DNA of 64,000 nucleotides from Aeromicrobium camelliae (GTDB lineage Bacteria; Actinomycetota; Actinomycetes; Propionibacteriales; Nocardioidaceae): NCBI RefSeq assembly GCF_003850045.1, contig NZ_RQJX01000002.1, forward strand, positions 1 through 64,000, given 5' to 3'. Position numbers and translations under genes: made by a program. The notes under the pieces are model-generated. The model made no database searches and had not been told where the DNA came from. It saw nothing but the letters and a program-made list of their open reading frames with translations. Below are positions 1-64,000 of this stretch, piece after piece; the stretch's first letter is position 1; each line of letters opens with the position of its first letter.

Positions 1-969
1 GCATCCGGGGTATCTGCAGGTGCCGTCTCTGTAGCGGATGGCGTTTTTCAGGTGGTCCGGTGGTGAGTATCCGCGGTAGCTGGCGGCGAGAACATCGTCC
101 TTGTCGTCGGTGGTGAGCCGGTACCAGAACGGGTTGCCGCTCGTGGCGAGTGTGCGGAGGATGTTCGCGGGGATGATCCAGTCGCGGTCGGCGCTGATCG
201 CGGGCTGGTCGTCGATTCCTGCCAGGGTGGAGGCGGGAACCATCACGCCGATCGCCATGTTCGGGGTGCGTGCGGGTTCGTTGTCGGGGTCGATGTGGTC
301 GAGCGCGTCGACGAGCAGGTCGGCGCGGCGCTGGTGCAGGGTCCGGTCGTCGTCACTCAGTGACCTCGCTGCGTGGTCGAGTCGCTGATCGATCCCAGCC
401 AGGACATACGACGGGAGATTCTCGGCGTACAGGCTGCCGGTGCCGTCCTCATCGTGGTGGATGGTGACCGACCGCTCCGCGACGATGTCCTCGTAGCGCT
501 TCTCGACCTCGTCGGGTTCGACGCGGGCGATGAACCGCTTCACCCACCGGCGCAGCTCACCGACGGTGTGCGTGGCCGCGAAAGCCACCGAACGTGCGTC
601 CAAACGCGCGATCGAACGCTCTTTGGTCAACTTCCATGCGCCGTTCGCGAGCACTGACACCCGTGCGGCATCGAGGGCTCCTTCCGAGAAGGCTCTCCAT
701 ACCGCGGGGAGGTCGTCGCGGGCGGTTTCCGCCTCGTGGATCCGGCTCGCAGCCTGGTGTTCGGACCACCCGTTCGCCTGCGCCATTACCGACCGGACGG
801 CCGCGAGCGCGAGGTCCTGCTGCTGCGGCTCCACCTCCCGCTCGATCCGATCGCGTTCTGCGTCGAGGACCTTGAGGGTTGCCGACCAGACGCGGTACTC
901 GGCGCGGGCACGCTCGACCTGCAGCACGCCCAACTCTGCGATGCGCTGGTCGCTCGTTTCCCCGATCAT
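1..969 (-). CDS. DUF222/HNH endonuclease (13E12 repeat family), 3' end outside window
   Basis: The minus strand is open from ATG at 969 to the window edge (323 codons). It begins MIGETSDQRIAEL and ends RDGTCRYPGC, the start of the HNH nuclease module; the rest lies beyond base 1. The N-terminal two thirds look like the helical DUF222 domain that precedes HNH in the multicopy actinobacterial 13E12 family. Family members are presumed DNases of unknown role and are often found as several divergent copies per genome. A -10-like TAGATT sits 6 nt before the ATG, so the mRNA may be leaderless. The family assignment is firm; the role is unknown. Confidence 0.85.
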   Translation of the reverse strand, partial: MIGETSDQRIAELGVLQVERARAEYRVWSATLKVLDAERDRIEREVEPQQQDLALAAVRSVMAQANGWSEHQAASRIHEAETARDDLPAVWRAFSEGALDAARVSVLANGAWKLTKERSIARLDARSVAFAATHTVGELRRWVKRFIARVEPDEVEKRYEDIVAERSVTIHHDEDGTGSLYAENLPSYVLAGIDQRLDHAARSLSDDDRTLHQRRADLLVDALDHIDPDNEPARTPNMAIGVMVPASTLAGIDDQPAISADRDWIIPANILRTLATSGNPFWYRLTTDDKDDVLAASYRGYSPPDHLKNAIRYRDGTCRYPGC

Positions 970-1030
970 GTTCCTAATCTAGAGAAGGCCACCGACACTT
1001 TTCGCCCCTTGTGCACAGCGCCTGATCGGA

Positions 1031-1250
1031 TGGTCGAGTAGGCCCGAGGAACGAGGGGCAATGGAGCCGTGGCAATGGGGGCGTAGCCGCCACGGAGCGA
1101 GACCACGTCACGCTGATGGTCTCGATACGCGGCTCGCAGAGCTCGCCGCTACTCGACCACCTAAACCGGACATAGGTGGTCGAGTAGGAGGTCGCTCAGC
1201 GACCGACGATCGAGACCACTGCGTCAACTGGTCTCACTCCGTGGCAACCG
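1031..1250. repeat. Dispersed palindromic intergenic repeat, two units
   Basis: Two adjoining units of a repeat family found at five intergenic places in this window. Unit one runs from TGGTCGAGTAG at 1031 to CTACTCGACCACCTA at 1149-1163. Unit two starts with TAGGTGGTCGAGTAG at 1173-1187, then GAGGTCGCTCAGCGACCGAC and CGAGACC, ending near GTGGCAACC. The ends are inverted copies of each other, so the transcript could fold. There is no ORF with coding character. It fills most of the gap between the HNH gene and the Fe-S protein gene. Confidence 0.85.
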
Positions 1251-1282
1251 GGCCCGGGCTCGAGCGCCTCGCCCTGGGAATG

Positions 1283-1316
1283 GCGAAGGCCCCGCACTTT
1301 CGTGCGGGGCCTTCGC
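1283..1316 (-). terminator. Terminator hairpin after Fe-S protein gene
   Basis: A perfect 15-bp stem (1283-1297 with 1302-1316) with a TTTC loop lies 10 bp past the stop of the minus-strand Fe-S gene. There is no strong U-tract, as is common in high-GC actinobacteria. Confidence 0.85.
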
Positions 1317-1325
1317 TGGTGCGGA

Positions 1326-4184
1326 TCAGGACTTCTTGTCGTCGTCCTCGATGGCGTCGAGCTCTTCGTTGCGCTCGGCGGTCTCGTGGTCGGCGTGCGG
1401 GTCGCCCTCGTAGAGCTCCTCGGCCGGGGCGTCGTCGTTGTCCTTGGTGGCCGGGATCTCGGGCCGGTCGTCGTCGGCGTTGATGACCTCACCTTGCGGG
1501 TCGGTCGCGTCGCCGAACTCGGGCGCCGTCTGCTCGGGCTTGGGCTCCTCGGCTTCCTTGGTCACGGACTCGGCCTCCTCGTTGCTGGGCTCACTGGGCT
1601 CGGACTGCTCGGAAGCAGTCGCCTCAGCATCGTCCTCGGACTTCTCCTCCGCAACTTCGTCAGCCGAGACGACCTCGCCCTCGCCGGCCTCCTCGACCGT
1701 CTCGGTGCGGCCACCGTGGCCCTTGCCTTCCTCATCGACGGCGATGTTGCTCTCCGCCGCGATCTCGATGTCCTCCTGGCGGTCATGCGTGATCGGTTCG
1801 TTGAGGTCAGCCTTGTCGCCCTCGTCCGATTCGCCGGTCACGGTCGCCTTGGCACCCGCGCCGGCCTCCTCGGTGTCCGAGATGGTCGCGTCGTCGGCGC
1901 GGTCCTCGGCGTCGGGCTCCGCCTCCGTGGCCTTGTCCTCGTCGCCTCCACCGGTCGCCGCGGCAGCGGTGGCAGCCTCAGCCTCGCTCACCACGGCCTC
2001 GGTCTCCTCGGCCGTGGGTTCGCGCTTGACCGACGCGAGGAGCATCTGGGCGACGTCGAGCACCTCGACCTCGACCCGCGCCTCACCCGCGGCCTGCTTG
2101 GCCGTCAGACCGTCCGACAGCATCACGCGGCAGAACGGGCAGCCGACGGCGATCTGGTCGGCACCGGTCGCGATGGCTTCCTCGGTGCGGTTGATGTTGA
2201 TGCGGGACCCGAGGGTCTCCTCCATCCACATGCGCGCGCCACCGGCGCCACAGCAGAACGACTTCTCGCTGTTGCGCGGCATCTCGGCGTACGTCGAACC
2301 GGGGATCGCGCCGAGCAGCTCGCGCGGGGGCTCGTAGACCTGGTTGTGGCGACCGAGGAAGCACGGGTCGTGGTAGGTGATCGTGTTCTGCGGTTCGCCT
2401 GCGGCCGGCGGGACCGGCTTGAGCTTGCCCTCACGCACGAGGCGGTTGAGCAGCTGCGTATGGTGCACGACCTCGAGCTCGACACCGAACTGCGCGTACT
2501 CGTTCTTCAGCGTATTGAAGCAGTGGGCGCAGGTGGAGACGACCTTCTTGACCTTGGTCTCCTTGAAGACCTCGGCGTTCTCCATCGCGAGCTGCATGAA
2601 GACGATCTCGTTGCCGGCGCGGCGAGCGGGATCACCCGAGCAGGTCTCGCCGTCACCCAGCACCGCGAAGTCGACGCCCGCGATGTTCAGCAGCTCGGCG
2701 ACGGCCTGCGTGGTCTTCTTCGCACGGTCCTCGAAGGCGCCGGCGCAGCCGACCCAGAACAGCCAGTCGACCTCGTCGAGGCTCTCGACGTCGACGCCGA
2801 CCTGCTTGACCTCGAAGTCGAGATCCTTGGCCCAGGCCATGCGGTCCTTGGGGTTCATGCCCCACGGGTTCCCCTTGCGCTCGAGGCCCTTGAAGATGTT
2901 GTTGAGCTCGGCGGGGAAGTTGGACTCGACGAGCACCTGGTAGCGGCGCATGTTGTCGATGTGGTCGACGTGCTCGATGTCGACGGGGCACTGCTGCACG
3001 CAGGCACCGCAGTTGGTGCAGGACCACAGCACGTCCGGATCGATGACGCCGAAGAGCTCCTCGCTACCGATGAGCGGACGTTCGAGCTCACGCTGCTGCA
3101 CCTCGGTGAGCGTGTCGCCGTCCTGCTCGAGCAGCGGGATCTTGGCGTAGGCGTGCTCGCGCAGGCCCATGACGAGCAGCTTCGGGCTGAGCGGCTTCTC
3201 GGTGTTCCAAGCGGGGCACTGGCTCTGGCAGCGACCACACTCGGTGCACGTGGTGAAGTCGAGGATGCCCTTCCAGCTGAAGTCCTCGACCTTGCCGACA
3301 CCGAGCTTCTCGAAGTCCTCTTCCTCGAGGTCCTCCATCTTCTCCATCGACAGCTGCTCGCCACCGAGGTACAGCGGGACGAGGCCGCCGAGCGCGACGT
3401 TCCCGTCGGACTCGCGCTTGAAGTAGATGTTGAACCACGCGGTGAAGCGGTGCCAGGCGACGCCCATCGTGATGTTGCGGGCCAGGACGGCCAGCCACAC
3501 CATCGCCATGAGGATCTTGGCGAGGGCCACGACGACGATGACGTTCTCGGCGCCGGTCGCCGACAGGCCGCCGAACAAGGTCTCGCCGATCCAGCCGGTC
3601 AGCGGGAAGTGCGCGAGGTTCGCGTCCTCGGAGCCCTCAACCTGCAGCAGGCGGTACTCCGACGCGCGGATGAAGATGCCCGCGAGGCCCTCGCCGAGGA
3701 TGATCAACTCGACGAAGTACGCCTGCCAGAAGGTCGAGCCGAAGAAGCGGCTCTGGCGCGCGAGGCGCTTGGGGTGGTGCTTCTGGCGATAGATGATGAG
3801 GTACGCGATGCCGATGACCGTCAGCCAGGACAGCGCCTCGGTGAGCCAGATGAACGGATACCAGGTGCCGATGATCGGCAGCATGAAGTGCGGGTTCCAC
3901 ACCTGGAAGTAACCGGTGAGAACGGCCGAGCTCAGGTAGATGAAGCCGGCGAACACCAGCCAGTGCATGATGCCGATCCAGGTCCACTGGAGCATGCGCG
4001 TGTGGCCGACGGTCTCCTTGAGCATCGTGGCCAGCCGCTTGCCCGGCTGATCGGTGCGTCCGACCGCGGGCTGGCCCGCGCGCATGACGCGGAGCATCTG
4101 ATTGACGCCGACGACGGCCAGGTAAACCGCGACTGCGGTGACGGCAAGCGAGATCACTCCCGCGACGATCGAGACCGTGCTCAT
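1326..4184 (-). CDS. Membrane-bound Fe-S heterodisulfide-reductase-like oxidoreductase
   Basis: 952 residues. The N-terminal ~240 residues hold about five to six membrane segments. Two ferredoxin-type 4Fe-4S motifs follow, CTECGRCQSQCP (about 313) and CTNCGACVQQCP (about 385). Then come two CCG cysteine-rich domains (for example HDPCFLG near 604 and SFCCGAGGARM near 643), as in heterodisulfide reductase subunit D and GlpC. This is the architecture of the conserved actinobacterial 'iron-sulfur-binding reductase' (Rv0338c-like) and FadF-type proteins, thought to pass electrons between a soluble dehydrogenase and the quinone pool; the substrate is not known. Residues after about 720 form a long Glu/Asp/Ala-rich tail. 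The start is supported by GGAGGA 6 nt upstream. Confidence 0.85.
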   Translation of the reverse strand: MSTVSIVAGVISLAVTAVAVYLAVVGVNQMLRVMRAGQPAVGRTDQPGKRLATMLKETVGHTRMLQWTWIGIMHWLVFAGFIYLSSAVLTGYFQVWNPHFMLPIIGTWYPFIWLTEALSWLTVIGIAYLIIYRQKHHPKRLARQSRFFGSTFWQAYFVELIILGEGLAGIFIRASEYRLLQVEGSEDANLAHFPLTGWIGETLFGGLSATGAENVIVVVALAKILMAMVWLAVLARNITMGVAWHRFTAWFNIYFKRESDGNVALGGLVPLYLGGEQLSMEKMEDLEEEDFEKLGVGKVEDFSWKGILDFTTCTECGRCQSQCPAWNTEKPLSPKLLVMGLREHAYAKIPLLEQDGDTLTEVQQRELERPLIGSEELFGVIDPDVLWSCTNCGACVQQCPVDIEHVDHIDNMRRYQVLVESNFPAELNNIFKGLERKGNPWGMNPKDRMAWAKDLDFEVKQVGVDVESLDEVDWLFWVGCAGAFEDRAKKTTQAVAELLNIAGVDFAVLGDGETCSGDPARRAGNEIVFMQLAMENAEVFKETKVKKVVSTCAHCFNTLKNEYAQFGVELEVVHHTQLLNRLVREGKLKPVPPAAGEPQNTITYHDPCFLGRHNQVYEPPRELLGAIPGSTYAEMPRNSEKSFCCGAGGARMWMEETLGSRININRTEEAIATGADQIAVGCPFCRVMLSDGLTAKQAAGEARVEVEVLDVAQMLLASVKREPTAEETEAVVSEAEAATAAAATGGGDEDKATEAEPDAEDRADDATISDTEEAGAGAKATVTGESDEGDKADLNEPITHDRQEDIEIAAESNIAVDEEGKGHGGRTETVEEAGEGEVVSADEVAEEKSEDDAEATASEQSEPSEPSNEEAESVTKEAEEPKPEQTAPEFGDATDPQGEVINADDDRPEIPATKDNDDAPAEELYEGDPHADHETAERNEELDAIEDDDKKS

Positions 4185-4353
4185 GGGATCCTCCGGATCG
4201 GACCGTACAGGTGGTGCTGAGACTAGTCGCCCGAATGCGGCCTATCTCACTAAGGCTGTCCATACCGGGCGAGTTCGTTCACGCGCTGGTCATGTTACCC
4301 GGGGGTAACGAGTGCGCCAGTCGCGGCCCGCGCTGAGGCCGCCGTCGCGCAGC

Positions 4354-5526
4354 TCAGTCCAGCGCTGCAACGTCCTCCGGAATGGCGGCGACGGCGAACG
4401 CGGCAACGACGGCGACGGCGCCGAAGGCCCAGCCGTAACCCGCTGCCGTGACGACGGCTCCGAGGACCGGTGGGACCGCTGCCGCGGTCAGGTACTGGCC
4501 GGTGTTCTGGATGCCGAAGGCCCGGCCCGACCAGAACGGACCCGCTCGCTCGGCGACGGCGGTGAAGGCGAGCCCGTTGTCGGCCACCGTGACGACGGTC
4601 GCCACGACCGCCAGCCCGATGCCGAGTGAGTTCCCTTCGAGCAGTCCGAGTCCGAGCATGACCGCCGCGGCGGCGATCGCCACCCACCGCATGGGCCGCA
4701 GCCGCGAGCCGAGACGGTCGGACCACCAGCCGACACCGATTCGTCCGCCGGCAGACAGCACATGCGTCACGGCGACGAGGGCGGAGGCGGCGGTCGTCGA
4801 CCACCCGTGGGCGTCGATGAGCCACAGCAGCATGAACGTCCAGATGGCGTACTGGGGAACCACCAGCAGCGCCGAGGCGACGTGGATGCGCACGAGCGTG
4901 CGCTGGCCGCGGTAGGGGTTGTCGGGACGAGAACCGGAGAAGGCGGCGGGCCGTTCGGGTCGCGGCGGATCGACGATGGCGAGCGACGCGAGCGTCGCGA
5001 CCGCCGCCGACGCCGTCACCGTGAGGATCGCCGGGCGGAGGCCGGCCGCGTCGACGACGTTCGGGACGAGCAACGCCGCCGCGCCCACACCCAGCGGCAG
5101 GGCGGTCTGGCGGATGCCCATGGCGAGCCCGCGGCGGCGCACCGGGAACCAGCCGACGACCAGCCGGCCGCTCGCTGCGTTGGTGCTGGCCGCGCCGAGA
5201 CCGCAGAGGAAGAACCAGGCGCCGAGGGCGGTCAGCGAGCTGGTGGTGAAGGCGCCGGCCGCGCCGACCGTCACGAGCGAGAGCCCGGCCACCATCGCGA
5301 GACGTTCGCCGAAGCGGTCGACGACCGCACCCCACGCGACGAGACTCAGCATCGTGCCGACCGTGGGAGCGGCGGCGAGGGCTCCCGCGGACACCAGGCT
5401 GACGTCCTCGGTCAGGTGCAGATGCGGAATGAGGAAGGGTGGCGTGCTGACCACGAGCGTCCCGGCGAGCTGCCCGAACATGCCGACGGCCAGCATCAAC
5501 CACGGGCTCGGCGCGGGTCGGGTCAC
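4354..5526 (-). CDS. MFS transporter
   Basis: About 390 residues with roughly 12 hydrophobic segments and typical MFS features, including a Gly-rich TM1, FGERLAMVAG in the loop 2-3 region and repeated helices in the second half. I placed the start at GTG 5526, which overlaps the stop of the upstream deaminase gene (GTGA). Longer versions of this frame run through the deaminase gene and are not credible. The overlap shows translational coupling, so this carrier is probably co-transcribed with the deaminase, perhaps moving a nucleobase or related metabolite. That substrate is inferred from position only. Confidence 0.8.
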   Translation of the reverse strand: MTRPAPSPWLMLAVGMFGQLAGTLVVSTPPFLIPHLHLTEDVSLVSAGALAAAPTVGTMLSLVAWGAVVDRFGERLAMVAGLSLVTVGAAGAFTTSSLTALGAWFFLCGLGAASTNAASGRLVVGWFPVRRRGLAMGIRQTALPLGVGAAALLVPNVVDAAGLRPAILTVTASAAVATLASLAIVDPPRPERPAAFSGSRPDNPYRGQRTLVRIHVASALLVVPQYAIWTFMLLWLIDAHGWSTTAASALVAVTHVLSAGGRIGVGWWSDRLGSRLRPMRWVAIAAAAVMLGLGLLEGNSLGIGLAVVATVVTVADNGLAFTAVAERAGPFWSGRAFGIQNTGQYLTAAAVPPVLGAVVTAAGYGWAFGAVAVVAAFAVAAIPEDVAALD

Positions 5527-6005
5527 GAGGAGGCGGCTTCGTGGAACGGGGCGAGCCCCTCCTCGCCGAGGACCGGTCCGGTCACGTCGATGTCGGCGTC
5601 GGCAGCCGCGATCACCTCGGCGCATCGCAGGGTGAAGCTGACAGGACTCGGGTAGATCGCACGGATGTCGGGGGCGGCGGCGCCGTAGACGACGCGGGAC
5701 ACCCGGGCCCAGGCCAGCGCGGCACTGCACATCGGGCAGGGCTCGCCGCTCGCGTACATCGTGGCTCCGAGAAGCGCGCCGCGATCGGTATCGGCGACGG
5801 CGCGGATCGCGTCGAGCTCGGCGTGCGAGGTCGGATCCCCGCTCTGCGCGAAGGCGTTCTGACCCGTGGCGAGCACGCGGCCATCAGCAGCGACGAGGAC
5901 GGCAGCGAACGGGGAGTTGCCGGCGGCGAGGGTGTCCCAGGCGAGCCGCAGTGCGTGCTCCATGTGCTCGCGGTCGGCCGGTGTCAGGGTGTCGGGGACA
6001 GTCAC
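5523..6005 (-). CDS. Nucleoside/guanine deaminase family (CDA fold)
   Basis: 160 residues with the zinc-binding signature of cytidine-deaminase-like enzymes: SHAELDAIR (His ligand and catalytic Glu) and EPCPMCSAAL (PCxxC ligands). Length and the order of motifs fit guanine deaminase or the nucleoside deaminase family next to TadA. Because the essential tRNA deaminase TadA usually has a different context, I prefer a small-molecule nucleobase/nucleoside deaminase. GTG start at 6005; TAGGGT (6012-6017 on the minus strand) lies 6 nt upstream, so translation is probably leaderless. It overlaps the MFS gene downstream by 4 nt. Confidence 0.8.
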   Translation of the reverse strand: MTVPDTLTPADREHMEHALRLAWDTLAAGNSPFAAVLVAADGRVLATGQNAFAQSGDPTSHAELDAIRAVADTDRGALLGATMYASGEPCPMCSAALAWARVSRVVYGAAAPDIRAIYPSPVSFTLRCAEVIAAADADIDVTGPVLGEEGLAPFHEAASS

Positions 6006-6037
6006 GGGGCCACCCTACGATCGGCCGTCGCCGGGGC

Positions 6038-6490
6038 TCAGAGGTACTTCTTCATTCCGACGTGGCTGGCGGTGTAGCCGAGGCGCTCGTAGAAGCGGTG
6101 CGCGTCCTTGCGCTGCGCGTTCGACGTCAGCTGGATGCGCGCGACACCGCGTAAGCGCGCCTCGTCCTCGATGTACTGCATGAGTTCACCGCCGAGACCC
6201 TGACCGCGAAGGTGTGACGCCGTGCGGACGGATTCGACCTGGCAGTACAGCGCTCCGTTGCCGTTCAGCATCCGCATGTACGTCACCTGCGCCGTCACGA
6301 CGACCACGCCGTCCAGCTCACCCACCAGGAGTCGCTGATGCGCGTCGCGGGTGATCTCGTCGAGCGCGGCCAGGAGTTCGGGGGTCGGCTCGGTGGGCTC
6401 GTCGGCGTAGTAGTGCATCGAGTCCTCGGCGGTGAGCGCGAGGATCGCGGGCAGATCGGCCGGGGTGGCGTCGCGGATGTGCAGCCTCAT
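6038..6490 (-). CDS. GNAT-family N-acetyltransferase
   Basis: 150 residues. It opens MRLHIRDATPADLPAIL, the usual GNAT beginning, and carries the acetyl-CoA-binding loop HLRGQGLGGELM (Q/RxxGxG/A) and the late ARLRGVARIQLTSN...RFYERLGY pattern. The acceptor substrate cannot be read from sequence. The ATG at 6490 overlaps the stop of the NUDIX gene (ATGA), so the two form a coupled pair. Upstream in-frame extensions would run into that gene and are rejected. Confidence 0.85.
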   Translation of the reverse strand: MRLHIRDATPADLPAILALTAEDSMHYYADEPTEPTPELLAALDEITRDAHQRLLVGELDGVVVVTAQVTYMRMLNGNGALYCQVESVRTASHLRGQGLGGELMQYIEDEARLRGVARIQLTSNAQRKDAHRFYERLGYTASHVGMKKYL

Positions 6491-7041
6491 GGCAGGACAC
6501 ACAGGTGAGCGAGGGCCTGCTTGAGCAGGTGGCCGCGGCCGCCTTCGAGCTCGTTGAGGATGCCGGGCATCGCGGCGTCCTCGGGGGTGAGCCAGGTGAG
6601 TTCGAGGGCGTCCTGGCGCGGGTCGCACTCGCCCGTGACGGGCACGATGTAGGCCAGCGCGACGGCGTGCTGGCGCGCGTCGTACATCGGCGTGACGCCG
6701 GGAACCGGAAAGTACTCGGCGACCGTGAACGGCGTGATGGACGGCGGGACCTGCGGGAAGGCGGTCGGGCCGAGGTCCTTCTCGAGATTGCGGATCAGTG
6801 CGCCGCGGATCGATTCGCCGTGCAGTACCCGGCCTGACACGAGCGTGCGCGTGATCCCGCCGGTCTGTGCGGAGCCGCGGAGCAGGAGACCCACGTGCTC
6901 GACCTGACCGAGCGCGTCGACCCTGATGGGGACCGCCTCGACGTAGAGGATCGGCACGCGTGCTCGCGTCTCTTCGAGCTGGAACTCCGAGAGCCAGCCA
7001 GGATTCGGGTCAGGGGTGCGGACCGAAGGCATGGTGCCCAT
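6487..7041 (-). CDS. NUDIX-fold protein (DUF4916-like)
   Basis: 184 residues. The segment GRVLHGESIRGALIRNLEKD is a NUDIX box (G-x5-E-x7-R-x-x-E) in which the first Glu of the REUxEE core is Asn, so metal-dependent hydrolysis may be weak or altered. The family resembles the actinobacterial DUF4916 NUDIX group. The N-terminus has two possible starts (M1 and M4). It is coupled by a 4-nt overlap to the GNAT gene. Substrate unknown. Confidence 0.75.
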   Translation of the reverse strand: MGTMPSVRTPDPNPGWLSEFQLEETRARVPILYVEAVPIRVDALGQVEHVGLLLRGSAQTGGITRTLVSGRVLHGESIRGALIRNLEKDLGPTAFPQVPPSITPFTVAEYFPVPGVTPMYDARQHAVALAYIVPVTGECDPRQDALELTWLTPEDAAMPGILNELEGGRGHLLKQALAHLCVLP

Positions 7042-7058
7042 TGTGATCGATGAACGGT

Positions 7059-7724
7059 TCAGGAGCTGGCTGACGCCGCCGCAGCCGGCGCGATCATCGC
7101 CACCATGAGGGCAGCTTGCGCGCCTGCGATCGCGTCCTTGACCCCGGCGCTCGCCCAGTCACCCTCGCTGATCTTCTCGGCCGCCGCCTTCGCCTGCTTG
7201 CGCTCGTGCTTGTCGACGACGAGCTTGAGTTGATCGCTCGCGTGGAGCAGGCCGATCAGCGGTCCGGTGCGCTCGTCGGCCGGCTGACCCTGCAGGAGGG
7301 ACGCACGTACTCGCGCGCGCAACTCCTCGCGTCCGGCCATGTCAACGACCTCATGACGCTGCAACGCGAAGCCGAGGAACTTCTCGTCCAGGGCGCGCAT
7401 TTGACCGTTCTCGCAGAGACGTCGGTAGGCGTTCTTGATGCCGTTCTTGCCCATGCGGGTCACCGCATCGGCCGCTCTGCGCTTCTTGCCGTCGCGAATA
7501 CGATCGAGTGCGGCGTCGATCTCCGGGTCGGGTACGGGTGCGCCATCCACCACGAAGACCTTCACCTTCTTCTTGCCGTGGGCCTCGACTCCGACGCGGC
7601 CCTCCTTGACGAGGTCGAGCAGGTGCGCTCCGCCGAGGATCGCGTCGTTGCTGGCGCTGTTGATCTGCAGCTTGTGACTGTTCGGGTCGGTCGCAATGAG
7701 GATGAGGTCGGTGGCGATGCCCAT
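7059..7724 (-). CDS. GPP34 (GOLPH3/Vps74-like) family protein
   Basis: 221 residues. The pattern LILIATDPNSHKLQINSAS...ILGGAHLLDLVKEGRV, followed by a middle part DRIRDGKKRRAADAVTRMGK and an Ala-rich end, matches the GPP34 family, the bacterial relatives of the eukaryotic PI4P-binding Golgi protein GOLPH3. In actinobacteria these proteins are common and of unknown function, possibly peripheral membrane proteins. TAAGCT (7731-7736, minus) lies 6 nt before the ATG, pointing to a leaderless transcript. Confidence 0.8.
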   Translation of the reverse strand: MGIATDLILIATDPNSHKLQINSASNDAILGGAHLLDLVKEGRVGVEAHGKKKVKVFVVDGAPVPDPEIDAALDRIRDGKKRRAADAVTRMGKNGIKNAYRRLCENGQMRALDEKFLGFALQRHEVVDMAGREELRARVRASLLQGQPADERTGPLIGLLHASDQLKLVVDKHERKQAKAAAEKISEGDWASAGVKDAIAGAQAALMVAMIAPAAAASASS

Positions 7725-7733
7725 GACCGCAGC

Positions 7734-9824
7734 TTATGCCGACGGCGGCTCCTCAGGCCGGCGAAGTCGCAGGGCCAGGCCGCCGAGCACGAGCGCGACG
7801 GCGGCGAGGATCAGCACCCCGGACATCGGGGAGCCAGTGGCGGGCAGGAGCGCGTCGGCGACCCGTGCCGGCCAGCTCTTCTCGGACTCGGCGCCCGCGG
7901 CGACGGGGAGTCCCGCCGCGCCGCCCAGCGCGTCCTCGATCGCGCCGACGAGACCGGAGTCGTCAGCGCCGCCGGGCTCGCTCACCGGGGGCGCCTCGCC
8001 GGCGAGGTCGGGTACGACGAGTCGCGACGGATGCTCCGGCGAGTTGTGAATGGTCATCACGCCGAGCGCGCCCGGAAGCTGTTCGAGCGTCGGCGCGAGG
8101 TGCGGCAGGTCGAACGTCTGCACCGAGATCCGCAGCCGGTCGCCAGGGTTGATCACGGCACCGGTCGGGAACACCTCGACATCGACCGGCGTGATCTCGC
8201 CAGGCGCGCGCACGCGCCGCGAGTCGCGGGTGAACGGGTGCCACGGCTGCACGATCTCGTCGCCGAGCTTCACCGACTTCTCCTCGTCGAGAGCGGCGAG
8301 CGACATGACCTGCCAGCCGCCGGTCAGCCGCTCCACGCGCCCGTCGGGCTGGACCCGTGAGACATGCACCGAGAGCAGGCCGTCCCCGGTGGTGCTGGAC
8401 GCGTACAACCGGGCGGCGATCGGTCCGAGCATGTGCAGGGGCTCAGTCAGCGGCTCGGTCTCGAACACCACGCCCAGCCGGTCGTTGAGTGCGTTGTCGG
8501 TGTTGCAAGGGTTGGGGAACGGGAACTGGTTGGTGATGCCCGCTGTCCACTGCGTCGCCGAGCGCGAGCACAGGCCGGCGAGCGCGATCGGCGCGATCGA
8601 GGAGCTGCCGTTCTCGATTTCCTCACGCTCGCTGAGCTTGCCGCCGCCGCTGATCGGGGCAGACGTACCCGAGAGGCGGAAGACCGAGACCGCCTGCTCG
8701 TCGAGATAGTCGTTGCGCTCGCGCCACTGGCCGGAGCCGAGTTCGTAGTAGGTGAAGTCGGCGATGTCGGCGTCGAGGGTCGGGTCGGGAAGGTCCTTGA
8801 CGTAGCGGTCGAACCAGCGGAGCTGAAGCTCGTCGAGGGTGCCGTAGCCGGCTTCGACGATCTCCGCGCCGCTCGATCCCTGCAGGTGGTCCCAGGGGCC
8901 GAGGATCATCTTGACCGGCACGCCGCGCTCGTGGAGTTCCTCGAAGACGAGCGGGGTGCCGCGCTGGAAGAGGTCGTAGTGGCCGCCCACGAGGAACGTG
9001 GGGACGTCGATGTTGGGGACGGACCGGGTCAGCGTGGACCGCTCCTCGTAGAACGGTCCGTCGTAGGCCTGCTCGCCACCGACGAAGGCGTTCAGCAGCA
9101 GGCTCAGACTCGACGGGGTGGTGCCCAGGAGGTGTTGCAGGACGACCGCGATCGATTCGAGCGAGGTGCCGGGGATGATGCCGGTGACGTTGACGAGCCC
9201 GAGCCACAGCGGCATGAAGCCGACGTCCAGCTGGCCGCCCGAGGCGACGACGTCGCGGTAGACCTCGGCGCTCGGGACCTGCGGGAAGATCGCTTCCAGG
9301 CCCTCGGGCTGCTGGCCGGCGGCGAACAGCTGACTGATGCCCATGTAGGAGGCGCCGGACATGCCGACGGAACCGTCGCTCCAGGGTTGTTGCGCCGCCC
9401 ACTCGACGACTTCCTTGGCGTCGAGCTGCTCGCGTTCGCCGAACACCTGCCAGACACCGGGGGAGTTGCCGGTGCCGCGCGCGTCGACGGTCAGCCGGAC
9501 GTAGCCGCGTGAGACGAGGTAGTCGGCCTCGCCGCCGCCGAAGCCCGCCGCCGACAGTGCGCTCTTGTTGTACGCGGTGATGGTGACGACGACGGGAAGC
9601 GGCTCGTCGACGACGTCGCCGCTCTCGTCCACTGGCCGCACGATGTCACCGCGCAGTTCGAGCCCATCGGACATCTGGATCGCGACGTTGCTCTCTGTCA
9701 CCGAGCTCGGATACTCCGCGGGACGCGGGCTCCACGACGAGCCGGGTGCGCTGGGTTCTGCCGGGGCCGCGGATGGCGCGAGCAGCAGACCGAGGGACAG
9801 GACGAGGGCGACGACGCGACGCAT
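7734..9824 (-). CDS. Secreted CocE/NonD (peptidase S15-type) hydrolase with LPATG sorting signal
   Basis: 696 residues from ATG 9824, chosen because GGAGGT lies just upstream and a signal peptide (MRRVVALVLSLGLLLAPSAAPA) follows directly; a start 11 codons earlier is less likely. The alpha/beta-hydrolase core has the S15 nucleophile motif GMSGASYMG near residue 155, then FLVGGHYDLFQRG and LGPWDHLQG, which supply the acid and histidine. The C-terminal jelly-roll domain of X-Pro dipeptidyl peptidases/cocaine esterase follows. Near residue 658 the protein ends with LLPATG, a hydrophobic stretch and an Arg-rich tail: a sortase cell-wall anchoring signal. Probable surface esterase, amidase or peptidase; substrate unknown. 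Confidence 0.85.
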   Translation of the reverse strand: MRRVVALVLSLGLLLAPSAAPAEPSAPGSSWSPRPAEYPSSVTESNVAIQMSDGLELRGDIVRPVDESGDVVDEPLPVVVTITAYNKSALSAAGFGGGEADYLVSRGYVRLTVDARGTGNSPGVWQVFGEREQLDAKEVVEWAAQQPWSDGSVGMSGASYMGISQLFAAGQQPEGLEAIFPQVPSAEVYRDVVASGGQLDVGFMPLWLGLVNVTGIIPGTSLESIAVVLQHLLGTTPSSLSLLLNAFVGGEQAYDGPFYEERSTLTRSVPNIDVPTFLVGGHYDLFQRGTPLVFEELHERGVPVKMILGPWDHLQGSSGAEIVEAGYGTLDELQLRWFDRYVKDLPDPTLDADIADFTYYELGSGQWRERNDYLDEQAVSVFRLSGTSAPISGGGKLSEREEIENGSSSIAPIALAGLCSRSATQWTAGITNQFPFPNPCNTDNALNDRLGVVFETEPLTEPLHMLGPIAARLYASSTTGDGLLSVHVSRVQPDGRVERLTGGWQVMSLAALDEEKSVKLGDEIVQPWHPFTRDSRRVRAPGEITPVDVEVFPTGAVINPGDRLRISVQTFDLPHLAPTLEQLPGALGVMTIHNSPEHPSRLVVPDLAGEAPPVSEPGGADDSGLVGAIEDALGGAAGLPVAAGAESEKSWPARVADALLPATGSPMSGVLILAAVALVLGGLALRLRRPEEPPSA

Positions 9825-9911
9825 GACCACCTCCAGAGTCACTGTGACCAACGACACAGCGCTGCGGAAGTTACTGGAGGGTCACGAGCGAGACGCCCGT
9901 ACGCTGGAACG

Positions 9912-10295
9912 GTGACTGAGGAACCCGATCCCCGACTCGTCGAACTGGCGCACCAACTGTTCGACCTCGCCCGCCAAGGCGACACCGAGCGCCTCGCCGC
10001 CTACGTCGACGCTGGCGCACCGGTCGACCTCACGGACGCGCAGGGCAACACGCTGCTGATGCTCGCGGCGTACCACGGGCACGCGGCGACCGTTCGGGCA
10101 CTGGCCGAGCGCGGGGCGGACGTCAACCGACTCAACGACCGCGGGCAGAGCCCGCTGGCGGGTGCCGTGTTCAAGGGTGAGGACGACGTCGTCGCCGCGC
10201 TGCGTGAGCACGGAGCCGACCCCGACGCCGGAACTCCGTCCGCCCGCGCCACCGCCGAGATGTTCGGCCGTCACGACCTCCTCGCCGACGGCTGA
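9912..10295 (+). CDS. Small ankyrin-repeat protein
   Basis: 127 residues, GTG start. The middle holds about three ankyrin repeats, visible as DAQGNTLLMLAAYHGHAATV, RALAERGADVNRLNDRGQSP and a third ending REHGADPDAG. No signal peptide or enzyme domain. Such proteins act as binding scaffolds; the partner is unknown. TACGCT at 9900-9905 is 6 nt before the GTG, so the mRNA is probably leaderless. The gene is divergent from the CocE hydrolase gene. Confidence 0.85.
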   Translation: MTEEPDPRLVELAHQLFDLARQGDTERLAAYVDAGAPVDLTDAQGNTLLMLAAYHGHAATVRALAERGADVNRLNDRGQSPLAGAVFKGEDDVVAALREHGADPDAGTPSARATAEMFGRHDLLADG

Positions 10296-10324
10296 CGGAT
10301 TACCAGGTTACGTAGGTTTTCCCT

Positions 10325-10356
10325 CACTCCTCCGGGTGAATTCACCCGGAGGAGTG
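10325..10356. terminator. Perfect 32-bp palindrome, probable terminator
   Basis: Two 16-nt arms (10325-10340 and 10341-10356) are perfect reverse complements with no spacer, centred on GTGAATTCAC. It lies 29 bp after the ankyrin gene and about 55 bp before the TPP riboswitch. A terminator is most likely; an operator is the alternative because it is perfectly symmetrical and has no U-tract. Confidence 0.6.
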
Positions 10357-10410
10357 CCAAAGAAGCTCGATCAGTCAGCGAATCTCCCCGCTGCTAGGGT
10401 GGAGAACACA

Positions 10411-10498
10411 CGACAGGGGAGCGCCATGCAGAGGGCGCTGAGAGTGCGGAGAAGCCGCAGACCCTTGAACCTGCTCCGGTTAGCACCGGCGAAGGGAG
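10411..10498 (+). ncRNA. TPP riboswitch (THI element)
   Basis: The stretch contains the conserved THI-box blocks in order: GGGGAGC, GCGCTGAGAG, GACCCTTGAACCTG, CCGGTTAGCACCGGCGAAGGGAG. The final GAAGGGAG is also the only ribosome-binding site for the downstream ATG at 10504. Thiamine pyrophosphate binding would therefore hide the ribosome site (translational control). It explains the regulation of the three transporter genes that follow. Confidence 0.95.
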
Positions 10499-10503
10499 TC
10501 ACG

Positions 10504-11115
10504 ATGAGTTCTGCAACCCGTCCTACCCTCGATCTGCGGTATCGCACGATCGATCTCGTCACCATCGCCACCCTCGGCGTCGCCTTCGGCGTCGTGTTCT
10601 GGGCGTGGGGCAAGCTCTACGAGCCGCTCAGCAACCTCGCGCTGTTCGCGTTCCCGCCGTCCTCGGCGCTGCTCGGCGGCGTGTGGTTGATGGCCGGGGT
10701 CGTCGGCGGTCTGATCGTCCGCAAACCGGGCGCCGCGTTCGCCACGGAGTTCATCGCCGCGGCCGTCTCGACGCTGATCGTCGGCGGCACGCAGTGGGGC
10801 TTCAGCGTGTTCGCCTCTGGCTTCTTCCAGGGCCTCGGCGCCGAGCTGATCTTCCTCGCGTTCTTCTACCGCCGTTTCGGTCTCGTCGTCGCCGCGGCGG
10901 CGGGTGCGCTCTCGGCCGCCTTCGAGTCCGTCTACGAGTGGTACTCCTACTACTCCGACTGGAGCTTCGGCTACCAGCTCGCGCACCTCGGTTTCTTCGT
11001 GGTGTCCGGCATCGTCGTCGCCGGCGTCGGGGGCTGGGCGCTGACCCGCGCGCTCGCCACCGCGGGGGTGCTCGACTCCTTCGCGGCCGGCCGCGAAACC
11101 ACCACGGAGGTCTAG
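10504..11115 (+). CDS. ECF transporter S component, YkoE type (thiamine/HMP precursor)
   Basis: 203 residues, five to six membrane helices, starting MSSATRPTLDLRYRTIDLV. The pattern VTIATLGVAFGVVFWAWGKLY and FPPSSALLGGVWLMAGVVGG is that of YkoE, the substrate-binding S subunit of the YkoEDC ECF transporter for thiamine or its hydroxymethylpyrimidine precursor. Start chosen directly after the riboswitch; longer ORFs in the frame run back through the riboswitch. It is the first gene of a three-gene operon. Confidence 0.9.
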   Translation: MSSATRPTLDLRYRTIDLVTIATLGVAFGVVFWAWGKLYEPLSNLALFAFPPSSALLGGVWLMAGVVGGLIVRKPGAAFATEFIAAAVSTLIVGGTQWGFSVFASGFFQGLGAELIFLAFFYRRFGLVVAAAAGALSAAFESVYEWYSYYSDWSFGYQLAHLGFFVVSGIVVAGVGGWALTRALATAGVLDSFAAGRETTTEV

Positions 11116-11120
11116 CCGCC

Positions 11121-12509
11121 ATGCGCTCCGGCGCGATCAGTTTCCGGGGCTTCACCTGGCGGCCAGTCGGCCGAAAGAACCCCACGATCGCCGGGCTCGA
11201 CCTCCACATCGAGCCCGGCGAGCGGGTGCTGCTCGTCGGCCCGAGTGGCAGCGGCAAGTCGACGATCCTCCACGCGGCGGCGGGCGCGCTCGGCACGACG
11301 ATCTCCGGTGAGGCGACGGGCGACGTCAGCGTCGACGGCCGACTCGGCCTGGTGCTGCAGAACCCCGCCGACGCGATCGTGGCCGAGCGGATCGGCCGTG
11401 ATGTCGCCTTCGGTCCGGAGAACCTCGGGTTGCCGCGCGACGAGATCTGGCGGCGCGTCGACGCAGCCCTGGCTGCGGTGCGGCTGGACTACCCGCGCGA
11501 CCACCTCACCTCGGCGCTGTCGGGAGGCGAACAACAGCGGCTGGTGCTCGCCGGGGTACTGGCGACCGAGCCCGATGTGGTGCTGCTCGACGAGCCCACC
11601 TCGATGCTCGACGCGGTCGCGGCCGAGCGGGCTCGCGACGCCGTGCTGGCCGCCGTGGGCGACAGGACGCTCGTCGTGGTCGAGCACCGGTTCGAGCCGT
11701 GGCTCGACCACGTCGACCGCGTGGTCGCGCTCGATCCTGGGGGCGTGGTCGGCTTCGACGGATCGGTGGCGGAGTTCCTCGCCTCGGGCGGTCGGCCCAG
11801 GCTGTGGATGCCCGGTGCCCCACCGCCCACGCCCATCGAGATCCCCGCCGAGTTCGTGTCGCCCGCAGTTGTCCCCGAAGCCGTCGACGCGTCCGACGTC
11901 GTCCTCACCACGCGGATGATCCGCGGCACACGCCGGCACCGTGCGCTCTCCGGCTTCACCGCGCGACTCGCTCCCGGCACGACCACGGCGATCACCGGTC
12001 CGAGTGGTGCCGGCAAGTCGACCGCTTTGCTCGCGATGACCGGCCTCGTCCGCGTGTCCGGCGGAACGGTGACGCCGGACCGCACGCGGATGCGGTCGCG
12101 AGAGCTGGCGCGGGAGGTCGGGTGGGTGCCGCAGAACCCCGAGCTGGGGTTCCTGACGACGAGCGTGCGCGAGGAGGTCGAACGCACGGCGAGTGTGCTC
12201 GGCGTCGAGGTGGAAGCCGACGAGCTGCTCGCGCTCGTCGGCCTGGAGCGGTTCGCTCCCTCGCACCCGTATCGCCTGTCCGGGGGAGAACAACGGCGGC
12301 TCGCGATGATCAGCGCTCTCGCGCATCGCCCGGGCTTCGTCGCGCTCGACGAGCCGACCGTCGGACAGGACCGCGACACCTGGGCGGTCGTGACCGGTTG
12401 GTACACCGCGGCCGCGCGAGCGGGTGCGGTCGTCGCTCTGGCCACGCACGACCCCGACGCGCCTCGCGACGTGGAGATCGCCGTGGGTGAGGCGGTGACG
12501 GCGACATGA
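11121..12509 (+). CDS. ECF transporter energizing ATPase, two fused ABC domains (YkoD type)
   Basis: 462 residues. Domain one has Walker A GPSGSGKST (about 39) and signature LSGGEQQRLVLAG; domain two has GPSGAGKST (about 296) and LSGGEQRRLAM, each followed by a Walker B ending in LLDEP or ALDEP. Two ABC domains on one chain replace the EcfA/EcfA' pair, as in YkoD. GGAGG stands 9-10 nt before the ATG. It drives uptake with the YkoE-like S component and the T component encoded on either side. Confidence 0.92.
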   Translation: MRSGAISFRGFTWRPVGRKNPTIAGLDLHIEPGERVLLVGPSGSGKSTILHAAAGALGTTISGEATGDVSVDGRLGLVLQNPADAIVAERIGRDVAFGPENLGLPRDEIWRRVDAALAAVRLDYPRDHLTSALSGGEQQRLVLAGVLATEPDVVLLDEPTSMLDAVAAERARDAVLAAVGDRTLVVVEHRFEPWLDHVDRVVALDPGGVVGFDGSVAEFLASGGRPRLWMPGAPPPTPIEIPAEFVSPAVVPEAVDASDVVLTTRMIRGTRRHRALSGFTARLAPGTTTAITGPSGAGKSTALLAMTGLVRVSGGTVTPDRTRMRSRELAREVGWVPQNPELGFLTTSVREEVERTASVLGVEVEADELLALVGLERFAPSHPYRLSGGEQRRLAMISALAHRPGFVALDEPTVGQDRDTWAVVTGWYTAAARAGAVVALATHDPDAPRDVEIAVGEAVTAT

Positions 12510-13204
12510 GGACGCTGATCACCCGGGTCAACCCCCTCGTGCTGTTGTCGGTGGGCGCGTTCTCGCTCATCGGGTCCTTCGCGGTCCGTTCACTGCCGGT
12601 CGCCGCTGTGACGATCGGCCTCTACGCGCTGGCCGCCCTGATCTTCCTACCCACGTGGCGCTACCCGCTCGCGTGCCTGGCGTTCTCCGGGTTCGCGGCC
12701 GTCACGATCGTCTACTCGACGTGGCGGCTCGGCGGGCAGAACACCGAGGTCGCCGCCGTGGCGGGCCTGCGGATCCTGGTGCTGGCGTGGCCAGGCTCGG
12801 TGATGGTCGGGTTCATCGACCCTGGGCGTCTTTCCGACTACGCTGCGCAGACGCTTCGCCTCCCGGCCCGCGGAGTCGCGGCGTTCTCCGCGGCGCTGCA
12901 GCGGTTCAGCGGCTTCGCGCAGACGTGGGAGTCGCTGGAACGCACCCGACGAGCTCGCGGCGTCGCGCCCGGCCGTCACCCCGTCGGGCAGGTGAAGCAC
13001 AGCGGGTCGATGGCCTTCGCTCTCCTCGTCCAGGCCATGCGGGGAGCGTCCTCCTCGTCCATCGCGATGGACGCACGGGGCTTCGCCGACGCCCGCGGCC
13101 GCACCTGGGCCGAGCCGGCAACGTGGTCTCGAATGGACCTCGCCGGGCTAGCGCTGGCTGCAGCGCTCGGTGCTGTGCCGATCGTCTGCTTCTTCGCAAT
13201 CTGA
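12506..13204 (+). CDS. ECF transporter transmembrane T component (YkoC/EcfT)
   Basis: 232 residues with about five membrane segments, then the two cytoplasmic coupling motifs of EcfT proteins: ERTRRARGVAPGR (Ala-Arg-Gly type) and SIAMDARGFAD. These contact the ATPase. The ATG overlaps the ATPase stop by 4 nt (ATGA), showing coupled translation. It completes a TPP-controlled YkoEDC-like vitamin B1-precursor transporter. Confidence 0.9.
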   Translation: MRTLITRVNPLVLLSVGAFSLIGSFAVRSLPVAAVTIGLYALAALIFLPTWRYPLACLAFSGFAAVTIVYSTWRLGGQNTEVAAVAGLRILVLAWPGSVMVGFIDPGRLSDYAAQTLRLPARGVAAFSAALQRFSGFAQTWESLERTRRARGVAPGRHPVGQVKHSGSMAFALLVQAMRGASSSSIAMDARGFADARGRTWAEPATWSRMDLAGLALAAALGAVPIVCFFAI

Positions 13205-13328
13205 GACTGCCAGGCGAACAGCACGGCATCTGACACAGCCCCATCCACTCAACAAGTCGCTGCGCACATCGCTCTCCACGTTTAGGCTGAGACCCGCGTC
13301 ACGTTCATGCTGATACAGGGGGAAGCGC

Positions 13329-14855
13329 ATGTCGCTTGCAGTGCTCGACCGGGAACGCACCGTCGCCAAGCCGGGGTTCAACCGATGGCTGATCCCACCG
13401 GCGGCGCTGGCCGTCCATCTCTGTATCGGCCAGGTGTACGCGACGAGTGTCTACAAGGCGTCGCTGGTCGAGCACTTCGACGTCTCGCTCACGCAAGTCG
13501 GCATCGTCTTCTCGATCGCGATCGTGATGCTGGGTCTGTCGGCCGCAGTGTTCGGCACGTGGGTGGACACCGGCGGACCGCGGCGCGCCATGGTGGCGGC
13601 CGCCGTCTGCTGGTCGGTCGGCTTCCTCGTGGGTGCGCTCGGCATCTTCACCGGGCAGCTGTGGTTGCTGTATCTCGGCTACGGCGTCATCGGAGGTATC
13701 GGTCTCGGCATCGGGTACATCTCCCCGGTCTCCACGCTCATCAAGTGGTTCCCCGACCGTCCCGGGCTCGCCACCGGCATGGCGATCATGGGCTTCGGTG
13801 GTGGTGCGATGATCGCCAGCCCGCTGTCGCGCAACCTCCTCGATCTCTACGACCCGGCGATGGAGGAGGGCGTCGCGTCCGGCAGCGCCGTCGGCAAGCT
13901 GTTCCTCACTCTCGGCGTGGCGTACTTGATCGTGATGCTGTTCGGCGCCTGGCTGGTGCGCGTGCCCGCTCCCGGCTGGCGGCCGGAGGGATTCGATCCC
14001 AGCACCGTCAAGAGCAAGGCCCTCGTCACCACCGAGAGCGTGTCCGCGAACAACGCGGTCAAGACGCCGCAGTTCTGGCTGCTGTGGATCGTGCTGTTCT
14101 GCAACGTCACCGCCGGCATCGGCATCCTCGAGCAGGCCGCGCCGATGATCCAGGACTTCTTCCGTGAAGGCGACTCGTCCACGGTCGCCGCCTCCGCTGC
14201 CGCCGGCTTCGTCGGGTTCCTGTCGCTGTGCAACATGGCCGGACGCTTCGTCTGGTCGTCGACGTCGGACGTCATCGGCCGCAAGAACATCTACATCGTC
14301 TACCTCGGCCTCGGGGTCGTCCTCTACGCCACCCTCGCCTTCGGCGGTTCCGCCTCGGTGCTGCTGTTCGCACTGCTCGCGGGCGTGATCCTCAGCTTCT
14401 ACGGCGGCGGATTCGCCACCATCCCCGCGTATCTGCGTGACCTGTTCGGCACCTTCCAGGTCGGCGCGATCCACGGCCGGCTGCTGACCGCGTGGTCGGC
14501 AGCCGGCGTGGCGGGGCCGCTCATCATCAACGGCTTCCTCGACGCCCGCGGCGAGCCCGGTGCCCTCACCGCAGCCGACTATCGACCCGCGCTCCTGACG
14601 ATGGTCGGCGTGCTGGTGGTCGGATTCCTCGCGAACATCCTGGTGCGGCCGGTCGCCGACAAGTTCCACGAACCGCGCGAGAAGGCGGGGACCGAGCCGA
14701 CGGCCGACGATGCACCGGTCGAGGCCGAGGCCGGGCCCGAGTCGACCGCGCAGACGGCCACGACCCCGTTGCTGGTCGTGGCCTGGGCGGTCGTCGGCAT
14801 CCCGCTCGCCTACGGCGTCATCCAGACCGTCCGCACCGCGGCCAGCCTGTTCTGA
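13329..14855 (+). CDS. OFA-family MFS transporter
   Basis: 508 residues, 12 predicted helices. The opening NRWLIPPAALAVHLCIGQVYATSVY and the GYGVIGGIGLGIGYISPVSTLIKWFPDRPG segment are typical of the oxalate/formate antiporter (OFA) group of MFS carriers, which move small carboxylates such as oxalate, formate, lactate or pyruvate. A long loop of Pro/Glu/Ala-rich sequence precedes the last helix. GGGGGAAG lies before the ATG. It stands alone; no oxalate-degradation genes are nearby, so the substrate is open. Confidence 0.85.
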   Translation: MSLAVLDRERTVAKPGFNRWLIPPAALAVHLCIGQVYATSVYKASLVEHFDVSLTQVGIVFSIAIVMLGLSAAVFGTWVDTGGPRRAMVAAAVCWSVGFLVGALGIFTGQLWLLYLGYGVIGGIGLGIGYISPVSTLIKWFPDRPGLATGMAIMGFGGGAMIASPLSRNLLDLYDPAMEEGVASGSAVGKLFLTLGVAYLIVMLFGAWLVRVPAPGWRPEGFDPSTVKSKALVTTESVSANNAVKTPQFWLLWIVLFCNVTAGIGILEQAAPMIQDFFREGDSSTVAASAAAGFVGFLSLCNMAGRFVWSSTSDVIGRKNIYIVYLGLGVVLYATLAFGGSASVLLFALLAGVILSFYGGGFATIPAYLRDLFGTFQVGAIHGRLLTAWSAAGVAGPLIINGFLDARGEPGALTAADYRPALLTMVGVLVVGFLANILVRPVADKFHEPREKAGTEPTADDAPVEAEAGPESTAQTATTPLLVVAWAVVGIPLAYGVIQTVRTAASLF

Positions 14856-14867
14856 GGGCGACCGTGG

Positions 14868-15263
14868 TCACACGGTGACGTCGAAACCGAGATCGACGTC
14901 GCTCGCTGCGCGCCCTCCGCGGACGCCCCAGTTCTCGACGGGGCTCTCGCGAAGGACGATCGAGACGTGATCGCCCGGGATGCCGAGTTCCGTCAAGCGG
15001 TCGACGATCGCCGCATACAGGTGCCGCTTGGCGTCGAGTGAGCGACCCGTGAAGCAGTCGATGCTGACGAGCGTCGCGAACTCGGGCTCGTGGAGATGGG
15101 GCGGGCACGCGAAACGATGCGGCTCGTGAACCACGAGGCGGACATGCTTGTCGTGCGCCGGGATCTGAAAGGCCTCGACGAGCGCGCCGTGGACGGCGTC
15201 GATGATGGCGGCTTCCTCGTCCTCGGACCAGCGACGGCGAACTTCGATGAGCGCGTGGGGCAT
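14868..15263 (-). CDS. Tautomerase-family protein
   Basis: 131 residues beginning MPHALIEVRRRW. Proline directly after the initiator Met is the catalytic base of the tautomerase superfamily (4-oxalocrotonate tautomerase, MIF, cis-CaaD). The spacing ...WSEDEEAAIIDAVHGALVEAFQIP and later FTGRSLDAKRHLYAAIVDRL shows two beta-alpha-beta repeats in one chain. The ATG at 15263 is required to place the Pro at position 2; longer frames destroy this. Substrate unknown. Confidence 0.85.
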   Translation of the reverse strand: MPHALIEVRRRWSEDEEAAIIDAVHGALVEAFQIPAHDKHVRLVVHEPHRFACPPHLHEPEFATLVSIDCFTGRSLDAKRHLYAAIVDRLTELGIPGDHVSIVLRESPVENWGVRGGRAASDVDLGFDVTV

Positions 15264-15331
15264 GGCCGGAGTGTAGTCAGCGCTTCCGTTGGGGAGGGCG
15301 ACGCCGACCCGTGCGGGAACCCGCCGCCGTT

Positions 15332-15637
15332 TCAGTCGGTGTTCTGCACCGCGAAGTCCGTGCCTTGGCCGGGGTCGGTCGAGCCGCTCCCGTTGTCCGG
15401 CAGGAACGAGCCGAGGAAGAAGCACACGGTCAGACCCGCGAGCACGTACCCCACGATCAAGGCCGGATGCCCCGCCTCCACGCCGAGCACCAACGCGACC
15501 GCGCCGGCGATCGCCAGCGCCACGAAGAGACATCCGAGCACGAACCGGTAGATCGCCATGCCGCTGTAGCGCGGCGCGTCGCCGACGCGGTACGTCGACT
15601 GCTCAGGTTCCCGGTGAAATCCGGCGTCGCGAGTCAT
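15332..15637 (-). CDS. Small two-helix membrane protein, unknown
   Basis: 101 residues: a polar N-terminus (about 26), two hydrophobic helices (YRFVLGCLFVALAIAGAVAL and VGYVLAGLTVCFFLGSFLP) separated by a short loop, and an acidic/polar C-terminus. I do not recognise a named family. It lies between the tautomerase gene and typA, on the same strand as both and directly downstream of typA (22 bp), so it may be co-transcribed with typA. Confidence 0.65.
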   Translation of the reverse strand: MTRDAGFHREPEQSTYRVGDAPRYSGMAIYRFVLGCLFVALAIAGAVALVLGVEAGHPALIVGYVLAGLTVCFFLGSFLPDNGSGSTDPGQGTDFAVQNTD

Positions 15638-15658
15638 CGCGGCCAGACTAGCCCGAGG

Positions 15659-17524
15659 TCAGCCCCGCTTGCGGGCGGCGCGGGCGCGCTCGCCCGAATC
15701 GAGGATGACCTTGCGGATGCGCACGGCCGACGGCGTGATCTCCACGCACTCGTCCTCGCGGCAGAACTCCAGCGACTGCTCGAGCGACAACTTCTTCGGC
15801 GGGATCAGCTTCTCGAAGTTGTCGGCCGTCGACGAGCGCACGTTCGTCTGCTTCTTCTCCTTGGTGATGTTGACGTCCATGTCGTCATCACGGGAGTTCT
15901 CGCCGACGATCATGCCCTCGTACACCTCGGTGCCCGGGTCGATGAAGAGCGTGCCGCGCTCCTGCAGGCTGGTCATCGCGTACGACGACGCCGCACCAGC
16001 GCGGTCGGCGACCAGCGATCCCGACGGGCGCGTCGAGATCTCGCCGTGCCACGGCTCGTAGCCCTCGAACACGTGGTGGGCGATGCCGGTGCCGCGGGTG
16101 TCGGTGAGGAACTCGGTGCGGAAGCCGATCAGACCGCGCGACGGCACCAGGAACTCCATCCGGACCCAGCCCGTGCCGTGGTTGATCATCTGCTCCATGC
16201 GGCCCTTGCGGACGGCCAGCAGCTGCGTGACGGTGCCGAGGTACTCCTCGGGCGTGTCGATCGTCAGCCGCTCGACGGGCTCGTGCAGCTTGCCGTCGAT
16301 CTGCTTGGTGACCACCTGCGGCTTGCCGACGGTCAGCTCGTAGCCCTCGCGGCGCATCTGCTCGACGAGGATCGCCAGCGCGAGCTCGCCACGACCCTGG
16401 ACCTCCCACGCGTCGGGACGGTCGGTGGGCAGCACACGGATCGACACGTTGCCGATCAGCTCGTTGTCCAGGCGGTCCTTCACGAGGCGGGCGGTGACCT
16501 TGGTGCCCTTCTCGCGGCCGGCGAGCGGCGAGGTGTTGGTGCCGATCGTCATCGAGATCGCCGGCTCGTCGACGGTGATGAGCGGCAACGCGATCGGGTT
16601 GTCGGGGTCGGCGAGCGTCTCGCCGATCATGATGTCGGACATGCCGGCGATGGCGACGATGTCGCCGGGTCCTGCCTGCTCGCCGGGCTTACGCTCGAGC
16701 GCCTCGGTGATGAGCAGCTCGGTGACCTTGACCCGCTCGACCGAACCGTCGCGCTTCATCCACGCGACCTGCTGGCCCTTCTTCAGCACGCCGTTCTTGA
16801 CGCGCACGAGGGCGAGGCGGCCGAGGAACGGCGAGGAGTCGAGGTTGGTGACGTGCGCCTGCAGCGGGGCGTCAGCGTCGTACTCGGGGGCCGGGACGTG
16901 CTCCATGATCGTCTGGAACAGCGGGATGAGGTTGTCGTTGTCCGGCAGGCCACCGTCGGCCGGCTGCTCGAGCGAAGCGCGGCCGGCCTTCGCCGAGGCG
17001 TACACGACGGGGAAGTCGAGTGCGTCGTCGTCGGCGTCCTCGGGCAGCAGATCCATGAAGAGGTCGTACGTCTCGTTGACGACCTCGGCGATCCGCGCGT
17101 CAGGACGGTCGACCTTGTTGACGACGAGGATGACCGGCATCTTCGCGCTGAGCGCCTTGCGCAGCACGAAGCGCGTCTGCGGCAGCGGGCCCTCGGAGGC
17201 GTCGACCAGCAGCACGACCGCGTCGACCATCGACAGACCGCGCTCCACCTCGCCGCCGAAGTCGGCGTGGCCGGGGGTGTCGATGATGTTGATCGTGACG
17301 CCGCCGTCCGACCCCGGTCCCTGGTAGCGGACCGCGGTGTTCTTGGCGAGGATCGTGATCCCCTTCTCGCGTTCGAGGTCGCCCGAGTCCATCACCCGCT
17401 CGGTGACCTCCTCGTGCTCCGCGTACGCGCCCTGCTGCTGGAGCATGGCGTCGACGAGGGTGGTCTTGCCATGGTCGACGTGGGCGACGATGGCGACGTT
17501 ACGAAGGTCAGAGCGTGTGGGCAC
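15659..17524 (-). CDS. typA: Ribosome-associated translational GTPase TypA/BipA
   Basis: 621 residues. G motifs: G1 AHVDHGKTT (about 14), G3 [16 protein letters not shown]4 [12 protein letters not shown]-like domains III and V and the TypA-specific C-terminal region follow ([21 protein letters not shown], then [20 protein letters not shown]). TypA/BipA binds the ribosome under stress and helps large-subunit assembly. GTG start at 17524 with TAGGAT (17531-17536, minus) 6 nt upstream, so the mRNA is probably leaderless. It is divergent from the DGPF gene. Confidence 0.97.
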
Positions 17525-17543
17525 CGGGAAATCCTATGCGAAG

Positions 17544-17570
17544 TGTCGAAATTCCCGTCCTCGGTCCGTC
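17544..17570 (+). promoter_or_regulatory. Putative ECF42-type promoter
   Basis: TGTCGA (17544-17549), 17 nt, then CGTC (17567-17570), 30 bp before the ATG of the DGPF gene. This matches, as I recall it, the conserved -35/-10 pattern of ECF42-dependent promoters, which sit before DGPF genes and make the sigma factor control its own neighbours. Pattern seen; sigma specificity inferred. Confidence 0.55.
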
Positions 17571-17600
17571 ATCGTGGTGACCAACGATGGAAGGACAACC

Positions 17601-17962
17601 ATGGCCACGAGTACTTGATCAACCTCCCCGGCGACGAGGACGTCTGGGAGCAGATGAGTCCCGAAGAACGCGAGAAGGTGTTCGACCGGCACCGGGAGTT
17701 CTCCGAGCAGCTCACCGCCCGAGGCCACGAAATCACTGGTGGCGCGGAACTCGAGCACTCCAAGCACGCCAAAGTCGTCCGGCCGGAGGGCTCCGGTCAC
17801 GTCGTCACCGACGGTCCGTTCGCCGAGACCACCGAGCAGCTCAGTGGTTTCTACATCGTGGCGACGGACGATCTCGATGACCTGCTCGATGTGTGCAAGC
17901 TCATGACCTTCGACGGCGGCGCGGTCGAGGTACGGCGGTTGCTGGACGCGCCGGAGTCGTGA
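17601..17962 (+). pseudogene. DGPF/YCII-family protein, frameshifted at the start
   Basis: The reading frame EYLINLPGDEDVW ... ends RRLLDAPES and contains the defining motif VTDGPFAETTEQLSGFY, so this is a DGPF (YCII-related) protein of about 120 residues. The best start is ATG at 17601 (AAGGA 7 nt upstream) but it is one base out of frame with the rest: the expected ATG-GCC-ACG-GAG-TAC is written ATGGCCACGAGTAC. Without that base, translation must start at TTG 17615, with no good ribosome site. Either a real -1 frameshift or a base-call error. DGPF proteins are co-encoded with ECF42 sigma factors, as here; biochemical role unknown. Confidence 0.75.
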
Positions 17963-19192
17963 CCGCCGACGAGGTGATCGAGGAGTCGTGGCGCGAGCAC
18001 CGGCCGCGACTCCTCGCTCTCCTCACCGCACGATTCGAACGGGTCGACCTCGCCGAGGACGCGTTGGCGGAGGCGTTCGCGAAAGCCGCCCGACTCTGGG
18101 GGACCGACGGGGTGCCCGCCTCGCCGGTCGCGTGGCTGCACCGGGTCGCCCAGCGCGAAGTGATCGACCGGCTGCGCAGCGAGGCGAGCGCCCACCGGGC
18201 AGCAGCAAGGATCGCGGAGGACCTCACGCACCGGGCCGAGGCCGGTGAACCTCGGCTCGAGGCCGTCCCCGACGACATGCTGCGGTTGGTCTTCCTGGCC
18301 TGTCACCCGGCGCTTCCCCCGCATGCCCAGACCGCCCTGGCCTTGCGCTGGGTGCTGGCGGTGCCGACCACGGAGATCGCGCGGCTGTTCGCCGTCGCGC
18401 CCGCCGCGATGTCGGCACGCCTCACCCGAGCCCGGCAACGCGCCGCTGCGGAGCCCACGCGTTCGAGCTGCCCACCGGGTCCGCGCTCGACGACCGCGTG
18501 GAGGGAGTCCTCCGCACCGCTCACCTGTTCTTCACGTCCGGGTATGCCCCGTCCGAGGGCGATCTGGCGGTACGTCCGGAGGTCTGCGCCGAGGCGATCC
18601 GGCTCGTCGCCGTCATCGACGACCTCCCGCCCGGGCGTACCGACGTGCAGGCGCTGCGATCACTCCTGGAACTGCAGCACGCGCGGCGGGACGCACGGGC
18701 GGACGCGGCGGGGACCTCGTGCTGCTCGCCGAACAAGACCGTCGGCGCTGGCGGCACGATGAAATCGACGGCGCCATGGAGCGACTGCTGGCCCTCGACC
18801 CAGCCGCCGGCTTCGCCGAGGAACTGCGTCTTCAGGCGCTGATCGCGGCCGTCCACGCGGTGGCGCTCAGCACCGAGGAGACGGACTGGCCGTTGGCGCT
18901 CACGTTCTACGACCGCCTGCTCGCCATGAGCGGGGACGACCCGGTGATCCGGCTCAACCGTGCCGTCGCCGTCGCCCGCGTGAATGGCGCCAAGCACGCT
19001 CTGGCTGAACTCGACGGTCTCGACCCGCGGGACCACCGGACGGCTGGCGCTCTCGCCGAACTCCATGCCGAGGCCGGGAACTTGGCGCACGCCCGGAGGT
19101 TGTTCGCCTCCGCTGCCGACTGGTGCGCCTGCGCGCCGGTCCGGCGTCACTACCGGCGGCGCCGCGACTCGATGACGCAGGTGGTCGAGTAG
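17959..19192 (+). pseudogene. ECF42-type RNA polymerase sigma factor with C-terminal TPR-like extension, two apparent frameshifts
   Basis: The start is GTG 17959, overlapping the DGPF stop (GTGA). The first frame carries sigma region 2 (RFERVDLAEDALAEAFAKA, VAWLHRVAQREVIDRLR) and region 4 (LPPHAQTALALRWVLAVPT). It loses its frame near 18450-18460, where the protein continues one frame over as AFELPTGSALDDRVEGVLRT. Near 18713-18719 (GCGGCGGGGACC) it moves again to GDLVLLAEQDRRRWRHDEID and runs to 19192. Joined, the product is about 410 residues, the usual length of ECF42 factors with a TPR-like tail. Both shifts equal one missing base. The last codons (VVE-stop) lie inside the dispersed repeat. 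Confidence 0.8.
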
Positions 19193-19279
19193 CGACCGAG
19201 CGCCAGCGAGCGACCGTATCGAGACGGGTCGACGTGGTCTCGGTACGCGGCTCGTTCCTCGCCGCTACTCGACCACCTA
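19180..19279. repeat. Dispersed palindromic repeat, one unit
   Basis: Runs from GGTGGTCGAGTAG (19180-19192) to CTACTCGACCACCTA (19265-19279) with internal GTATCGAGACGG and GTGGTCTCGGTACGCGG as a second pair of inverted arms. Its left end supplies the stop codon of the sigma factor gene. The rest of the gap to 19364 holds the MarR promoter region. Confidence 0.85.
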
Positions 19280-19364
19280 GGGGAACTGCTCGCCGCTTTC
19301 CGGACGTTGCGCTGTGGCAACGATCACGGAGACGCAATAGTTGCAGTAGCGTTAGTATTCTGGG

Positions 19365-19829
19365 GTGACGTCCTCAGACCCGCGCTCGGCCGCTTTCGCC
19401 GATCTCGAGACCTTCCTCGGCCGGGTCTTCATCAACGCCGAGTCGGAGGCCTACGAGGTCTTCCTCGCCATGGACCTGTCGTTCTCGCAGGCCCGCACCC
19501 TGTTCACGCTCGCGCAGACCGACGGACCGCTCGCCATCGGGGACATCGCCAAGCTGGTGTCGCTCTCGGTCGCGGCCGCCGGCCGTAACGTCGACCAGCT
19601 CGTCAAGCTCGGGCTCGTCGAGCGCACCGAGTGCGACCAGGACCGACGGGTCAAGATCGTCGCCCTCACCAACAAGGGCGTCGAACTCGCCCGTGCGCAC
19701 CTCGACGCCAAGCGCGACTCCGTGCGCCACATGCTCAACCGACTCGACCTCGATCAGTGCGAGCGCCTCAGCGAGGCCCTCGCGCCCTTGCTCGCCCTCA
19801 CGAAAGAGGACCTGAATGACCAGCACTGA
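19365..19829 (+). CDS. MarR-family transcriptional regulator
   Basis: 154 residues, GTG start. The winged helix-turn-helix is visible as AIGDIAKLVSLSVAAAGRNVDQLVKLGLVERTECDQDRRVKIVALT, including the wing DRR. It overlaps by 14 nt the gene for a DHA2 drug-efflux carrier and most likely represses this two-gene operon, with an efflux substrate as inducer. TAGTAT (19353-19358) is 6 nt before the GTG, so the mRNA is leaderless and the operator is expected around it; a CGTTGC-N6-GCAACG inverted repeat lies at 19305-19322. Confidence 0.88.
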   Translation: MTSSDPRSAAFADLETFLGRVFINAESEAYEVFLAMDLSFSQARTLFTLAQTDGPLAIGDIAKLVSLSVAAAGRNVDQLVKLGLVERTECDQDRRVKIVALTNKGVELARAHLDAKRDSVRHMLNRLDLDQCERLSEALAPLLALTKEDLNDQH

Positions 19830-21378
19830 GCTGCCCGACTACCCCGAGAAGATCGACGCCGCCGTCCTCAAGGTCGCCGGCGTCGTCGTCCTCGGCTCGA
19901 TCATGTCGATCCTCGACATCACCGTCGTCAACGTCGCGCTGCCGACGTTCATGACCGACCTCGACGTCCAGAACTACTCCACCGTGGCCTGGACCGTCAC
20001 CGCCTACACGCTCGCGCTCGCGACCGTCATCCCGCTGACCGGCTGGGCCGCCGACCGCTTCGGCACCAAGCGGCTCTACCTGCTCGCCCTCGCGCTGTTC
20101 ACCGCCGGCTCCGTGCTGTGCGCCGCGGCGCAGAGCATCGAGGCGCTCATCGCGTTCCGCGTGGTGCAGGGGCTCGGCGGCGGCATGCTCATGCCGCTCG
20201 GCATGACGATCATGACCCGAGCGGCCGGCCCGCAGCGGATGGGCCGCCTCATGGCGATCCTCGGTGTGCCGATGCTGCTGGGCCCGATCCTCGGCCCCAT
20301 CCTCGGCGGCTGGCTCATCGATCACGCCACGTGGCACTGGATCTTCCTCATCAACTTGCCGCTCGGCGTCGTCGCACTCGTGTACGCGTGGATCATCCTG
20401 CCGAAGGACACCCCGCAGCCCGGTGAGTCGTTCGACTTCCTCGGCATGCTGATGATGTCGCCCGGTCTCGCGCTGTTCCTCTACGGCGTCTCGTCCATCC
20501 CCGACGAGGGCACGATGGCCGCTCCCAAGGTGTGGGCCACGATGCTCGCCGGCGGCCTGCTGGTGCTCGCGTTCATCGCGTACTCCTTCAAGCCCCAGCA
20601 CCCGCTGCTGGACCTGCGCCTGTTCCGCAACTACAACCTGTCGATCTCGACGCTCACGATGTTCCTGTTCGCGGCCGCGTTCTTCGGCGGGCTGCTGCTC
20701 GTGCCGACGTACTTCCAGCAGGTGCGGATGGAGACGCCGTTCGACGCCGGGCTCCTGGTCGCCCCGCAGGGCATCGGCGCGATGCTGACGATGCCGATCG
20801 CCGGCGCCCTCGTCGACCGCTTCCCGGTCGGACGCATCGTGCCGGTCGGCCTCGCGCTGATCTGCGCCGGCATGTTCGGTCTCACCCGGATCGAGGCGGA
20901 CACACCGTACCCGTACCTCATCGGCGTCCTGTTCGTCATGGGTCTCGGCATGGGCTCGACGATGATGCCGCTCATGACGTCCGCGCTGCGCACGCTCACC
21001 AACCACGAAGTCGCTCGCGGCTCGACGCTGCTCAACATCACCCAGCAGATCGCCAGCTCGGTCGGCGTCGCGATCATCTCGGTCGTGCTGACCAACCAGC
21101 AGAAGGACTCCGACGCCGTGTCCGCGGCGCAGGCACTCGCCGAGGCCGAGCGGGCGGGTGAGCAGCCGCCGGCCGCCGTGCTGCAGTACGTCCAGTCGGT
21201 CGGCGATCAGTTCGAGAAGCTGGTGTCGCAGGAGGCCGCGTCGGCCTTCGCGCACAGCTTCTGGATCGCGTTCGCGCTGTGCGTGGTGACGTTCGTCGCG
21301 ACGCTCTTCCTGCCCAAGAAGCGCGAGGCGAGCCACCTGCTCGACGACGAGGGCAAACCGCCGGTCGTCATCCACTGA
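19816..21378 (+). CDS. DHA2-family (EmrB/QacA) multidrug efflux MFS transporter
   Basis: 520 residues, 14 predicted helices. Features: SIMSILDITVVNVALPTF (motif D1 of the 14-TM drug:H+ antiporters), GWAADRFGTKRLYLLALALF (motif A), RVVQGLGGGMLMPLGMTIM (motif B) and GPILGPILGGWL (motif C). Exports hydrophobic compounds in exchange for protons. Its ATG lies inside the end of the MarR gene. Confidence 0.92.
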   Translation: MTSTELPDYPEKIDAAVLKVAGVVVLGSIMSILDITVVNVALPTFMTDLDVQNYSTVAWTVTAYTLALATVIPLTGWAADRFGTKRLYLLALALFTAGSVLCAAAQSIEALIAFRVVQGLGGGMLMPLGMTIMTRAAGPQRMGRLMAILGVPMLLGPILGPILGGWLIDHATWHWIFLINLPLGVVALVYAWIILPKDTPQPGESFDFLGMLMMSPGLALFLYGVSSIPDEGTMAAPKVWATMLAGGLLVLAFIAYSFKPQHPLLDLRLFRNYNLSISTLTMFLFAAAFFGGLLLVPTYFQQVRMETPFDAGLLVAPQGIGAMLTMPIAGALVDRFPVGRIVPVGLALICAGMFGLTRIEADTPYPYLIGVLFVMGLGMGSTMMPLMTSALRTLTNHEVARGSTLLNITQQIASSVGVAIISVVLTNQQKDSDAVSAAQALAEAERAGEQPPAAVLQYVQSVGDQFEKLVSQEAASAFAHSFWIAFALCVVTFVATLFLPKKREASHLLDDEGKPPVVIH

Positions 21379-21392
21379 TCGACGAACCGACG

Positions 21393-21428
21393 ACGAGGCC
21401 CCGGCGCTGCTGAGCACCGGGGCCTCGT
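21393..21428. terminator. Bidirectional terminator
   Basis: A 12-bp stem (ACGAGGCCCCGG, 21393-21404, with 21417-21428) and a 12-nt loop lies between the converging efflux and BCCT genes, 4 bp from the BCCT stop. It probably ends transcription from both sides. Confidence 0.85.
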
Positions 21429-21432
21429 GCTG

Positions 21433-23166
21433 TCAGCGGGACGTGCCGCCGTTCGTGTCGGTGTCGGTGTGCTCGGCGTCGTACTCGTCGATCGCGCTCG
21501 AGATGCGTTCGTCGACCTGCTCGCCGAAGTGGTCCTCGAAGTTCTCCGAGATGGTGTCCACCACCTGCGACGTCACCGCGGGGGTCATCCGCTCGGTGAG
21601 CTCGAGCTGCCACTCCCGCTCACGGGCCCGCCGGCTGAGTCGCCGGATCTCCCGATACTCGCTCTTGAGCGCCTTGTAGGTGGCGAAGCACATCGCGATC
21701 ATGATGACGCTGAACGGCACCGCGGTCAGGATCGCTCCCGTCTGCAACGCGACGAGCCCGCCCGCCAGCAGCAGACCGATCGCCACCAGACCCTCGATGG
21801 ACGACCACAGGATGCGGCTCCACGTCGGAGGCTCCGGGTGTCCGCCGTGACTCAGCATGTCGACGACCAGCGAGCCGGAGTCCGACGAGGTGACGAAGAA
21901 GATGACGATCATGATGATCGCGACACCCGAGAGCAGGCCGCTGGCGGGAAGATTCTCGAGCATCTGGAACAGGGCGTTCTCGCTCGTGACACTGCCGTCC
22001 GGGTTGGTGAGGTCCTGGCCGTTCATCTGCTGGTAGATGGCACTGCCGCCCATGACCGTGAACCAGGCCATCGTGACCAGAACCGGCACGAGCATCACGC
22101 CGGCGACGAACTCGCGCACGGTGCGGCCGCGGGAGATCCGCGCGATGAACAGGCCGACGAACGGCGACCACGAGATCCACCAGCCCCAGTAGAACGTCGT
22201 CCACGCGGCCTGCCACTCGATGCCCGCCTCGCCGGTCAGCGCGCTCGTGTTGAAGCTCAGCGGCACGAGGTTGAACAGGTAGTTGCCGATGTTCTGCACG
22301 AAGTCGCGCAGCAGGAACAGGGTCGGTCCCAGCGCCAGAATCGCCACGAGGAAGACGCCCGCGAGTCCGAGGTTCGCGTTGGAGAGCCATTTGATGCCGC
22401 GGCCCACGCCGCTGACGACGGAGAGCGTCGCGACGGCGGTGACGCCGATGATCAGGGCCACGAGGTGCCAGTCGAGCGCCTCGTCGATGACGCCGAGGCT
22501 CACGAGGCCGGCGGAGATCTGCTGGACACCGAGGCCGAGCGAGGTGGCGACACCGGCGACGGTGCCGACGATGGCGGCGACGTCGATGATGTCGCCGGCC
22601 CAGCCCTTCACACGGTCGCCCAGTACCGGTTCCAGCGCCCACCGCAGCGAGACCGGACGGCCCTTGCGGTGGATCGCGTAGGCCATCGCGAGGCCGACGA
22701 CGACGTAGATCGCCCACGCGTGGAAGCCCCAGTGCAAGAACACCTGGGACATCGCCGAGTTCACGAGCTGTCCCTCCGAGCCGGTGACGCCCGGCTTGGG
22801 GTCGACGAAGAAGGTGAGGGGTTCAGCCGCTCCCCAGAAGACCAGGCCGATGCCCATGCCGGCGGCGAAGAGCATCGAGAACCAGGCGAAGATGCCGAAT
22901 TCGGGTTCGTCCTCATCCTTGCCGAGCACGATGTCGCCGAACCTGCCGACCCCCATCCAGATCGCGAAGATGACGAATCCCGAGACGATCAGGACGTAGT
23001 ACCAGCCGAGGCCGCGCACGACGGTGTCCTGCAGGGTCGTGAGGGCCGTCTCCGTCGCGGAAGGGAACGCGACGCTGAGGGCGACGACCACGGCGAGGAA
23101 GCCGAGGGCCGGGTAGAAGACACCGCGCCGAAGATGGGCGGAGCCGTCGGTCGTGATTGCTGGCAC
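21433..23166 (-). CDS. BCCT-family betaine/choline/carnitine transporter
   Basis: 577 residues, 12 helices. Signature segments: GWYYVLIVSGFVIFAIWMG, FSMLFAAGMGIGLVFWGAAEP (the Gly-rich substrate/Na+ site region), FLHWGFHAWAIYVVVGLAMAY and WTTFYWGWWISWSPFVGLFIARISRGR. These import compatible solutes with Na+ or H+ for osmoprotection. The C-terminal ~80 residues are charged, as in osmosensing BCCT carriers. GTG start at 23166 with AAGGAG 6 nt upstream. No choline-oxidation genes adjoin it. Confidence 0.93.
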   Translation of the reverse strand: MPAITTDGSAHLRRGVFYPALGFLAVVVALSVAFPSATETALTTLQDTVVRGLGWYYVLIVSGFVIFAIWMGVGRFGDIVLGKDEDEPEFGIFAWFSMLFAAGMGIGLVFWGAAEPLTFFVDPKPGVTGSEGQLVNSAMSQVFLHWGFHAWAIYVVVGLAMAYAIHRKGRPVSLRWALEPVLGDRVKGWAGDIIDVAAIVGTVAGVATSLGLGVQQISAGLVSLGVIDEALDWHLVALIIGVTAVATLSVVSGVGRGIKWLSNANLGLAGVFLVAILALGPTLFLLRDFVQNIGNYLFNLVPLSFNTSALTGEAGIEWQAAWTTFYWGWWISWSPFVGLFIARISRGRTVREFVAGVMLVPVLVTMAWFTVMGGSAIYQQMNGQDLTNPDGSVTSENALFQMLENLPASGLLSGVAIIMIVIFFVTSSDSGSLVVDMLSHGGHPEPPTWSRILWSSIEGLVAIGLLLAGGLVALQTGAILTAVPFSVIMIAMCFATYKALKSEYREIRRLSRRAREREWQLELTERMTPAVTSQVVDTISENFEDHFGEQVDERISSAIDEYDAEHTDTDTNGGTSR

Positions 23167-23245
23167 GTGGATCTCCTTGGGTCAGAAGTAATTGCCAGCC
23201 CACCACTGTGTCAGCGCCGCCCAAGAGGCGCAAAGTGAGTGATGC

Positions 23246-24013
23246 TCAGGAGCGGGGAGCGAGCGGCCCTCGGGCCACCTTGTGCGAGGCCGCCTGCGCG
23301 ACCGGCTTGATGACGAGGAAGTCGATGTCGACGTGCGCCGGTCGCGAGGCGATCCAGGCGATGGCGTCCGCGACGTCGTCGGCCGACAGCGGGTTCTCGA
23401 CACCCTCGTAGACCTGGTCGGCGCGGTCCCGATCCCCGCGGAACCGGGTGAGCGAGAACTCCTCCGTCTGCACCATGCCCGGCGCCACCTCGCTGATCCG
23501 CACCGGTTCGCCGTTGAGCTCGAGCCGCAGCGTCTCGGTCATCACGGCGAGGCCGTGCTTGGCGGCGGTGTAGCCGCCACCGCCCTCGTAGGCGTGGTGG
23601 CCGGCGATCGACCCGACGTTGACGATCGTGCCCGTGCCCGACGCCGCTCGGCGCAGCGCCGGAAGCAGTGCGCGCGTGACGTTCAAGGTGCCGATGACGT
23701 TGATGTCGTACATGCGCCGCCAGTCTTCGGGGTCGGCCTCGTCGACCCGCTCGAGGCCGATGGCACCGCCGGCGTTGTTGACGAGGAGGTCCAGCGAGGG
23801 GCCCACCGCGTCGGCCAACGCCGCGACCGCCTCGGTGTCGGTGACGTCGCAGGTCACCGCGGACCCGCCGATCTCGGACGCGAGCGCCGTGATGCGCTCG
23901 GTGCGGCGAGCCGCGCAGACGACGCGGTACCCCTGGGCGGCGAGGGCGCGGGCGGTGGCGGCGCCGATGCCGCTGCTGGCACCGGTCACGACGGCGAGGG
24001 GCTGGGTGCTCAT
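23246..24013 (-). CDS. Short-chain dehydrogenase/reductase (SDR)
   Basis: 255 residues. Classical SDR motifs: VVTGASSGIGAAT (cofactor loop), CAARRTERI (Arg pair suggesting NADP(H)), NNAGG, and the catalytic S...YTAAKHG (Tyr-x-x-x-Lys). It resembles the YdfG/serine 3-dehydrogenase-like subgroup. The ATG overlaps the LysR stop (ATGA), so it is co-transcribed with that regulator. Substrate unknown. Confidence 0.88.
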   Translation of the reverse strand: MSTQPLAVVTGASSGIGAATARALAAQGYRVVCAARRTERITALASEIGGSAVTCDVTDTEAVAALADAVGPSLDLLVNNAGGAIGLERVDEADPEDWRRMYDINVIGTLNVTRALLPALRRAASGTGTIVNVGSIAGHHAYEGGGGYTAAKHGLAVMTETLRLELNGEPVRISEVAPGMVQTEEFSLTRFRGDRDRADQVYEGVENPLSADDVADAIAWIASRPAHVDIDFLVIKPVAQAASHKVARGPLAPRS

Positions 24014-24903
24014 GGCCTCATCGTCGCAGAGCCCGCCGTGGCGATCGCGACGAGTGCCTCCGCGGTGCGGGACAGCCGCCGTTCGCGCGACCACACGACG
24101 CTCAAGGGGCGTCGGGCGTCCACTATCGTCGCCACAGGGACGACATCGCCGTTCTGCACGGCCGCGATGACGGCGCGCTCGGCCACCACTCCGGGCGCGA
24201 TACCGGCGATGACCGCTCCCACGAGGCTCGCCGTCGAACTCGCCTCCATCGCGACCTGAGGACTGGCGCCGAGCGCAGCCTCGAAGGTGCGACGTGTGCC
24301 GCTCCCGGGCTCGCGGAGGACGAGCGGTTCCTGCGCGAGCTCGTCCCGGTCGACCGGCCGGTCACGTCGCGCCCACGCGTGAGACGGGTGCGCTACTACG
24401 GCCAGTGCGTCCTCACCGACCTTGCGCACCGCGAGGTCGGATGGAAGGTCCGGCGTCTCGATGAAGCCGAGGTCCGCGGTCCCCTCGCGCACCCGGTCGA
24501 CCACGGCAGCGCTGTTGACCACCATCAGCTGAGGCGTGGCGGCCTGGTACCGGGCGCGCAGCTCGCCGAGCCAGCGCGGCACGAGGTAGCCGGCGACGGT
24601 CAGGCTCGCGGCGACGCGCAAGTCGCGATCGTGCCGGCCTCGCAGCGCTTCGAGACCCGCCTGCAGCGCCGCCACCCGCTCGAACGCGGCGCGTCCCCAG
24701 CCGGCGACCGCTCGCCCCTCGTCAGTGAGTTGGGACCCGCGAGCCGACCGTTCCACCAGCGTCAGGCCCCAGCGCGCCTCCATCGCGCGCAATCGCGCGC
24801 TCGCGGCAGGCTGAGTGATGCCGAGCCGGCGGGCAGCAGCTCCGATGCTGCCGTACTCGTCCACCGCGACGAGGACTTCGGCTCCTTCGAGGTCGGGGGT
24901 CAT
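24010..24903 (-). CDS. LysR-family transcriptional regulator
   Basis: 297 residues from ATG 24903 (a TTG one codon earlier is possible). The N-terminal helix-turn-helix is EYGSIGAAARRLGITQPAASARLRAME; the effector-binding domain follows (LRVAASLTVAGYLVPRWL...). It is divergent from the YeiH-type exporter gene with only 70 bp between them, so it probably controls that gene. In other bacteria YeiH is paired with a LysR regulator (YeiE/CysB-like) linked to sulfite or sulfate; that link is inference here. Confidence 0.88.
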   Translation of the reverse strand: MTPDLEGAEVLVAVDEYGSIGAAARRLGITQPAASARLRAMEARWGLTLVERSARGSQLTDEGRAVAGWGRAAFERVAALQAGLEALRGRHDRDLRVAASLTVAGYLVPRWLGELRARYQAATPQLMVVNSAAVVDRVREGTADLGFIETPDLPSDLAVRKVGEDALAVVAHPSHAWARRDRPVDRDELAQEPLVLREPGSGTRRTFEAALGASPQVAMEASSTASLVGAVIAGIAPGVVAERAVIAAVQNGDVVPVATIVDARRPLSVVWSRERRLSRTAEALVAIATAGSATMRP

Positions 24904-24973
24904 CAATCCAGTTTATGACCCGTTCCCGATCCGGCGTCTACTCAGCGGGCGCGTGCGCCGGGAGGGTGGAGAC

Positions 24974-25915
24974 ATGTCGGTGTCAGTCACCCGGAGTGCC
25001 GTGCTCCTGTCCGCGATCGTCGCGGCGGGTGCGCTGGCGACGGGTTGGCCGGTGAGCCCGCTGGTGGTCGCGCTCGTCGCCGGGATCGTCGTCGCGCATC
25101 TGCCGCACCGACCAGAAGGCGTGGACGGGCTGGGGCGAGACGCGTTGCGGCTGGGTGTCGTGCTGCTGGGATTGCGGCTCTCCCTCGGTCAGCTGGCCGA
25201 TCTCGGGCAGACGGGACTGCTGATCGTGGCCGTGACCGTGGCGGTGACGTACTCCGCGACCCGGTCGATCGGCCGTCGCCTCGGGCTCGACGACGATCTC
25301 GTCACGCTCATCGCGGTCGGCTTCTCGATCTGCGGCGCGGCGGCGATCGCCGGGGTTCAGGACGTCGTCCGCGCGCGGAGCGCAGTGGTCGCCCAAGCGG
25401 TCGCGATGGTGACGATCTTCGGCTCGGTGATGATCGTCGCGGTGCCGGTCACGGCGAGCGTGATCGGACTCGACGCACGGGAAACGGCCGTATGGGCCGG
25501 CGCGAGCATCCACGAAGTGGCGCAGGTCGTCGCCGCGAGCGCCGCGGCTGCGCCGGCAGCGGTCGGCGTCGCGGTCACCGTCAAACTCGCCCGCGTCGTG
25601 CTGCTCGCCCCGATGTCGCTGGTCGTCGGGGCGGGCCGAAGCGACGCCGGCGACGGCCGCCCACGGGTTCCCTGGTTCGTCCTCGGATTCCTAGGTGCTG
25701 TGGCCGTCCGAAGCGCCGGGCTCCTCGACGGGGCCGTGCTGTCCGGGGGCGATCGCCTGGCGACAGGACTGCTTGCCGCCGGGATGTTCGCCCTCGGAAC
25801 GACCGTTCACCTCCGCACCCTCACCCGGGGGACCGGACGGCTGCTCGTGCTCGCCGCGGCCAGCACCGTCGTGGCTGCCGGGGTGTCCCTGTCGCTGGTC
25901 TCGGTGCTCCTGTGA
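24974..25915 (+). CDS. YeiH-family putative sulfate/anion exporter
   Basis: 313 residues, about ten hydrophobic helices. Characteristic stretches are LRLGVVLLGLRLSLGQLADLG, VGFSICGAAAIAGVQDVVRA (the conserved ICG(A/S)AAI) and WAGASIHEVAQVVAA. The family (UPF0324/Cons_hypoth698) is annotated as sulfate exporters; YeiH is regulated by a LysR neighbour in enterobacteria. Start ATG 24974 after GGAGGGTGGAGAC. Confidence 0.85.
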   Translation: MSVSVTRSAVLLSAIVAAGALATGWPVSPLVVALVAGIVVAHLPHRPEGVDGLGRDALRLGVVLLGLRLSLGQLADLGQTGLLIVAVTVAVTYSATRSIGRRLGLDDDLVTLIAVGFSICGAAAIAGVQDVVRARSAVVAQAVAMVTIFGSVMIVAVPVTASVIGLDARETAVWAGASIHEVAQVVAASAAAAPAAVGVAVTVKLARVVLLAPMSLVVGAGRSDAGDGRPRVPWFVLGFLGAVAVRSAGLLDGAVLSGGDRLATGLLAAGMFALGTTVHLRTLTRGTGRLLVLAAASTVVAAGVSLSLVSVLL

Positions 25916-25962
25916 GGCGGACGTCGCGTTGCCCGCTGGGACGCATGCGGGAGAATGCCTAG

Positions 25963-27222
25963 GTGGACATCAGCCGTATCGCCATGCTCTCGGCGCACAC
26001 GTCGCCACTCGAGCAACCCGGCAACGGCGACGCGGGCGGCATGAACGTCTACATCCTGGAGCTGTCGCGGCGGCTGGCGGGCCGCGGGATCGAGGTCGAG
26101 ATCTTCACTCGCGCGACGTCCCGCCACCTGCCTCCTGTCGTGGACGCCGAGCCGGGAATCCGCGTCCACCACGTGGCCGCCGGCCCTTTCGACGGCCTCG
26201 AGAAGAACGACCTTCCCGCCCAGCTGTGCTCCTTCGTGCGCGACGTGCTGCGTGCCGAGGTCGAGCACGGACCGGGGTACTTCGACCTCGTCCACTCCCA
26301 CTACTGGCTCTCCGGCCAGGTCGGCACCGTCGTCCGCGACCGATGGGGGGTGCCGCTCGTCCACTCGATGCACACCATGGCCAAGGTCAAGAACGCTGCC
26401 CTCGCTGACGGTGACACGCCCGAACCGCTCGGACGGGTCTGGGGCGAGGAGGAGATCGTGCGCTTCGCCGACCGTCTCATCGCCAACACCGACGAGGAGC
26501 GCCGCGAGCTCATCGAGCTCTACGGCGCTGACGGCGGCCGTGTCGACATCGTCCACCCGGGCGTCGACCTCGACGTCTTCCACCCGCACGACCGCGGCGA
26601 GGCCCGCCGCCGTCTCGGTATCGCGCCGACGACTCCGCTCGTGGTGTTCGCCGGCCGCATCCAACCGCTCAAGGCGCCTGACATCGTCCTCAAGGCCGTG
26701 GCCAGCCTGCGCCGCCGTCATCCGGCGCTCGGTGTGGAGGTCGCCGTCGTCGGGGGAGCGTCCGGCAGCGGGCTCGCCCGTCCCGACGAACTGCAGCAGT
26801 TGGCGGCGGAGCTCGACATCCGCGACGCCGTCCACTTCGTCCCGACGGTGTCGCAGGCCGAACTCGCGCAGTGGTACTCGGCCGCCTCGGCGGTGTGCGT
26901 GCCGTCGTACAACGAGTCGTTCGGACTCGTGGCGATCGAGGCGCAGGCCTGCGGCACGCCGGTCGTCGCCGCGCGCGTCGGCGGACTGACCACGGCCGTG
27001 GCCGACGGCGTCACCGGCACCCTCGTCGACGGCCACGATCCGCGCGACTACGCCGACGCGCTGTTCACCTACCTCACCGACGGGCAGTTGCGCTCCGACG
27101 TCGGGCGGAAAGCCGTCGCCCACGCGGAGATGTTCAGTTGGGACGCGACGGCCGACCGTACGATCGCCAGTTATGAGGCCGCAGTCCGTCAACGCCACGA
27201 GGAACTGAGGAGCACGCCATGA
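25963..27222 (+). CDS. mshA: D-inositol-3-phosphate glycosyltransferase (mycothiol synthesis, first step)
   Basis: 419 residues, GT-B fold, GT4 family. It transfers GlcNAc from UDP-GlcNAc to 1L-myo-inositol-1-phosphate. Diagnostic N-terminus: [16 protein letters not shown] then [17 protein letters not shown]; donor site: [16 protein letters not shown] and [18 protein letters not shown]. The GTG start follows a GAGAAT element by 6 nt. The next gene (YbjN) overlaps by 4 nt. The order mshA-YbjN-...-gpmA-regX3/senX3 matches that in mycobacteria. mshD is also in this window (53.5 kb). Confidence 0.95.
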
Positions 27223-27719
27223 GCGCCGTCCACGACACCATCGTCGCCGCTCTCGACGCGGCCGAGCTCGAGTACGTGCGCCACGGCGAGGACGTCTTCG
27301 AGGTCGACCTTCCCGGCGAGCGCAAGCTCAAGACCACGTGCCGGCTCGACGTCGGGCGTCACGCGCTGGGGGTGCACGCCTTCGTCGCGCGCCGCCCTGA
27401 CGAGAACCACGAAGCCGTCTACCGCTGGTTGCTCGAACGCAACTTCAAGCTGTTCGGCGTGGCCTTCGCCGTCGACGCCGTCGGCGACATCTACCTCGAC
27501 GGACGTCTGCCGCTGCACGCCGTGACCGAGGACGAGATCGACCGGGTCCTCGGTGCCGTCCTCACGTACGCCGACGAGTCCTTCAACACGATCCTCGAAC
27601 TGGGCTTCGCCAGCTCGATCCGTAAGGAATGGGCGTGGCGGGAGGCGCGAGGTGAGTCCACCCGCAACCTCGAGGCGTTCAAGCACCTGCGCCCCCGCGA
27701 CGACGAACCGACGGCATGA
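27219..27719 (+). CDS. YbjN-domain protein
   Basis: 166 residues. The YbjN fold (type III secretion chaperone-like) shows in [43 protein letters not shown] region and [27 protein letters not shown]. The gene follows mshA in many actinobacteria (Rv0487 in M. tuberculosis). Role unknown. It overlaps both neighbours by 4 nt, so the three-gene set is translationally coupled. Confidence 0.88.
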
Positions 27720-28291
27720 AGGCGACCGTCTTCGTCGACGTCGTCGACGCGTGGTCGTACGTGGGGTCCGTGCGTTTCGAGCGGGCCGCCGCGATGTACA
27801 CGATCCTCACCGGCGAACCGGTCGAGATCGGCTACCGCGCCTGCCGCGTCCCCGGGGCCCCCACGGCCGAGGAGGTCGTGGCCGCCGCGCGGATCAGCGC
27901 CATCGAGCTCAACGTCGAGGAGATCGTGCCCGCCGACTCCACCGACGCCTGGCGATTGCTGACCTGGGCGATGGAGTCCGGCGAGGCGGTGCAGCGCGAA
28001 CTGCTGCACCAGCTGTGGCGCGCCCACTTCCTCGAGGGCGCCGACATCAGCGACTCCTTCGTCCTCGCGAGCCGCGCGGCCCTCGCCGGGCTCGACCTGG
28101 AGGCCGCGGACGGGCTGCTGGCGAGCAACGAGTACGCCGAGGACGTGGAGCGGCAGCGCGACACGGCCGCGCATCTGGGCGTCGACACCACGCCCTTCAT
28201 CGTCGTCAACGCCTCACGGACCATCGCCGGCGGTCACTCGCAGGACGACTACCTCCAGGCGCTCCACCGCATCGCTCACGGCGTCGACTGA
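27716..28291 (+). CDS. DsbA/FrnE-like thioredoxin-fold protein lacking the redox cysteines
   Basis: 191 residues. The fold resembles the FrnE/2-hydroxychromene-2-carboxylate isomerase branch of DsbA: an N-terminal strand [18 protein letters not shown], a helical insertion, and the late cis-Pro loop [21 protein letters not shown]. Where FrnE has CPWCYIG, this has DAWSYVG, so no CxxC disulfide chemistry is possible. The one remaining Cys is in YRACRVPG. Gene order (end of the mshA operon) suggests a link to mycothiol, but function is not known. Confidence 0.78.
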
Positions 28292-28307
28292 TCGCTACGC
28301 TGGGCCC

Positions 28308-29051
28308 ATGAGCACACTCGTCCTGCTGCGCCACGGTCACAGCGAATGGAACGCGAAGAACCTGTTCACCGGATGGGTCGACGTCGACCTGAACGAGCAG
28401 GGCGTCGCGGAGGCCATGCGCGCCCCCGAGCTGCTCCGCGAGGCCGGCATCCTGCCGGACGTCTCGCACACCTCGGTGCTGCGGCGGGCCATCCGCACCG
28501 CCCAGATCACGCTCGACGGCATCGACCGCCACTGGATCCCGGTCAAGCGGTCGTGGCGGCTCAACGAACGCCACTACGGAGCACTGCAGGGCAAGGACAA
28601 GAAGGCCACGCTCGAGGAGTTCGGCGAGGAGCAGTTCATGACGTGGCGCCGCTCCTACGCGACCCCGCCGCCGCCGATCGCCGACGACGACGAGTTCAGC
28701 CAGGCTGGCGACGCGCGCTACGCATCGCTGCCGTCGGAGCTGCTTCCGCGGACTGAGGCGCTCGCGCACGTGCTCGTGCGGCTGCTGCCGTACTGGTACG
28801 ACGAGATCATCCCGGACCTGCGCGCCGGCAAGACGGTGCTCGTGACAGCCCACGGCAACTCGCTGCGCGCCCTCGTCAAGCACCTCGACGGACTGTCCGA
28901 GGAGGCCGTCGTCGGCCTCAACATCCCGACCGGCATCCCGCTCGTCTACGAACTCGACGACGACATGAAGCCGATCGAGAAGGGCGGCCGTTACCTCGAC
29001 CCCGAGGCGGCCGAAGCCGCCATCGCCGCCGTCGCCAACCAAGGCCGCTGA
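28308..29051 (+). CDS. gpmA: 2,3-bisphosphoglycerate-dependent phosphoglycerate mutase
   Basis: 247 residues. [12 protein letters not shown] holds the catalytic His9 that forms phosphohistidine; [13 protein letters not shown] supplies the acid/base Glu and [17 protein letters not shown] the second His. Interconverts 3- and 2-phosphoglycerate in glycolysis. TACGCT (28296-28301) lies 6 nt before the ATG: a leaderless promoter separate from the mshA operon, only 16 bp after it. Confidence 0.96.
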
Positions 29052-29070
29052 CCCGGCCCCTTCCGCGTCG

Positions 29071-29249
29071 TAGGTGGTCGAGTAGGCCGGAGCGCTAGCG
29101 GAGTGCCGTATCGAGACCACGTTGCGTCGACTGGTCTCGCTCCGTGTCGGCTACGCCCTCCTTGCCACGGCTCCATTGCGGCTCGTTCCGGTTCCTGAGT
29201 AGCCGCGAGGAACGAGCGGCGTATCGAAGGGCGCCGGTACTCGACCACC
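29071..29249. repeat. Dispersed palindromic repeat, compound unit
   Basis: Begins TAGGTGGTCGAGTAG (29071-29085), has internal GTATCGAGACCACGTTG and TGGTCTCGCTCCGTG arms, then a second module CTGAGTAGCCGCGAGGAACG...GGCGTATCGAAGGGCGCC ending GTACTCGACCACC at 29249. It fills the gap between convergent gpmA and regX3. Confidence 0.85.
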
Positions 29250-29260
29250 GACACCTCAGG

Positions 29261-29941
29261 TCAGGTGCCGTACTTGTAACCGAGGCCTCGGACCGTGGTG
29301 AGGGTGACAGGATGCGCGGGGTCGGGTTCGATCTTGGCGCGCAGCCGCTTGACGTGGACGTCGAGCGTCTTGGTGTCACCGACGTAGTCAGCGCCCCACA
29401 CGCGATCGATGAGCTGCCCGCGGGTCAGCACTCGACCGGGGTTACGCAGGAAGAACTCGAGCAGTTCGAACTCCTTGAGCGGGAACCGCACCTCCTCGCC
29501 GTCCACCGTGACGATGTGGCGGTCGACGTCCATGCGGACCGAGCCGACCTGCAGCGTGGGGCTCTCCTCGACCTCCTCCACGCCGCCGCGGCGCAGCACG
29601 GCGCGGATGCGCGCCACGAGTTCACGTGGCGAGTACGGCTTGGTGACGTAGTCGTCGGCACCCAGCTCGAGGCCGACGACCTTGTCGACCTCGGTGTCCT
29701 TGGCGCTCACCATGATGATCGGGACGGCCGACGTCTGACGGATCGTGCGGCACACTTCGGTGCCGGGGATGCCCGGCAGCATGAGATCGAGCAGGACGAT
29801 GTCGGCGCCACCGCGTTCGAACGCCTCCAGCGCGTCCGGTCCGGTCTCGGCGACGGCGACGTCGAAGCCCTCCTTGCGCAGCACATACGACAGCGCTTCG
29901 CTGTAGGAAGCCTCGTCCTCGACGATCAGAACCTTGGTCAC
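29261..29941 (-). CDS. regX3: Phosphate-responsive response regulator RegX3 (PhoP)
   Basis: 226 residues, OmpR/PhoB family. Receiver domain with phospho-acceptor Asp52 (LLDLMLPGIPG), acidic pair ED at 9, Lys near 104; winged-helix DNA-binding domain with RVLTRGQLIDRVWGADYVG and DVHVKRLRAKIEPD. The kinase gene overlaps it by 4 nt (ATGA) and both face away from phoU. Under phosphate starvation it should bind the PHO boxes found in this window (31148, 43029, 51500, 55788). Confidence 0.93.
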   Translation of the reverse strand: MTKVLIVEDEASYSEALSYVLRKEGFDVAVAETGPDALEAFERGGADIVLLDLMLPGIPGTEVCRTIRQTSAVPIIMVSAKDTEVDKVVGLELGADDYVTKPYSPRELVARIRAVLRRGGVEEVEESPTLQVGSVRMDVDRHIVTVDGEEVRFPLKEFELLEFFLRNPGRVLTRGQLIDRVWGADYVGDTKTLDVHVKRLRAKIEPDPAHPVTLTTVRGLGYKYGT

Positions 29942-31074
29942 AGTTGCTCCTCATCGAGCGTTACGGCTGGCAGCACCAGCGTGAACGACGAACCGAGGCC
30001 GGGTTCGCTCCAGACCTCGACGGTGCCGCCGTTGCTGGCGGCGACGTGCTTGACGATGGACAGCCCCAATCCGGTGCCACCCGTGGAACGCGCTCGGGCC
30101 GGGTCGACCCGGTAGAAGCGTTCGAAGATGCGCTCCAACTCGGTATCGGGGATGCCGATACCGGTGTCGGAGACGGTGATGCGGACGTCCTCCTCGTCGC
30201 GCGTGGCGATGACGGACACCTTGCCGCCCGCGTCGCTGTACGTGACGGCGTTCTCGACGAGGTTGCTCACCGCGGAGTGCAGCTGGGCGCGGTCGCCGTG
30301 GACGATCAGGTCGGGCTCCACCTCGGTGGCGATCTCGATGTCCTTGCCCTCCGCCTCGGTCGCCGAGTGCTCGGCCGCCTCTGCAACGAGCTCGGAGACC
30401 TTGACCGCCGAGGCGTCCTCGCTGGCGGTGTCGTTCTGGAGGCGCGAGAGGTCGATGATCTGTTGGACGAGGCGGGTGAGCCGCTCGCTCTCGGCTTGCA
30501 TCCGCTGAGAGAAGCGAGTGACCGCCTCGGGGTCGTCCTTCGCCTCGCCGACAGCCTCGGCGAGCAGGTTCAGCGCGCCGATGGGGGTCTTCAACTCGTG
30601 GCTCACGTTGGCCACGAAATCGCGGCGGATGGTCTCGACCTGCCGCTCGCGGGTGCGGTCGTGGATCAGAACGAGCTGCAGGCGGCTCGTCAACGGGGCG
30701 ACGCGCGCGTGCACGTGGATCGGCGGGCGGCGACGCTGACGGATCGTCAGGTCGGCCTCGCGGACCTGGCCGTCGCGGCGGACCTGATGACTGAGCTCGG
30801 TCAGCTCCGGCGGCGCGATCTCCCCGTCCCTCACGATGCCGAGCGCGATCGCCGGTGCGGAGGCCTGCACGACCGCGTCGGTGTCGTCGATGAGGACGGC
30901 CGAGGAGGAGAGCACGGCGAGGACGTCCTTGACGCCCGGAGGGACCAGCGGCGGTTCCTCGACCGCGGGCACGGACTCCTGGCGGCGTTCGCTCAGACTC
31001 CACACCCAGGCGAGCGCGGCGCCGAACACGACGCCGAGCATCCCCACGATGACATAGCTCGCGCTGACCTCCAC
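29938..31074 (-). CDS. senX3: Phosphate-sensing histidine kinase SenX3 (PhoR)
   Basis: 378 residues from GTG 31074. I chose this start because the membrane segment YVIVGMLGVVFGAALAWVW follows directly and TACGAT (31082-31087, minus) stands 7 nt upstream; a longer frame to 31134 would include the promoter. A degenerate PAS region precedes the H box (FVANVSHELKTPIGALNLLAE), N box (LVENAVTYSDAGG) and G boxes (DTGIGIP, GTGLGLSIVKH). Short N-terminus without a periplasmic sensor fits sensing via PstSCAB-PhoU. Confidence 0.92.
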   Translation of the reverse strand: MEVSASYVIVGMLGVVFGAALAWVWSLSERRQESVPAVEEPPLVPPGVKDVLAVLSSSAVLIDDTDAVVQASAPAIALGIVRDGEIAPPELTELSHQVRRDGQVREADLTIRQRRRPPIHVHARVAPLTSRLQLVLIHDRTRERQVETIRRDFVANVSHELKTPIGALNLLAEAVGEAKDDPEAVTRFSQRMQAESERLTRLVQQIIDLSRLQNDTASEDASAVKVSELVAEAAEHSATEAEGKDIEIATEVEPDLIVHGDRAQLHSAVSNLVENAVTYSDAGGKVSVIATRDEEDVRITVSDTGIGIPDTELERIFERFYRVDPARARSTGGTGLGLSIVKHVAASNGGTVEVWSEPGLGSSFTLVLPAVTLDEEQL

Positions 31075-31147
31075 ATGCTCGATCGTAGGGCGCTGTTCAC
31101 CCAGGATCCGCATCCAGGACCGGCCCGCGCCCACAGTTTCGGTTGTC

Positions 31148-31190
31148 GTTCACGCGGCGTTCATCATGGGTCGCCGAGCGTTCACCCGCG
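31148..31190 (+). promoter_or_regulatory. PHO box cluster between senX3 and phoU
   Basis: GTTCACGCGGC at 31148 and GTTCATCATGG at 31159 form an exact 11-nt direct repeat, the actinobacterial PhoP/RegX3 site. A third GTTCACCCGCG begins at 31180 and an isolated GTTCACC at 31095. Position between divergent senX3 and phoU suggests autoregulation and control of phoU. Confidence 0.75.
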
Positions 31191-31207
31191 CGGCGTAGTC
31201 TCGCCGC

Positions 31208-31858
31208 ATGCGAGACCAGTACTACGAGCAACTCGACCGCATCGTCGACGACCTCGTCACGTTGACCACGACCGTCCGGCGCTCGGTCGCCGACTCCACG
31301 ACGGCGCTCCTGCACGCTGACACGACCATCGCGGAGAAGGTCATCGACGCCGGACGTGACATCGACGCGTCGATCGACGAAGTGGAGGAGCGCGCGCTCG
31401 TTGTCCTCGCCACGCAGCAGCCTGTCGCCACCGACCTTCGTCAGATCGTCGCCGCGCTGCGCATGCTGGCGGACCTGCAGCGCATGAACGCGCTCGCCGT
31501 GCACGTGAGCAAGGTGGCGCGCCGCCGCGTTCCCGAGTCGGCGGTGCCGCTGACGATCCAGCCCACCATCCGCTCGATGGCCTCGGTCGCCGACTCGATG
31601 ATCGAGAAGGCCGCCCGGATCGTCGGCAACCGCGACCTGACGGCCGCCGCGGCCCTCGAGGTCGAAGACGACGAGATGGACCGCCTGCGCGCCGACCTCT
31701 TCCGCGTCCTGCTCGACGGCTCCTGGGAGCACGGCATGGAGGCCGCCATCGACCTCGCGCTGCTCGGCCGCTACTACGAGCGCCTGGGTGACCACGCGGT
31801 CAACATGGCCCGCCGGGTCGTGTTCCTCGTGACGGGCGAGCTGCCGGTCACGAACTGA
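31208..31858 (+). CDS. phoU: Phosphate signalling protein PhoU
   Basis: 216 residues, entirely helical: two three-helix PhoU repeats with metal-site motifs of the E/DxxxD type, visible in EKVIDAGRDIDASIDEVEER (repeat 1) and ALEVEDDEMDRLRADLFRV (repeat 2), plus RYYERLGDHAVNMARRVVF at the end. PhoU links PstSCAB to the SenX3 kinase and holds it off when phosphate is plentiful. Confidence 0.95.
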   Translation: MRDQYYEQLDRIVDDLVTLTTTVRRSVADSTTALLHADTTIAEKVIDAGRDIDASIDEVEERALVVLATQQPVATDLRQIVAALRMLADLQRMNALAVHVSKVARRRVPESAVPLTIQPTIRSMASVADSMIEKAARIVGNRDLTAAAALEVEDDEMDRLRADLFRVLLDGSWEHGMEAAIDLALLGRYYERLGDHAVNMARRVVFLVTGELPVTN

Positions 31859-31867
31859 CCTCACCGA

Positions 31868-31906
31868 ACGACGAAGGGGGCTGCCATCGGCAGCCCCCTT
31901 CGTCGT
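31868..31906. terminator. Strong terminator after phoU
   Basis: Perfect 18-bp stem (31868-31885 with 31889-31906) and a 3-nt loop, 10 bp past phoU and 16 bp past the convergent lipoprotein gene; it can serve both. Confidence 0.92.
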
Positions 31907-31921
31907 GGTCGTGGTGGTGCG

Positions 31922-32515
31922 TCACTGCTCGGTGTCGAGGTTCGACTCTCCCTCCACACCGAAGTCCGGATCGACCTCGGCACCGGTCTCGCCGGTGACG
32001 TCGCCCGGGGCCTCCGGCGTCGAGGGCGACTCGGCCACGGAGGCGTACATGTCCTCGCGCGGCTCGACAGGCACCCGCAGGCTCACCTGGTCGCCGGAGG
32101 CGAGGTTGAGCGTCATGGTGACGTAGTAGCCGGCGCGCACGTCGGGGCTCTCGACGAAGATCTCGCCGGACTCGCCGACCGGCACGAGGACCTCGGCGGG
32201 CAGGCGCAACGGCGCGCTGAGGGTGGCCTCGACGGACTGACCCTCGCCGGGCGTGATCTCGATGGACTCGATGGTCTGCTCGTCCTCGCCGCGCGCGAGC
32301 AGGGCGCCGGAGAACGTGGCGGTGCCGTCGCCGTTGTCGACGAAGAGCCCGTTGTAGACCTGCACGGACTTGTCCAGGTCGCGGACGTTGGTCCCGATGC
32401 CCGGCTGGTACTGCTTGTTCGTCTGCGCGTTGAAGCTGGTGCCGCACGCGGACAGCACGAACGGAGCGGTGGCGACCAGGGCAGTGGCGGCGAGGCGGCG
32501 TCGTCGAAGGCTCAC
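31922..32515 (-). CDS. LpqE-like lipoprotein
   Basis: 197 residues. Signal peptide MSLRRRRLAATALVATAPFV followed by the lipobox LSAC (Cys24). The mature part is a beta-sandwich-like secreted domain (YNGLFVDNGDGTATFSGALLA, VEATLSAPLRLPAEVLVPVG) with an acidic, Pro/Glu-rich tail. Position next to divergent carD is the position of LpqE in mycobacteria (Rv3584), which supports the assignment; function unknown. GTG start with TACGAT (32522-32527, minus) 6 nt upstream. Confidence 0.75.
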   Translation of the reverse strand: MSLRRRRLAATALVATAPFVLSACGTSFNAQTNKQYQPGIGTNVRDLDKSVQVYNGLFVDNGDGTATFSGALLARGEDEQTIESIEITPGEGQSVEATLSAPLRLPAEVLVPVGESGEIFVESPDVRAGYYVTMTLNLASGDQVSLRVPVEPREDMYASVAESPSTPEAPGDVTGETGAEVDPDFGVEGESNLDTEQ

Positions 32516-32608
32516 GATGGCATCGTATCGGAGGGCGTTCCGCCCGGGGGAAATGGCCGGGAACTGGCTCGCATTCCCGTGTTATCCTAGTCACCTAGGA
32601 AAGGTGTA

Positions 32609-33100
32609 ATGTCTATGACTTTCACTGTCGGCGAAACCGTTGTGTACCCGAATCACGGCGCTGCAGTCATCGAAGACATCGAAACGCGAACGATCAAGGG
32701 GGAGATCCGCGAATACCTGGTTCTGAGGATCGTGGCCCAGAACGACCTCGTCGTGCGTGTCCCGGCGTGCAACGTCGACCTCGTCGGCGTCCGTGACGTG
32801 GTCGACGAAGCCGGTCTGGAGCGGGTGTTCTCGGTGCTGCGGGCCGAGCACGTCGAGGAACCCACCAACTGGTCGCGTCGGTACAAGGCGAACCTCGAGA
32901 AGCTGCACTCCGGCGACGTCCTCAAGGTGGCCGAGGTCGTGCGCGACCTCTGGCGCCGCGATCACGATCGCGGACTGTCCGCCGGTGAGAAGCGCATGCT
33001 CTCCAAGGCACGTCAGATCCTCGTCTCCGAGCTCGCGCTCGCGGAGAACACCAACGAGGACAAGGCCGAGACCCGTCTCGACGAGGTCCTCGCGTCCTGA
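32609..33100 (+). CDS. carD: RNA polymerase-binding transcription factor CarD
   Basis: 163 residues. The N-terminal RNAP-interaction (Tudor-like) domain is [25 protein letters not shown]; the helical DNA-binding C-terminus includes [17 protein letters not shown] with the conserved Trp that wedges the upstream edge of the bubble, and [22 protein letters not shown]. CarD stabilises open complexes at rRNA and other promoters. Two starts are possible (ATG 32609 or 32615). The upstream TATCCT (32583-32588) is a probable -10, and AGGAAAGG a ribosome site. Confidence 0.95.
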
Positions 33101-33111
33101 GTTCGATCAGC

Positions 33112-33147
33112 CGACGGCGCCGTTCCCTCCGGGGAGCGGCGCCGTCG
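33112..33147. terminator. Bidirectional terminator carD/ispF
   Basis: 11-bp GC-rich stem (CGACGGCGCCG 33112-33122 with 33137-33147), extended inward by further pairing, between the converging carD and ispF genes. The rest of the gap to 33250 shows no gene. Confidence 0.85.
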
Positions 33148-33250
33148 TCGTTGTGGGGCGGTGAGCCTGCGTCCGTTGGTGAGCGGTGCCGGTGCGCTAG
33201 CGTCCGAAGAGGAGACGCAAAAGGACGCATACCCACCGCCGCGGGTGGTG

Positions 33251-33727
33251 TCAGCCGAACAGCATGGCCACCGCGACGGCCGCCACGCCTTCGCCGCGTC
33301 CGGTGAGCCCCAGTCCGTCGGTCGTGGTGCCGGATACCGCGACCGGCGCGCCGATCGCCTCGCCGAGGACGCGCTGCGCCTCCTCACGGCGCGCACCGAT
33401 CCGCGGGCGGTTGCCGATCACCTGCACGCTGACGTTGCCGATCGTGAAACCGGCCTCGCGAACACGCCGCGCGGTCTCGGTGAGGAACGTGTGGCCCGAC
33501 GCCCCGGCGAACTCCGGGGCGGCCGTGCCGAAGTGCTGGCCGATGTCGCCGAGCGCCGCCGCGGAGAGCAGCGCGTCGACCATCGCGTGTGCGGCCGCGT
33601 CGCCGTCGGAGTGCCCCTCCAGTCCGAGTTCCTCCTCCGGCCAGTGCAGTCCGGCGAGCCACAGCTCGCGGCCGGCGACGAGCCGGTGGACGTCAGTGCC
33701 GAGTCCGACACGTGGAACGAGCGCCAT
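33251..33727 (-). CDS. ispF: 2-C-methyl-D-erythritol 2,4-cyclodiphosphate synthase
   Basis: 158 residues. GLGTDVHRL supplies the metal ligands Asp12 and His14; [31 protein letters not shown] the third His and substrate site; [16 protein letters not shown] the C-terminal nucleotide-binding end. Fifth step of the non-mevalonate isoprenoid pathway. In mycobacteria the order is carD-ispD-ispF-cysS on one strand; here ispD is absent and ispF faces the other way. TAGGGT (33735-33740, minus) is 7 nt before the ATG. Confidence 0.95.
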
Positions 33728-33734
33728 GCCCGAA

Positions 33735-33760
33735 ACCCTAATGGCCCGCGCCGATAGGGT
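33735..33760. promoter_or_regulatory. Paired -10 elements of divergent ispF and cysS
   Basis: TAGGGT on the minus strand (33735-33740, 7 nt from the ispF ATG) and TAGGGT on the plus strand (33755-33760, 6 nt from the cysS GTG). The two genes are 39 bp apart and both appear leaderless, so each -35 region lies inside the other gene's start. Confidence 0.6.
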
Positions 33761-33766
33761 TGACCT

Positions 33767-35182
33767 GTGACGCTGCATCTCTACGACTCCGCGACCCGGC
33801 GGATCACGCCGCTCGACCCGGTGGTGCCGGGTCGCGTCGGGATCTACCACTGCGGGCTCACGGTGCAGGGTCCGCCGCACATCGGCCACATCCGCAAGGA
33901 GGTCGTGTTCGACGTCCTGCGTCGGTGGCTCGAGCGCGCCGGGTACGAGGTGCGGATCATCGCCAACGTCACCGACATCGACGACAAGATCCTCGCCAAG
34001 GGCGCGGAGACCGGTGAACCCTGGTTCGCGGTCGCCTATCGCAACGAGCGCGCCCTGCACGCCGCATACGAGGTGCTGGGCTGCCAGCCGCCGACGTACG
34101 AGCCCCGCGCGACCGGGCACGTGCCCGAGATGATCGAGATGATCGCGACGCTGATCGAGCGCGGCCACGCCTACCCGGCGGAGGACGGCTCCGGCGACGT
34201 CTACTTCGACGTGCGCTCCTGGCCTGCGTACGGCGAACTGTCCAACCAGTCCGTCGACGACATGCAGGCCGCCCCCGACGCGCCGCTGGAGGGCAAGCGC
34301 GACCCGCGCGACTTCGCGCTGTGGAAGGGACACAAGGAGGGCGAACCCGAGTCGGCCTCGTGGCCCACCCCGTGGGGTCGCGGCCGTCCGGGTTGGCACC
34401 TCGAATGCTCGGCGATGGCGGCGAAGTACCTCGGTCCGGAGTTCGACATCCACGGCGGCGGTCTCGATCTGCGGTTCCCGCACCACGAGAACGAACTCGC
34501 CCAGTCGCGAGCCGCCGGCCAACCGTTCGCGCGCATCTGGATGCACAACGCGATGCTCAACCTCGGCAACGCCAAGATGAGCAAGAGCGTCGGCAACACC
34601 CTCATGGTCAGCGAGGTCGTCAAGCGCGTCCCGCCCATCGCGTTGCGGTACTACCTGGCGGCAGCGCACTATCGCTCGATCATCGAGTACAGCGAAGAGG
34701 CGCTGGTCGAAGCGGCCACCGCTTTCTCACGGATCGAGGGGTTCGTGCGGCGGGCCGCCGAGCTCGTCGGCCCCTGCGACGACGGCAAGATCCCGGACGC
34801 CTTCGCCGCCGCGATGGACGACGACCTTTCCGTCCCCGCTGCGCTTGCCGTGCTGCAGGAGACCGTCGCCGAGGGCAACAAGCTGCTCGGCGCGGGGGAG
34901 ACGTCCGGCCTCGCGACGGCGCTCGGTGCCGTGCGGGCGATGCTCGACGTGCTCGGTCTGGACCCGCTCGACCCGATGTGGGCGTCCTCGAGCACCAACA
35001 CCGCTGCGGAGGACTCGCTCGCGGTCCTCGTGCAGCGTCTCATCGATCAGCGAGCCGAGGCGCGCGGTGCGAAGGACTTCGCCGCCGCCGACCGAATTCG
35101 TGACCAACTGGCTGCAGCAGGCGTCGAGGTGGAGGACACTCCGCAGGGCGCCCGCTGGAGCCTCAAGGAGGGAGAGCGCTGA
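33767..35182 (+). CDS. cysS: Cysteinyl-tRNA synthetase
   Basis: 471 residues, class I synthetase. Zinc Cys29 in [13 protein letters not shown] box at 38-41 (PPHIGHIRK), WHLECSAM and [15 protein letters not shown] (zinc site and insertion), KMSKS at about 270. The family also contains MshC; this one has the C-terminal DALR-type anticodon-binding domain and standard length, so it is CysS. Its stop overlaps the rlmB start by one base (TGATG). Confidence 0.95.
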
Positions 35183-36129
35183 TGCCAGGCAACAGCCAGC
35201 GTCGAGGCGCCATCAAGAAGTCAGGCAAGGGCAACCCGACCGCCGGATCCGGTGGTCGACGTCGCCGCAGCCTGGAAGGCAAGGGGCCGACGCCGCGTGC
35301 GGAGGAACGCCCCAACCACAAGAAGTACAAGATGGTGCGGGCCGTCGAGAAGCGGCAGCAGAGCAAGCCGCGGCGCAAGCCGAGCGACGGCGGCGCCGAG
35401 TGGGTGGCCGGCCGTAACTCGGTCGTCGAACTGCTCCGGGCCAACGTCCCGGTCAACGGGGTCTACGTCGCCGAGGGGACCGAGCGCGACGAACGTCTGC
35501 GGGAGATCTTCCGGCTCGCCGCCGAGCAGCACATCGCGCTGCTGGAGATCGGCCGCCCAGAGCTCGATCGCCTGACCGGCGGCGCTGTGCACCAGGGCAT
35601 CGCCGCCAAGCTCGACGCGTACGAGTACGCCCATCCCGACGACCTCCTGGAGCGCGCCGAGGAACTCGGCGAGCCGCCGCTCATCGTGATGCTCGACGGG
35701 ATCACCGATCCGCGCAATCTCGGCGCCATCGTCCGGTCGGCCTCCGGTTTCGGGGCACACGGCGTGGTGATCCCGGAGCGCCGCGCCGCACAGATGACCG
35801 CGGCGGCCTGGAAGACCTCGGCGGGTGCCGCGGCGCGGGTGCCGGTGGCGCGGGCCACCAACCTCACCCGCCAGCTCAAGGCCTACCAGGAAGCCGGCCT
35901 CATGGTCGTCGGTCTCGCCGCCGACGGCGACGTGGAACTGCCGGCGCTCGACCTCGCCGACGGCCCGCTCGTCGTCGTGGTCGGCAGCGAGGGCAAGGGG
36001 CTGTCCCGCCTCGTGAGCGAGACCTGCGACCAGCTCGTCAGCATCCCCATGTCGAGCGACCTCGAGTCACTCAACGCCGGTGTCGCGACGGGCGTCGCCC
36101 TCTACGCCATCGCCCGCGCCCGCGGCTGA
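35182..36129 (+). CDS. rlmB: 23S rRNA 2'-O-methyltransferase, TrmH/RlmB (SPOUT) family
   Basis: 315 residues. A ~70-residue Lys/Arg-rich extension leads into the substrate-binding domain ([20 protein letters not shown]). The SPOUT trefoil knot has motif 1 [14 protein letters not shown], motif 2 [14 protein letters not shown] and motif 3 [20 protein letters not shown]. Uses S-adenosylmethionine to methylate a ribose in 23S rRNA. The basic N-terminus is a usual trait of actinobacterial members. Translationally coupled to cysS. Confidence 0.92.
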
Positions 36130-36319
36130 GACCACGTTCCGGTCTGTGGTCTCGATACGCCGCTCGTTCCGGATCCTGAGTAGCCGCGAGGAACGAGCGG
36201 CGTATCGAAGGGCGCCGCTACTCGACTACCTAGGGCCGGAGGCGGCTCGTTGCGGATCCTGAGTAGCCGCGAGGAACGAGCGGCGTATCGAAGGGCGCCG
36301 CTACTCGACCACCTAGGGC
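36130..36319. repeat. Dispersed repeat with an internal 83-bp tandem duplication
   Basis: After GGTCTGTGGTCTCGATACGCC the module GGATCCTGAGTAGCCGCGAG...CTACTCGACTACCTA occurs twice in tandem (starting 36171 and 36254, period 83 bp), differing by a few bases. Fills the gap between rlmB and the PepSY gene. Confidence 0.85.
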
Positions 36320-36349
36320 CGGGGCGGGTCGTTCCTCGCGCGACGGGGA

Positions 36350-36778
36350 TCAGTCGTCGGTGTCATGGTCGACGTCGACGACCGCGAAGTCCTTGTCGAG
36401 GTCGATGTCGTACTCGCTGCCGTCGTCCATCGTGACCTCGACCTCGTACTCGTGACGGTCGTCGTCATCGCTCTTCTCCGCGTCGGTCACACGGCCGCCA
36501 CCGGTGTGGGCGAGGGCGGCGTCCGCGGCGCGCTGGAGCGTCTCGCCGGTCAGGTCGTCGCGATCGTCGTCGTCATCGCGCAGATCGATGCGCCCGGCGT
36601 CGCCGCCACGGTCATCAGCGCGCCCGTCGGCATCGGCCACCCTGCTCGGCGACGGCGAGGAGGTCGAGCGGGTGATCTCGGGAACGTCGTCGCGGTCGTC
36701 GGTCGAGGCGAGGGCGTATCCGGCTCCTCCGGCGAGGAGAACGGCAGCGGCTCCGGCGGCGATGATGGTCTTCTTCAT
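36350..36778 (-). CDS. Secreted PepSY-domain protein
   Basis: 142 residues from ATG 36778 (AGGAG upstream; a TTG three codons earlier is possible). Signal peptide MKKTIIAAGAAAVLLAGGAG, then a very acidic Asp/Arg linker and a PepSY domain (ETLQRAADAALAHTGGGRVTDAEKSDDDDRH; YEVEVTMDDGSEYDIDLDKDF). PepSY proteins are often inhibitors or sensors at the cell surface. It lies directly downstream of a two-component system on the same strand and has the same upstream direct repeats as the regulator gene, so it is probably its target. Confidence 0.85.
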   Translation of the reverse strand: MKKTIIAAGAAAVLLAGGAGYALASTDDRDDVPEITRSTSSPSPSRVADADGRADDRGGDAGRIDLRDDDDDRDDLTGETLQRAADAALAHTGGGRVTDAEKSDDDDRHEYEVEVTMDDGSEYDIDLDKDFAVVDVDHDTDD

Positions 36779-36831
36779 GGCACTCAACTCCTGGGTCGGT
36801 CGGTCAGTGGTACCACTCTCGTCCGCGGCCG

Positions 36832-36857
36832 CTGAACGTCGCCTGAAGCTTGCTGAA
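36832..36857 (-). promoter_or_regulatory. TTCAG direct repeats before PepSY gene
   Basis: On the minus strand TTCAG occurs three times at 10- and 11-nt steps (plus-strand CTGAA at 36832, 36843, 36853). The same motif with the same kind of spacing precedes the response regulator gene (38845-38870). Likely binding site of that OmpR-type regulator. Confidence 0.6.
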
Positions 36858-36864
36858 CGCGCTT

Positions 36865-38157
36865 TCAGGCAGGGAACCGCAGGCTGAAACGGGCGCCGCC
36901 GAGCGCGCTGTCATCCACGGACACGTCGCCGCCGTGTGCCCGCACGACCTCGGCGACGATGGCGAGGCCGAGGCCACTGCCGCCGGCGTCGCGGGCCCGC
37001 CCCTCATCGAGCCGTACGAACCGCTCGAAGACTCGCTCGCGGTCCCTCACATCGATGCCGTCGCCGTCGTCCTCCACGATGACGAGGACACCTCCCGGCT
37101 CCTCGCGCACGGAGAACGCCACGGTGCTGCGCGCGTGCCGGGCTGCGTTGTCGGCCAGGTTGCGGAACACCTGGCCGAGCAGCCGCAGATCGCCCTGGAC
37201 GCGGGCTGGGGCGATGGCGGAGCCGTCGATGGTCAGAGCCGTGGAGGACCGCAGACGCCCGGCCTCCGCGATCGCGAGATCGTCCAGGTCGATGGGTTCG
37301 CGGCGCAGCGCGAGCCCATGCTCGTCGGAGCGGGCGAGGACGAGCATCGCCGACACGAGACCTTGAAGCCGCTCGGTCTCGGCGATGACCGTGGTCGGCA
37401 GGTCGAGGTCGCGATCGGGGTACCGCTGTGCGACCTCCGCGTGCTGGTGCATCGCGGCGATGGGGGAGCGCAGCTCGTGGGACGCGTCGGAGATGAACCG
37501 GCGCTGTTGCTCCGAGGACGCCTCGAGCCGGTCCAGCATGGCGTTCATCGTGCGAGCGAGGCGGCCGAGCTCGTCGCGCCCCGGCGGCACCGGGACGCGA
37601 CGGCTGAGGTCGGCGGCGTCGATCTGCTCGACCTCGGCGCGCATGCGATCGACGGGACGCAGCGCGCGGCTCACGGTCAGCCACGTCACACCGGCGACGA
37701 GCACGAGCAGCACCGGCACGGCCATCCACAGCAGACGCCGGGTGGTGGCCACGGATTCATCGACTTCGTCCAGTGGGACTCCGAGGGCGAGGACGCCGTT
37801 CTCGGTGGAGGTGGTGACGACCACGTACCGCTCGTCCTCGACGCCGATCACCCGCTGGTCGCGGTCGGGTGAGGTGATCGGACCCAGCCCCGTCGCGCCG
37901 GCATTGCTGGCCAGGACGGTCCCGTCGGAGGCGAGGAGCTGGGCGAGGTCCTCGTCGTCGACCCCGACGAGCAGGCCGTCGTCGTCATCGAGGTCGCGAG
38001 CCATCGCGGAGGCCGACCGTTCCGCGGCGTCGGCGGTCGACGCGATGAGCGACCGTTCCAAGGACCAGGTGAAGAGCAGCGCGCCGAGGGCCAGGACCAC
38101 GGCGACGATGAGCGTGGCGCCGATCGTGATGCGGGCGCGAAGGGAGGACACGCTCAC
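36865..38157 (-). CDS. Two-component sensor histidine kinase
   Basis: 430 residues; GTG 38157 overlaps the regulator stop (GTGA). Two membrane helices (about 10-30 and 145-165) enclose a periplasmic domain of about 115 residues. HAMP region RALRPVDRMRAEVEQIDAADL; H box FISDASHELRSPIAAMHQH; N box FRNLADNAARHAR; G boxes EDDGDGIDVRDRE and GSGLGLAIVAEVV. Stimulus unknown; a PepSY target gene suggests envelope stress or a secreted protein. Confidence 0.9.
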   Translation of the reverse strand: MSVSSLRARITIGATLIVAVVLALGALLFTWSLERSLIASTADAAERSASAMARDLDDDDGLLVGVDDEDLAQLLASDGTVLASNAGATGLGPITSPDRDQRVIGVEDERYVVVTTSTENGVLALGVPLDEVDESVATTRRLLWMAVPVLLVLVAGVTWLTVSRALRPVDRMRAEVEQIDAADLSRRVPVPPGRDELGRLARTMNAMLDRLEASSEQQRRFISDASHELRSPIAAMHQHAEVAQRYPDRDLDLPTTVIAETERLQGLVSAMLVLARSDEHGLALRREPIDLDDLAIAEAGRLRSSTALTIDGSAIAPARVQGDLRLLGQVFRNLADNAARHARSTVAFSVREEPGGVLVIVEDDGDGIDVRDRERVFERFVRLDEGRARDAGGSGLGLAIVAEVVRAHGGDVSVDDSALGGARFSLRFPA

Positions 38158-38831
38158 CCTCCGTTCGCGGCGAGCCGGTACCCGGCCCCGCGAATGGTCT
38201 CGATCGCGCCACGCTCGAATGGCCGGTCCACCTTGTTGCGCAGGTGGCGCACGTAGACCTCGACGATGTTCGGGTCGCCGTCGAAGTCGAAGTCCCACAC
38301 GTTGCCGAGGATGTCGGTCTTGGACACGACCTCGCCCTTGCGGCGCAACAGGTACTCGAGGACGGCGAACTCGCGGGAGGTCAACTCGATGGGCGCGTCG
38401 CCCCGGTGCACGGCGCGAGTGGACGGGTCGAGCGTGAGGTCACCGGCGGTGAGCGTGGCCGGCCGGGCCCCCCGACCGCGCCGGATGAGTGCGCGGACGC
38501 GCGCGAGGAGGACGTCGAACGAGAACGGCTTGGTGAGGTAGTCGTCCGCCCCGGTGTCGAGCGCCTCGATCTGATCCCAGTCGCCGTCCTTCGCCGTGAG
38601 CATGAGGATCGGCGACCACACCTCGTGGTGCCGCAGCGCCTCGCAGACCTTGTAGCCGTTCATGCCCGGCAGCATGATGTCGAGGACGATGACGTCGTAG
38701 GAGTTCTCGCGGCCGAGCCAGAGCCCGTCGGTGCCCGTGTGGGCGACGTCGACCGCGAACCCCTCAGCCTCGAATCCTGCCTTGAGTCCGCTCGCGAGCC
38801 GGACTTCGTCCTCGACGACGAGAATGCGCAC
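38154..38831 (-). CDS. OmpR-family response regulator
   Basis: 225 residues, GTG start. Receiver with ED at 8-9, Asp51 (VLDIMLPGMNG) and Lys in YLTKPFSFDVLLARV; winged helix with VVSKTDILGNVWDFDFDGDPN and VYVRHLRNKVDRPFERGAIETIRGAGYRL. Paired with the downstream kinase. TTCAG repeats just upstream suggest autoregulation. Confidence 0.92.
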   Translation of the reverse strand: MRILVVEDEVRLASGLKAGFEAEGFAVDVAHTGTDGLWLGRENSYDVIVLDIMLPGMNGYKVCEALRHHEVWSPILMLTAKDGDWDQIEALDTGADDYLTKPFSFDVLLARVRALIRRGRGARPATLTAGDLTLDPSTRAVHRGDAPIELTSREFAVLEYLLRRKGEVVSKTDILGNVWDFDFDGDPNIVEVYVRHLRNKVDRPFERGAIETIRGAGYRLAANGG

Positions 38832-38844
38832 GACCCGATCCTGA

Positions 38845-38870
38845 CAGAAGCTCGCTGAAGCGCCGCTGAA
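38845..38870 (-). promoter_or_regulatory. TTCAG direct repeats before response regulator gene
   Basis: Minus strand TTCAG, TTCAG, TTCTG at 11- and 10-nt steps (plus-strand CTGAA 38866, CTGAA 38855, CAGAA 38845), 14-39 bp before the GTG start. Same motif as before the PepSY gene. Confidence 0.6.
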
Positions 38871-38876
38871 AACAGC

Positions 38877-38926
38877 GATGCGTCATACGTTCCGAGGCGC
38901 AGAGGCCCCGAGACGTATGACGCATC
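38877..38926 (-). terminator. Terminator of the pst operon
   Basis: A perfect 14-bp stem (38877-38890 with 38913-38926) with a GC-rich 22-nt loop, 12 bp past the pstB stop. It separates the pst operon from the two-component operon. Confidence 0.85.
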
Positions 38927-38938
38927 GAGGGTGGTCGA

Positions 38939-39718
38939 TCAGCCGAAACGGCCCTGGATGTAGGCCTCCGTGGCGGGGTCCTCCGGGTTGGAGAACATCT
39001 TCTCCGTCGGACCGTGCTCGATGAGGCGACCCGGCTGTCCCACACCGGCGAGGTTGAAGAACGCGGTCGTGTCGGACACGCGTGCCGCCTGCTGCATGTT
39101 GTGGGTCACGATGACGATCGTGTAGTCCTTCTTGAGCTCGTGGATGAGATCCTCGATGACGCTCGTCGAGATCGGGTCGAGCGCCGAGCAGGGCTCGTCC
39201 ATGAGCAGGACCTCGGGCTGCGTCGCGATCGCCCGCGCGATGCACAGTCGCTGCTGCTGGCCGCCGGACAGGCCGGAACCGGGACGGTCCAGGCGATCCT
39301 TGACCTCGTTCCACAGGCCGGCGCTGCGCAGCGACCGCTCGACGATGTCGTCGGCCTCGGACTTCTTCATGCGCTTGCTGTTGAGCTTCTGCCCGGCCAG
39401 CACGTTCTCGGCGATCGACATCGTCGGGAACGGGTTGGGGCGCTGGAAGACCATGCCGATCATGCGCCGGACGTTCACCGGGTCCATGTCGTCGGCGTAG
39501 AGGTCCTGGCCGTCGACGAGGACCTTGCCGTCGACGCGGGCTCCGCGGATGACCTCGTGCATGCGGTTGAGGGACCGCAGGAAGGTGGACTTGCCGCAGC
39601 CGGACGGGCCGATGAACGCGGTCACCGAGCGGGCGGCGACGGGGATCGTCACCCCCTCGACGGCGAGGAAGTCGCCGTAGTAGATGTTCAGATCGCTGAC
39701 GTCGATGCTCTTGGCCAT
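38939..39718 (-). CDS. pstB: Phosphate ABC transporter ATPase PstB
   Basis: 259 residues. Walker [10 protein letters not shown], the PstB-typical [21 protein letters not shown]-loop, signature [16 protein letters not shown], Walker [13 protein letters not shown] and H-loop [13 protein letters not shown]. Energises high-affinity phosphate uptake through PstA/PstC. Last gene of pstSCAB. Confidence 0.97.
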
Positions 39719-39723
39719 TGGAT

Positions 39724-40803
39724 TTACCGCTCTCCCTTGGGGCTGAAGAAGTACGAGACGAGTCGGGCTGCGAGGTTCAGCAGCATCACGATGATGAGCA
39801 GCACGAGGGCCGCTCCCCAGGCTCGTTCGATGCTGGGTCCGGGCGGGACGCCCGGAGTGATGATCGAGAAGTAGGTGAACACCGGCAGCGTGGCCATGCG
39901 TCCGTCGAACAGGTTGAAGTTCACCGAGTCGGTCAGACCGGCGATGATGAGCAGCGGCGCCGTCTCGCCGATGACGCGGGCCACGGCCAGCGTCACGCCG
40001 GTCACGATGCCGGCCAGGGCGGTCGGCAGGACGACCTTGACGATCGTGCGCCACTTGGGCACGCCCAGCGCGTAGGAGGCCTCGCGCAGCTCGTTCGGCA
40101 CGAGCTTCAGCATCTCCTCGCAGGAGCGCACCACGACCGGGATCATCAGCACCGAAAGCGCGACCGCGCCGCCGATGCCCATGCGCACGCCCGGACCGAA
40201 GAAGATCACGAACAGGGCGTAGGCGAACAGGCCGGCGACGATCGACGGGATGCCGGTCATGACGTCGACGAGGAACCGGATCCATCGCGCGAGGCGCTTC
40301 CCCTCGCCGTACTCGATGAGGTAGATCGCCGTGAACAGGCCGATCGGGACCGAGATCGCCGCCGCGGCCGCGGTGATGAGCAGCGTGCCCATGAGGGCGT
40401 GGTAGATGCCGCCGCCCTCGCCGACGATGTTGCGCATCGAATATGTGAAGAACTCGCTGCCGAGCACCGGCGCTCCGCGGGAGACGACCGTGGTGAGGAT
40501 GCTGCCGAGCGGGAACAAGGCGATGACGAACGCGGTCGTGACCAGCAGTGTCACGAACCGGTCGGTGGCCTTGCGCCGGCCCTCGACGATCATCGACCAC
40601 AGCGGGATCACGGCGGCGACGAGCCAGGCGACGAACACGAGCCAGAAGCCGACCGGGCCGAACACGCCGACGAGGGCGAGCGCGACGGCGGCGGCCCCGA
40701 ACGCCTTCGGCGCCCAGGTCGGCAGGCTCCGGCCGCGCAGGCTCTGGGCGATCTCCGGCGAGGGCGTCGGGGAGCTGGTGGGGGACTGCATGGTGGAGGT
40801 CAT
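39724..40803 (-). CDS. pstA: Phosphate ABC transporter permease PstA
   Basis: 359 residues from ATG 40803, which overlaps the pstC stop by one base (TGATG); the frame extends further upstream only as a shadow of pstC. A ~30-residue Ser/Pro-rich cytoplasmic start and two extra helices precede the six-helix permease core. EAA coupling loop: [27 protein letters not shown]. Ends [14 protein letters not shown]. Confidence 0.95.
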
Positions 40804-41747
40804 CAGTTCGCTCCCGAGAAGTCCTTGCGGCGCTCGACGATGGCGCGCGCGGCGAAGTTGACGAGGAAGGTGAGGAGGAACAGGACGAGACCGGACGCGA
40901 TGAGCGCGTTGACGGTCAGGCCGGTCGCCTCGTTGAACGTCAGGGCGATGTTCGCCGCGATCGTCGAGGGGTTCGTGGAGCTGATCAGGTTGACGGTGAT
41001 GACGCCGCTCGCCGACAGCACCATCGCCACCGCCATCGTCTCGCCCAGCGCGCGGCCGAGACCGAGCATCGAGGCCGAGATGATGCCGGAGCGGGCGTAC
41101 GGGAAGATCGCGAGCTTGGCCATCTCCCACCGGGTGGCGCCGAGTGCGAGGGCGGCTTCTTCGTGCAGTCGGGGAGTCTGCAGGAAGATCTCGCGACACA
41201 GCGCCGTGATGACCGGCAGGACCATGACGGCGAGCACGATCGACGCGGTGAGGATCGTGCGGCCCGTCGCCGAAGCGGGCCCGGCGAACAGCGGGATGAA
41301 CCCCAGGGTGCGCTCCAGCCAGCCGTAGACCGGGACCAGCGCGGTCGCCAGGAAGCTGATGCCCCAGACGCCGTAGACGACGCTCGGGACGGCGGCCAGC
41401 AGGTCGATGACGTAACCGAGCGTCGCGGCGAGGCGGCGGGGGGCGTAGTGCGAGATGTAGAGCGCGACGCCGATGGCCACCGGGATGGCCATCGCCAGGG
41501 CCAGCACGGCCGCCAGCAGCGTGCCGAAGACCAGCGGGACGACGTAGTCGATGAACGTCGTGCCGTGCTTGACCTCGTCGGGCGAGGCGAGGACGCCGGG
41601 GATGCCCTCGACGGTCAGGAACAGCGCAACGCCCGCAAGCGTCGCCAGGATCGTCAACGCCGCGGCGACGGAGGTGCCGCGGAAGATCCGGTCACCCGGT
41701 CGGGTGGGCGTCGACCGCTTGCGGGCGGTGGACTGGATCGAGGTCAC
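40803..41747 (-). CDS. pstC: Phosphate ABC transporter permease PstC
   Basis: 314 residues from GTG 41747 (GAAAGG upstream). Six helices; coupling loop [28 protein letters not shown]; the conserved [11 protein letters not shown] near helix 3. Forms the membrane channel with PstA. Confidence 0.95.
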
Positions 41748-41796
41748 AGTGGAGCCTTTCGAACGTGGCGGTGGTTCTGGGCGAGAAACCCATGAC

Positions 41797-41825
41797 CCCG
41801 GCGAAGGGTGACACCCTTCGCCGGG
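41797..41825 (-). terminator. Attenuating hairpin between pstS and pstC
   Basis: Perfect 13-bp stem (41797-41809 with 41813-41825), 3-nt loop, 19 bp after pstS and 50 bp before pstC. Probably a partial terminator or 3' stabiliser, giving more PstS than membrane subunits from one transcript. Confidence 0.8.
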
Positions 41826-41844
41826 ATCATGATGTGCCTCTTGA

Positions 41845-42936
41845 TCAGCTGATCGTGTCGATGGCGGCCTGCACCTTCTCGCGGAAGTCGTCCGAGAGCG
41901 GCGCCGAACCGGCACTCTCCGCGGCGGCCTGCTGGCCGTCCTCGCTCACCACGTAGGTCAGCCAGGCCTTGACCAGCTCGGCCTCGGCCGAGTCCTCGTA
42001 GGTCTGGCAGGCGATCTGGTAGGACGCGAGGACGATCGGGTAGACGCCGGACTCGGTCGTCGTGCGGTCGATGTGCAGCGCGATGTCGGTCTCGGCGCGG
42101 CCCTCGACCTGCTCGGCGGTGTCGAGGACGCGCGCCGCGGCCTCCTCGGTCGGCGCGACGTACTCCTCGCCGACCTTGACCGCGACCTTGCCGAGGTCGC
42201 CGGCCTGGCTGGCGTCGGCGTAACCGATGGTGCCCTCGCCGGACTCGACGGCCGCCACGACGCCCGAGGTGCCGTTGGCGGCCTCGCCGCCCTGGATCGG
42301 CCAGGTCTCGACGGCACCGGCGGTCCAGCTGCCCTCCGAGGTGGCTTCGAGGTACTCGGTGAAGTTCTCGGTCGTACCCGAGTCGTCCGAGCGGTGGACG
42401 GGCGTGATCGGGCTGTCGGGCAGCTCGGCGTCCGGGTTGTCCTCGGCGATGGCCGGGTCGTTCCAGGTGGTGATGGTGCCCTCGAAGATGGCGCCGATGG
42501 TCTGGGGGGAGAGCTGGAGGTCCTCGACGCCGGGGAGGTTGTAGATCACGGCGATGGGGCTCACGTACACGGGGATCGAGACGACATCGCTGTCGTTGCA
42601 GCGCTCCTTCGCCTGCGTCAGCTCGTCGTCGTCGAGGTACGCGTCCGAGCCGGCGAACGACGTGCCGCCCTCGAGGAACTGCTCGCGGCCGCCGCCGGAA
42701 CCGATCGGGTCGTAGTTGACCGTGACGTCGGAGTTGGCGGTCTGGAAGCCCTGCTGCCACGCGGACACGGCGGCCTGCTGGGAGCTGGCGCCCGCACCGT
42801 TGAGCGTGCCGGACAGGTCGCTGCTGCTCTCGCCGCCGTCGCCGGCTTCGTTCTCAGCACCGCAGGCGGACAGGCCGAACACGAGCGCGGCGCCGGCGCC
42901 GAGCGCCGCGGCCTTGCGCATGGACTTGCGATTCAC
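41845..42936 (-). CDS. pstS: Phosphate-binding lipoprotein PstS
   Basis: 363 residues. Signal peptide with lipobox LSAC (Cys25). Phosphate-binding segments: LNGAGASSQQAAVSAW, NYDPIGSGGGREQFL, FAGSDAYL, HRSDDSGTTENFTEYL and GTSGVVAAVESGEGTIGYAD. Captures phosphate outside the membrane for PstCAB. GTG start with AGAGAGGG upstream, and a PHO box about 100 bp before the gene. Confidence 0.97.
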   Translation of the reverse strand: MNRKSMRKAAALGAGAALVFGLSACGAENEAGDGGESSSDLSGTLNGAGASSQQAAVSAWQQGFQTANSDVTVNYDPIGSGGGREQFLEGGTSFAGSDAYLDDDELTQAKERCNDSDVVSIPVYVSPIAVIYNLPGVEDLQLSPQTIGAIFEGTITTWNDPAIAEDNPDAELPDSPITPVHRSDDSGTTENFTEYLEATSEGSWTAGAVETWPIQGGEAANGTSGVVAAVESGEGTIGYADASQAGDLGKVAVKVGEEYVAPTEEAAARVLDTAEQVEGRAETDIALHIDRTTTESGVYPIVLASYQIACQTYEDSAEAELVKAWLTYVVSEDGQQAAAESAGSAPLSDDFREKVQAAIDTIS

Positions 42937-43028
42937 GTGGATTCCCTCTCTGGGTCTTTACGACAGGTGCCAGGTCAGCCTGACGTCGTCGACGCTAAAG
43001 AGGGCAGGTGTATCGAAGGCCGAAGCTC

Positions 43029-43046
43029 GGTGAACGGAAAGTGAAC
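43029..43046 (-). promoter_or_regulatory. PHO box of pstS
   Basis: Minus strand GTTCACTTTCCGTTCACC: two GTTCAC(C/T) half-sites exactly 11 nt apart, 92-110 bp before the pstS start. Best-matching PHO box in the window; RegX3 should activate pstSCAB here. Confidence 0.9.
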
Positions 43047-43064
43047 GATCGCGAAACGTCCACG

Positions 43065-43934
43065 TCACCAGCGTTCCAACGCCAGCACTGTGCCTTTGCG
43101 ATGGTGAACGACGGCGGCCTCACCGGGTTCCAGCCCGGGGTCGTCGAGGTCGAGAGCGGCGAACAGGTCCGGGAAGGTCGGCCGGTGCGAGCACAGCAGC
43201 ACGGCCTTGTGCTCGAGCGCCTCCCGCACCACGTCGCGGACCGCCTTGGGACGCGCGTCCTCGGTCAGGTCCTCATCCAGGTGTACCTCTCGCCGGTGCG
43301 CCGAGGCGAAGGGAGCGACGGTCTGCCGACACCGCAGCGCGGGTGAGGAGACGACGCGCCGGATCCCGAAGGCGGCGAGCGTGGGGACGATCAGCTCGGC
43401 CTCGCGGAGTCCGCGCGTGCTCAACGGCCGGTCGAGATCGTCGGGCCCGTCGAACTCCTCGCGAGGCTCGGCCGTCGCGTGCCGCAGCAGCACGAGTGTG
43501 CGGGTGCGATGGGCGCCGGTGGCGACGAGGTCCTCGAGCTGGTCGAGCAGGGCGATGTCGTGGTCGTAGGTGAGACGCTTGCGCGCCGCCCGCAGGCCGA
43601 GCCACGCGGTCTTGTCGATCTCCTTGCTCGGCGTGAACTCCGGCTCGCCGCGCGGGCGGGCGAGCCAGTAGGAGACCTCTTTGACTCCGCCGCGCACGCG
43701 GTACGTGACCGTGGGAAGCGGACGACCGAGCCGCACCGTCAGCCCAGACTCCTCGTGGATCTCCCGGCTCGCGGTCACGGGCGGCAGTTCACCGGCCTCC
43801 GCCTTGCCTTTGGGGTACGTCCAGTCGTCGTAGCGCGGTCGGTGCACGAGGAGGACCTCGATGCCGTCCTTCGACGACGAGGCCTTGCGCCATACGACGC
43901 CGCCGGCGGCAGGAGTGACCTTGGTCGTCGCCAT
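43065..43934 (-). CDS. mutT1: MutT1-type NUDIX hydrolase fused to histidine phosphatase
   Basis: 289 residues, two domains. N-terminal NUDIX (about 1-135): box GKAEAGELPPVTASREIHEESG (intact RExxEE-type core as REIHEE). C-terminal histidine phosphatase (about 140-289): LVLLRHATAEPR with catalytic RHA, and LLCSHRP late. This is the layout of mycobacterial MutT1, which hydrolyses 8-oxo-dGTP/8-oxo-GTP and diadenosine polyphosphates. In mycobacteria it neighbours ppk; here ppk1 is 5 kb away. Lies upstream of pstS on the same strand. Confidence 0.9.
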   Translation of the reverse strand: MATTKVTPAAGGVVWRKASSSKDGIEVLLVHRPRYDDWTYPKGKAEAGELPPVTASREIHEESGLTVRLGRPLPTVTYRVRGGVKEVSYWLARPRGEPEFTPSKEIDKTAWLGLRAARKRLTYDHDIALLDQLEDLVATGAHRTRTLVLLRHATAEPREEFDGPDDLDRPLSTRGLREAELIVPTLAAFGIRRVVSSPALRCRQTVAPFASAHRREVHLDEDLTEDARPKAVRDVVREALEHKAVLLCSHRPTFPDLFAALDLDDPGLEPGEAAVVHHRKGTVLALERW

Positions 43935-43986
43935 GGTGAGTATTGTCCATGCTCAAGGTGTCGACGCCACCACGGAAGGGTGTGAG

Positions 43987-44960
43987 ATGCGGCCCAGGAC
44001 GGCGATCCTCGCGCTGGCAGCGCTGAGCGCCCTGCTCTCGGGCTGCGGAGCGTCCGCCGTCGAACGCGGCCCCGTCGCCGCCGCCCTCTCGGCCGCGCCG
44101 GGCGACGCGCACGAGGCGAGTTTCACGGACTGGTCGAACGTGGCCGAGGGCGATCTCGCCGCTGCGGTCCGCGAAGGGCTCCGCGAGGACGCGCTCACCC
44201 GCTCGAGCATCGCTCCCCAGGCGCTCGTGTGGGAGCAGGCGTTCGGCTTCTCCCCGCAAGCCTTGGACTGGGAACTCACCGCCCGCAGCGAGGCGGGAGC
44301 GGTGCTCGCCGTCGGCTGGTCCGACGAGCTCACGGTCGCTCAGGTCGAGGACGGTCTGGAACAGGCCGGGTACGAGCGCGACGGAGACCGCTGGGAACTC
44401 GCAGCCGAGAGCGCGCTACCCGCCGCGTTGTCGGGGGCGATGGCGGTCGTGGAGCTCGATGCCGGTCGGCGCACGCTCGTGGCGGCGGACTCGGTTCGGA
44501 CGTTCACCGACGATTCACTGCTCGATCGCCGAGGAGTCGCCGAGGTCGCGCGAGCGCTCGGCGGAACCCCGCGGAGCGCACTGTTCCAGGACGGCCCGGC
44601 GACGTGCGCATCCGGTGGCGTGTCCGGCCGCGGAACCCAGATCGAGGAGCAGGGGGCGGAAGCGGCTCGACGGGCCGGGGGGGGCTGGTCGAGCCGGTGT
44701 GGTCCGTGCGGGCGGTCGACGGCGAGAGCTTCAGTTTCGCGGCGGCCTTCGCCAGCCCGGCGACGGCGGCCGATCAGGCGGGGGTGCGCGCACGACTCTC
44801 GACCGGCCCCTTCATCGGACGTTCCGGTCGAGTCGAGGACGTGGTGACCCTGACGCGCAGGGCGGCGAGCGAGACGGTGGCGATGTTGTCGTTCACGCGC
44901 GAGCCGACGGGGTCGTCGCTGATGAGCACGACGGGGCCGCTTCTGCTCGCCGGGTGCTGA
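43987..44960 (+). pseudogene. Secreted lipoprotein, frameshifted in a G8 run
   Basis: ATG 43987 gives MRPRTAILALAALSALLSGC: signal peptide and lipobox LSGC. The first ~230 residues (to GAEAARRAGG) are in one frame; after eight Gs at 44677-44684 the sensible frame is one base off (GLVEPVWSVRAVDGESFSFA...) and runs to 44960 (total ~324 residues). The second part has protein-like codon use and ends TTGPLLLAGC. A ninth G (or six) would restore one ORF. Either a sequencing error, a phase-variable tract or a dead gene. Family unknown; it looks like a secreted domain of actinobacterial unknown lipoproteins. Confidence 0.65.
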
Positions 44961-44967
44961 CACCAGC

Positions 44968-45528
44968 TCACTGCCCGACGCGACCGTCGATGCACTCGCG
45001 CAGCAGGTCGGCGTGGCCGCAGTGCCGGGCGTACTCCTCGATTCGGTGCACCAGGAGCTCCCGCACCGCGATCTGATCCTTGCCGAGGCGTTCGCCGAGA
45101 TCGGTGTGCGCGGCGAGAACGGCGTCCGTGGCAGCCTGCTCGCGGTCGAGGTCGGCGAACGCCCGCTCGACCTCCTCGGCGTCGCCGCGGACCTCGAAGT
45201 CCCCGCCGCGCCCGCCGTACAGCGGCGGTTCGGGATCGCCGTCGGTGATCCAGTTGCGCCAGTCCCGTTCGACCTCCGCGAGGTGACGGACGAGACCGAG
45301 CAGTGACAGCGTCGAGGGCGGCACCGACCGGCGGGCGAGCTGCTCGGGTTCGAGGCCCTCGCACTTCATGCGCAGGGTGAGGCGGTAGTTGGTGAGGAAG
45401 TCGTCCAGCGTCGCCAGCTCGCCGTCTGGCGTTCCGCCGTCGCTCGTGCGGGGATCGTCGTCCGGGTCCGCCCACATGTCGGGGTAGACCGTCGCCTGGC
45501 TCCACCGCTGAGGGAGGGATTCGCTCAT
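44968..45528 (-). CDS. DinB/DUF664-family protein
   Basis: 186 residues. Four-helix DinB fold indicated by LATLDDFLTNYRLTLRMKCEGL, LSLLGLVRHLAEVERDWRNW (first His of the metal site), and RELLVHRIEEYARHCGHADLLRECIDGR with the paired His of the C-terminal helix. Members with this DUF664 pattern are metal-dependent thiol transferases or unknown, often mycothiol-dependent. ATG 45528 chosen because longer frames overlap the divergent gene. Confidence 0.82.
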   Translation of the reverse strand: MSESLPQRWSQATVYPDMWADPDDDPRTSDGGTPDGELATLDDFLTNYRLTLRMKCEGLEPEQLARRSVPPSTLSLLGLVRHLAEVERDWRNWITDGDPEPPLYGGRGGDFEVRGDAEEVERAFADLDREQAATDAVLAAHTDLGERLGKDQIAVRELLVHRIEEYARHCGHADLLRECIDGRVGQ

Positions 45529-45613
45529 GGAGTCATCCTCGCGCGGGAGGGCATCGACCGCCAGGGCCTTCGTCGGCGATGATGGGGCGACGGAGTTCGA
45601 GAGGGAGGGCCGC

Positions 45614-46129
45614 ATGACCCACGGCCAGGGTGCGACGGGCGTGGCCAGGCTGCTGACGCTCGCGGCCTCGGGTTGCTTCACCGGAGGCATGTTGTCCGGA
45701 GTCGGCTCGGCACTCCTCGCGGTCGTCTTCGTCCTCGACGGCGCGTGGGCGCCCGGGTCCGTCACGCTGCTGGCGGGCCTCGGATTCTCGATCATCCACC
45801 ACGTGCTGGGCCTGAGCGGCATGTTCACGGCCGACGAACACGCCAAGCAGTGGGGCGACGCGACCGCGGCGGGGCGAGCTCGGCCCTCGCTGCTGCAGTG
45901 GGCGCTCCTGTTGCTCGGGAGCATCGTGCTGCTCATCGGGGTGGTGCTGCCGCTCGCCGGTACCGCCGCGGGCCTGGCCGTTGCGCTGCAGGGCGAGACG
46001 TGGTGGTCGGTGGCGTTCGCAACCGGCGGCATTCCGTGCGGGACGTTGGCGGTGCTGCTCGGGTTCGCGCTCGTGGGTGCCGTGGAGGATCGCCGCCTCG
46101 CGCTCGCCCGGGCTGGTTCCACGATGTGA
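45614..46129 (+). CDS. Four-helix membrane protein, unknown
   Basis: 171 residues from ATG 45614 with GAGGGAGGG upstream. Four hydrophobic segments: about 8-35, 38-55, 85-115 and 120-150. A short soluble loop ADEHAKQWGDATAAGRARPS lies in the middle. No family recognised. It overlaps no neighbour; the divergent DinB gene ends 86 bp upstream. Confidence 0.65.
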   Translation: MTHGQGATGVARLLTLAASGCFTGGMLSGVGSALLAVVFVLDGAWAPGSVTLLAGLGFSIIHHVLGLSGMFTADEHAKQWGDATAAGRARPSLLQWALLLLGSIVLLIGVVLPLAGTAAGLAVALQGETWWSVAFATGGIPCGTLAVLLGFALVGAVEDRRLALARAGSTM

Positions 46130-46207
46130 AATCGCGATCTCGCGCGGGAGCGCAGGGTCGACCGGCGCTTTCGCCGCCCGGCTCAGTCCGACTGACTCAG
46201 CTTGACC

Positions 46208-46921
46208 TCACCCCAAGCGGGCCGCCACCCGATCGAGGACCGCGACCTGCGCCGCGTTGTGGTGGCTTCGCAGGTATCCGTCGAGGAGCGCGCGCGACCG
46301 GCGCTCGTCGACGAGGCCGAGGTCGAGCGGCGGATCGAGGACCGCGATCTGCTCGACGAATTGCGCCGCGACCGCCTCGATCTCCGCGTCGCTGCTGTCC
46401 GGCGCGAGCGCGCTGAACCGCCGGACCAGCGCGTCGCTGGAGGCGATCATCTCCGGGCTCGTCGCGCGGTCGTAGTACGCGACGAGACGGGCGCGCGTCG
46501 GGTCGTCGGTGAGGTGGGCCAGCAGCACGGATAGGTCCCGCTCACTGCGGGGATCCTCGAGCCGGGAGCTGACGCGTCCGACGTCGGGCGGGAGATCAGG
46601 GGCGAGCCGCTCACGACGGATCTGCGCGACCAGCTCGCGTTGAGCGACGAGTTCGGCGATCCGACTCTCGAGTTCGCGGTCGAGTTCGTCGAGCAGTGCG
46701 TCGGGCGCGGCATCGCCGTCGAGGATCTCGGCCATCCGGTCGAGCGGGATGCCGAGGGACGCGAGGCGCCGGATCCGCAGCACGCGGAAGAGGTCGCGCA
46801 CGTCGTACTCGCGGTAGCCGTTGCTGCGACGCGGTGGCTCGGGCAGGACGCCGACCTGGTGATAGTGGCGCAAGGTCCGGACCGTCACGCCCGCGACGGC
46901 GGCGAGTTCAGCGCTGCGCAT
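46208..46921 (-). CDS. MerR-family transcriptional regulator
   Basis: 237 residues. N-terminal MerR winged helix: MRSAELAAVAGVTVRTLRHYHQVGVLPEPPR, then NGYREYDVRDLFRVLRIRRLASLGIPLDRMAEIL. A coiled coil (DALLDELDRELESRIAELVAQRELVAQIR) and a TipAS-like C-terminal effector domain follow. The ATG lies inside the end of the frameshifted MFS gene, so both are co-transcribed; the regulator may respond to that carrier's substrate. Confidence 0.88.
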   Translation of the reverse strand: MRSAELAAVAGVTVRTLRHYHQVGVLPEPPRRSNGYREYDVRDLFRVLRIRRLASLGIPLDRMAEILDGDAAPDALLDELDRELESRIAELVAQRELVAQIRRERLAPDLPPDVGRVSSRLEDPRSERDLSVLLAHLTDDPTRARLVAYYDRATSPEMIASSDALVRRFSALAPDSSDAEIEAVAAQFVEQIAVLDPPLDLGLVDERRSRALLDGYLRSHHNAAQVAVLDRVAARLG

Positions 46922-48148
46922 CGACCACCTCCGGGACGTCCTCGACCGGGCCAAGACTACGCAGCGCCGGCGCGAGCGCCGCGAGGAGAGCGGCGACCAG
47001 CCACACCGCGACCAGCGCCAGACCAGCGAAGGCGTTGCCGCCGTGATGAGCTGCGTACGCCGCAGCGACGATCCCGAGCGGTGCTGCCGCCGTCATGATG
47101 GCGTTCTGCGTGCCGAGCACACGGCCGCGCATGTGCTCGGGGATGCGCTCGAGCATCAGGACGCCGAGCAGACTTCCGAGCGCGCCTGAGGCCACGCCCA
47201 TGGCGACGGCTCCGGAGAAGATGGCCCACATCGGCGGAAGGGCACCGACCACCCCGAACCCGGCCGCGGTTCCGGCGAGAACCACCAGGAACCAGGCGCG
47301 CCGCGACCCTCGCCGACCGAGCACGGCGAAGAGCACTCCTACCACGAGGGAACCGGCAGCGATCGCGCTGAGGATGAAACCGAGCCGTCCGGGGTGCCGA
47401 TCTCGGTGAAGTGCACCGGGAGCACGAGGGACTGCATCGCGGCCAGCACGGCGACGAGCACCGTGTTCATCGCCGTCGTGGTGAGCAGGAAAGGACTCGT
47501 ACGGAACAACAACGTCCAGCCCTCGCGCAACTGGGACCAGGACGTGCCGGGTTCCGCGCCGTGCTCCTCGCGACGGATGGTGCCGACGGAACGCGGCAGC
47601 AGCAGCGTCGCGAGCGCGGCGGCGAGGGAGGTGGCGGCGGTGACCCACAGGACGGTCGCGCCGTCGAAGGCCGCCATGAGACCGCCCGCGGCGGCGGGAC
47701 CGAGAATGACGGCGAGGGCTCCGGTGCTCTCGCGAAGCCCGACCAGCCGCTCGGCCTCCATGGCGCCGTGACGGACGATCGCGGGCACGAGCGCCTCGCG
47801 CGCGGTCATCCCGGGGACGTCGCCGAGCGAGCCGATGAGACCGAACAGCGCGAACCATCCGACGTTCACGTCCGTGACGAGGTCGACGAGCGGCAGCGCC
47901 GCGATCGATGCACCCGAGATGAGGTCGGTCAGCACCGAGGAGAAACGGCGGTCGATGCGGTCGATGATGACGCCCATGAGGACGCCGGCCACCACCGCCG
48001 GAAGGGCCGTGGCCGCGGCCACCGCGCCGGCACCGAGGACACTGCCCGTGGTCTGCAAGACGATGAGCGGCAACGCGACCGCAGCGATGGCGTTGCCGAG
48101 GAGGGACAGGAAGTAGGAGCCGAGGTAGGCGACGGAAACGAGGTTCAC
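46908..48148 (-). pseudogene. MFS transporter, one apparent frameshift
   Basis: GTG 48148 starts MNLVSVAYLGSYFLSLLGNA, a 12-helix MFS carrier of the enterobactin-exporter/macrolide-efflux kind (GTREALVPAIV-like loop MTAREALVPAIVRHGAM). The first 244 residues read in one frame up to LVLPVHFTEIGT; at 47391-47394 (a run of four Gs, C4 on the coding strand) the sense frame moves by one and continues PGRLGFILSAIAAGSLVVG to 46908. One more C would join them into ~413 residues. Real pseudogene or base-call error. Precedes the MerR gene. Confidence 0.78.
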
Positions 48149-48181
48149 GGCTCCAGCAGAAACCGTGACGTTACGTCGGGG

Positions 48182-49243
48182 TCAAGCCCACGGCGCCGTC
48201 AGAATGTGATCGCGGCTCAGCTCATCGGGGGTGCGGCACCCGAGCAGCGCGAGCGTCGAGTCGAACTCGTCGACGAGATCACTCAGCACGCGCTCGACGC
48301 CCTCCGCCCCGCCGCGGGCGAGGCCCCAGAGCGCGTGGCGACCGACGAGCACGCCGTTCGCTCCGAGCGCGATCGCCTTGGCGACATCCCAACCGCGTCG
48401 CACGCCGCCGTCCACGAGGACGTCGGCGCGCCCGTCGACGGCGTCGATCACCGGAGCCAGCGCGTCGGCTCCCGACACCACGGTGTCGAGCTGCCGGCCG
48501 CCGTGGTTGGACACGACGAGCCCAGCGGCGCCGGCCTGGACCGCGAGTTCGGCGTCGGCCGGGTGCAGGATGCCCTTGAGCACGACGGGAAGCGCGCTCG
48601 CCTCGGCGAAGACGGCGATGTCGTCCCACGTCAAGTCCGGGTCATGCCGGGTGTGGCGCACGTCGGGTGACAGGTTCTCACCGTGGTTCAGGAACGTGGG
48701 ATGCGTCGCGGTGAAACCGGACGCGATCTCGCGGTCACGCCGTCCGCCGAGCGGGAAGTCCACGGTGATGACGAGCGCTTCGTAACCGCCTTCGCGCGCG
48801 GCCTCGACGATCTCGAACGACAGCGCGCGGTCGCGGAAGACGTAGAGCTGCATCCACCGCGCGGTCTCGCCCATCGCACGCGCCACGTCCGCCGGTGCCG
48901 TCGTCGTCTGCGAGGAGAGGATCATCGGCGTGCCGGTGGCGGCGGCTCCTCGGGCCATGGCCAGCTCTCCCTCGTCGTGCGCGTGGCGCTGATAGGCCAT
49001 CGGGGCCACGAGGACCGGATGGCGGCGGCGTTCGCCGAGCAGGGTCACCGCGGTGTCGCGCTCGCCCACGCCACGCAGAACCCGAGGAGCCAGGGCGATA
49101 CGGTTCCACGCGGCGTGGTTGTCGCGCAGCGTGATCTCCGCCCCCGCGCCGCCGGCGAAGTAGTCGTGGGCGGCACGCCCGATCCGATCACGCACCTCGC
49201 GCTCGAGGGCGTCCTCGACGTCCCGTTCGTGCTCCACCGCCAC
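48182..49243 (-). CDS. FMN-dependent alpha-hydroxy acid dehydrogenase/oxidase
   Basis: 353 residues, TIM barrel. FMN and substrate residues: LVAPMAYQR, SSQTTTAPADV, YVFRD, VVLKGILHPADAE (conserved Lys) and the catalytic SNHGGRQLD (His and Arg), then DGGVRRGWDVAKAIALGANGVLVGR. Family includes L-lactate dehydrogenase (LldD), lactate oxidase and glycolate oxidase. Which acid is used cannot be told; no lactate permease adjoins. Start is GTG 49243 or 49237; the latter has better spacing to GAGGAG. Confidence 0.9.
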   Translation of the reverse strand: MAVEHERDVEDALEREVRDRIGRAAHDYFAGGAGAEITLRDNHAAWNRIALAPRVLRGVGERDTAVTLLGERRRHPVLVAPMAYQRHAHDEGELAMARGAAATGTPMILSSQTTTAPADVARAMGETARWMQLYVFRDRALSFEIVEAAREGGYEALVITVDFPLGGRRDREIASGFTATHPTFLNHGENLSPDVRHTRHDPDLTWDDIAVFAEASALPVVLKGILHPADAELAVQAGAAGLVVSNHGGRQLDTVVSGADALAPVIDAVDGRADVLVDGGVRRGWDVAKAIALGANGVLVGRHALWGLARGGAEGVERVLSDLVDEFDSTLALLGCRTPDELSRDHILTAPWA

Positions 49244-49313
49244 TCCTCACCGTCGGTCCGGACGTGAGCACTATCCACCGACGGCGCGCGGACCGTCCAG
49301 GTCCGAAATCGGA

Positions 49314-49342
49314 TGAGGCGATGCGCCGGGCGCATCGCCTCA
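49314..49342 (-). terminator. Terminator of ppk1
   Basis: Perfect 12-bp stem (TGAGGCGATGCG 49314-49325 with 49331-49342) and 5-nt loop, 8 bp past the ppk1 stop. Confidence 0.88.
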
Positions 49343-49350
49343 GCGGACGG

Positions 49351-51477
49351 TCAGTCGCGCCGGGAACGCCGCGACTTGGCGTGCTCGATGAGCATCGCCT
49401 GCACGTCGTTCTCGCCGTAGCGGGTCCAGACGCCGTCAGAGTCCAGGTGCCAGGACATCGTCTCGGGAGCAGCCATCGTGGCCAGCAGCCTCTCCAGCTG
49501 CTCGACATGCTGGGGTGACGGGACGCGGACGAGGACCTCGACGCGGCGGTCGAGGTTGCGGTGCATGAGGTCGGCCGAACCGATCCACACCTCGGGCTCA
49601 CCGCCGTTGGCGAACCAGAACACCCGGCTGTGCTCGAGGAACCGCCCGAGGATGCTGTGCACGCGGATCCGCTCGCTCAGGCCGGGAACGCCGGGCCGCA
49701 ACGCGCAGATGCCGCGCACGACGAGGTCGATCTCGACCCCGGCCCGGGACGCCTCGTACAGCGCGTCGATGACCACTTCGTCGACGAGCGAGTTGAGCTT
49801 GAACCGCAGGGCGGCGCTGCGTCCGGCGCGCGCGTGCTCGATCTCGCGCTGGATGCGCGCGATGAGACCGGAGCGGACGTCGTGCGGAGCCACGAGCAGC
49901 GCGTCGTAGTCGGTGTTGTGCGCGAATCCGGAGAGGTTGTTGAACAGCTCGGTGAGGTCGTGGGTGATGGCCGAGTTGGCGGTCAGCAGCCCGAGGTCCT
50001 CGTAGTAACGAGCGGTCTTCGGGTTGTAGTTGCCGGTGCCGATATGGGCGTACCGGCGCAGCCCGTCCTTCTCGTTGCGGATGACGAGCGCGAGTTTGCA
50101 ATGTGTCTTGAGGCCGACGAGACCATAGACGACGTGGCATCCGGCGCGCTCGAGTTTGCGGGCCCAGCGGATGTTCGCCTGCTCGTCGAAGCGCGCCTTG
50201 ATCTCGACCAGCACGAGGACCTGCTTCCCGGACCGGGCGGCGTCGATGAGGGCGTCGATGATCGGCGAGTCGCCGGAGGTGCGGTACAGCGTCTGCTTGA
50301 TGGCGAGCACTTCGGGATCGGCGGCCGCCTGCTCGATGAAGCGCTGGACGCTCGTCGCGAACGAGTCGTAGGGGTGGTGCACGAGCACATCGCGCTTCTT
50401 CAGAGCGCTGAACATGTCGGCGGGACTGGCCGTCTCGACCTCCGCCAGGTGCGGGTGCGTGCCGGGCACGAACGGCGGGAACTGCAGTTCGGGCCGGTCC
50501 GCGTCGGCGATCTGATTGAGCGACCGCAGGTCCAACGGCCCGGGGAGCCGGAACACCTCCTCGTCGCTGATGCGCAACTCCGTGACGAGCAGGTTGAGGA
50601 TGTCCTCGCTCATCGTGTCCTCGACCTCGAGCCGCACGGGCGGGCCGAAGCGGCGGCGCAGCAACTCCTGCTCGAGCGCCTTGAGCAGATTCTCGGCGTC
50701 GTCCTCCTCGACTTCGAGGTCCTCGTTGCGGGTGACGCGGAAGATGTGGTGCGCGAGGACCTCCATGCCGGGGAACAGCATGTCGAGATGCGCGGCGATG
50801 ATCTCCTCGAGCGGCACATAGCGGTCGGGGGACGCCTCGACCCAGCGGTCGATGATCGGCGGCACCTTGACCCGGGCGAAGTGCTCCTTGCCGGTGGCCG
50901 GGTTGCGCATCAGCAGGGCGAGGTTGAGCGAAAGTCCGGAGATGTAGGGGAACGGGTGCGCCGGGTCGACGGCGAGGGGCGTGAGCACCGGGAAGACGCG
51001 ATCGCGGTAGAACTCGGTGATCCGCTCCTGCTCGTCCTCGGTCAGGTCGGGCCACTGCAGCAGCTCGATGCCTTCGGCGGCCAGCCCCGGAACGATCGTC
51101 TCGCCGAACAGCTCGGCCTGGCGCTGCATGAGTTCGTAGCTGGCGCGCAGGCTCTCCGAGAGCACACGGCGCGGCTTCAGGCCGCTGGCCGACGGGACAG
51201 CGACCCCGGCGGCGATGCGGCGTTTGAGCCCGGCGATACGGACCATGAAGAACTCATCGAGATTGCTGCCGAAGATGGACGTGAATCGCACGCGTTCGAG
51301 CAAGGGAAGCGAGTCGTCCTCGGCGAGTTCGAGCACGCGGGCGTTGAACGCGATCCATGACAGCTCACGGTCGAGGAACCGATCGTCGGGCAGGCTGCCC
51401 TCGAGCGGGTCGAACGGTGGATCGACGTCGAATTCGTCCGGGGAGGCCGGGGCTTCGATGAGTTCGGAGCTGTCCAC
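49351..51477 (-). CDS. ppk1: Polyphosphate kinase 1
   Basis: 708 residues from GTG 51477. The frame stays open to 51510, but there it would cover a PHO box, so I take the next GTG. Landmarks: [19 protein letters not shown] (N domain), [17 protein letters not shown] (head), [13 protein letters not shown] with the autophosphorylated His about 459, [35 protein letters not shown] and [18 protein letters not shown]. Reversibly makes polyphosphate from ATP. PHO box upstream puts it under RegX3. Confidence 0.95.
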
Positions 51478-51499
51478 ACTGTCACTGTCGCACGAGAAC

Positions 51500-51516
51500 G
51501 TGAACGTCACATGAAC
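51500..51516 (-). promoter_or_regulatory. PHO box of ppk1
   Basis: Minus strand GTTCATGTGACGTTCAC: half-sites GTTCAT (51511-51516) and GTTCAC (51500-51505) exactly 11 nt apart, 23 bp before GTG 51477. Confidence 0.75.
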
Positions 51517-51569
51517 ACGAGGAGCGGCTCCGGCTCGCGGCTTCCCGACGCGCCGCTCGCCGCCTCCCG

Positions 51570-51647
51570 CGAGTGGCGCAAAGTGGTGACCGAGTGGCGC
51601 AGAATCGGGCTTTTTCGGTGTGGAACAGCCCCAATCTGCGCCACTCG
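51570..51647. repeat. Unexplained GAGTGGCGCA inverted repeat
   Basis: GCGAGTGGCGCAAAG (51570), then 21-nt arms (51591-51611 and 51627-51647) that match as inverted copies at 19 of 21 positions around a 15-nt loop. Lies between divergent ppk1 and the SGNH hydrolase gene; could be a terminator-like RNA, an operator array or a mobile palindrome. The rest of 51648-51765 shows no gene, only a second short hairpin around GGGCCC. Confidence 0.6.
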
Positions 51648-51765
51648 CGGAGAAGGCCGGGAGGATGCGGCGGGTGCTTGGGCAGGGGAAGGGGCCTAGG
51701 GCCCCATCGAGGAGCGGGTCCCTGGGCCCTTCCAGGGCAGCCGATCGGTGGCGTTGGCTGAGCGC

Positions 51766-52917
51766 ATGGAACGTCGACGGGGGCGTCTCATCCCGGCCGA
51801 GCGGGGTCAGGGATCGAACGAGTTCCTGGGCATCATCGTGCTCGCCGCGATCAGCGTCGCGGCGGTGGTCTTCGGCGTCTCGACGTCGTCCCCGAACGTG
51901 CGCGACACCGTCGTCGCCACGATCTGCGAGATCACCACGCTGGGCCAGGGTGCGTGCGACGTCGGGGACGGCGAGGCCCTCGCGGGCCCCGGAGGCGACG
52001 CGATCCCGTGGTTCCTGGACCCGGCGCTCACACCGGAGCAGGCCGCCACCCGCGGTGACTATGTGGCGCTGGGCGACTCGTTCTCGTCCGGTGAAGGCGG
52101 CTCAGCCTACGAGGACGGAACCGACGTCGACAACGAGGCGCAGCGCGACGCGTGGGAGGAGGCGCAGGAGGGCGAGCGGCCGTACCACAACATGTGCCAC
52201 CGCTCGACGCTCGCCTACCCGCAGCAGCTGAACGACAGCTTCGACTTCGCCGGTGATCTCACCTTCGCCGCCTGCTCCGGTGCGACCACCACGGAGTTCA
52301 GCGAACCGAACGCGTGGAACGACGACGAGGCGGCCCAGCTCGATCACCTCGACGAGACGACGAGCCTCGTGACCTTCAGCATCGGGGGTAACGACGCCGA
52401 GTTCGGCAACACGTTGCGCGACTGCATCTTCCGCGGCCTGAACCCGTTCTCTTCGTGCGCGGACGACGCGGAGAACATCGAGGCGGATGTCGATCGCGCG
52501 CTGGCGAACCTCGACGCGCTGCTCCCGCAGATCCGCGAACGCGCGCCCAACGCCCGCATCCTGGTGCTCGGGTATCCGCGGTTCTTCCCCGAGGAAGCGC
52601 TCGAGTGGTACGCCGACGGCACCATCATCAGTCCCGACGACACCCGCTTCATCAACGACATGATCGCCCGGATGAACGCCGGCATCGAGGAACGGGTCGC
52701 GGCGTACAACGACGCGAGCATCCCCGGCAACCTGCAGTACGTCGACGTCTCCGACGCCTTCGACGGTTGCGAGATCGGAACCGACGACCCCTGCATGAAC
52801 AACGTCCAGTTCTGGAACGCCGGTAGCTTCAACCTCAGCGGCAGTTACCACCCGAACGACCGCGGACACGAGCGGTACGCGGACATCCTCGAGGAGGCGA
52901 TCCGGCATGGCCCGTAA
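51766..52917 (+). CDS. SGNH/GDSL hydrolase with pilin-like membrane N-terminus
   Basis: About 383 residues from ATG 51766 (GTG 51748 also possible). Residues 1-45 read [20 protein letters not shown] then a hydrophobic stretch [18 protein letters not shown], much like Flp/TadE prepilin starts (Gly, then Glu, then hydrophobic helix). From about 110 a secreted SGNH hydrolase: block [14 protein letters not shown] (catalytic Ser), block [14 protein letters not shown], block [15 protein letters not shown] (Asp/His). Paired Cys suggest disulfides, as in Streptomyces lipases. Probable surface esterase/lipase. Overlaps the next gene by 11 nt. Confidence 0.82.
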
Positions 52918-53500
52918 GCACGTCGCAGCCCTTGCAGCCCTGCTGCTCGCGCTCGCAGGATGCGGCGGCGAAGAGCCCGGTGAGGCCGAAACCACGCGCT
53001 CACCCGAGTACGAGCGGGCCGACCTCACCTTGCTGCCCTCGAGCGCCCTTCCAGAGGGCTGGACCGAGGTGACCGTGCAAGAACGTCTGGGGTCCTCACC
53101 CGGCATCCCGCAGTACTGCGGCGTTCGAGCCGCGCCGGCCGACGTGGCCGAAGGCCGCATCACGACGTACGACGAAGGCCGCGCGCTCGATCGGTACGTG
53201 ATCGTCTGGAGCATGGTGGCCGACGAGAACGACGCTCGGCAGGTCATGGACGACCTCGCCTCGCATCGCGACGAGTGTGTCCAAGAGGACGGCCGGACCG
53301 GTCGCCCGATCTCGACGCAGGTGGGCGACGAGTCGATCGGGTGGGCGTTCGACGAGCCGGCGTCGTCCGCGTTCCAGGCGATCGTCTTCCGTCGTGATGA
53401 GGTCGTGGTCGTCGTAGCGGCACCCGCGGCCACGGTGCTGCCGGACGCTGAGCAGCGTGCGATCGCCGCAGCGATCGATCAGCGCCTGCTGGACGGCTAG
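52907..53500 (+). CDS. Lipoprotein, unknown
   Basis: 197 residues. Signal peptide [19 protein letters not shown] with the lipobox LAGC. The mature part (LPEGWTEVTVQERLGSSPG; QYCGVRAAPADVAEGRITTY; ECVQEDGRTGRP) has two Cys and resembles small actinobacterial 'sensor' lipoprotein domains, but I cannot name the family. Co-encoded with the SGNH hydrolase (11-nt overlap). Its stop shares CTAG with the mshD stop on the other strand. Confidence 0.78.
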   Translation: MARKHVAALAALLLALAGCGGEEPGEAETTRSPEYERADLTLLPSSALPEGWTEVTVQERLGSSPGIPQYCGVRAAPADVAEGRITTYDEGRALDRYVIVWSMVADENDARQVMDDLASHRDECVQEDGRTGRPISTQVGDESIGWAFDEPASSAFQAIVFRRDEVVVVVAAPAATVLPDAEQRAIAAAIDQRLLDG

Positions 53501-54288
53501 GCGACCGACCAGAGAACGTCGCGCGCGTGTTCCCGGAAGCCGAGACGCGTGTAGACCGCCAGGGCGGGCAGGTTGTCGCCCTCCACGTAGAGGTCGACCG
53601 TGCGGATTCCGTCGTCCCACAGGTGGCGCAGTCCGCGGGCGGTGAGTGCGGTGCCGAGCCCGCCGCCGTGGGCGTCCGGATCGACCCCGACGACGTAGAC
53701 CTCGCCGATCCCGTCCTCGGCCTTCGTCCAGTGGAAGCCCACCACGCGCCCCTCACGCTCGGCGACGAACAGCCCGGCCGGGTCGAACCACTCCTGAGAA
53801 CGGCGTCGGTCGAAGTCCGCGCGGTCCATCGCCCCCTGCTCGGGATGTGAGGCGAACGCCCGCGCGTTGACCTCGACGATGGCGTCGGCGTCGCGCTCCT
53901 CGAACGACCGCAGGGTCACGCCCTCGGGCTGCGGTACCTCAGGTGGCATCTCCAGGTCCAGCCGCAGGACGAGCAGGGTGCGGGTGACCACGAGATCGCG
54001 CGAGACTGCCAGGGCGCGGGCGCCCTCGAGATCGCCGTGGGACCAGAACCGCCGTTCGCCGGAGGCGATCAACCGGTCGAGCAGCGCGCCGCCGTAGCCG
54101 CGGCGGCGCCGGCGCGGGTGGACGACGAGTTCGATCGGTGCGTCCGCGAGAGCGAGCGCTGCCGCCTCCTCGTTCACCTCGTGCACGCGCCACGGGCCGT
54201 CGCCCGCGAGCGCGATCGTCGTCGCCTCGTTGAACGGCGCCACGCCGTCCTCGGCAGTCGCCGCGGCGGCGAGTTCCTCGATGCTCAT
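53497..54288 (-). CDS. mshD: Mycothiol synthase (acetyl-CoA:Cys-GlcN-Ins acetyltransferase)
   Basis: 263 residues, tandem GNAT domains. Domain 1 has VVHPRRRRRGYGGALLDRLI; domain 2, the active one, has RSFEERDADAIVEVNARAFASHPEQG, GLFVAEREGRVVGFHWTK, VYVVGVDPDAHGGGLGTALT and LYVEGDNLPALAVYTRLGF. Last step of mycothiol synthesis. The glnR gene lies 5 kb away, as a neighbour of mshD in mycobacteria; here accD and the large phosphodiester gene lie between. It overlaps accD by 4 nt. Confidence 0.93.
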   Translation of the reverse strand: MSIEELAAAATAEDGVAPFNEATTIALAGDGPWRVHEVNEEAAALALADAPIELVVHPRRRRRGYGGALLDRLIASGERRFWSHGDLEGARALAVSRDLVVTRTLLVLRLDLEMPPEVPQPEGVTLRSFEERDADAIVEVNARAFASHPEQGAMDRADFDRRRSQEWFDPAGLFVAEREGRVVGFHWTKAEDGIGEVYVVGVDPDAHGGGLGTALTARGLRHLWDDGIRTVDLYVEGDNLPALAVYTRLGFREHARDVLWSVA

Positions 54289-55703
54289 GTCAACTCCCTC
54301 AACTGTCCAGCGACCTCGGCGGCCACCGCATGGGCCAACGTCTCGGGGGTGTCCTCGTCGCGCTCGGGGATGAGCCGGTGGACGGTGCCCAGCTCGTGCA
54401 GGTCGAAGGCGCTGATCCGCTGGGCGACGGCGAGTTCCTCCGCGTGATCGATGTCGCCGTGCACGATCGCGCTCGCGCCCTCGGGCGGCAGCGGCGACAG
54501 CCAGGCGTTCTCGGTCGCGATGACGCGCGCCGCCGGCAGGAGAGCGAGCGCACCGCCGCCACAACCCTGACCGAGCAGCACCGAGACGGAGGGCACCTGG
54601 ATCGTCGACATCTGGCTGATACAACGGGCGATCTCCCCGGCGATCGCACCTTCCTCGGCCTGAGGCGAGAGCTCGGCGCCGGGAGTGTCGATGACGGAGA
54701 CGAGCGGGAGCTGCAGCTCGTTGGCGAGCCGGATGCCGCGCCGCGCCTCGCGCAGGGCCGCCGGACCCATCGGCTTGATCCGCGTCTGGGTGGTGCGGTC
54801 CTGGCCGACGACGACGCACGGCACGCCGTCCAGACGCGCGATCGCGACGATCATGGCGGAGTCGCGCTCGCCCTTCTCGGTGCCCTGCAGGCGGATCGTG
54901 GCGTCGCTGCCGTAACGCAGCACCTCCCGCACGCCGACGCGGTCCGGACGCCGCGTGAGTTCGACCGACGTCCACGTGTCGCGGTGGCGGCTCACCGGCT
55001 CGGTGCGACGGTGCCGCTGCGGGTTGGTGACCGGATCGACCAGAAGCGACAAGGCGGTGTCGACGATCGAGGGGAGCTCCTCGGGCAGCACCACCGCGTC
55101 GATGATGCCGCGATGGGCGAGGTTGTCGGAGGTCTGCACGTTCGGCGGGAACGGGACGCCGTTGAGCAACTCGTAGACCTTCGGGCCGAGGAACCCGATC
55201 AGCGCACCGGGTTCGGCGATCGTGATGTGGCCGAGCGACCCCCACGAGGCGAAGACCCCGCCGGTCGTGGGATGGCGCAAATACACCAGGTACGGCAGGC
55301 CGGCCGCCTTGTGGTCCATGAGCGCGCGGGAGATGTCGACCATCGTGACGAACGCCGGCGTTCCCTCCTGCATCCGCGTGCCACCCGACGCCGTCGTCGC
55401 CAGCACGGGCAGCCTCTCGGCCGTCGCCCGCCGTACGGCGGCGACGATGCGTTGCGCGGCCGCCTGCCCGATGGAGCCCGCGAGGAAGCGGAATTCGTTG
55501 ACCACGACCGCGACCGGTCGCCCCTTGACCGTCGCCCGGCCGGTGACGATGGACTCGTCGGTGCCGGCTCGCTCGGCCGCCGCCTTCAACTCGGTGCGAT
55601 ACGGCTCGGGGTGGTGCGAGATGTCGATCGGCTCGTCCCAGGAGGTGAACGAGCCCGGATCGAGAACCAGGTCGATGAGCTCGTGCGTCGTCAGGCGTCC
55701 CAC
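54285..55703 (-). CDS. Acyl-CoA carboxylase carboxyltransferase (alpha/beta fused type)
   Basis: 472 residues with both crotonase-fold halves on one chain. The beta half (about 1-220) holds NEFRFLAGSIGQAAAQRIV and TASGGTRMQEGTPAFVTM; the alpha half (about 250-472) has VVVGQDRTTQTRIKPMG, LVSVIDTPGAELSPQAEE, LGQGCGGGALALLPA and GASAIVHGD. Without the zinc-finger of bacterial AccD it is the actinobacterial AccD/AccDA type, carboxylating acetyl-CoA or another acyl-CoA with a biotinylated partner encoded elsewhere. GTG start; TAGGCT (55710-55715, minus) 6 nt upstream. Confidence 0.88.
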   Translation of the reverse strand: MGRLTTHELIDLVLDPGSFTSWDEPIDISHHPEPYRTELKAAAERAGTDESIVTGRATVKGRPVAVVVNEFRFLAGSIGQAAAQRIVAAVRRATAERLPVLATTASGGTRMQEGTPAFVTMVDISRALMDHKAAGLPYLVYLRHPTTGGVFASWGSLGHITIAEPGALIGFLGPKVYELLNGVPFPPNVQTSDNLAHRGIIDAVVLPEELPSIVDTALSLLVDPVTNPQRHRRTEPVSRHRDTWTSVELTRRPDRVGVREVLRYGSDATIRLQGTEKGERDSAMIVAIARLDGVPCVVVGQDRTTQTRIKPMGPAALREARRGIRLANELQLPLVSVIDTPGAELSPQAEEGAIAGEIARCISQMSTIQVPSVSVLLGQGCGGGALALLPAARVIATENAWLSPLPPEGASAIVHGDIDHAEELAVAQRISAFDLHELGTVHRLIPERDEDTPETLAHAVAAEVAGQLRELT

Positions 55704-55787
55704 GCGGCGAGCCTAGGCCATGTGCGCCGTGCGTGTCGGAGCGCGCGGACGGGCGAGTGAGACATCCCACGTCGCGTCGCCACGCGA

Positions 55788-55805
55788 GTTCGCCGTTCGT
55801 TCACC
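55788..55805 (+). promoter_or_regulatory. PHO box before the phosphodiester glycosidase gene
   Basis: GTTCGCCGTTCGTTCACC: GTTCGCC (55788) and GTTCACC (55799) exactly 11 nt apart, 75-92 bp before the start at 55880. One mismatch to GTTCACC in the first half. Suggests RegX3 control of a gene whose product would release phosphate. Confidence 0.6.
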
Positions 55806-55879
55806 GATCCGACCCCGGCCGGTCGGACGGTCTTCCTAGCCTCCCTGAGGCTCTCGTACGGGCCCGCCGATGACCCTTC

Positions 55880-58800
55880 GTGAAAAAGGACTTCATGCTT
55901 CACCGCACTCCCCGATCCCTGTCCACGCGACGGCAAACGCCGTTGGCCGCTGTCCTGCTCGCCCTGCTGGTCGCTCTCGTCGCACCCGGGATTCCCGGCC
56001 ACGCGGCTCCGAGCGACGAGCAACTGGGAGCCGACGGGTCCGTCCTCCGGTCGGCCGTCACCGAGCGCGTCGCCCCCGGACTCGACCTCACCAACTTCTC
56101 CCGGCTGGAGGAGCGAGGCTGGAACGACGGCAACGTCCTCACGGCTGATCTCACGACCCCGACGCTGAGCATGGACGTCGTCGATTCGGGAGCCGTGACC
56201 CGGACGTCGACCGTCAGCGAGCTGGCTCGCGACAACGGCGCGGTCGCGGCGGTGAACGGCACGTTCTTCGACATCAACCACACCAGCGCGCCCAACTACA
56301 CCTCGATCTCGTCTCGCGACGGCATGCGGGTCGGAACGCCCACTGCGATGCCGAGCCTGACCCTCGCCCAAGGACGCGCCGCGGTGCAGCTGCTGTCGGC
56401 CGAGGGCACGCTGACGGTCGACGGCGTCGAGCACGAGCTCGAGGGTCTCAACAACCCGCGTCTGCCTGCCGACGCGATCGGCGTCTACACGGGCGCCTGG
56501 GGCGACCACTCGCTGGATCGTCCTGCCGGCGCGCCGGAGGCTCCCGCCGAGCAGGTCGCCCTCGCGACCGTCGTCGACGGCACCGTCACCGAGGTCAGCG
56601 GGATCCTCGACGCGCCCGGCGCGGCCGACATCGCCGAAGGTGAGCAGGTGCTGCTCGGCCGTGACGCCGGTGCCGCGGTGGTGGCCGACCTGGAGGTCGG
56701 GCAGAACCTCGAGATCGAGGTCGGCCCGTCCGCCGACGTCGACATGGCGATCGCGGGGAGCCATCAGATCCTGCGCGACGGGGAGGTTCCCGAGCTCAGC
56801 GGCAGCCTCGCGACCTCGGTGCACCCGCGCACCGCGGTCGGCATGAACGCCGACGGCACGGAGCTGTTCGTCGTCACGATCGACGGACGCACCGCGGCAT
56901 CACGCGGGATGACCCTCCCGGAGCTGGGTGAGTTCATGGCCGACCTCGGTGCCGAGAACGCGGTCAATCTCGACGGCGGCGGTTCGACGAGCATGGTCGC
57001 GAGGCCGGCCGGTGCCGAGGACGTCCGGGTGCAGAACACCCCGTCGGACGGTCACGAGCGGCAGGTGCCGAACGCTCTCGTCTTCTACTCCTCGGCACCG
57101 GCCGAGCAGCTGAGCGATGCGAAGATCGAGCCGCAGATCGAGGGACAGACGACGATCTTCGCCGGTCAGCACCGGACCTTCGAGGGAATCGGCCTCGGCG
57201 CCAACCTCGAGCGCATCGCGGCGGACGGCGAGTTCAGTGTCGACGGCCCGGTGGAGCTCACGGAGGCCGACGGACGTGCCGCGACCGTCCAGGGCACCGC
57301 TCCCGGTGAAGGACATGTGGCGTACCGCGTCGGCGGGCACCAAGCACGCCTGCCCGTGCGCATCGTGGGCGAACTCGTCGGTCTGCGGTCCAGCACCCCG
57401 GCCATCAACCTCGCGGATGCCGCTGCGTCGGCAGAGGTGACGATCGACGGTTTCGATGCCGACGGACATGTCGCACGCATGGAGGCACGCGACCTCGAGG
57501 TCAGCGCCGACCCTGGCCTGCGCGCCACCTCCGACGGGCAGGGCACGTTCCTGGTGCAGGCCACGAGCCCCTCCGCCTCCGGTCACGTGACGTTCCGGTC
57601 CGGCGAGGCCCAGGTACGGGTCGCGGTCGCCGTCGGTACCCGCGAGGTGCCGATCACCGACTTCGGCGATCTCGACGGGTTCTCCGACGAGACCGCCCGG
57701 GCCACCGGCAGTTTCTCGGCCGCCAAGGGACCTGAGCCCGGCACTCCCGCGGTACGCCTGCAGTACGACTTCACCACCTCCACGGCCACCCGCGGCTACT
57801 ACCTCATCAAGGACGAGCCCGTCACGATCGACGGCGACGCTCTCGCGTTGGAGATGGACATCAAGGGCGACGCCTCGGGCGCCTGGCCGCGCCTGCAGGT
57901 GCGTGCCGCGGACGGCACCGTGACGAATGTCGACGGCCCCACCATCACGTGGGAGGGCTGGCAGCGAACGCGCTTCACGGTCCCGGCCGGACTGGCGCAG
58001 CCGTTGTCCGTGGAACGGGTCCGGATCATGGAGACCCGACCTGCGGCGTCCTACCAGGGCGACATCATGATCGCCAACCTGCGGGCCATCACCACGCCCG
58101 CCGCGTCAGCGGAGTCTCCGGCCACGGTGCACGATCCCGCCCTGCTCGCCCACGGCACCGTGGACGAGCGCCCGCAGCGCATCGCGGTGATGAGCGATGC
58201 GCAGTTCGTCGCCCGCGATCCCGAGAGCGGAGCGGTGGACGGGGCGCGACGCACGCTGCGGGAGATCCGAGCAGCTGAACCGGACCTGCTCGTCATCAAC
58301 GGCGACTTCGTCGATGAAGCGTCGCCGAAGGACTTCGCGCTGGCTCGGCGCATCCTCGACGAGGAGTGGACCGACGACATCCCGTTCGTCTACGTGCCCG
58401 GCAACCACGAGATCATGGGCGGCAGCATCGAGAACTTCGAGGCCGCCTTCGGGCCCGCCAGCACCGAGCAGACCCTCGGCAGGACGAAGCTCCTCACGAT
58501 GAACTCGGCCGGCGGGTCGCTGCGGAGCGGCGGCATGGACCAGCTGCGCGAGCTCGAACGCACGTTGGACGAGGTCGCCGACAGCGATCACCTCACCGGG
58601 CTCGTCGTCTTCTTCCACCATCCGCCGCAGGACCCGCTGCCGACGAAGCACAGCCAGCTCTCAGACCGTCGCGAGGCGACCGAAATCGAGCGGTTGCTAG
58701 GGGAGTTCCGGGCGTCATCCGGCAAGTCGGCCGCCGTCGTCAACGGACACTCCGGGGTGTTCCACGGCTCCGCGACCGAAGGCGTCACCTACCTGGTCAA

Positions 58801-59524
58801 CGGCAACTCCGGCAAGAGCCCCTCGGGGACTCCGGGCAACGGAGGCTTCACCGGGTGGATGATGCTCGGGATCGACCCCGGTGCGGGCCTGCTGCCCGGC
58901 GCGCCGCAGGTGCAGGACCGAATCGAGTGGCTCGCGGCGGAGACGCGACCGTGGGTGGACGAACTCGCACTCGAGGCTCCCGGCCATCTCATGGTGGGGC
59001 AGAGCGCCGACGTGGCAGCCACGCTGATGCAGGACGGCCGGGAGGTTCCGGTCGCGTGGCCGGTCACGTCCCAGTGGGCCGGTGACGGGGTCGCGGTGGA
59101 CGACGGCCGCGGCCTGGCCGCCGCCGCGGCGACGGACGCGGTGGTGCGGGTCAATCCGAGCACCGGGCAGCTGACGGCCCTTCAGCCCGGCACGGCGACC
59201 GTGAGCGTCACCGTCAACGGCCGCTCGGCCCAGCTGGCGGTGGAGGTCGTCGCCGATCCCGCGCAGCCGGAGGTCCCGGAGCAGCCCGGCGAGCCCGGCG
59301 AGCCGGGCTCGGGTCAGCCGGAGCAACCAGGCCGACCCGGCACCGAGGAACCCGACGCCGCTCCGCCGGCTCAGGGCGATGCGGTGGACCGGTCGGCGGC
59401 GCGCGACGGGGCACTGCCCGCTGCGGGGGCCGCTGCGTGGACGGCTGCGGCCGTCGTGGTGGCGCTGGTGCTGCTCGCCGCCGGCGCGGCAGCGTGGCGG
59501 CGAGGCTCGACGCGCGAGTCCTGA
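55880..59524 (+). CDS. Secreted phosphodiester glycosidase and metallophosphoesterase, LPAAG anchor
   Basis: 1214 residues (GTG 55880; ATG 55895 also possible). Signal peptide about 1-42. NAGPA/DUF2233 phosphodiester glycosidase domain to about 410: AAVNGTFFDIN (126) and NLDGGGSTSMVARP (364), the motifs of the enzyme that uncovers GlcNAc-1-phosphodiesters. Two Ig/beta-sandwich regions follow. A calcineurin-type metallophosphoesterase spans about 765-960: AVMSDAQF (first His of the usual DxH is Gln), NGDFVDE, GNHEIMG, FHHPP, GHSGVFHG. A BIG2-like domain, a Pro/Gly/Glu-rich linker, then LPAAG (about 1179), a hydrophobic helix and WRRGSTRES: sortase-like surface anchor. A PHO box lies upstream. 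Substrate unknown. Confidence 0.85.
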   Translation: MKKDFMLHRTPRSLSTRRQTPLAAVLLALLVALVAPGIPGHAAPSDEQLGADGSVLRSAVTERVAPGLDLTNFSRLEERGWNDGNVLTADLTTPTLSMDVVDSGAVTRTSTVSELARDNGAVAAVNGTFFDINHTSAPNYTSISSRDGMRVGTPTAMPSLTLAQGRAAVQLLSAEGTLTVDGVEHELEGLNNPRLPADAIGVYTGAWGDHSLDRPAGAPEAPAEQVALATVVDGTVTEVSGILDAPGAADIAEGEQVLLGRDAGAAVVADLEVGQNLEIEVGPSADVDMAIAGSHQILRDGEVPELSGSLATSVHPRTAVGMNADGTELFVVTIDGRTAASRGMTLPELGEFMADLGAENAVNLDGGGSTSMVARPAGAEDVRVQNTPSDGHERQVPNALVFYSSAPAEQLSDAKIEPQIEGQTTIFAGQHRTFEGIGLGANLERIAADGEFSVDGPVELTEADGRAATVQGTAPGEGHVAYRVGGHQARLPVRIVGELVGLRSSTPAINLADAAASAEVTIDGFDADGHVARMEARDLEVSADPGLRATSDGQGTFLVQATSPSASGHVTFRSGEAQVRVAVAVGTREVPITDFGDLDGFSDETARATGSFSAAKGPEPGTPAVRLQYDFTTSTATRGYYLIKDEPVTIDGDALALEMDIKGDASGAWPRLQVRAADGTVTNVDGPTITWEGWQRTRFTVPAGLAQPLSVERVRIMETRPAASYQGDIMIANLRAITTPAASAESPATVHDPALLAHGTVDERPQRIAVMSDAQFVARDPESGAVDGARRTLREIRAAEPDLLVINGDFVDEASPKDFALARRILDEEWTDDIPFVYVPGNHEIMGGSIENFEAAFGPASTEQTLGRTKLLTMNSAGGSLRSGGMDQLRELERTLDEVADSDHLTGLVVFFHHPPQDPLPTKHSQLSDRREATEIERLLGEFRASSGKSAAVVNGHSGVFHGSATEGVTYLVNGNSGKSPSGTPGNGGFTGWMMLGIDPGAGLLPGAPQVQDRIEWLAAETRPWVDELALEAPGHLMVGQSADVAATLMQDGREVPVAWPVTSQWAGDGVAVDDGRGLAAAAATDAVVRVNPSTGQLTALQPGTATVSVTVNGRSAQLAVEVVADPAQPEVPEQPGEPGEPGSGQPEQPGRPGTEEPDAAPPAQGDAVDRSAARDGALPAAGAAAWTAAAVVVALVLLAAGAAAWRRGSTRES

Positions 59525-59543
59525 GGAACGGGCGCCGCGGACG

Positions 59544-60260
59544 TCAGGCGTTGACGTCCGCGGTGTCCCGCGCCGCGTCGCGCTTGGCCGCGACGAAGCG
59601 GTAACCGACGTTGCGCACCGTGCCGATGAGGGTCTCGTGATCGGCGCCGAGCTTGGCGCGCAGCCGACGCACGTGCACATCGACGGTGCGGGTGCCGCCG
59701 AAGTAGTCGTACCCCCACACCTCCTGCAGCAGCTGCTGGCGCGTGAACACCCGGCCGGGATGCTGGGCGAGGAACTTGAGGAGTTCGAACTCCTTGAACG
59801 TCAGGTCCAGCGTGCGGTTCTCGAGCTTCGCGGTGTAGGTGACGTCGTCGACGACCAGGCCGCTCGCGCTGATGATGTGGCTGTCGTCGGCGCCGGCGTC
59901 CTTGGCCTGGGCGAGGCGTCCGACGCCGAGCCGAAGCCGGGCCTCGAGCTCGGCCGGGCCGGCCGTCACGAGGATGACGTCGTCCATGCCCCAGTCGGCG
60001 GCCGCGACGGCGAGACCGCCTTCGGTGAGGATGAGGATGAGCGGGCACTCGATGCCGGTCGTGCGCAGCACCCGCGTGAGGCTGCGGACCTGGGCGAGAT
60101 CGTGCCGACCGTCCACGAGGACGGCGTCGGCCTGCGGCGCGTCGATGAGAGCGCTGGCCTCCGCCGGAAGGATCTTCACGTGGTGGGGCAGGAGCGCGAG
60201 CGCGGGAAGCACCTCCACTGACGATTGCGTGCTCTTGGTCAGCAGGAGCAGGTGTGACAT
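59544..60260 (-). CDS. glnR: Nitrogen regulator GlnR (OmpR family)
   Basis: 238 residues from ATG 60260. The receiver-like domain has only a single conserved Asp region ([11 protein letters not shown]) and lacks the usual acidic pair and Lys, the trait of unphosphorylated GlnR. The winged helix ([49 protein letters not shown]) matches actinobacterial GlnR. Controls ammonium and nitrate assimilation. In mycobacteria it has the same neighbours (thiX, cysA2/sseC2 and mshD) as here. Confidence 0.9.
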
Positions 60261-60284
60261 CGTGGACGACCTCCCGGTACACGT

Positions 60285-60314
60285 TGAGGCCATGGTGAGT
60301 TCACCGTGGCCTCA
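60285..60314. promoter_or_regulatory. Inverted repeat upstream of glnR
   Basis: TGAGGCCATGGTGA and TCACCGTGGCCTCA pair at 13 of 14 positions around GT, 25-54 bp before the glnR ATG. Likely an operator of glnR or the divergent thiX; the protein is unknown. Confidence 0.5.
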
Positions 60315-60414
60315 TTGCTGGGTCAACCCTAGGTCATGAGTCGGGCGTGTTGCCAGGCTCTGGCGGCCGATGAGAAGCACGTCACATGACTGACACATGA
60401 AGGGAAAGTGCTCG

Positions 60415-60846
60415 ATGACCGGACTCCTCGTGCTCGTCGGAGCGCTCATCGCCACCGCCCTGGTGGCGCTGGTCAAGGCCCGGTACGACGGCAGATTCCG
60501 CCGCACCTCGCACACTGGAGAGGTGAACGACGACGTCGAACGGATCGATGCCGCACGTCTCGGCCAGGCGCTGGGAGAGCGGGCGACGCTGGTCCAGTTC
60601 TCCAGTGCGTTCTGCGCCCCGTGTCGCGCCACTCGGGTCGTGCTCAACCAGGTCGCGGACGCCGTCGACGGTGTCACGGCGATCGATATCGACGCGGAAG
60701 CGCATCTGGACCTCGTGCGCGAACTCAACATCCTGCGGACCCCGACCGTGCTCGTGCTCGACGCCTCCGGCCGGGTGATTCGCCGCGCATCGGGGGTTCC
60801 CCGGCGCGACCAGATGCTCGCCGCGCTGGCCGAAATGTCTCAGTGA
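60415..60846 (+). CDS. Membrane-anchored thioredoxin (ThiX-like)
   Basis: 143 residues from ATG 60415 (AAGGGAAAG upstream; a MKG start 6 codons earlier is possible). One N-terminal helix (LLVLVGALIATALVALV), then a thioredoxin fold with FSSAFCAPCRATRVVL (CxxC active site) and RTPTVLVLDASGRVI (cis-Pro). Faces the cytoplasm or is loosely anchored; part of the sulfur cluster with the sulfurtransferase downstream. Mycobacterial counterpart Rv0816c. Confidence 0.88.
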   Translation: MTGLLVLVGALIATALVALVKARYDGRFRRTSHTGEVNDDVERIDAARLGQALGERATLVQFSSAFCAPCRATRVVLNQVADAVDGVTAIDIDAEAHLDLVRELNILRTPTVLVLDASGRVIRRASGVPRRDQMLAALAEMSQ

Positions 60847-60914
60847 TCGGACAGGTGTCTCGGATGTCAAGACGACGACGGGATTCCGCTCGAACTGCCC
60901 TCTAGGCTGGGGCC

Positions 60915-60995
60915 ATGTTCATCACGGCACTTCTGACGCGACGCCGGGCGGTCGACAACTGCCACGTGCGTTCCGCGCTGTGTCGTCTCGGCTGA
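60915..60995 (+). CDS. Cysteine-containing leader peptide
   Basis: 26 codons: MFITALLTRRRAVDNC then HVRSALCRLG. It matches the short actinobacterial leader ORFs (LTRRRAVD...SALC) found before sulfur genes. The ATG is 7 nt after TAGGCT (60902-60907), a leaderless promoter. Two Cys codons near the end would let ribosome stalling sense Cys-tRNA supply and change folding downstream (hairpin 61016-61029). Such cysteine attenuators are known in mycobacteria; here it controls DUF4395, sulfurtransferase and DUF1416 genes. Confidence 0.75.
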   Translation: MFITALLTRRRAVDNCHVRSALCRLG

Positions 60996-61015
60996 CTCCT
61001 CACTCCTGTCAGCCC

Positions 61016-61029
61016 GTCGCTTCGGCGAC
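61016..61029 (+). promoter_or_regulatory. UUCG hairpin in leader region
   Basis: GTCGC-TTCG-GCGAC, a small stable tetraloop hairpin, 21 bp past the leader stop and 20 bp before ATG 61049. Possible attenuator or ribosome-site partner; CTCC next to GGAG just downstream could pair. Confidence 0.5.
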
Positions 61030-61048
61030 CTCCCCGGAGAGTTCTTCA

Positions 61049-61486
61049 ATGTCTCGACCCTCCCAGGTGGACCCGCGCGGCCCTCGAGTCGCGGCGGCGC
61101 TCACCTCACTCGTCCTGGCCCTCGCCATCGTCGTCCCGCCGCCCGCCCGCGAGTTCCTCCTCGTGCTGCAAGGCGCGGTCTTCGCGGTCGGCGCGTTCGT
61201 CAGCGTGGCCGCCACTCCCTACGCGGTGTTCTTCCGCGGTGTCGTGCGGCCGCGATTGGCGCCGCCGACCGACCTGGAGGACGCCCGTCCTCCGCAGTTC
61301 GCCCAGCTCGTGGGCCTGATCTTCGTCGTCGTCGCGCTCGCCGGGTTCCTCACCGGACTCGACGCGCTCGGCTACGGCGCCGCCGCCGCGGCCCTCGTCG
61401 CGGCACTGCTCAACGCCGTCACGGGCTTCTGCCTCGGCTGCGAGCTGTACCTGACATCCCGTCGCCTGGCCAAGTCCCTGGCCTGA
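61049..61486 (+). CDS. DUF4395 membrane protein
   Basis: 145 residues. Four hydrophobic segments with VDPRGPRVAAALTSLVLALAI at the start and LNAVTGFCLGCELYL near the end; the Cys-x-x-Cys (CLGC) sits in or next to the last helix. This is the DUF4395 family, almost always next to a thioredoxin and sulfurtransferase (Rv0817c-like). Suspected role in sulfur or redox transfer at the membrane. ATG 61049 with GGAGAG upstream. Confidence 0.88.
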   Translation: MSRPSQVDPRGPRVAAALTSLVLALAIVVPPPAREFLLVLQGAVFAVGAFVSVAATPYAVFFRGVVRPRLAPPTDLEDARPPQFAQLVGLIFVVVALAGFLTGLDALGYGAAAAALVAALLNAVTGFCLGCELYLTSRRLAKSLA

Positions 61487-61509
61487 CACCCCCACCGAAA
61501 GGAATGAGT

Positions 61510-62358
61510 ATGAGCCGCGAGACCGCGCTCGTCACGGCCGACTGGGTCGAGGAGCATCTGAACGACCCGAAGGTCGTCCTCGTCGAGGTCGACGAGGACA
61601 CGGAGGCCTACGACAAGGGCCACATCCCCGGCGCCATCAAGCTCGACTGGAAGAAGGACCTCCAGGACGGCGTGCGCCACGACTTCGTCAGCAAGGACCG
61701 CCTCGAGGCCCTGCTGAGCGAGAAGGGCATCGCCAACGACGACACCATCGTCTTCTACGGGGGCAACAACAACTGGTTCGCCGCCTACGCCTACTGGTAC
61801 CTCAAGTACTACGGTCACCAGAACCTGCGCCTGCTCGACGGCGGCCGCAAGAAGTGGGAGCTCGAGTCGCGTGAGCTGACCACCGACGTCCCCTCGCGCG
61901 AGGCCACCACGTACACGGCGCAGGAGCCGAACGCCGACATCCGCGCGTTCCGCGACGAGGTCGTCGAGGCCATCGGCACCAAGAACCTCATCGACGTCCG
62001 CAGCCCCGACGAGTACGCGGGCCGTCTGCTCGCTCCGGCGCACCTGCCGCAGGAGGCCGCGCAGATCGGTGGCCACATCCCCACGGCCGGCAACGTCCCG
62101 TGGAGCAAGGCCGCCAACGAGGACGGCACCTTCAAGAGCGACGAGGAGCTCGCGCAGCTGTACAGCGAGGCCGGCCTCGACGAGAACAAGGACACCATCG
62201 CGTACTGCCGTATCGGTGAGCGCAGCTCGCACACCTGGTTCGTCCTGCACGAGATCCTCGGTTATCCGAACGTCAAGAACTACGACGGCTCGTGGAGCGA
62301 GTACGGCTCGCTGCGCGGCGTTCCGGTGGCCGTCGGCGATCAGCCCGGGCAGGCCTGA
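61510..62358 (+). CDS. Thiosulfate sulfurtransferase (rhodanese), CysA/SseA type
   Basis: 282 residues from ATG 61510 (AAAGGA 7 nt upstream; ATG 61504 is too close). Two rhodanese domains: inactive N-terminal (HIPGAIKLDWKKDLQDGVRHDF) and catalytic C-terminal with IAYCRIGERSSHTWF (Cys about 233). Transfers sulfane sulfur from thiosulfate to a thiol. Corresponds to mycobacterial CysA2/CysA3 (Rv0815c). Confidence 0.93.
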   Translation: MSRETALVTADWVEEHLNDPKVVLVEVDEDTEAYDKGHIPGAIKLDWKKDLQDGVRHDFVSKDRLEALLSEKGIANDDTIVFYGGNNNWFAAYAYWYLKYYGHQNLRLLDGGRKKWELESRELTTDVPSREATTYTAQEPNADIRAFRDEVVEAIGTKNLIDVRSPDEYAGRLLAPAHLPQEAAQIGGHIPTAGNVPWSKAANEDGTFKSDEELAQLYSEAGLDENKDTIAYCRIGERSSHTWFVLHEILGYPNVKNYDGSWSEYGSLRGVPVAVGDQPGQA

Positions 62359-62359
62359 C

Positions 62360-62656
62360 ATGTGCGGCGCGATCAAGGGCGGCCCGAGCCTGGAGGGCGT
62401 CGACGTCGCCAACCAGGCGGTCATCCAGGGCATCGTGACGCGTGACGACGAGCCGGTCGGCAACGCGTACGTGCGTCTGCTCGACGCGGGCGGCGAGTTC
62501 ACCGCCGAGGTCCCGACCTCGGCCACCGGACAGTTCCGGTTCTTCGCCGCCCCCGGCTCCTGGACGCTGCGCACTCTCGCACCGCGTGCCGAGGTCGTGG
62601 AGCGCAAGGTCGTGGCGCAGAAGGGCTCGGTCGCCGAGGTGGCCGTCGCCGTCTGA
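62360..62656 (+). CDS. sseC: DUF1416 (SseC-like) protein
   Basis: 98 residues beginning MCGAIKGGPSLEGVDVANQ; a small Greek-key/transthyretin-like fold (QGIVTRDDEPVGNAYVRLLD, GQFRFFAAPGSWTLRTLAP). DUF1416 always follows the sulfurtransferase gene in actinobacteria (SseC2, Rv0814c), and Cys2 is conserved. The ATG lies 1 nt after the sseA stop (TGACATG). Role in sulfur transfer is inferred. Confidence 0.92.
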   Translation: MCGAIKGGPSLEGVDVANQAVIQGIVTRDDEPVGNAYVRLLDAGGEFTAEVPTSATGQFRFFAAPGSWTLRTLAPRAEVVERKVVAQKGSVAEVAVAV

Positions 62657-62671
62657 CGACCCGACACGCGA

Positions 62672-62706
62672 ACGAAGGGGACCCGCCGCCGGCGGGTCCC
62701 CTTCGT
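62672..62706 (+). terminator. Terminator of the sulfur operon
   Basis: Perfect 16-bp stem (62672-62687 with 62691-62706), 3-nt loop, 15 bp past the DUF1416 stop. Confidence 0.92.
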
Positions 62707-62752
62707 CGTTGCGGCAGCCATGGAGCGACGCAGGGTGGCTAACTCCGCCAGC

Positions 62753-62955
62753 GGTGATCGAGTAGGAGGTCGCTCAGCGACCGACGTATCGAGACCGGGC
62801 CGCTAACTCGGCCATAGGTGATCGAGTAGGAGGTCGCTCAGCGACCGACGTATCGAGATCAGGTCACGTCGATTGGTCTCGCTCCGTGGCGGCTACGCCC
62901 TCATTGCCACGGCTCCATTGCTCCCTCGTTCCTCGGTCGCTACTCGACCACCTAG
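62753..62955. repeat. Dispersed palindromic repeat, tandem copies
   Basis: GGTGATCGAGTAGGAGGTCG occurs at 62753 and 62817 (64-bp period), each followed by CTCAGCGACCGACGTATCGA. Then TTGGTCTCGCTCCGTGG and a final GCTACTCGACCACCTAG at 62939-62955. Fills most of the 315-bp gap between the DUF1416 gene and the LCP gene; the rest holds the terminator. Confidence 0.85.
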
Positions 62956-62971
62956 TGCCGACCCGGCCGTG

Positions 62972-64000
62972 TCAGCGGACTTCGTCGCCGAGGAGGTCGT
63001 CGGGGTGCTGGGCGATGTAGGCGTCCATCTGGTCCGAGCGCATCGCGTCGAACAACTGGCCCATCTTCGCTTCGTCGAGCCGGACGATGCTGCCCCACGC
63101 GGGATGGTCCTCCTCGGACCCGACGGGCGCCGTGAGGAAGCGCACGCTGTCCGTGGTGACGCCGCGCATCGACAGGGCGAGGCCGCGCAGGTCGCCCGTG
63201 GTCCACTCCTCGTCGATCGTGAGGTTCTCAGCGATGGCGCTCACGGTGTTATTGAGCTTGACCGGGTTGGTCGTCACACCGCTCTGGAGCATCTTGCCGA
63301 GCAGGGAGCGGATGAAGTTCTGCTGGCGGGCGATCCGGTCGTAGTCGCCGCGCAGGAGTCCGTAGCGGGTACGGACGTACGCGAGCGCCTCATCACCCTG
63401 CAGGACGTGCTCGCCGGCTTCCCAGCGGACGTCCTGCTTGGGGTCGTAGAAGCTGTTCGGGATCGTCACCGGCACGCCGCCGACGGCGGTCGAGAGGTCC
63501 TTGAACCCCTCCCAGTCGATGATCGCGAGATGGTCCATCCGCAGGCCGGTGAGGTTCTCCACCGTCGAGATCGCACCCAGCGGACCGAACTCGGAGAACG
63601 CCGCGTTGATCTTCTGCTCCTGCGTCGGCTCGCCGTTCTCGTCGTAGATCATCGTGTAGGTGTCACGCGGGATCGACACCAGATCGACCTTGCTCCGGTC
63701 GGCCGAGATGTGCACGACCATGATCGTGTCGCTGCGGTACTTGCCGGACGGCCACTCGCTCGCGGCGGCATCCTCGGCGAGCGTCTCGCCGCCCTGGTTG
63801 CCCTCGCCCTTGTCGGAGCCGAGCAGCAGAACGTTGATCGAATGGCCCGCGTCGGGATCGACGTCAGGGCGGTTCTTCAGCGTGTCGGTGTCGACGGTGT
63901 CGAGGTTCGCGAGCTTCTGGTTGAGGTTCCACGCGTACGCCGCGCCGCCCATGATGGGCAGGAGGATCGCGACGACGAGGCCCCAGACGACGACCGGATG
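62972..64000 (-). CDS. LytR-CpsA-Psr (LCP) family protein, 5' end outside window
   Basis: Open to the window edge. A membrane helix (VVVWGLVVAILLPIMGG) leads into an extracellular LCP domain: INVLLLGSDKGEGNQGG (Asp for pyrophosphate), YRSDTIMVVHIS (catalytic Arg/Asp) and SIPRDTYTMI (Arg). Then INAAFSEFGPLGAISTVENLTGLRMDHLAIID, YVRTRYGLLRGDYDRIARQQNFIRSL. LCP enzymes attach teichoic acid, arabinogalactan or capsule polymers to peptidoglycan. A methionine at 63952 is inside the helix and is unlikely to be the true start. Confidence 0.93.
   Translation of the reverse strand, partial: HPVVVWGLVVAILLPIMGGAAYAWNLNQKLANLDTVDTDTLKNRPDVDPDAGHSINVLLLGSDKGEGNQGGETLAEDAAASEWPSGKYRSDTIMVVHISADRSKVDLVSIPRDTYTMIYDENGEPTQEQKINAAFSEFGPLGAISTVENLTGLRMDHLAIIDWEGFKDLSTAVGGVPVTIPNSFYDPKQDVRWEAGEHVLQGDEALAYVRTRYGLLRGDYDRIARQQNFIRSLLGKMLQSGVTTNPVKLNNTVSAIAENLTIDEEWTTGDLRGLALSMRGVTTDSVRFLTAPVGSEEDHPAWGSIVRLDEAKMGQLFDAMRSDQMDAYIAQHPDDLLGDEVR

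Follow-up and report, generated by a model that had tools for sequence, protein, structure and literature searches.

Which task could bring a phosphodiester glycosidase (NAGPA) domain and a calcineurin-type metallophosphoesterase (MPE) domain together in one bacterial surface protein, and is it tied to phosphate starvation? The question is raised by a gene of Aeromicrobium camelliae, here called the NAGPA-MPE gene, which lies in the 64,000-nt stretch analyzed (contig NZ_RQJX01000002.1, positions 1 to 64,000; hereafter, the window).

Both catalytic domains reside on one exported chain

The reading frame at 55880-59524 (+) is open over 1214 aa, the protein length originally predicted, and as listed it begins at GTG 55880. 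However, the true start is probably ATG 55895, corresponding to a protein of 1209 aa, since a AAAAAGGA stretch is located immediately 5′ of this ATG and the relative L002 (approximately 82% identical) keeps the ATG but has CGC instead of the GTG. The gene has the following parts:

55895..59524, +, gene from the likelier start ATG 55895 (ORF list, translation, comparison with relatives)
55895..56010, +, N-terminal signal peptide with an AxA-type end, approximate (translation read by eye)
56057..57091, +, NAGPA (phosphodiester glycosidase) domain, residues about 60-404 (PF09992; profile matches to solved structures)
57101..57634, +, all-beta stretch, residues about 408-585 (AF2 model; Pfam; fold match)
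57635..58108, +, jelly-roll domain of the carbohydrate-binding-module type, residues about 586-743 (VIA-align fold matches)
58172..58879, +, calcineurin-type phosphoesterase (MPE) with altered metal site (PF00149; conservation; fold match)
58967..59263, +, Big_2-like domain (Pfam Big_2, E 0.0013, 19.1 bits, under the cut-off of 22.8)
59414..59524, +, LPAAG, hydrophobic segment, and basic tail, putative sortase signal (translation; close copies)

Thus, the order is signal peptide, NAGPA, Ig-like domains, carbohydrate-binding-type jelly roll, calcineurin-type MPE, Big-like domain, and LPAAG-TM-basic tail. The motifs named in the original prediction (NGTFFDIN, NLDGGGSTSM, GNHE, GHSGVFHG, and LPAAG with hydrophobic and basic tail) are all present in the translation. 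Pfam profile search, with both domains above their curated cut-offs, confirmed that NAGPA and MPE are combined on a single exported chain, and they share one chain in 20/20 aligned copies.

The NAGPA assignment is based on a PF09992 match at residues 265-403 (E 5.6e-35; 121.5 bits versus a curated cut-off of 25) and on profile matches to the solved NAGPA structures 6pku, 6pky, 6pki, and 6pkg, along with 3ohg, 6ozd, and 5h3k. The conserved NG.FF, RTA.G, DGR, and NLDGGGS blocks of the family are present, the first reading NGTFFD in the window copy and NASFFD in L002. Invariant in all 20 aligned copies are N126, FFD 129-131 (F129, F130, and D131), R317-T318, G321, D335, R337, and LDGGGS 364-369 (including D365).

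Judged from the model, residues about 408-585 probably form two Ig-like domains; in this all-beta stretch, Invasin_D3 was a weak Pfam match below cut-off and the fold matched LigA with a poor rmsd. The jelly roll matched xanthanase (6fhj; Z 13.8), CBM27 (1of3; 11.6), and CBM11 (6r31; 11.3), the top VIA-align row being the flagellar sheath protein FlaA1 (9cyn; Z 17.4). With a pLDDT of 55.7 and a pTM of 0.38, the AF2 model of the whole protein is poor and usable for the middle beta domains only.

The gene shares a promoter layout with pstS

The features relevant for regulation are as follows:

55788..55805, +, PHO box with half-sites GTTCGCC and GTTCACC, 11-nt period (sequence; pattern search; relatives)
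55837..55842, +, TAGCCT, putative -10 hexamer, 31 nt after the box
54285-55703, carboxyl-transferase (accD-like) gene, the real neighbor of the promoter
41845-42936, -, pstS (ORF in the window)
42992..43046, -, pstS promoter with the same layout as the NAGPA-MPE gene (TAGCGT, 31-nt spacing; pattern comparison, as control)
31208-31858, +, phoU (ORF in the window)
31148..31186, +, PHO-like sites in the intergenic region of phoU and sensor kinase (pattern search)
29938-31134, -, PhoR/SenX3-like sensor kinase (NCBIfam, best models below curated cut-offs)
29261-29941, -, PhoB/RegX3-like regulator (NCBIfam, best models below curated cut-offs)

Further Pst-type transporter ORFs are also in the window. 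An mshD call on 53497-55770 was rejected because it derived from an over-long frame.

The sequence GTTCGCCGTTCGTTCACC is located exactly at 55788-55805. The 11-nt direct repeat predicted there is real, but it actually comprises two 7-nt half-sites with an 11-nt period, 18 nt in total. Two 11-nt direct repeat units were described for pstS of S. coelicolor (PMC7866108). In the window, GTTCAYCN4GTTCAYC with at most 2 mismatches was found 7 times versus 0.98 expected, and 0/100 shuffles reached 7.

Could the match nevertheless be coincidental and the gene answer to another signal? Admitting this site required relaxing the pattern at one position, and the 31-nt spacing is post hoc; furthermore, of the 15 genome sites with at most 1 mismatch, 4 are in the window at Pho genes or the NAGPA-MPE gene, and several of the other 11 are inside long ORFs. 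However, the joint pattern box-31 nt-TAGNNT (at most 2 mismatches), whose spacing and one degenerate base were derived from this site and its relatives, matches only two sites in the 3.06-Mb genome, before the NAGPA-MPE gene and before pstS, with 0 and 1 mismatch; the reversed-pattern control gave 0. Moreover, close copies in other genera have retained the box in their upstream regions, its conservation spanning three genera. The best site within 200 nt upstream has at most 2 mismatches in 7/10 close copies and 3 mismatches in the other three, while an equally good site occurs in only 0.4-3.6% of 200-nt windows from the same source. The exact 31-nt spacing is present in six of these ten (window, L002, L005, L006, L009, and L010); L007 has the TAG at 33 nt, and L003, L004, and L008 have none within the first 60 nt past the box. 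A coincidence is highly improbable. In line with the original prediction, the promoter shared with pstS and the box kept in other genera make Pho regulation of the NAGPA-MPE gene very likely, and the two-component pair at 29261..31134 (-), which we take to be of the RegX3/SenX3 type, is its likely controller.

The ppk ORF has a site at its 5′ end (51499-51516, -), which was discounted because of its 2 mismatches and the lack of a TAG within the following 150 nt.

The phosphoesterase has a family-wide change in its metal site

The MPE domain matched PF00149 (Metallophos) at residues 767-958 (E 1.8e-11; 45.3 bits versus a curated cut-off of 21.5). Its best fold relatives among solved structures are the Enterobacter glycerophosphodiesterase GpdQ (2dxl; Z 10.7) and Rv0805 (2hyp; Z 10.2), GpdQ being also matched by profile (E 1.9e-5; profile positions 48-167 only). 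The model of the MPE domain alone (pLDDT 61.7) is adequate for the fold and inadequate for metal-site geometry.

The metal-site residues are D773-A-Q775, G808-D809, N842-H843-E844, H913, and G956-H957-S958-G959. GpdQ and Rv0805 carry the canonical DxH and GHxH ligands. In contrast, all 20 aligned copies have DAQ in place of DxH at motif I and [GA]HxG in place of GHxH at motif V, where the second His is missing. According to the standard metallophosphoesterase scheme, these changes remove or replace two of the four ligands of one metal. The His of GVFH (residue 962) was rejected as a general replacement for the lost metal His, since L013, L015, L019, L020, and L027 carry Ala there. Having lost one usual metal His and carrying Gln for another, the domain cannot simply be credited with the phosphate release known from metallophosphoesterases, and the predicted chemistry of cutting first and then releasing phosphate is weakened accordingly.

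These changes raise the possibility, which we consider unlikely though serious, that the NAGPA domain is the sole working enzyme, while the MPE-like domain is degenerate or strongly slowed and binds the phosphate-bearing polymer, with other enzymes freeing phosphate. Consistent with this are the presence of both changes throughout the alignment, the GHxH kept by two other surface MPEs of the same genome (L071 and L075), and the weak activity of MPPED2, a mammalian enzyme that has Gly at the position of the second motif V His. On the other hand, none of the 20 copies deviates at motif II GDxxD (GD.VD), motif III GNH[DE] (GNHE), the motif IV His, or the first His of motif V, and a dead domain need not keep these. 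In addition, L071 and L075 have DxQ at motif I together with GHxH, so DxQ alone is no sign of lost function.

Close copies carry an anchor-type tail, and the gene was probably acquired

The tail reads LPAAG, not LPxTG; hydrophobic segment and basic tail are present, and the genome holds one sortase (PF04203). Anchor-type tails were found in 8/9 close copies, with LPRTG (L003, L004, L007, and L010), LARTG (L006), MARTG (L005), or LPAAG (L002) at the same place; L009 has no such motif in its open frame. Together with the sortase gene, the tails of the close copies render the predicted sortase-type end plausible. Another surface protein of the same genome ends with LPDAG, TM, and basic tail.

The distant copies (approximately 38% identical) lack both features: 11/11 have no anchor tail and no PHO box (at most 2 mismatches) within 500 nt upstream. 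Therefore, neither is constant in the wider family. Five distant copies (L013, L015, L019, L020, and L027) share a different repeat-like element, GTACACC(T/C)GCGCCTCAC, which was not counted as a PHO box. This element resembles the GTACACCTGAGATTCACC box of L010.

The NAGPA-MPE gene is located between glnR and the accD-like gene, which are directly adjacent in 11/14 same-genus genomes without it, and its presence is sporadic. In an unrooted tree, it clusters with Brevibacterium/Brachybacterium copies and not with copies from its own order; long branches are a caveat where the 9-row clade joins one distant group. Base composition gave no strong sign of foreign origin (GC, 0.714 versus 0.694 for the window; GC3, 0.88 versus 0.91-0.96 in five neighbors). 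Based on the presence/absence pattern, the empty junction, and the tree, the gene was probably acquired horizontally from a source beyond the order, with gene and Pho promoter arriving as one unit. A nearly full-length homologue, annotated "phosphodiester glycosidase family protein," is located on a Streptomyces clavuligerus plasmid.

A scavenger that digests sugar-phosphate glycans or exopolysaccharides of other organisms in the habitat rather than the cell's own wall would fit the sporadic presence and the probable horizontal acquisition, as well as the carbohydrate-binding-type jelly roll and the distant copies, which without anchor would be released; NAGPA-like depolymerases were proposed in Curtobacterium prophages (PMC9862828). 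However, the anchor-type tails of 8/9 close copies favor an own-wall substrate, although a foreign one is still compatible with them. We regard a foreign substrate as quite unlikely.

Relation to described systems

The original prediction knew of no described system of this form, a point that is partly answered. The fusion of NAGPA with a phosphoesterase as such is already known, as surface calcineurin-like phosphoesterases fused to NAGPA are in print for the ShfP family (PMC11188070; PMC11488536), in which some members of the ShfP radiation carry this fusion (PMC11488536). In contrast, the literature searched (subscription journals mostly outside) yielded no publication linking the architecture with the Pho regulon, and none with "phosphodiester glycosidase" and "metallophosphoesterase" together.

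By description, the ShfP (YvnB) radiation resembles the present protein: its members are exported multidomain proteins of similar size with Ig-like/adhesion domains and a calcineurin-like catalytic domain, and here too a surface calcineurin-like domain (Metallophos) is combined with Ig/jelly-roll and Big-like domains. Bacillus subtilis ShfP has a lamin-tail domain and a putative sigma-G site upstream, and no NAGPA domain is described for it (PMC11488536), whereas the NAGPA-MPE gene is preceded by a PHO-type promoter and encodes a sortase-type tail. The active-site residues mutated in ShfP were H1114/H1116 (PMC11488536); the protein studied here has [GA]HxG.

The RTA.G and NLDGGGS blocks are shared with NAGPA, the uncovering enzyme (PF09992, DUF2233). 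While mammalian NAGPA is a Golgi enzyme for mannose-6-phosphate tags (PMC12024695), the domain is found here on a bacterial surface protein with a phosphoesterase. Compared by description, the teichoic-acid phosphodiesterases PhoD and GlpQ of Pho regulons are likewise secreted and belong to the phosphate-starvation response. PhoD is a member of the calcineurin superfamily (PMC11188070), and in S. coelicolor, PhoP mediates the response of glpQ1 and glpQ2 to phosphate starvation (PMC7866108). Unlike the present protein, neither PhoD nor GlpQ is described with a NAGPA domain in the passages of these sources covered here.

A model for phosphate recovery at the cell surface

Given two phosphate-cutting domains, a sugar-binding domain, a pstS-like promoter, and a putative wall anchor, the protein probably takes phosphate from sugar-phosphate polymers under phosphate shortage. 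With modest confidence, we propose a phosphate-starvation cell-surface enzyme that is Pho-induced and wall-linked, in which NAGPA acts before MPE and phosphate is taken up via Pst. Low phosphate would activate the neighboring PhoR/PhoB-like (SenX3/RegX3-type) pair, and the regulator would bind the PHO box at 55788 and turn on the gene jointly with pstS, a step with strong sequence evidence. Judging by its tail, its relatives, and the one sortase gene, the protein would be exported and linked to the wall by sortase, where the jelly roll, as its fold suggests, may hold polysaccharide. As expected from its family, the NAGPA domain would attack a glycosyl-1-phosphodiester of a wall or capsular glycopolymer and hydrolyze it on the sugar-C1-O-phosphate side. 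The MPE, with its altered metal center, would then act on the exposed phosphomonoester or a neighboring diester, and phosphate or glycerol-phosphate would enter via the co-regulated Pst system; both belong to the weakest step of the model. As a precedent, ShfP, a related phosphoesterase of the B. subtilis surface, liberates glycerol and requires its catalytic residues to do so (PMC11488536). A role of wall teichoic acid as a phosphate reserve was described in B. subtilis, and the same was inferred in the case of Planobispora (PMC8269224).

A variant that we consider very unlikely is that the enzyme erases the linkage made by LCP ligases: in starved cells, the NAGPA domain would detach whole wall polymers, leaving MurNAc-6-phosphate, and the MPE would either take off this phosphate or shorten the liberated chain. 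Gram-positive wall glycopolymers are attached to peptidoglycan via GlcNAc-1-phospho-6-MurNAc, which is chemically close to GlcNAc-1-phospho-6-mannose, the human NAGPA substrate. This variant is based on the domain family and the Pho promoter.

The substrates of bacterial NAGPA domains are poorly known, although such domains are widespread. For the enzyme proposed here, the promoter layout shared with pstS provides a concrete condition, phosphate starvation, for the substrate search, and the family-wide change of the MPE metal site leads to a clear prediction for biochemistry. Should the substrate be the wall glycopolymer of the cell itself, this would be a wall-phosphate recovery distinct from the PhoD/GlpQ route.

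Identification of copies of the fusion gene

The gene under study encodes an exported protein that carries a NAGPA domain and a calcineurin-type phosphoesterase (MPE) domain on one chain.

55880-59524, + strand: open reading frame, 1214 aa by translation

ATG 55895 is a more likely start than GTG 55880, because L002, a close copy (about 82% identical), has CGC at the position of the GTG but retains the ATG.

A contig search revealed nine loci, with 82% identity in the best segment for Aeromicrobium phragmitis and 53 to 62% for Brevibacterium, Brachybacterium, and one unclassified MAG. Two reading frames matched in the copy of Brevibacterium yomogidense DSM 24850 (L008:8001-11476), against one in the copy of another strain (L004). 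Among 39 whole genomes, including the own genome, 16 had a match, and 11 carried the gene at nearly full length, with 13 such copies between them. Of 15 plasmid records with matches, two reached at least 80% coverage, at about 39% identity; they come from Streptomyces clavuligerus and Nonomuraea gerenzanensis.

Conservation was analyzed in 20 copies: the window, L002-L007, L009, L010, and 11 distant copies (L013-L021, L027, L028; about 38% identical). Left out were L008 (match spread over two frames), L001 and L011 (the window itself), and L012, whose figures were identical to those of L002 and which is probably the same species. The search flagged in-frame stops in L019 (one), L020 (one), and L021 (two), and both domains were still present in their extracted open frames.

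Domain content

Two Pfam models scored above cut-off, NAGPA (PF09992; E = 5.6e-35) at residues 265-403 and Metallophos (PF00149; E = 1.8e-11) at residues 767-958; an NCBIfam search of the protein at 0.001 gave no match. Compared with solved proteins, a profile of the 20 copies over residues 60-405 matched eight sequences, among them the NAGPA-type 3ohg (1.6e-28), 6ozd (1.6e-21), 5h3k (9.4e-20), and 6pku (1.2e-14). The residues 750-1060 profile matched three, including GpdQ (1.9e-5; profile positions 48-167). The AF2 models were weak (pLDDT 55.7 for full length, 61.7 for the MPE alone). In the weak MPE model, the nearest folds were GpdQ (2dxl; Z 10.7; 5.7 Å over 192) and Rv0805 (2hyp; Z 10.2; 5.6 Å over 183). 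Jelly-roll matches were obtained for residues about 586-743, with FlaA1 (9cyn; Z 17.4) in first place, xanthanase (6fhj; Z 13.8; 3.0 Å over 147) next, and a number of carbohydrate-binding modules at Z 9.7-11.6 after it.

Promoter layout of the gene resembles that of pstS

A PHO box of two 7-nt half-sites with an 11-nt period lies upstream of the gene (55788-55805, + strand). With at most two mismatches, GTTCAYCN4GTTCAYC occurred seven times in the window versus 0.98 expected: twice upstream of phoU, once upstream of pstS, at 55788, at the 5' end of the ppk ORF, and at two other sites. For the genome-wide search, R was allowed at base 5. This loosening was borrowed from the site at 55788, which was then the sole perfect match in the genome. 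At most one mismatch yielded 15 sites (control, 0), 4 of them in the window; when the surrounding ORFs were viewed, several of the other 11 seemed to lie within long ORFs. One 1-mismatch PHO-like site (L040; own contig C1:235273-235290) overlaps the start of an ORF that, by eye, reads like phoH.

The box is followed by a TAG hexamer 31 nt away at the gene (TAGCCT) and at pstS (TAGCGT), and 30 nt away at phoU (TAGTCT). Box, spacing, and hexamer combined, with at most two mismatches, matched only the gene (0 mismatches) and pstS (1 mismatch) in 3.06 Mb (control, 0), a count to be discounted for the post hoc choice of the 31-nt spacing; the findings at pstS and in the relatives count separately. 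Exactly 31 nt was found in 6 of the 10 close copies (window, L002, L005, L006, L009, L010) and 33 nt in L007; in L003, L004, and L008, the 60 nt 3' of the box contained no TAG.

The best site within 200 nt of the start had at most two mismatches in seven close copies and three mismatches in the other three; equally good sites occurred in 0.4 to 3.6% of 200-nt windows from the same source. Fisher's combined p for the ten was 9e-12, which is too optimistic because the copies are related. Within 500 nt on both strands, a box with at most two mismatches was present in 8/10 close and 0/11 distant copies. Five distant copies (L013, L015, L019, L020, L027) have a common upstream element, GTACACC(T/C)GCGCCTCAC, with TAGG(G/T) shortly after. 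This element may represent another type of regulator site for the distant copies.

The likely controller of the gene is a regulator pair in the window:

29261-31134, - strand: PhoR/PhoB-like pair, divergent from phoU

The window is also a phosphate island (29261-31858, 38939-43046, and 49351-51510) with this pair, phoU, pstS and Pst-type transporter ORFs, and ppk; PHO-like sites precede phoU and pstS. The promoter layout is the strongest regulatory result. Pho control of the gene, taken alone, is very probable, in line with the original prediction of PHO-box control.

The MPE metal site is altered in all 20 analyzed copies

According to the original prediction, missing metal or catalytic residues would speak against its two-step surface enzyme, and some of the usual metal-binding residues are indeed absent here. 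The NAGPA blocks common to solved enzymes were invariant in 20/20 copies, as were MPE motifs II (GD.VD) and III (GNHE), the motif-IV His, and the first motif V His. However, all 20 had DAQ instead of DxH as motif I and [GA]HxG instead of GHxH as motif V. Since two other surface MPEs of the genome (L071, L075) pair DxQ with GHxH in a regex reading, the Gln is unremarkable alone and the Gly is remarkable. Under the usual MPE ligand scheme, one metal site retains its ligands, and in the other a His is missing and a second ligand is replaced by Gln. This alteration weighs most heavily against a simple release of phosphate by a metallophosphoesterase.

An anchor-type tail and the PHO box co-occur in one clade

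A C-terminal LPAAG, LPRTG, LARTG, or MARTG, followed by a hydrophobic segment and a basic tail, was found in 8/9 close copies of the 20-copy set; the L009 open frame was without an anchor-type tail. The 11 distant copies stop shortly past a Big-like domain. Since most close copies have each feature and the distant copies neither, putative anchoring and the PHO box are joined in one clade and are not general in the family. One sortase was counted in the genome.

L075 (265-3516, - strand, own contig C7) is a second large surface phosphoesterase, with a lamin-tail domain, Metallophos (DTQF...GHYH), and an LPDAG, TM, and basic end; it looks like ShfP, the B. subtilis surface calcineurin-like phosphoesterase, in architecture. 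L071 (1-3105, + strand, own contig C13) is a third surface phosphoesterase, with a purple-acid-phosphatase N domain, Metallophos, Ig-like, and an LPSTG, TM, and basic end.

The gene occupies a junction that is empty in 11 of 14 genus genomes lacking it

The gene was present in 2/25 genus genomes, the own genome and G023; G003 had a short NAGPA match only. GlnR was searched in 16 of the 25, namely the two with the gene and 14 that lack it; most of the nine remaining genomes were less complete or more fragmented. Of the 14, 11 have glnR adjoining an accD-like gene, with 11 to 74 nt separating the match ends; in three, no accD-like gene was found beside glnR. In the window, the gene occupies this junction. 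In an unrooted tree with a long-branch warning, the window and L002 grouped with the Brevibacterium and Brachybacterium copies (nine rows, 100/100), and 11/11 copies from the window's own order fell on the opposite side. Sporadic presence, the empty junction elsewhere, and the tree grouping fit a horizontal gain of the gene, promoter included. The base composition of the gene bore no strong mark of foreign origin.

Relation to known systems

According to the ShfP paper, calcineurin-like phosphoesterases of the bacterial surface have radiated vastly, and some are fused to NAGPA (PMC11488536; preprint PMC11188070); the paper also shows that, in B. subtilis, ShfP-dependent phosphoesterase activity frees glycerol (PMC11488536). 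The lipocone paper describes other two-enzyme surface proteins with NAGPA (PMC12419801). Because such proteins are in print, the NAGPA-MPE fusion is already known as an architecture, which in part answers the original statement that no described system of this form was known to its author. On Pho control of the fusion, our literature search found no publication.

For the whole chain, we lean slightly toward a wall-anchored, Pho-controlled glycopolymer phosphodiester hydrolase. Of this reading, the domains, the conserved residues, the promoter layout, and the junction are established. Beyond these, the protein would be held at the wall and would bind polymer, the NAGPA domain would be catalytic, the steps would follow a presumed order on a presumed substrate, and phosphate would be taken up. 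New here are the putative Pho promoter, the conserved metal-site change, the anchored clade, and the apparent junction-precise gain.
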